Assembly: GCF_045679555.1 (NCBI RefSeq)
Contig: NC_092091.1
Location: 69,888,517 to 69,952,516, forward strand
Source: Salvelinus alpinus
Lineage: Eukaryota; Chordata; Actinopteri; Salmoniformes; Salmonidae
DNA: 64,000 nucleotides
Direction of reading: 5' to 3'
In this document: positions 1-64,000 of the stretch, in pieces
Numbering within the stretch: the first letter of the stretch is position 1
Layout: each line of letters begins with the position of its first letter
Notes under the pieces: model-generated
What the model saw: only the letters and a program-made list of their open reading frames with translations
What the model was told of the DNA's origin: nothing
Databases searched by the model: none
Position numbers and translations under genes: made by a program

Positions 1-520
1 GTACACTGTGATATTCCTCTGTACTGTATGTACACTGTGATATTCCTCTGTACTGTATGTATACACTGTGATTTTCCTCTGTACTGTATGTGTACACTGT
101 GATTTTCCTCTGTACTGTATGTATACACCGTGATTTTCCTCTGTGCTGTATGTATACACTGTGATTTTCCTCTGTACTGTATGTATAGACTGTGATTTTC
201 CTCTGTACTGTATGTATACACTGTGATTTTCCTCTGTACTGTATGTATACACTGTGATATTCCTCTGTACTGTATGTATACACTGTGATATTCCTCTGTA
301 CTGTATGTATACACTGTGATTTTCCTCTGTGCTGTATGTATACACTGTGATTTTCCTCTGTACTGTATGTATACACTGTGATTTTCCTCTGTGCTGTATG
401 TATACACTGTGATTTTCCTCTGTACTGTATGTATACACTGAGATTTTCCTCTGTACTGTATGTGTACACTGTGATTTTCCTCTGTACTGTATGTATACAC
501 TGTGATTTTCCTCTGTACTG
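1..520. repeat. 31-bp minisatellite, runs into assembly gap
   Basis: About 17 tandem units of roughly TGTATGTATACACTGTGATT plus TTCCTCTGTAC. Units vary mainly at ATTTT/ATATT. The array continues off the left edge and into the gap. Confidence 0.95.
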
Positions 521-620
521 NNNNNNNNNNNNNNNNNNNNNNNNNNNNNNNNNNNNNNNNNNNNNNNNNNNNNNNNNNNNNNNNNNNNNNNNNNNNNNNN
601 NNNNNNNNNNNNNNNNNNNN
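521..620. other. assembly gap (100 N)
   Basis: Exactly 100 Ns, a conventional placeholder for unknown length. It lies inside the first minisatellite, so the true array size is unknown. Confidence 0.99.
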
Positions 621-867
621 ATGTATTTACATTGATTGTCCTCTAACATGCTAGTATGTGCTGACTGACTCATAGACAGATTGTGTGTAGCTTGTCATCA
701 AACAGTCCTGCCTGAAACACAGACCAAAAGGTCACGTGTGGTCAAGCAGGTGTGCAGCAATCCAGACATCAGGATAACGCAGCGGGAATATGTGTGTGAA
801 CTGGCCAAGAAGAGTAATCGTCAAGCTAACCAGAACATTAACCTAACGTAGCAGGCGTAAAAGAAAG

Positions 868-985
868 GCCTGAGCGGGCTCAGACGAAACCGGAAGCATC
901 CGGTTTTCAGGCTTCACCTCTTCTCTGCTTTCCCCCTGAAAACCGGGATGCTTCCGGTTTCTTCTGACCCTCTGAGGGTGCCAAC
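868..985. repeat. long imperfect hairpin
   Basis: AAACCGGAAGCATCC-GGTTTTCAGG (887-911) pairs with its reverse complement at 935-960 with one bulge. Flanking bases extend the stem to about 868-985. Probably a small foldback element. Confidence 0.75.
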
Positions 986-1015
986 ACATTCTGTTGTCTG
1001 TGGTTATACCTTTGA

Positions 1016-2933
<1,918 letters not shown>

Positions 2934-5900
2934 GGTGCTATGATTTAGGTAGAGGATGGTGCTGGCTAGTAGTGGTGCTATGGTTTAGTTAGAGGATGGT
3001 GCTGGCTAGTAGTGGTGCTATAGTTTAGGTAGAGGATGGTGCTGGCTAGTAGTGGTGCTATAGTTTAGGTAGATGATGGTGCTGGCTAGTAGTGGTGCTA
3101 TAGTTTAGGTAGATGATGGTGCTGGCTAGTAGTGGTGCTATGGTTTAGTTAGAGGATGGTGCTGGCTAGTAGTGGGCTATGGTTTAGTTAGAGGATGGTG
3201 CTGGCTAGTAATGGGCTATGGTTTAGGTAGAGGATGGTGCTGACTAGTAATGGGCTATGGTTTAGTTAGAGGATGGTGCTGACTAGTAATGGGCTATGGT
3301 TTAGGTAGAGGATGGTGCTGACTAGTAGTGGTGCTATAGTTTAGGTAGAGGATGGTGCTGGCTAGTAGTGGTGCTATAGTTTAGGTAGAGGATGGTGCTG
3401 TCTAGTAGTGGGCTATGGTTTAGTTAGAGGATGGTGCTGGCTAGTAGTGGGCTATGGTTTAGTTAGAGGATGGTGCTGGCTAGTAGTGGTGCTATGGTTT
3501 AGGTAGAGGATGGTGCTGGCTAGTAGTGGGCTATGGTTTAGTTAGAGGATGGTGCTGGCTAGTAGTGGTGCTATGGTTTAGTTAGAGGATGGTGCTGGCT
3601 AGTAGTGGGCTATGGTTTAGTTAGAGGATGGTGCTGGCTAGTAGTGGTGCTATGGTTTAGTTAGAGGATGGTGCTGGCTAGTAGTGGTGCTATGGTTTAG
3701 GTAGATGATGGTGCTGGCTAGTAGTGGTGCTATGGTTTAGGTAGAGGATGGTGCTGGCTAGTAGTGGTGCTATGGTTTAGGTAGAGGATGGTGCTGGCTA
3801 GTAGTGGGCTATGGTTTAGGTAGAGGATGGTGCTGTCTAGTAGTGGTGCTATGGTTTAGGTAGAGGATGGTGCTGGCTAGTGGCTAGTAGTGGTGCTATG
3901 GTTTAGGTAGAGGATGGTGCTGGCTAGTGGCTGGTAGTGGGCTATGGTTTAGGTAGAGGATGGTGCTGGCTAGTAGTGGTGCTATGGTTTAGGTAGAGGA
4001 TGGTGCTGGCTAATAGTGGTGCTATGGTTTAGTTAGAGGATGGTGCTGTCTAGTAGTGGGCTATGGTTTAGTTAGAGGATGGTGCTGGCTAGTAGTGGTG
4101 CTATAGTTTAGGTAGAGGATGGTGCTGGCTAGTAGTGGTGCTATGGTTTAGGTAGAGGATGGTGCTGGCTAGTAGTGGTGCTATGGTTTAGGTAGAGGAT
4201 GGTGCTGGCTAGTAGTGGGCTATGGTTTAGGTAGAGGATGGTGCTGTCTAGTAGTGGTGCTATGGTTTAGGTAGAGGATGGTGCTGGCTAGTGGCTAGTA
4301 GTGGTGCTATGGTTTAGGTAGAGGATGGTGCTGGCTAGTGGCTGGTAGTGGGCTATGGTTTAGGTAGAGGATGGTGCTGGCTAGTAGTGGTGCTATGGTT
4401 TAGGTAGAGGATGGTGCTGGCTAATAGTGGTGCTATGGTTTAGTTAGAGGATGGTGCTGTCTAGTAGTGGGCTATGGTTTAGTTAGAGGATGGTGCTGGC
4501 TAGTAGTGGTGCTATGGTTTAGTTAGAGGATGGTGCTGGCTAGTAGTGGGCTATGGTTTAGGTAGAGGATGGTGCTGACTAGTAGTGGGCTATGGTTTAG
4601 GTAGAGGATGGTGCTGGCTAGTAGTGGTGCTATGGTTTAGGTAGAGGATGGTGCTGGCTAGTGGCTGGTAGTGGGCTATGGTTTAGGTAGAGGATGGTGC
4701 TGGCTAGTAGTGGTGCTATAGTTTAGGTAGAGGATGGTGCTGACTAGTAGTGGGCTATGGTTTAGTTAGAGGATGGTGCTGACTAGTAGTGGGCTATGGT
4801 TTAGGTAGAGGTATGTACTGGCTAGTGGCAGGTAGTGGGCTATGGTTTAGGTAGAGGTATGTACTGGCTAGTGGCAGGTAGTGGGCTATGGTTTAGGTAG
4901 AGGATGGTGCTGGCTATTGGCTAATAGTGGTGCTATGGTTTAGGTAGAGGATGGTGCTGGCTAGTGGCTAATACTGGTGCTATTGTTTAGGTAGAGGATG
5001 GTACTGGCTAGTGGCTAATAGTGGGCTATTGTTTAGGTAGAGGATGGTACTGGCTAGTGGCTAATAGTGGGCTATGGTTTAGGTAGAGGATGGTACTGGC
5101 TAGTGGCTAATAGTGGGCTATTGTTTAGGTAGAGGATGGTACTGGCTAGTGGCTAATAGTGGGCTATTGTTTAGGTAGAGGATGGTACTGGCTAGTGGCT
5201 AATAGTGGGCTATGGTTTAGGTAGAGGATGGTACTGGCTAGTGGCTAATAGTGGGCTATTGTTTAGGTAGAGGATGGTACTGGCTAGTGGCTAATAGTGG
5301 GCTATTGTTTAGGTAGAGGATGGTACTGGCTAGTGGCTAATAGTGGGCTATTGTTTAGGTAGAGGATGGTACTGGCTAGTGGCTAATAGTGGGCTATTGT
5401 TTAGGTAGAGGATGGTACTGGCTAGTGGCTAATAGTGGGCTATTGTTTAGGTAGAGGATGGTACTGGCTAGTGGCTAATAGTGGGCTATGGTTTAGGTAG
5501 AGGATGGTACTGGCTAGTGGCTAATAGTGGGCTATTGTTTAGGTAGAGGATGGTACTGGCTAGTGGCTAATAGTGGGCTATTGTTTAGGTAGAGGATGGT
5601 ACTGGCTAGTGGCTAATAGTGGGCTATTGTTTAGGTAGAGGATGGTACTGGCTAGTGGCTAATAGTGGGCTATTGTTTAGGTAGAGGATGGTACTGGCTA
5701 GTGGCTAATAGTGGGCTATTGTTTAGGTAGAGGATGGTACTGGCTAGTGGCTAATAGTGGGCTATTGTTTAGGTAGAGGATGGTACTGGCTAGTGGCTAA
5801 TAGTGGGCTATTGTTTAGGTAGAGGATGGTACTGGCTAGTGGCTAATAGTGGGCTATTGTTTAGGTAGAGGATGGTACTGGCTAGTGGCTAATAGTGGGC

Positions 5901-6750
5901 TATTGTTTAGGTAGAGGATGGTACTGGCTAGTGGCTAATAGTGGGCTATTGTTTAGGTAGAGGATGGTACTGGCTAGTGGCTAATACTGGTGCTATTGTT
6001 TAGGTAGAGGATGGTACTGGCTAGTGGCTAATAGTGGGCTATTGTTTAGGTAGAGGATGGTGCTGGCTAGTGGCAGGTAGTGGGCTATGGTTTAGGTAGA
6101 GGATGGTACTGGCTAGTGGCTAATAGTGGGCTATTGTTTAGGTAGAGGATGGTGCTGGCTAGTGGCTAATACTGGTGCTATTGTTTAGGTAGAGGATGGT
6201 ACTGGCTAGTGGCTAATAGTGGGCTATGGTTTAGGTAGAGGATGGTACTGGCTAGTGGCTAATAGTGGGCTATTGTTTAGGTAGAGGATGGTACTGGCTA
6301 GTGGCTAATACTGGTGCTATTGTTTAGGTAGAGGATGGTACTGGCTAGTGGCTAATACTGGGCTATTGTTTAGGTAGAGGATGGTGCTGGCTAGTGGCTA
6401 ATAGTGGGCTATGGTTTAGGTAGAGGATGGTACTGGCTAGTGGCTAATAGTGGGCTATTGTTTAGGTAGAGGATGGTGCTGGCTAGTGGCTAATACTGGT
6501 GCTATTGTTTAGGTAAAGGATGGTACTGGCTAGTGGCTAATAGTGGGCTATTGTTTAGGTAGAGGATGGTGCTGGCTAGTGGCTAATACTGGTGCTATTG
6601 TTTAGGTAGAGGATGGTACTGGCTAGTGGCTAATAGTGGGCTATGGTTTAGTTAGAGGATGGTACTGGCTAGTGGCTAATAGTGGTTCTATGGTTTAGTC
6701 ACAGGATGGTACTGGCTGGTAGTAGAGTTGTGGTTTAGGTAGAGGATGCA
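2934..6750. repeat. 3.8-kb minisatellite with 39/40-bp and 46-bp unit classes
   Basis: Left part: units of about 40 bp (GGTGCTATGGTTTAGGTAGA then GGATGGTGCTGGCTAGTAGT). Right part, from about 4910: 46-bp units with TACTGGCTAGTGGCTAATAG. A ~411-bp higher-order block repeats (near 3871 and 4282). It lies in the lef1 intron upstream of 11599. Confidence 0.96.
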
Positions 6751-7223
<473 letters not shown>

Positions 7224-7803
7224 ATCCTCACTCTCTCTCCCTCTGTCGGAGAAGAGAACCCGAAGACTGGAGAGCTTAAATGAAAATCCTCCATCCAGGT
7301 TCTTATCTCGTTCCCGCAGGGAAGCAAATGTGAGCTGAAAGGCGTAACAATTAAGAGAAGAGGGGTGAGGATGGTATAATTTTAGCCCCAGCTAGTACAG
7401 GCATGTCCCTGGCTGCTCCAGGCCCAATTCAGGCCCTCTATTTGGAGTCCTCTTCGGTCCTCATCCTGGTGGGATAAAGTGCCATTAAAGCTATTCCAAC
7501 ACATAGATTATCCCCTGACCTTTGACCCTGGCTGACCTGTGTTCTCCTGGGCTTGAGACGTCAGGACTTTAGAGCCAGGGTTTAGGGACTAATTAGTTGC
7601 TATGAGTGAGCTAATTTTGTTTGAAGTTGGATTGAGATAATTTTTTGTAGTTGATGCTCACTCTATTTTTGATCGGAAGCCCTTTTTTGGGTGTTTGTCA
7701 TTACTATGCAAATTAGTTCTGAAAATGTTGGACTATTTTAAGGCAGGATCCAACATTACGTAAGAGGTGGTCAAGCCAAACGTACTTGATATGTTTGATG
7801 CTG

Positions 7804-7914
<111 letters not shown>

Positions 7915-8242
7915 GGCTGGAGACCTGGGGGTCTTGATGCTTAACCAGGCTCCGGAATCTGACATGCATGAAGGCCCTTTTAGTAAGGTGTGCATAGCTG
8001 AGATCCACCCCACCCTACTGCTAAACCCCTGGTTAGGACATTCCCAGAGGGGGTAGGGGGAGAGGTGGTAGTTCGGTGCCGGTCTGTGAGGGGTCGGTCC
8101 GGCAACACAGGAAATTCCAGGGGGAGTTGTAGCCTTGCCACAAATTAGCATGCTGAGAATGTCACCCTAGCACGAATCTCCTCGCTGCAAATCAAGCCAA
8201 TGAAAGTCACCTAGTGGTGTTTTATTTATTTATATATATATA

Positions 8243-9869
<1,627 letters not shown>

Positions 9870-11359
9870 TATGTGTATATATATATATTTATATGTATTT
9901 ATATGTATGTATGTATGCTTGTTTGTTTGTTTGTTTGTTTAGGGATAGCATGTGTTATATGTTGGGAAAGATTGGGTGTAGTCAAAATGTGTAGGATGGG
10001 TTGATGGATGACTGTCAGATCAAGCGTATAGCCTTTTGAAATATCATGCCATACGTTTACCCATCATTCTTATACACACCGGAATAGATTGATCGTTTTT
10101 TGAGACAAAGCCGTATATCCTTTAGAAATGCTGTTTTGACTCTACAAGTCAATCAGGTCCAGGGTCAGTGCTGGGTGCTCTGATTGTGAGTAGTAGATTT
10201 AGCATGGCTAAGCAGTACCATGTGTTCAGTGCTGTTGGAGCGTGTAAGCGGCTGGGGGGCTGGCTGGGTTGGAGGGGCGTGGTGGGGGGTGCAGGCCTCT
10301 GTGAGTCAGCCTAAGGGTGGGGGGTGGTAGGGAATGGGGTGCTGTGGCCAGACCACTGCTGACGTGATTAACCCTGCCTTTTGGTTCTACTGCAGACGCC
10401 TCTATGAGATCTCTCTCTCGTCCTCTCTCTCGTTCTCTCTCTCCTTCCCTTTCTTGTCCTTCTCTTTCAAATCTCTCTCTTTCAATTCAAGGGGTTTTAT
10501 TGGCATGGGAAACATGTTCTTTCTCTCTCTCGTCCTCCTTCCATGTCTTGTCATCCTTCCCTCTTTCTCTTGCCCTATCTTTTTCTCTCTCCATCACCCC
10601 TCCTCCATCGCTCATCCCTCCTTCTCTCCTCCTTCCCCCGGCTCTGGCTCTGTAATGAACTCCTCTTATTCACCGGCTAATGACTGCCTTTGATCTCACT
10701 GCTAAGACCTCTGCTCTAACTCTACCCTGTGGGGCTTTCTCTTTCACTCTCCCCCTTCTTTCCAACCCCCTCTGCCCTTAGGCAGGAAATAGGGGCAGTA
10801 CTCACTGACCAAGGCTAAACAAAGTTTTGAGGTGTTAGGGAAAGGCTGGAAGGGGAGTACAGACCTCCCTTGCGGGAAGGTGTTTTATTTTTACTGTGCC
10901 ATTAAAGCCCCCATGCAGTCTTTTTTTAATATTATTTTTTAGCATCACATATGTCTAATAAATCACTGTTTATTTCATGAAAATCTCTGATCGTGTGGGC
11001 GTGTTGATACATATTAAAATATATTTACATACACAACCCTGATTGGCGGATAAGATCGTTTAGAGACTCTAGAGCCTACCACAGTTACCCCTTCAAAGTA
11101 GGAGGATACATATGCAAATAAAAGATTACTGGTCATTGGTCAGAATAATCAGATCAGATTGTGATGTCATGCCGTGGGCCAGAAACTCCATGCCACCTGA
11201 ACAGGCTGAAATTCCAGGGGTTTTTTTCTCTCCAAAATCTCTTACACTAAAAGGGCATTTTCACAATTTCAGAGTCTTATTTCGACCTAATGGTGTGAAA
11301 ATATAATTAAAAACAGAAAAATTGTGACTGCACCACCCCTTTCATCTCACCAGCTCCTT

Positions 11360-11415
<56 letters not shown>

Positions 11416-11598
11416 CTACACAAATCACCAAGCGGCCGTACCCTTGTCATTTGAGAGAGGGCCGGGACTTGATTTAGCGCTGTAAAACTCTGTAAATGCT
11501 ATCTGCTAACTGAACTGAGGACAGGTAATGTAGTGCCTTGTTTAATGTGTTCTGCCTCTCTCATGGTGTCCTCCTCTCTCTCTCCCTCTCCATTCCAG
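9870..11598. other. lef1 intron with small repeats
   Basis: Contains an AT/GTAT-rich stretch (9870-9945), a short 3'-end fragment of the LINE found at 28494 (about 10484-10520, TTCAAGGGGTTTTATTGGCA), polypyrimidine sequence, and (TG)n at 11362-11413 ~185 bp before the exon. No gene seen. Confidence 0.6.
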
Positions 11599-36722
<25,124 letters not shown>

Positions 36723-37690
36723 ATTCCATGAACCCTCCTCCACCTTATCTCCGACCCCTAAGCCTCAACTCCCGTTCTCAGAGGAATATCCCCCCCGAAC
36801 TTCACTTTATACTCCTCTCCTGCAGTGACTCTCCTATCTGCTGTAGAAACGCTGAACTGAACAAGACAATCACTACTAAAGACCATCATCCGACCGCATG
36901 CAACTCCCCAGCCCCCTCACTCACCAGCCCCCTCACTCCCCACCCCCCTCACTCCCCAGCCCCCTCACTCACCAGCCCCCTCACTCCCCAGCCCCCTCAC
37001 TCCCCAGCCCCCTCACGCCTTTTTTTCTCCTTACAAGCAGCTCTATCTCAATCCAAGGCACTGCACTGAAAACAGTTCAGCGATTTCACTTTGTCAAACA
37101 CAATTAACACCTCCCCAACACCTGTTTCTAAGTTATTCCTAAGTTATTTGCCACCTCCGTTCCTTTCCTTTGTACAGCCCACTATGTTCGACCCTCAACA
37201 CTCCCCTTTCACCTCTCTCACTGGATTTCAGACCACGTGTTTGGGTTGCGACCTGACCTCTTTAGACTGACTGCACTATCACAAGGAAGATGGAGGGATG
37301 TCAATCACATGTTGTCAAGGAAACATCCTCTCAAGGCTCCTATCCTCCATTTTGTTTTTATTAACGACCAGTTGGTGCAAAAAATATCAACGTTTTATGA
37401 TTATAGCTTTTACCTTTGAGTTGGAATTAATTGAATGCTTTTTTGTATTTTGAACTTGGTTTAAATTTCTCGGTGTATATTATCAGTGAATTTTTTGTTT
37501 TGTTCTTTTTTTAGAATATATATACTGGTATATATGAAAATAAGCTTTGAACACAGGAAAGCCATTTGTTTTCTTGTTAAAGCGTCTTGCAGAAAAATGA
37601 AAATTAAGGCTTCTTTTGATACTATTTGTAACAAATAGTGACCTTGACTCGAGTCTTGCTCAGATGTAAAATAAAGCTCAGTATGTGTAC
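36723..37690 (+). other. lef1: lef1 3' untranslated region
   Basis: It runs from the alternative stop to a canonical AATAAA at 37670-37675. The part from about 37430 to 37690 is AT-rich, low in repeats, and looks like the conserved distal LEF1 3'UTR (inference from memory). A C-rich tandem repeat sits at 36899-37018. The exact cleavage site is inferred. Confidence 0.7.
36899..37018 (+). repeat. 15-bp C-rich tandem repeat in lef1 3'UTR
   Basis: Units CCCCTCACTCCCCAG / CCCCTCACTCACCAG, about eight copies. Confidence 0.9.
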
Positions 37691-38893
37691 TTTTTAAAGA
37701 AACTGTCAGGATATGTCACTTTTCTTGGTATTTTTGCAGGCAACGTTAGGACAAAGGCAAGTGGTTGCTCAGAGGCCTATATTTTATTGTTCTAAACTGA
37801 CAAATGAAGCAGATATATATTTACCCCAGCACTTGGCAGTGTTCATTTTATTGCGATCAGGGTTGGGGTCAATTCCAGTCAATTCAGAAAGTTAACCAAA
37901 TTCCAATTGCAATTCGACATTTTCCTCATTGGAAAGCATTGAAGAGAAGTTGGAGTTGGAATTTCAGTGTACTTCCTGAATTGACACCAAGCTTGATTGC
38001 GATGGACTTTTCTCTTCTCTATCTGGTAACTGTGGTCTTTTTGCCCATGTTGTTTATTTCATGCATTTCTGTAACATTTTATTGATTTTATGCTCTATTT
38101 TTAGTATTACTTGACGCATTTTTTTTAATTCATTGTCGTATTTTGAATCACTGTCATCTTGGTATAAGCACTTTGCTTCCCAAGTGGTCACATTTTAACA
38201 CTTTCAACATGTTTTGTTTTTTTAAAGAAAAATAAAAAGGCATTGGCTCATTTGATCTCCCGACCAGATTTATGCGATAGAAGGTATACCTTACTTACAG
38301 GGCTGGTTTCCGGGACAGAGATTAAGCCTAGTCTTAGTCTAGTCTAAAAACCTATTTAAATGGGGATTCTTCATTGAGCATTGTTTTTAGTTTAGGCCTA
38401 AATCTATGTCCAGGAAACCAGCCCAATAATCTTGTAGCTTGTGATCATTAGTAGGCCCATCATATGATTCATATCCAGAAATTCTGCATTTGACAACACT
38501 GCCACTTAGTGGTCTTAAATAGAACTACCAAGCAGAATTATTGACTATAAATCAGTCAAATCTCGAGGGGAAACTTCAAAAGGCTCTAAAACCGACCAAT
38601 TAAAACTCCAGCAGCATGCCGAGACTGAGGTTACTTTCATACAGTCTTACGGCTATGCTGACAAAAGGGAAAATCTACATCTTGAGTATTGAAGCTGCTC
38701 TTAAACTGTTAAATCCATGGAAAAAGGTGAGATGTGATGTCTCATGTATCCAAGATGATCAATTTAATGCCGGGATATAAAGAGGGTAATATTTTTGATT
38801 TTCAAATTGAGTAGTCAAAGGAACTCAAAAGGAACTCTTGAAACAATATTGGAAATGAACAGTGGGGATGAACACGCAGGGGTTGTTGACATA
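37691..38893. other. lef1-hadh intergenic region
   Basis: Contains a common fish repeat (about 37858-37988, GGGTTGGGGTCAATTCCAGT) and a palindromic element 38300-38426 with ends GGGCTGGTTTCCGGGACAGA and its near complement. No gene seen. Confidence 0.6.
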
Positions 38894-40277
38894 CAGTGCA
38901 TTCGGAAAGTATTCAGACCCCTTCCCTTTTTCCACATTGTTACATTACAGCCTTATTCTAAAATGGATTAAAAAAAATATCCCTAATCAATCTACACACA
39001 ATACCCCATGATAAAGCGAAAACAGGTTATACATTTTTGATATATATTTTTTAAAACACCTTATTTACATAAGTATTCAGACCCTTTGCTATGATAATCG
39101 AAATTGAGCTCAGGTGCATCCTGTTTCCATTGATAATCCTTGAGATGTTTGGACAACTTGATTGGAGTCCACCTGTGGTAAATTCAATTGATTGGACATG
39201 ATTTGGAAAGGCACACACCTGTCTATATAAGGTCCCACAGTTGACTGCATGTCAGAGCAAAAACCAAGCCAAAACGTTGAAGGATTTGTCCGTAGAGCTC
39301 CGAGACAGGATTGTGTCGAGGCACAGATCTGGGGAAGGTTACCAAAACATTTCTGCAGCATTAAAGGTCCCCAAGAACACAGTGGCCTCCATCACTCTTA
39401 AATGGAAGAAGTTTGGAACCACCAAGACTCTTCCAAGAGCTGGCTGCCTGGCCAAACTGAGCAATCAGGGTAGAAGTGCCCTGGTCAGGGAGGTCACCAA
39501 GAACCCGATGGTCACTCTGACAGAGCTTTAGAGTTCCTCTGTGGAGGAAGGACAACCATCTCTGCAGCACTCCCCCAATCAGGCATTTATGGTAGAGTGG
39601 CCAGACGGAAGCCACTCCTTAGGAAAAGGCATGACAGGAGATGACATGACAGCCCGCTTGGAGTTTGCTAAAAGGCACCTAAAGGACTCTCAGGCCATGA
39701 GAAACAGAGAGATCCTTGATGAAAACCTGCTCCAGAGTGCTCAGGACCTCAGACTGTAGCCATGGTTTACCTTCCAACAGGACAATGACCCTAAGCACAC
39801 AGCCAAGACAACACAGGAGTGGCTTCAGGACAAGTCCCTGAATGTCCTTGTTTGGCCCAGCAAAACCCGGACTTGAACCCGATCTAACATCTCTGGAGAG
39901 ACCTGAAAATAGCTGTGCAGCGATGCTCCCCATCCAACCTGACAGAGCTTGAGAGGATCTGCAGAGAAGAATGGGTGAAACTCCCCAAATACAGGTGTGC
40001 CAAGCTTGTAGCATGATGCCAAAGAATACATCGGCTGTAATCGCTGCCAAAGGTGCTTAAAGTACTGAGTAAAGGGTCTGAATATTTATTTAAATGTGAT
40101 ATTTCCGTTTATTTAATACATTTGCAAAAATTTATAAAAACCTGTGTTTGCTTTGTGGTTATTGTGTGTAGATTGATGAGGACAAAAAACAAACAATCTA
40201 ATACATTTTAGAATAAGGCTGTAACGTAACAAAATGTGGAAAAAGTAAAGGGGTCTGAATACTTTCCGAATGCACTG
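38894..40277 (+). mobile_element. Tc1-like transposon, third family (CAGTGCATTCGGAAAGTATT ends)
   Basis: Inverted ends CAGTGCATTCGGAAAGTATT and complement, flanked by TA (38892-38893, 40278-40279). The transposase is degenerate on the + strand: KDLSVELRDRIVSRHRSGEG and further fragments to ~40010, with several frameshifts and a stop at ~39529. Confidence 0.93.
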
Positions 40278-40719
40278 TATCACTGGGTAGCATTAATGGC
40301 AGGGCGTGTTGGCTCAAAGGTCCAGAGACAAATCCATCCCTAGAAAAGAACTGGATGAATAGAAATCTCAGAACAACCAATGGGAAGCATTTGGAAAAGT
40401 CAGTTTAATGCCACAAACTCAGTTACTTACAAACCACACATAAAGATGACATTCAGAATATACAGTCAAAAGACAGATTTGAATTGATAACACCGGTCTA
40501 CCATTCATCAGGAAGGCACTGAGGGTCATACCGGCTGCATCTCTGTTCTACCGTTGTCAAAATTAGCCAGACGGATTTTTCTATTATCATTCATGCCCTT
40601 ATCAGTACTGGGAGGGACTACATGATCTTGTCCAATCGGAAGCGCTTATTTTCATTTTCCGTTTTGTCACGATGTGCCTTAATGAACAGGCTCCAGCTAG
40701 TGTTGATGCTGGGGCGGGG

Positions 40720-40838
40720 TTACTTGTACTTGTAGAAGCCCTCTCCGGTCTTCTTGCCGAACTTGCCCTCGGCCACCAGCTTGTTGAGCATCTCACTGGG
40801 CTGCATCAGCGGGTTGTCAGGATCCTTCTCAACCCAGC
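40720..40838 (-). CDS. hadh: hadh exon 8 (terminal)
   Basis: 119 nt ending [14 protein letters not shown]-stop (TAA, 40720-40722). A possible polyadenylation signal, ATTAAA, lies on the - strand at 40404-40409, giving a 3'UTR of roughly 330 nt (inferred). Confidence 0.95.
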
Positions 40839-43755
40839 CTGGAATCAAGTCATCAACACAAACGGTTCATTTTAACTAACTGCTTCTGCATTGGTTTTAC
40901 ACTGCCTGCACCTACTTCATTTCATGTTTTTGCTTCTTCAAATATTCATCACCGTTTTCAAAAGACCACCGGCACCTCTCGTCCATCTCACCATTCTATA
41001 ACCAAAACAGTGCTCCTCCCCTGTGCCATATGACATGCAGCTAATCCTATTGGGCCTGTTCCTAGCTGCTAATATAGACCTCTTAACTGGTACTGAAATC
41101 ACTCTGTAATAGGAACACACTTGTGAAGCAGCCCAACCCTCACCGTCCATGATGAACTTAGCCGTGTCCAGTCCTACGTAGTCCAGCAGCTCAAAGGGCC
41201 CCATGGGATACCCAGCGCCCAGCTTCATGGCAATATCAATGTCCTCCTTTGACCCGTGGCCTGACGAAAATAGCACACACACACACGCAGCCATTGACTT
41301 TGAATGAAGGGTGACAACGGTTTCGTATACAGACAACTATGTTTTGTTAACCATAGATGTTGATACACAACCTTTTGTCACATCCCTCTTGGCTCCGATG
41401 CTATTTTCATTCATATACAGGCAAAACATTTGACTATCTTTCAGTCTTGCAGGGGTGGTGTACCTCTCTCATGTAGCCTGATGGCTTCCATCATGTAGGG
41501 CACCAGCAGGCGGTTCACAATGAACCCAGGAGTGTCCTGATGATGAACATAACGTACTGATGTTAGTGAACCGTTTATAATGTATCTGAACTAGATATGA
41601 TGAAGATAATGTATGGTGTAATATGGTATGTCACTGCATTATCTTTATAGGTGTACAATACTAGCGAAATACTTTATATTTGTTAAAATAAGCGAGGGTC
41701 TTACTTTGCAGGACACTGGCGTCTTTCCCAGTGCTTTGCTGAAAGTGAGGAGGGAATCGAAGGTCTCCTGGCTTGTGGCTGATGTTCCAATCACCTGAAG
41801 AGGACACGTAAACATCTTAACATCTTTCAATTGAAACTTGGGGCTTGCTCTCCTTATCAACGTGTCATTTTTAAAGCAACTTACATATGTTTCTAATTTA
41901 AACATCGCCATCATGACATAAAAAAATAACTGCTTTGCGGGAGACTATATAGAGACTTATCATAGGGAGAGATGTCCTAAAATGTACGCCGCACTATTGA
42001 TCCTTACCTCTACCAGCTTCATCATGGGGACGGGGTTGAAGAAGTGCAGCCCTCCAAATCTGTCCAGCCTGCTGGTGGAGCTGGCTATGTCGGTGATGGG
42101 CAGAGAGGATGTGTTGCTGGCGAAAATGGTGTGTCTTAAAATAGAGGAAGCAAAAACATCAGGCAACAAGCAGCAAGCACCCCCCATGAGGTACATCCCA
42201 ATTAGTAACATCAATTATGTGGGACACACAATGCCTTTCCTTTTGAAATATTTCATATTAATTAGAATAGTTTTAAAATAGTCTATTTTAAGCACATTTC
42301 AAGGATACCAGCATAGCTTTATAGTAAGATTAGAAAAAAAGCTCAAATGCAGATAAAGGAATTTTGATATTTAGGCTACACATTCAAAATGGCAACCAAA
42401 AATGTTTTCTAATCAAACAGCACTTGCTCTGGCTTGATGTTCATTTCAACACTGATCATCGATAGCTAACTCCTATGGTTATTGACAAAGTCGCAGGCAG
42501 CGGAGACAGGACAGTGCTTATGTGGTTTGGATTCACACTCGCTTGGCGAGTAACCTTCAGACCAAAGACATGGGTTGGACCCACAAGCTAATGCCTAGGA
42601 TTCAGCTCAGTGGGATAAGACAGTCTTGTGGTGTGTAGGAGACACAGGTTCAAGCCCTAGTCGGTCATACTTACGCTGGTGCCACTTTGTCCAGAGCACC
42701 AAAGAGGCCCTGTTTGATCTTGAGGTTCTCCACAATGGCCTCCAGCACCAAGTCTGTACTCCCCACCACAGACGCTGCGTCTGTCGATATCGACACGTTG
42801 GCCATCACCTTGGCAATAAACTCTGCTCCTGCCTGTAACATACATGATGACTGTCAAACCCCTGTTTGACTCAATGGTGTTAATAAAATGAAGTTCTGCC
42901 AACATTTCCTCATTGGAAACAGCAACATTAACATATTAGTGACCAACATCTGGCTTGTCAGCAAACTTCTTCTTGACCACCCTCTTCAGACTGCCTTCTA
43001 TTCCCTTGGCGGATTTCTTCAGGATTTCCTCATTTGTGTCAACTAGCACCACCGAATGGCCCGTTGTAGCAGCAACCTATTAGAAAGGGGGAGTGCGAGT
43101 CGTGAGTGGGTGGGACAGGTGTTCACCAGGTTTGACTGTCAAAAAGTAACTTTAGTAATATAACTAGGTAACAAAACCCCGTATATAACTAGCTAGCTAA
43201 AGTAGATATAGGTCAAAGGCCACCTCATGCAGCTATCTTCACCATCTGTGTTTTGCACTGATCAACCTGAGACAGCTTGTGAGGCATACTGTACTTCTTA
43301 CCCAGAGATGAACAACCATTGCTTATAATACAGAGTTGTGTTACTGATTAGCCTGCAGAACTCATCCCCTGCATCAGGGGAATTACCTTGGTTGGCTTCT
43401 CAAGTGGGTGTCTAACAAGCTAGCTATTAGCAAGCTAGCGGTTAACTAACCAACAGTATTCGGTAAGTTCGTGCACTTCATTGCTATATTTAACTGGCTT
43501 GTTAGTTAGTCTTGCAGCGTTAGCTGCACAGCTGGTTAGCTTACAAGATATCTAGCCAGCCTCTGTAGCAAGCTAGCTAGCACGCTACTGTTAGCAAACA
43601 AACTTCTGTCATTAACAGTTAACGTTAACTAACGTTACCTGTGCGATACCTGCACCCATCTGACCACCCCCGATGATCGTAACGTGTTTGATCGCTGCAT
43701 TTCGGACTGCAGAAGAGGAGAGACCTCTGATGACTTGGTGAGTGAAGAAAGCCAT
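40720..43755 (-). CDS. hadh: hadh, mitochondrial (S)-3-hydroxyacyl-CoA dehydrogenase, complete
   Basis: Mitochondrial-matrix enzyme of beta-oxidation that converts 3-hydroxyacyl-CoA to 3-ketoacyl-CoA with NAD+, preferring short and medium chains. Eight coding exons (- strand): 43639-43755, 42948-43076, 42675-42832, 42008-42134, 41705-41794, 41464-41536, 41144-41260, 40720-40838. They sum to 930 nt, 309 aa plus stop (human 314). Residues 1-22 are Arg/Ser-rich, typical of a mitochondrial presequence. The Rossmann motif [10 protein letters not shown] follows at about 29-38. The catalytic His is in GLHFFNPVP with the paired Glu in KLVEV, and the substrate loop is PGFIVNRLL. The C-terminus is GFYKYK. 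The start at 43755 has context AACCATGG and matches the family MAF start. An in-frame upstream extension stays open to 43896 but is unlike the family. Convergent with lef1. Confidence 0.97.
41144..41260 (-). CDS. hadh: hadh exon 7
   Basis: 117 nt encoding [20 protein letters not shown] and [18 protein letters not shown], the C-terminal dimerisation domain. Donor is GACG|GTGAGG. Confidence 0.95.
41464..41536 (-). CDS. hadh: hadh exon 6
   Basis: 73 nt encoding [24 protein letters not shown], with the active-site Asn loop. Donor is GAGAG|GTACAC. Confidence 0.95.
41705..41794 (-). CDS. hadh: hadh exon 5
   Basis: 30 codons, [30 protein letters not shown], phase 0 at both ends, donor GTAAGA. Confidence 0.95.
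42008..42134 (-). CDS. hadh: hadh exon 4 (catalytic His)
   Basis: 127 nt encoding [19 protein letters not shown] through [15 protein letters not shown]. It contains the catalytic His of HFFNPVP and the Glu of LVE. Confidence 0.96.
42599..42668 (+). mobile_element. tRNA-like SINE fragment in hadh intron
   Basis: Contains an A-box-like CAGCTCAGTGGGATAAG and a B-box-like GGTTCAAGCCC, on the strand opposite hadh and just outside exon 3. Confidence 0.5.
42675..42832 (-). CDS. hadh: hadh exon 3
   Basis: 158 nt beginning [20 protein letters not shown] and containing [14 protein letters not shown]. The donor is strong (GTAAGT). A tRNA-like SINE fragment lies about 10 bp downstream of the donor on the opposite strand. 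Confidence 0.95.
42948..43076 (-). CDS. hadh: hadh exon 2
   Basis: 43 codons, [20 protein letters not shown] to KKKFADKPD. It continues the Rossmann fold; the Asp in LVD is the expected NAD ribose-binding acid. The donor, GAT|GTTGGT, is non-consensus but is the only one that keeps phase 0 and the family length. Confidence 0.92.
43390..43638. repeat. TAGC/AACGTTA-rich start of hadh intron 1
   Basis: Dense GCTAGCTAGC, TTAGCTAAC and AACGTTA motifs. Similar motifs occur at 23460-23540 and 23900-24180. A common compositional feature of fish intronic DNA. Confidence 0.5.
43639..43755 (-). CDS. hadh: hadh exon 1
   Basis: 39 codons, [20 protein letters not shown] to MGAGIAQ, then donor GTAACG. It carries the mitochondrial presequence and the NAD-binding glycine motif. 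Confidence 0.95.
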
Positions 43756-43989
43756 GGTTTGCAAGGCGGAGAGGACCGCACCAGAATGAAGGAGCTGGCT
43801 GTGGCTGAACGTACAGGCAGACTGACACTCAGACACCATGGAAAGTAGGAAGGTCGTTGTGTGGCAGTGGTCACGTGACTTTTTAGCCCGTTCCATGACC
43901 TTTCACACAGTTCTGATGTGGTGTGTTTTATTAGATTCATACTATTGCTCTGATATAGGAATGAGTCAATAATACCATTGTAGAAAGAG

Positions 43990-44565
43990 GAGGAAGGGAA
44001 GCGCTACTAAGGTACACAATAGTAACATTTTGGTAGATAGAAGGTGCTCTTTGGTAAAAGGGGTAAATTGGTCATCAAGAAGAAAGGAGGACCAAGGCAC
44101 TCTTCATATAATTAATTAAAATGCCTTTATTAGTATGGCATGTTCAATAGAAACAACGTTTTAAAAATCTGACGCGTTTCGGCTGCATGGCCTTCGTCAG
44201 GGAGTACAAAAAAATAATACAATGTACTCTTTTGAACAGCTTTTCCAATTAGCCCCAATTAGAAGAGGGAGTGGTTAAAAAATTGATTGGACACACATAG
44301 TAAGCAATACTATACACATTAAAAAGTGAAATACTGTAGCTATGTTATCATAAAAATACAACTCCAAGCTAGAAGTATCAGGACACTTAGAAAGGTAGTT
44401 CTAACCTTAAATATGACTGGGAGAAGTGTCAAGAATAAGAAAGCAATATATTCCATAGTACACTAGAACACAGCAAAATATGAACAACAGTATACCATTG
44501 TAGTTTGATAGGATGCAATAGCACTTTCTACTGACAAGACAAGAATAGTGTGTGCAACAGTTGCA
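43990..44565. other. hadh-cyp2u1 intergenic region with possible retroelement end
   Basis: ACGCGTTTCGGCTGCATGGC and CTTCGTCAGGGAG near 44175-44205 resemble the terminal parts of Penelope-like elements. The rest is AT-rich with nothing recognised. Confidence 0.35.
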
Positions 44566-44845
44566 TTAAAGCACATCAAGATCATCATTTATTTTATTGC
44601 CATAATGCAATAGACAATCAAAATAACTTTTGATTTTTAAACATATTTCAGTCCAGTGAAATACAAATGACAAAATACTCAAGTAATTGAAATACATATA
44701 ACAGTGGATTAACGCACCAAAATACCAAAGGGTATGAAAAATATAAGCTATGTAAAATATTTGATCACATAACAGAAGGTTTTTGTCTTTAATATTTACT
44801 GTTGCCTTGTTTAGAAGATAGAGCTGAAGGACAAAACTGGTTGAG

Positions 44846-44955
44846 GGAACATAGGGCCCTGGGAACATGGGCTGAGGGAACATAGGGCCCTGGGAACATG
44901 GGCCGAGGGAACATAGGGCCCTGGGAACATGGGCTGAGGGAACATAGGGACCTGG
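44846..44955. repeat. 33-bp tandem repeat
   Basis: About 3.5 units of GGGAACATAGGGCCCTGGGA ACATGGGCTGA. Confidence 0.9.
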
Positions 44956-45206
44956 GAACAGACATGGTCCCCCTGCATTGCACCCATTTTGTTTAGAATG
45001 GACTCCCTGTACTTTTGCATAGCAACTATGCAAAAAATATTTAAGACTGGGTGGCGTCGGTAGCAACATGACAAAAATAACTAAAAACCTGATTTTTGTC
45101 TGGACTATATCTTCTGGTGGAAGAATTAAATAGTATGAATTGACTTATCAAAATAATGTTTTAATTAAAATATGTAATTCATTGTTATTTTAGTAACAGT
45201 TTTATA

Positions 45207-45351
45207 AAAGCAATAAGGCACGAGGCAGTATCATGAATACAGTCACAGACAAATGGGTTGACTGGCCGATGCTGTCGCATCGTGGCCAACTAACGCCGTT
45301 TACCTGTGACTGTATTCATGATACACCACTTCCTCTTGTGCCTTATGGCTT
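45207..45351. repeat. imperfect palindrome downstream of cyp2u1 stop
   Basis: The left arm (AATAAGGCACGAGG, GTATCATGAATACAGTCACA) is complementary to the right arm. A second nested stem (GGCCGATG/CATCGTGGCC) lies at the centre. Confidence 0.8.
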
Positions 45352-45388
45352 AATTACGGTGTCAGCGGTTGTTGTTCGTCTGGTGGCC

Positions 45389-45570
45389 TCACCGCCGGGG
45401 CCTCACAGTCACAGTGTATGAGCAGGGGGCCAGGGTGAGGCCAAAGCGCCCGTGCATGGGAGGAGGGGCCAGCCCCTCGGGCAGTCTGAAACTGAAGGCC
45501 TGCAGCAGGCTGGTGAACATCAGGAACAGCTCCATCTTAGCCAGCTGCTCGCCCATACACACCCTGCGTC
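45389..45570 (-). CDS. cyp2u1: cyp2u1 exon 5 (terminal)
   Basis: 182 nt continuing the haem loop ([19 protein letters not shown]), ending TVTVRPRR-stop (TGA, 45389-45391). Confidence 0.95.
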
Positions 45571-48500
45571 CTGGGAAAGAGAGGGAGAGAACACTGTAAA
45601 GATGCACATTAAGTCATGGTCATACTAAGTGCATTCCAACAATAATAATAATAATCCAGTAAGACTGTGAAATCAAATGATTGAAATGTTCAGTCGTGGC
45701 CTAACTGCTTCATACTTATGTAGGGGTAGTATGGGACTTCAACAATCCAGTGAGATTGTAAACTAACCTTTTGAACCTTGTTTCAGTGGATTTTACAGGA
45801 GCCTAACTGTAAATGTCCACAGTAGAAAGGCTTCATTCTCAGTGTATACCGTGTGACTACACTCCCGTTTGCCAGTCGTAGAGCAAGTCGCTAATGGGAC
45901 CCCCACATACGTCTGTCGAGAGAGACTGCCTTACGACCTACCTATTCCGAACGGTATGAAGCACTCTTTCCTCAGGAGATTCCCCTGGTCGTCTAGGAAA
46001 CGAGAGGGGTTGAAGTCGTCTGGCTCCTCCCACATAGTGGGATCCCTATGGACAGACCACAGGTTGGGGATGATCACTGTGCCCTTAGGGATTGTATAGC
46101 CACGGAACTCTGCAAGACAACAACAGACGAACCATAGCGAAAGGGTTGTACTTTCCTGTTTCTGCTGCAGCAGCCTAGTCCCTGTTGTAGTGTTGGTCTG
46201 GTGGAACTGACTGACCAAGTTGTTGAGAAAGCAATTCAATACAACTTTATTGATCTGACTGTGCATAACGGAAGAGTCAGGTTCTACCATAGAATTAGAA
46301 TGACTAGTATGGGTTTCTCTCTCCTCACCTGTGGTCTCTGAGGCCATGTGAGGGATAGCCAGGGGGACCACCACAGTCATCCTCTGCACCTCCATGATGG
46401 TGGCCTCCGTGAACGGCAGGCTGCCTTTATCAGTGAGAGACGGGACCCTGTCTGGGCCCACCACTGCATCGATCTCCGCCTGCACCCTCTCTGTGGTGTG
46501 AACGGGTACAAATGACATGGAAAACATTATTACAAAGCAACGAGCATTGGGAAACAGGACACTGGATATGTTACACATAGCATTATGATTGGGTACTGTA
46601 CTACATCATGCTACAACAAGGAGTTCTCTTTCGGTTACATTGAACTGGTCCTCTACACCCCTCTTCCTGATGTAGTACCTTGGATATCTGGATACACGAC
46701 CATGTAGAGCATCATCCACAGCACTGTGTTGGTGGTGGTATCAGTACCAGCGATGAAGAGGTCTCCTATGATGTAGAATAGGTAGTCCTCTGAGAAGCTA
46801 CTGTCCGTCTCCCCAGCGGCCTCCTGGGCCAGCATCTCTACCAGATACATGTCTATGAGATCTCTGGGGTTGGCTGGGTCTAACGTCTCCCTATGTCTGG
46901 TGATGATCTGCTTCAGGAAGGCAGTGATGTCCCTTTCCACTTGCCGTACCTCTCTGAAGACACCGAAGGGCAGGTAGTAGAGTAGGGGGAAGACATTGAT
47001 GAGGACCGCCGCGCTGTTAGAATAGAATAGAGTAGAATAGATACGTTACTGCCTGTTTTCTGGGAGAAACTGAAATGTGTTAAGCGCTTAAGGGCACACA
47101 GCAGGAAATTCTACTTGAGATCAGAGACCAGCAGTTACCAGTTCAGTTCCCACGTCTTTGAACCAGTCAACCTTCCAGCTACTGATCCACATCTCTAACC
47201 TCTAGGCTACCTGTTGGCGATGATCTCTAGGCCGCGGGCCATCAGGTCCAGCAGGGCGCCAAACTCCCGGTCAGCGTGGTGGAAGCGCTGGCCCAGGGCG
47301 ATGTAGGAGATTACGTTGGACACAGAGTTAGTTATCAGAGGGGTCAGGTCCACTCCTGAACCCTCAGTATCTTCCTCGCCGAGACGCAGAAGCTCAGATT
47401 TGACCACAGCCAGCCCCTCAAGGATACAGGGCTCCAGGCTCAACTTGCCCAGGCCAAAGTTCCGCAGCGTGGTGTGGCAGAACTTGCGCTGCCTTCTCCA
47501 TACTGGTCCATAAGGTGCAAAAACTATGCCTAAGGTTCAGAGAAATGATAAGAGGCGAGGACAGTTAATAGTGCTGTCACTATGCACTAGTACACATATG
47601 TAATTATTTACAGAGCAAAATTACATTTCTCTTTCCTTTTCTGCTTGGAAGACTTTTGATGAGAATAATATAATATAACAATAGAACAGACCAATATAAT
47701 ATAACAATAGAATATAATCATAGAATAGAACAGACCAAAATAATAGAACAATAGAATATAACAGACCAATAGAATAGAACAATATAACAGAACAATATAA
47801 CAATAGAATAGAACATACCAATAGAATAGAACAATAGAATAGAACAGACCAATAGAAGATAACAGACCGATATAATAGAACAATAGAATAGAGCAATAGA
47901 ATAGAACAATAGAATATACCAATAGAATAGAGCAATAGAAGAGAACAGACCAATATAATAGACCAATAGAAGAGAACAAACCGATAGAACAGAACAATAG
48001 AATGGAGCAATAGAATAGAGCAATAGAATAGAGCAATAGAATAGAACAATAGAATAGAACAATAGAATATAGCAATATACTAGAACAATATAATAGAACA
48101 ATAGAATAGAACAATAGAATAGAGCAATAGAATATAGCAATATAATAGAACAATAGAATAGAGCAATAGAAAAGAACAATACAATAGAGCAATAGAAGAG
48201 AACAGACCGATAGAATAGAATAATAGAATAGAACAACAGAATAGAGCAATAGAATAGACCAATAGAATAGAACAATATAATAGAGCAATAGAATAGAGCA
48301 ATAGAATAGAACAATAGAAGAGAACAGACCAATAGAATAGAACAATATAATAGAACAATATAATAGAACAATAGAATAGAGCAATAGAATATAGCAATAG
48401 AATAGAACAATAGAATAGAACAATAGAATAGAGCAATAGAATATAGCAATATAATAGAACAATAGAATAGAGCAATAGAAAAGAACAATACAATAGAGCA

Positions 48501-51500
48501 ATAGAAGAGAACAGACCGATATAATAGAATAATAGAATAGAACAACAGAATAGAGCAATAGAATATAGCAATATAATAGAACAATAGCATAGAGCAATAG
48601 AATAGAGCAATATAATAGAACAATAGAATAAACCAATAGAATAGAACAATACAATAGAGCAATAGAATAGAGCAATAGAATAGACCAATAGAATAGAGCA
48701 ATAGAATAGACCAATAGAATAGAGCAATAGAATAGAGCAATAGAATAGACCAATAGAATAGAAGAATACAATAGAGCAATAGAAGAGAACAGACCAATAG
48801 AATAGAATAATAGAATAGAACAATATAATAGAGCAATAGAATATAGCAATATAATAGAACAGACCAATAGAATATAGCAATATAATAGAACAGAGCAATA
48901 GAATATAGCAATATAATAGAACAGAGCAATAGAATATAGCAATATAATAGAACAGACCAATAGAATATAGCAATATAATAGAACAGAGCAATAGAATATA
49001 GCAATATAATAGAACAGACCAATAGAATAGAGCAATAGAATAGAGCAATAGAATAGACCAATAGAATAGACCAATAGAATAGACCAATAGAATAGAGCAA
49101 TATAATAGACCAATAGAATAGAAGAATACAATAGAGCAATAGAAGAGAACAGACCAATAGAATAGAATAATAGAATAGAACAATATAATAGAGCAATAAA
49201 ATATAGCAATATAATAGAACAATAGAATAGAGCAATAGAATAGACCAATAGAATAGTGCAATAGAATAGACCAATAGAATAGACCAATAGAATAGACCAA
49301 TAGAATAGACCAATAGAATAGAGCAATAGAATAGACCAATAGAATAGAGCAATAGAAGAGAACAGACCAATATAAAAGACCAATAGAATAGAGCAATAGA
49401 AGAGAACAGGCCAAAAGAATAGACCAATAGAATAGACCAATAGACGAGAACAGACCGATGTAAGAGAATAGAATAGAGGAAGAGAATAGAGCAATAGAAG
49501 AGAACAGGCCAAAAGAATAGACCAATATAATAGAGCAATATAATAGAACAATAGATAATAGAGCAATAGAAGAGAACAGGCCAAAAGAATATACCAATAT
49601 AATAGAGCAATAGAATAGAGCAATAGAATAGAACCGGCCAATAGAATAGAGCAATAGAATAGAGCAATAGAATAGAACAATAGAATAGAACAATAGAATA
49701 GAGCAATAGAATAGAACCGGCCAATAGAATAGACCAATAGAATAGAACAATAGAATAGAGCAATAGAATAGAACAGTAGAATAGAGCAATAGAATAGAAC
49801 CGGCCAATAGAATAGACCAATAGAATAGAGCAATAGAATAGAGCAATAGAATAGAACAATAGAATAGAACAATAGAATAGAGCACAAGAATAGAGCAATA
49901 GAATAGAACAATATAATAGAACAATAGAATAGAGCAATAGAATAGAACAATAGAATAGACCAATAGAATAGAACAATAGAATAGAACAATAGAATAGAAC
50001 AATAGAATAGACCAATAGAATAGACCAATAGAATAGACCAATAGAATAGAACAATAGAATAGAGCAATAGAATAGAACAATAGAATAGAGCAATAGAATA
50101 GAACAATATAATAGAGCAACAGAATAGAACAATATAATAGAGCAACAGAATAGAGCAATAGAATAGAACAATATAATAGAGCAATAGAATAGAGCAATAG
50201 AATAGAGCAATATAATAGAGCAATAGAATAGAACAATATAATAGACCAATAGAATAGAACAATATAATAGAACAATATAATAGAACAATAGAATAGACCA
50301 ATATAATATAACAATAGAATAGAACAATAGAATAGAACAATAGAATAGACCAATAGAATAGAGCAATAGAATAGAGCAATAGAATAGAACAATAGAATAT
50401 AGCAATATAATAGAACAATAGAATAGAACAATAGAATAGAATAGAACAATAGAATAGAGCAATAGAATAGAGCAATAGAATAGGACAATAGAATAGAATA
50501 GACCAATAGAATAGAACAATAGAATAGACCAATAGAATAGAGCAATATAATAGAACAGACCAATAGAATAGAGCAATAGAAGAGAACAGACCGATATAAT
50601 AGAACAATAGAAGAGAACAGACCAATAGAATAGAACAATATAATAGAACAGACCAATAGAATAGAACAGACCAATAGAATAGAGCAATAGAAGAGAACAG
50701 ACCGATATAATAGAACAATAGAATATAACACTAGAATGGAACAGAACAATAGAATAACAGAACAATCTAATATAACATACCAATCGAATAGAACAATTGA
50801 ATACAATAATATAATAGAACAATAGAATAATATAACAATAGAATAGAGACAAAGGAGAGGAGGGCTTCTTTGGTTTATAGTTCATCCATGAGGTGCTCTT
50901 TGATCATGGGATGAAATACTATAAAACAAAAAGAAGTTGATGCTGGATAGTAAACAATGTCAGAACAGCCTTTGTTCAAACAAACTTCCAATCAAGGCAC
51001 TCTCATGTAGTGGAATCTTTTTAAAGTATTTATGTTTTACGGCTTATGCGTGGCAAGATTCTTTTTTTTTAAACAGACGTGTTGTGGCTACAGCCTTCAT
51101 CAAGGTGACAAATAATAGTGGTGAACAAACAGGTGTATTGTCACGTTCCTGACCTGTTTTCTCTTGTTTTGTATGTCTTTATTGGTCAGGGCGTGAGTGT
51201 TGGGTGGGCAGTCTATGTTTTCTATTTCTATGTTGGGTTTTGTGTTCGGCCTGGTATGATTCTCAATTAGAGACAGGTGTGTATCGTTTGTCTCTGATTG
51301 AGAGTCATACTAAGGCAGCCAGGGTTTCACTGGTGTTTTGTGGGTGTTTGTTTCCTGTGTTAGCGTTTGGGCCACACAGGACTGTTGCAGGTTAGTAACG
51401 TTTGTTGTTTTGTTAATTTGTTAGTGTTTGTTGGTTTGTCATTAAAATCATGAATACCTCCTACTCCGCATTTTGGTCCGATCCTCCTCGTCTGAGGAGG

Positions 51501-54500
51501 AGAACGACATTGACAGCCGTTACAGAAACACCCACCAAACCAGGACCAAGCGGATTGGAGAAGGACGGCAAGAACCAAAGCAATGGAGAGAAGAGGAATG
51601 GACTTGGGAGGAGATCCTAGACGGTAAAGGACCCTGGGCACAGCCAGTGGAGTGTCGCCGCCCCAAAGCGGAGCTGGAGGCAGCGAAAGCGGAGAGGCGG
51701 CATTATGAGGCGCTTGCAAGGCAGAGTGGCTGGAAACCCGAGAGGCTCACCCAAAAATTTCTTGGGGGGGGGGGATAAAGGGGAGTGTGGCGAAGCCGGG
51801 TTGGATACCTGAGCCAACTCCCCGGGCTTACCGTGGAGTGAGAGGGCGTCGTACTGGTCAGACACCGTGTTATGCGGTAAAGCGCACGGTGTCCCCAGTA
51901 CGCGTGCTTAGCCCAGTGCGGGCTATTCCACCTTGCCGCACTGGGAGGGCTAGGTTGGGCATCGAGCCGGATGTCATGAAGCCGGCCCAACGTATCTGGC
52001 CTCCAGTACGTCTCCTCGGGCCGGCGTACATGGCACCAGCCTTACAGGTGGTGTCCCCGGTTCGCCTGCATAGCCCAGTGCGGGCTATTCCACCTCGCCG
52101 CACTGGCAGGGCTACGGGGACCATTCAACCTGGTAAGGTTGGAGAGGCTCGGTGCTCAAGAGCGCGTGTCCTCCTTCACGGTCCGGCATATCCGGCGCCA
52201 CCTTCCCGCCCCAGCCCAGTACCACCAGTGCCTACACCACGCACCAGGCTTCCAGTGCATCTCCAGAGCCCTGTTCCTCCTCCCCGCACTCGCCCTGAGG
52301 TGCGTGCCCTCAGCCCGGTACCTCCAGTTCCGGCACCACGCATCAGGCCTATTGTGCGTCTCAGCCGGCCAGAGTCTGCCGTCTGCCCAGCGGTGCCTGA
52401 ACTGCCCGTCTGCCCAGCGGTGCCTGAACTGCCCGGCTGCCCAACGCCGTCTGAGCCATCTGTCTGCCCAGCGCCGTCTGAGCCATCTGTCTGCCCAGCG
52501 CCGTCTGAGCCATCCGTCTGCCCAGCGCCGTCTGAGCCATCCGTCTGCCCAGCGCCGTCTGAGCCATCCGTCTGCCCAACGCCGTCTGAGCCATCCGTCT
52601 GCCCAACGCCGTCTGAGCCATCCGTCTGCCCAACGCCGTCTGAGCCATCCGTCTGCCCAACGCCGTCTGAGCCATCCGTCTGCCCAATGCCGTCTGAGCC
52701 ATCCGTCTGCCCAGCGCCGTCTGAGCCGCCCGTCTGTCCCGAGCCGTTAGAGCCGCCCGTCTGTCCCGAGCCGTTAGAGCCGTCCGTCTGTCCCGAGCCG
52801 TTAGAGCCGTCCGTCAGTCAGGAGCCGCTAGAGCCGTCCGTCAGTCAGGAGCCGCCAGAGCCGCCAGCCAGTCAGGAGCCGCCAGAGACGCCAGCCAGTC
52901 AGGAGCCGCCAGAGACGCCAGCCAGTCAGGAGCTGCCAGAGATGCCAGCCAGTCAGGAGCTGCCAGAGACGCCAGCCAGTCAGGAGCTGCCAGAGACGCC
53001 AGCCAGTCAGGAGCTGCCAGAGACGCCAGACAGTCATGAGCTGCCCTACGGTCATGAGCTGCCCTACAGTCATGAGCTGCCCTCCAGTCAGGAGCTGCCC
53101 TCCATTCAGGAGCTGCCCTCCAGTCATGAGCTGCCCTCCAGTCATGAGCTGCCCTCCAGTCATGAGCTGCCCTCCAGTCATGAGCTGCCCTCCAGTCATG
53201 AGCTGCCCTCCAGTCATGAGCTGCCCTCCAGTCATGAGCTGCCCTCCAGTCATGAGCTGCCCTCCAGTCATGAGCTGCCACTCAGTCATGAGCTGCCCTC
53301 CAGTCATGAGCTGCCACTCAGTCCGGAGCTGCCACTCAGTCCGGAGCTGCCACTCAGTCCGGAGCTGCCGCTCCTTATCCCGGAGCTGCTGCCCCTTATC
53401 CCGGAGCTGCTGCCCCTTATCCCGGAGCTGCTGCCCCTTATCCCGGAGCTGCTGCCCCTTATCCCGGAGCTGCTGCCCCTTATCCCGGAGCTGCTGCCCC
53501 TTATCCCGGTGCTGGCCCTTATCCCGATGCTGCCCCTTCATTTAGGTGGGTTGAGTTGGAGGGTGGTCATTGGGAGGGGGATACGGAAGCGGGGAGTGAC
53601 TATGGTGGGGTGGGGACCTCACCCAGAGCCTGAGCCACCACCGTGGTCAGATGCCCACCCAGACCCTCCCCTAGACTTTGTGCTGGTGCGCCCGGAGTTC
53701 GCACCTTAAGGGGGGGGTTATGTCACGTTCCTGACCTGTTTTCTCTTGTTTTGTATGTCTTTATTGGTCAGGGCGTGAGTGTTGGGTGGGCAGTCTATGT
53801 TTTCTATTTCTATGTTGGGTTTTGTGTTCTGCCTGGTATGATTCTCAATTAGAGACAGGTGTGTATCGTTTGTCTCTGATTGAGAGTCATACTAAGGCAG
53901 CCAGGGTTTCACTGGTGTTTTGTGGGTGTTTGTTTCCTGTGTTAGCGTTTGGGCCACACAGGACTGTTGCAGGTTAGTAACGTTTGTTGTTTTGTTAATT
54001 TGTAGTGTTTGTTGGTTTGTCATTAAAATCATGAATACCTCCTACTCCGCATCTTGGTCCGATCCATGCTCCTCCTCGTCTGAGGAGGAGAACGACATTG
54101 ACAGCCGTTACATGTATATCCCAACTCTCACAGGAAGTGACTCACTTCATTACCATACTGTATGTAATTGATGAAGTAAGGAAACTTGGAGAAAGAAAAC
54201 ACATTCAAGATATGAAGATGAACAAAATGAACATGGAAAAACAAGAATGCAACACCACAAAATAAATGCAATATCATAAAAGGAAAAAACTAACTGTGTA
54301 CACGTGACCTCATTTACCAAACTTAAGAATGGAGAACCAAAAAATAAACCACGTATTTTACAGGAAAGGAGAATAATCCATTTCCTCATTTAGACCTGGC
54401 AATACAGTGGCCTTTAGTTTAAAAATCCAGAACGTTTTGCATTGTAGGAGGTGTTTGAGACCCCTGCGAGTACTGGGGACCTCTTCAATGGCAATGGCTT

Positions 54501-55827
54501 TCAGAGTGTTTGGGCTGCCTATGTGGTGTACAGGCTGCCCAGGTGGGTGCTTTTACATAGGACGTACTAAGAGAAGGCTCAAGGACAGGGTGTCTGAACA
54601 TGCCTATGCTATAAGGACTGCTAACGACAAGTATCCTTTGGCTAAACATTACAGACAGATTGGCCATGCCAGCCCAAACTCTCTTAAAGTCATGGCCATT
54701 GAAGTGGTTCCCATTTCTCGCAGGTGGGGGCGATCGTCTCAAACACCTCCTAAAATGCGAAACGCTCTGGATTTTTAAACTAAAGGCCACTGTATTGCCA
54801 GGTCTAAATGAGGAAATGGATTATTCTCCTTTCCTGTAAAAGATGGGGTTTATTTTTTGGTTCTCCATTCTTAAGTTTGATAACATGAGCTCATGTGTAC
54901 ACAGTTCGTTTTTTACTTTTATGATATTGCATTTCTTTCTCTTGTTATGCCATGTTTATTTTGTTCATCTTTGTATCTTGAATGTGTTTTTTACTTTATC
55001 AATTACATATGGCAATAAAGTGAGTCACTTCCTGTGAGAGTTGGGATATACACCTGTGTGTACACCACTATTCTTTGTCACCCTGATGAAGGCTGATATA
55101 GCCGCAACACGTCGGTGTAAGCCACAACGAAGGCGTTTACATTTTTCTGTTACATGAGAGTGCCTTGATTACTCGTTTGCACAAAGGCTTTTCTGGTATT
55201 GTTTACTATCCAGCATCAACTTATTTTTGTTTTATAGAACAATAGAATATTCACCGGGCAAAACGCTCATCCAAGACCGCTCATACGATGAGTAAAATCG
55301 ACCTCAGCAAAAATCTATTGACTATTGTGCTTTCATGCGTTATTACGCACAGGTTGAGTCTAGAAGCAGCACTTACCTTTCCGCTTTGTCATGATGGTAA
55401 CGGTGGGAATCTCTGGTCTGTCGGAGAACACATCTGCCCGGTTTGAGAGGGCATCCCTGACCACTTCATATCCGTTCAGTACTACTACCAGCTGACTCCC
55501 TACCCACATGCTGTAGATGTTACCGTAAACTTTAGCTTGTTCCGTGATAATAACTTGAGGTGAAATTAGAGCTCGTGTCTTTGACTTTGGAACGTCCTTC
55601 CCTCCCCAGCCTCCAAACCTCTTCCAGATGAAATTGGGAACCAGAAACCCGCCAAAATTTCCAACTATTGGCCATGGTTTAGGACCAGGAGGAATATTGG
55701 AGAAATCCTGGTGTTTGCGAAATGTGTGCATTAGATAATAGACGGCCACGAATACTGTCAAGGCCAGAATGCAGACATGGGACAGCGCAGAAGTGCCCAG
55801 GAGCTCGTGCCATAATTCCATAACCAT
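45389..55827 (-). CDS. cyp2u1: cyp2u1, cytochrome P450 2U1, complete
   Basis: Membrane-anchored haem-thiolate monooxygenase of ER/mitochondria; the family hydroxylates long-chain fatty acids such as arachidonate. Six coding exons (- strand): 55377-55827, 47211-47529, 46679-47013, 46329-46490, 45942-46109, 45389-45570. They total 1617 nt, 538 aa (human 544). Residues ~18-35 form the N-terminal membrane anchor, followed by the hinge [12 protein letters not shown]. The I-helix reads AGTDTTTN, the K-helix ExxR is EVQR, the meander is [10 protein letters not shown] and the haem loop is FGIGRRVCMG with its Cys ligand. The first ATG (55827) was chosen; a second in-frame ATG is at 55821. The mammalian gene has five exons: here exon 2 is split by a 197-bp SINE-like intron (47014-47210). 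Intron 1 is ~7.8 kb of satellite and nested retroelements. Confidence 0.96.
45942..46109 (-). CDS. cyp2u1: cyp2u1 exon 4
   Basis: 168 nt encoding [20 protein letters not shown] through [10 protein letters not shown] to CFIPFGI, the start of the haem loop. Donor is ATAG|GTAGGT. Confidence 0.95.
46329..46490 (-). CDS. cyp2u1: cyp2u1 exon 3
   Basis: 162 nt encoding [20 protein letters not shown] through [21 protein letters not shown]. It includes the invariant ExxR (EVQR). The Met after EVQR is Leu in human, as I recall it, and in the inverted pseudogene copy at 56989-57376. Confidence 0.95.
46679..47013 (-). CDS. cyp2u1: cyp2u1 exon 2b (3' half of ancestral exon 2)
   Basis: 335 nt with acceptor CTATTCTAACAG|C. 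The frame reads [18 protein letters not shown] through the I-helix [12 protein letters not shown], ending at VYPDIQ. Donor is CAAG|GTACTA. The junction with 2a restores the vertebrate protein length exactly (N-S). Confidence 0.94.
47014..47210 (-). mobile_element. tRNA-derived SINE forming an intron of cyp2u1
   Basis: On the gene strand the intron begins GTAGCCTAGAGGTTAGAG, continues with CAGTAGCTGGAAGGTTGACT and later has GTGTGCCCTTAAGCGCTTAA. The same ordered blocks occur in the SINEs at 57640-57805 and 59600-59760 (- strand), so the element lies in sense orientation. The 3' end is a T-rich (TATTC)n tail. Exonic AACAG precedes it and AACAG ends it, consistent with a target-site duplication or a head-derived donor. 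Confidence 0.75.
47211..47529 (-). CDS. cyp2u1: cyp2u1 exon 2a (5' half of ancestral exon 2)
   Basis: 319 nt. It begins [17 protein letters not shown] with the helix-C WxxxR motif and ends GLEIIAN plus AG. The donor is AACAG|GTAGCC. The bases after the exon match the head of tRNA-derived SINEs elsewhere in this window. Confidence 0.93.
47661..50849. repeat. 3.2-kb 13-bp satellite in cyp2u1 intron 1
   Basis: Units of CAATAGAATAGAA / CAATAGAATAGAG / CAATATAATAGAA with local higher-order duplications. The - strand is free of stop codons in all three frames for more than 900 codons, a consequence of a 13-bp unit lacking stops in any frame. Confidence 0.96.
51139..51524 (+). repeat. 5' LTR
   Basis: 386 bp, TG...CA ends. 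Contains ATTAAAATCATGAATACC near its end, a plausible polyadenylation region. Confidence 0.92.
51976..53709 (+). CDS. long Pro-rich repetitive ORF of the LTR element
   Basis: Open frame of 578 codons from the first ATG (the frame is open from 51787). After a ~130-residue Pro/Arg-rich head the protein is built of successive tandem peptide arrays: 9-aa VCPAPSEPS, 9-aa PASQELPET, 6-aa SSHELP and 7-aa LLPLIPE. All repeat periods are multiples of three. No known enzymatic domain; no retroviral gag, pol or env similarity recognised. Whether it is translated is unknown. A separate upstream frame (to 51778) reads [18 protein letters not shown] and may be a gag-like remnant. Confidence 0.5.
   Translation: MKPAQRIWPPVRLLGPAYMAPALQVVSPVRLHSPVRAIPPRRTGRATGTIQPGKVGEARCSRARVLLHGPAYPAPPSRPSPVPPVPTPRTRLPVHLQSPVPPPRTRPEVRALSPVPPVPAPRIRPIVRLSRPESAVCPAVPELPVCPAVPELPGCPTPSEPSVCPAPSEPSVCPAPSEPSVCPAPSEPSVCPAPSEPSVCPTPSEPSVCPTPSEPSVCPTPSEPSVCPTPSEPSVCPMPSEPSVCPAPSEPPVCPEPLEPPVCPEPLEPSVCPEPLEPSVSQEPLEPSVSQEPPEPPASQEPPETPASQEPPETPASQELPEMPASQELPETPASQELPETPASQELPETPDSHELPYGHELPYSHELPSSQELPSIQELPSSHELPSSHELPSSHELPSSHELPSSHELPSSHELPSSHELPSSHELPSSHELPLSHELPSSHELPLSPELPLSPELPLSPELPLLIPELLPLIPELLPLIPELLPLIPELLPLIPELLPLIPELLPLIPVLALIPMLPLHLGGLSWRVVIGRGIRKRGVTMVGWGPHPEPEPPPWSDAHPDPPLDFVLVRPEFAP
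53721..54112 (+). repeat. 3' LTR
   Basis: 392 bp. It differs from the 5' LTR at GTTCTGCC/GTTCGGCC, one missing T, TCTTGG/TTTTGG and a small insertion ATGCTCCTC-like. Confidence 0.92.
55377..55827 (-). CDS. cyp2u1: cyp2u1 exon 1
   Basis: 451 nt encoding the signal anchor, the Pro-rich hinge and the A to C helix region, ending [15 protein letters not shown] plus one base. Donor is AAAG|GTAAGT. A longer frame would need a TTG start at 55854. Confidence 0.94.
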
Positions 55828-56764
55828 GGGGTTTATATCGGCTGCAAAGCACAAAAAAACACCTCGTAATCCTTGGAAACGAGTTGAATATTTAGACTCG
55901 TCAAAATATTCTAAGTATAAGTTTAAAGATGGTTTTCAGAAGGTTCTGCCATGTTATTTTTGTAAGCAAACGACGCATGGTGATTCCTAGCTTCCTATTG
56001 GTGGGTGAGAGAACGGGTGGTGTGATTGGTGCGTTGATAGATGACGACGGCAAAGGGGTTGACCCGTGCAAGCGTCATACTTCTCCTAGTATCTGCACTT
56101 TGATTGGACAAAACTGAAGTCAACGTGTTCTTTTTTTATTATGAAGGTATAAATTATGGTACATTAGGACACACAATCATATGAGACTAAAGACTAAATG
56201 CACATTGAATGCAAATTAATATAAAACATTGAAAACAAACATCTTCAAGTTTGCAATTTAAAATTGCATGCATTTGTATTTAAAGGCACATTTTGGAAAT
56301 TATATATTTTTAAAGTACTTAATATTCATTAAATCAAATTGATGTAAACGTAATAAGGTATAGCTCTATAAAATGCAATTTTTCTATTGGAGTTTTGAGT
56401 AAAGCTGCAAGACAGTGGCAAAGCGCTGTATGACATCGTAACATGTTGACTTCAGTTGAGTTTGTTACAGTAACATTCACAAGAATAAAGAACATTTTCA
56501 AATAAACTGACCTCATAAATAAGATACATTTTAGTGGTGAAGTACACAAGGACCCAATGTATGTGGATTATGTTATTCTTCTCACATACTTTCCCTATAT
56601 GACCATTTCCTCACAAACTTCAACTATCCTTCACATAATACTTTAAAATCACATAATAGACCATAAATACTGCATGAATACAAAATAGGTTGGGGTGTTC
56701 AAAGCAACACTGGTGGTGAATGCCTGGTGAACAAGATCCTGAAGTGGGGTGGAGCCCCTACTCT

Positions 56765-64000
<7,236 letters not shown>

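Follow-up and report, generated by a model that had tools for sequence, protein, structure and literature searches.

A probable case of intron birth by SINE insertion in the coding region of salmonid cyp2u1

The origin of new vertebrate introns is a long-standing question, and the sequence from which such an intron arose is usually not recognisable. Gains of introns in vertebrates are moreover reported as rare in the available part of PMC2746811. The cyp2u1 gene of Salvelinus alpinus, which lies in the window (i.e., the whole 64,000-nucleotide stretch of DNA analysed here), bears on this question: a source element is legible at both ends of an intron inside a coding exon, donor, pyrimidine tract and acceptor can each be assigned to a source, and it is known how the exon looks in many other vertebrates. 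A sequence-only reading of the locus had proposed that this intron was born by insertion of a SINE, and the question is whether gene structure, homologues and the intron's own sequence bear this out.

The gene is encoded on the minus strand and comprises six coding exons, namely exon 1 (55377..55827), exon 2 (47211..47529), exon 3 (46679..47013), exon 4 (46329..46490), exon 5 (45942..46109) and exon 6 with the stop codon (45389..45570). Exons 1 and 4 to 6 follow from the GT-AG gene model, and exons 2 and 3 were in addition identified, by comparison with homologues, as the first and second half of a single ancestral exon 2. The spliced product matches the S. alpinus NCBI protein P0001 (538 aa) in all 538 residues, and within the junction ranges tried there was only one set of GT-AG junctions that reproduced this protein exactly. 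That set includes the proposed intron between the two halves (47014..47210, minus strand), which is 197 bp long, is in phase 2 and interrupts codon 257 (Ser). As the sequence-only reading had stated, its removal yields the junction LEIIANSAAVL with no residue gained or lost, whereas an unspliced reading of 47210-47014 meets a stop two codons after the start of the junction codon (IIANR*PRG*).

To establish the ancestral state of the exon, the 218 residues of ancestral exon 2 were used as the query of a homology search, from which 120 of 124 matches, ranging in length from 130 to 381 aa, were listed. Many of these are unlabelled open reading frames (ORFs) on short contigs, whose source designation, 'lgn', presumably stands for Logan assemblies built from public reads; the species behind such unlabelled records are inferred. 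We classed the homologues by the sequence found past the exon edges, which was either CYP2U1-like or unrelated read-through. Among the matches listed, exon 2 was continuous across the intron site in 114 of 120. Unrelated read-through at both edges, the mark of genomic-type records, was seen in 38 of the 120, a class that includes a CYP2J-like gene model (P0240) and a turtle gene model (P0178), and all 38 were continuous. Read-through at the 3′ side only characterized 63 records, 60 of them continuous (the exceptions being P0219, P0234 and the coelacanth model P0223), and of 15 transcript-like entries 13 were continuous (exceptions, the mouse isoform P0228 and P0237, which starts downstream). 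Four entries remained, three continuous and one, P0236, not. The nearest named proteins of these matches come from fishes including anchovy, catfish, carp and percomorphs; ORFs at a greater distance, with 56-62% identity, probably come from tetrapods, and the named tetrapod records are from turtle, bird, snake and mouse. Exon 2 is likewise unsplit in the carp-nearest genomic-type ORFs P0154 and P0155. For zebrafish, the available part of PMC3012610 gives six exons for CYP2U1 in Ensembl 58, as against the five that the sequence-only reading had put forward for vertebrate CYP2U1. The earlier proposal that exon 2 was ancestrally uninterrupted is thus borne out by 114 of the 120 listed homologues and by every genomic-type one, and the intron appears to have been gained on the lineage to salmonids, after its split from the sampled teleost lineages.

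What, then, is the intron made of? A search of the 2.37-Gb genome matched its sequence to 13 further places, with a best E value of 1.1e-14. The aligned copies belong to a single family, in which a tRNA-like head is followed by a family-specific body and by a tail that ends in AATAAAGT plus ATTCT-type repeats. A profile built from eight other copies, with the intron itself excluded, matched the intron with 95.6 bits and an E value of 1.3e-28 (nhmmer), a head-body score that is partly circular in that the copies had been fetched by similarity to the intron, whereas the genome E values and the tail are free of this circularity. The match spans intron bases 1 to 149 and model positions 1 to 175, with internal gaps, and so assigns 47062..47210 to the SINE head and body, starting exactly at the first base of the intron. 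For the 3′ end, the intron tail TAACGTATCTATTCTACTCTATTCTA (47023..47048), which is also the pyrimidine tract, aligned to the tail of copy L005 with a score of 30, as compared to a maximum of 28 in 2000 shuffles. Compared with 3948 random genomic slices, the tails of four of six copies (L003, L005, L008 and L015) scored within the top 0.1%, and those of L012 and L013 did not match the intron tail (0.34 and 0.056, respectively, in this comparison). This tail match is not circular, because none of the six tested copies had been found through its tail. Thirteen nucleotides, which separate this match from that of the profile, are unaligned. The K2P distance between the intron and the family consensus is 0.105 over 144 aligned bases. 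Judged by these alignments, a single SINE copy makes up the intron over its whole length.

The sequence-only reading was right about a SINE origin and wrong about the family, which it had equated with that of two elements elsewhere in the window. These elements, at 57640-57805 and 59600-59760, share mainly the tRNA-like head with the intron, of which the alignment covers the first ~52 nt and no more. They score 36 bits against the profile, as compared to 95.6 bits for the intron, and their tails differ; the intron body (GGAACTGAACTGG, CTGCTGGTCTCTGATC, TCCTGC) and the tail belong to another tRNA-headed SINE family. Even so, similarity of the head to the two window elements exceeds chance, its score being reached by none of 5000 dinucleotide shuffles and by none of 636 window slices (a set that leaves out the surroundings of the two SINEs and of the intron), and together with the profile E value this places the intron's similarity to a SINE far above chance, whereas the sequence-only reading had named a failure to exceed chance as grounds for refutation. 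Within the head, TAGCCTAGAGG fits the A-box consensus, and the B box is degenerate. Neither Rfam nor ARAGORN made a tRNA call on the SINE head, and its predicted folding gave a z score of -1.40, with 17 of 200 shuffles folding as well. Fourteen random 10-kb regions contained no further copy of the SINE, the one match at E ≤ 0.01 being 17 nt within the T-rich tail. Salmonid SINE families named in a table in the available part of PMC3747384 are HpaI, SlmI, SmaI and FokI.

The 5′ splice site coincides with the start of the element. The donor CAG|GTAGCC (47205..47213) takes its intronic part from the SINE head, and AACAG occurs both at the end of the upstream exon (47211..47215) and at the 3′ splice site (47014..47018), exactly as the sequence-only reading had described. 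GTAGCC starts 9 of the 12 other copies listed, with L007, L008 and L015 differing by one base. The flanking repeat is exact over the 5 nt of AACAG and 6/10 identical over ten nucleotides, and its two copies can be read as the upstream and downstream parts of a target-site duplication. The bases that precede GTAGCC in other copies are CAG in L002, L005 and L011 and GCA in L003 and L004. Because some copies carry CAG at this place, the SINE's own start may include these three bases, in which case part of AACAG|GT would be SINE-derived and the duplication shorter. By a splice-site matrix, the donor GTAGCC is weak, scoring 0.72 as compared to 8.63 for the consensus. A CTTAAC motif in the SINE body, picked out by eye, is a plausible branch point.

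From these elements a route from SINE to intron can be proposed. In an ancestor of the salmonids, a tRNA-headed SINE would have entered ancestral exon 2 of cyp2u1 in the sense orientation and become a spliceosomal intron, either at once or after small changes, and we consider it very probable that this is what happened. In this scheme the donor CAG|GTAGCC would come from the first bases of the SINE and the polypyrimidine tract from its tail, which is rich in pyrimidines and of ATTCT type. The acceptor would be AACAG from the exon itself, which flanks the element on either side in a short duplication of the target site. Cutting at both AG ends would then restore the exon in frame, without gain or loss of a residue. 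A model in which transposon insertion with target duplication gives rise to a precise intron is described in the available part of PMC3443670 (section 7). Since a stop follows at once in the unspliced reading, splicing would have been needed early, the alternative being a loss-of-function allele; the salmonid genome duplication could have buffered such an early loss of function.

Both ends of the intron recur in unlabelled ORFs of other salmonids. P0219, a genomic-type ORF of 154 aa with 25 member sequences and ~98% identity to the char exon, begins inside the same intron tail as the read-through of the window. P0241, a genomic-type ORF ~92% identical to the char exon, runs into the SINE head, reading LEIIANRYPRG where the window has LEIIANR*PRG*, with one codon changed. 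P0219 and P0234 are probably salmonid, as they are 98% identical to char. P0241 and the spliced full-length P0010 have the residues SEQDTEG and YVALG in common, which suggests that the unspliced and the spliced form probably stem from one species or genus, perhaps Salmo.

Evidence that the segment is spliced comes from protein records on transcript-sized contigs. The full spliced protein is encoded on the contigs of P0008 (1818 nt) and P0010 (2333 nt), which cannot be unspliced genomic DNA because intron 1 alone measures 7847 bp, although a processed gene copy would equally record past splicing. The 1234-nt contig of P0129 also spans the junction, and the junction peptide LEIIANSAAVL is present in all 11 full-length salmonid proteins (P0001-P0011) as well as in P0017 and P0129. 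In the partial Coregonus model P0012, 19 residues are replaced by a single D, such that HHADRD is joined to AAVLINVF. On the window sequence, only one of the 14 GT dinucleotides of the first half of ancestral exon 2 gives this join, together with the acceptor of the gained intron. Coregonus is placed in Coregoninae and Salvelinus in Salmoninae; as the Coregonus model, an automatic one, uses the same acceptor, the gain probably predates the split of the two subfamilies and would be an old event rather than a recent one.

Other histories have to be weighed against a SINE insertion in the salmonid ancestor. That the segment is an artefact of annotation or assembly, and no intron at all, could draw on the weak donor; we give this hardly any credence, given that the unspliced reading runs into a stop, that whole spliced proteins sit on transcript-sized contigs and that both intron ends are found again in other salmonid ORFs. 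An intron of the wider CYP2 family may instead have been retained here and lost from other CYP2U1 genes. The candidate is intron 4 of nine-exon CYP2 genes, whose place in CYP2D6 and CYP2C9 is in the alignment only ~10 nt downstream of the cyp2u1 intron. Yet the old intron is in phase 0 as opposed to phase 2 here, its retention would require many independent losses, since 114 of 120 homologues have an unbroken exon 2, and the cyp2u1 intron consists of SINE sequence. In agreement with the sequence-only reading, we therefore regard retention as highly improbable.

An intron that arose by another route (break repair, tandem duplication or intronization), with the SINE landing inside it later, is very improbable, albeit somewhat less so than retention. 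In its favour are the 13 unaligned nucleotides and an 8-mer, GCCTAGAG, that occurs in the exon (47225-47232) and again, 25 nt away, in the SINE head (47200-47207), which may reflect chance or microhomology at insertion. Against it, the profile match sets in with the first base of the intron, the tail continues into the repeat at the acceptor, and no sizeable stretch without SINE sequence is seen that could be left from an older intron. None of the 120 listed exon-2 matches had as its nearest protein one from pike (Esox, protein P0013), mudminnow (Umbra) or smelt (Osmerus), which leaves room for a gain that is real and older than the pike-salmonid split. Nothing speaks directly against such an earlier gain, and the K2P distance of 0.105 from the family consensus fits either date; we consider it unlikely, though with a chance well worth keeping in mind. 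Birth of a new intron by SINE insertion is thus the best explanation of the locus, as the intron was not found in other listed vertebrate homologues, is present and spliced in further salmonids, and reads as SINE from one end to the other, with a short repeat on either side.

Has the same SINE family made introns elsewhere? Copy L005 (G000:C25:3870035-3870352) exactly fills the gap between the coding pieces ...DANVTARKMQ and KVERLQEELGSSKV... of a coiled-coil gene that is presumably ccdc170-like. Here, too, intron base 1 is SINE base 1 and the donor is CAG|GTAGCC. The tail leads into AAGAAGAAG, which precedes the next coding piece, and the donor is preceded by AAGATGCAG, the two agreeing at 7/10 over ten bases. 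Depending on which acceptor is used, the gap is 315 to 321 bp long; it is matched by positions 1 to 283 of the SINE profile. The coiled-coil gene had no Pfam match above the cut-off, and a PDB search yielded no match at E ≤ 0.001. L005 is, by its sequence, a candidate for a second SINE-made intron, and the only exact exon-SINE-exon case besides cyp2u1 among the 13 other copies seen. If it holds true, this fish SINE would offer a natural test system for the conversion of a mobile element into an intron. Two further copies, L002 and L007, were rejected as SINE-made introns, being SINEs inside introns that have a GTGAGT donor of their own upstream of the SINE. The host gene of L007 is a zinc-finger gene with an ordinary intron, and that of L002 is TGF-beta receptor type I-like (Pfam GS motif, 20.3 bits, just under the cut-off of 21.3). 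At L002 (G000:C28:33450513-33450593) the SINE is represented by its head, and the acceptor side of the host intron, GACAATAAATCTCTCTTCTGGTACAG, resembles the SINE tail.

The family may thus have made introns repeatedly. In the widest form of this idea it would be a vertebrate introner, the sense insertions of which into coding exons are spliced ready-made through the CAG|GTAGCC head and the pyrimidine tail and have provided several salmonid coding introns, among them those of cyp2u1, of the C25:3870035 gene and of others. We hold this to be possible and, on balance, doubtful. Introners as described in the available part of PMC9860276 are similar in that a mobile element becomes an intron; they differ in forming families that enter many genes, whereas the old SINE family considered here accounts for one intron with good support and for one candidate.

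Precedents exist for parts of what we propose. The available text of PMC2394776 treats the intron of rice catalase A as a coding-region case of SINE origin, in which a SINE inserted into a coding region became a spliced intron as in cyp2u1; that case concerns a plant and a different SINE, whereas cyp2u1 is a vertebrate gene with an intron that appears common across a fish family. The same source (2007) states that no SINE-born intron had been described from vertebrates, and contributes four introns born from Alu elements, those of human SS18L1, PDZD7, C14orf111 and CWF19L1. These resemble the cyp2u1 case in that a vertebrate SINE insertion led to a new intron, but each of the four is an alternative intron of a 3′ untranslated region, whereas the cyp2u1 intron is coding and protein-neutral. 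Lineage-specific gains of coding introns in fishes are known from melanocortin receptor (PMC3151243) and serpin (PMC2746811) genes; according to the parts of these papers available, the serpin introns do not resemble any known complex repeat and the repeats of the melanocortin-receptor introns are only parts of larger introns, in contrast to the SINE sequence that reaches both ends of the cyp2u1 intron. In vertebrate transposon-derived genes, over 70 cases of intron gain are claimed, some of them coding, in an account that, as far as its text is available, names no SINE as the source and in which the host genes themselves are transposon-derived; mobile elements are thought responsible for the introns gained in such genes, according to the available part of a review (PMC3899998). 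PMC12124190 reports 342 recent intron gains in human genes, and the word SINE is absent from its text. None of the matches listed in a literature search reported a coding intron of SINE origin from a vertebrate, which is not proof of absence.

Several further features of the window were observed alongside. In the next cyp2u1 intron (46491-46678, 188 bp) the donor, aag|GTACTA, is unusually weak, with a score of -0.56 by the splice-site matrix. Within intron 1, positions 47660-50860 hold ~3.2 kb of a degenerate TAGAA/ATTCT-type tandem repeat with a unit that, by eye, is similar to the SINE tail; the repeat may be an expansion of the tail of another element. Just downstream of the cyp2u1 stop codon, an imperfect inverted repeat around CATGAATACAGTCACAG (45213-45347) was noted, likewise by eye. 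Finally, a tRNA-Ala (TGC) gene was called on the plus strand at 61005-61080, and a stretch near 61111-61210 resembles the two window SINEs (score 46).
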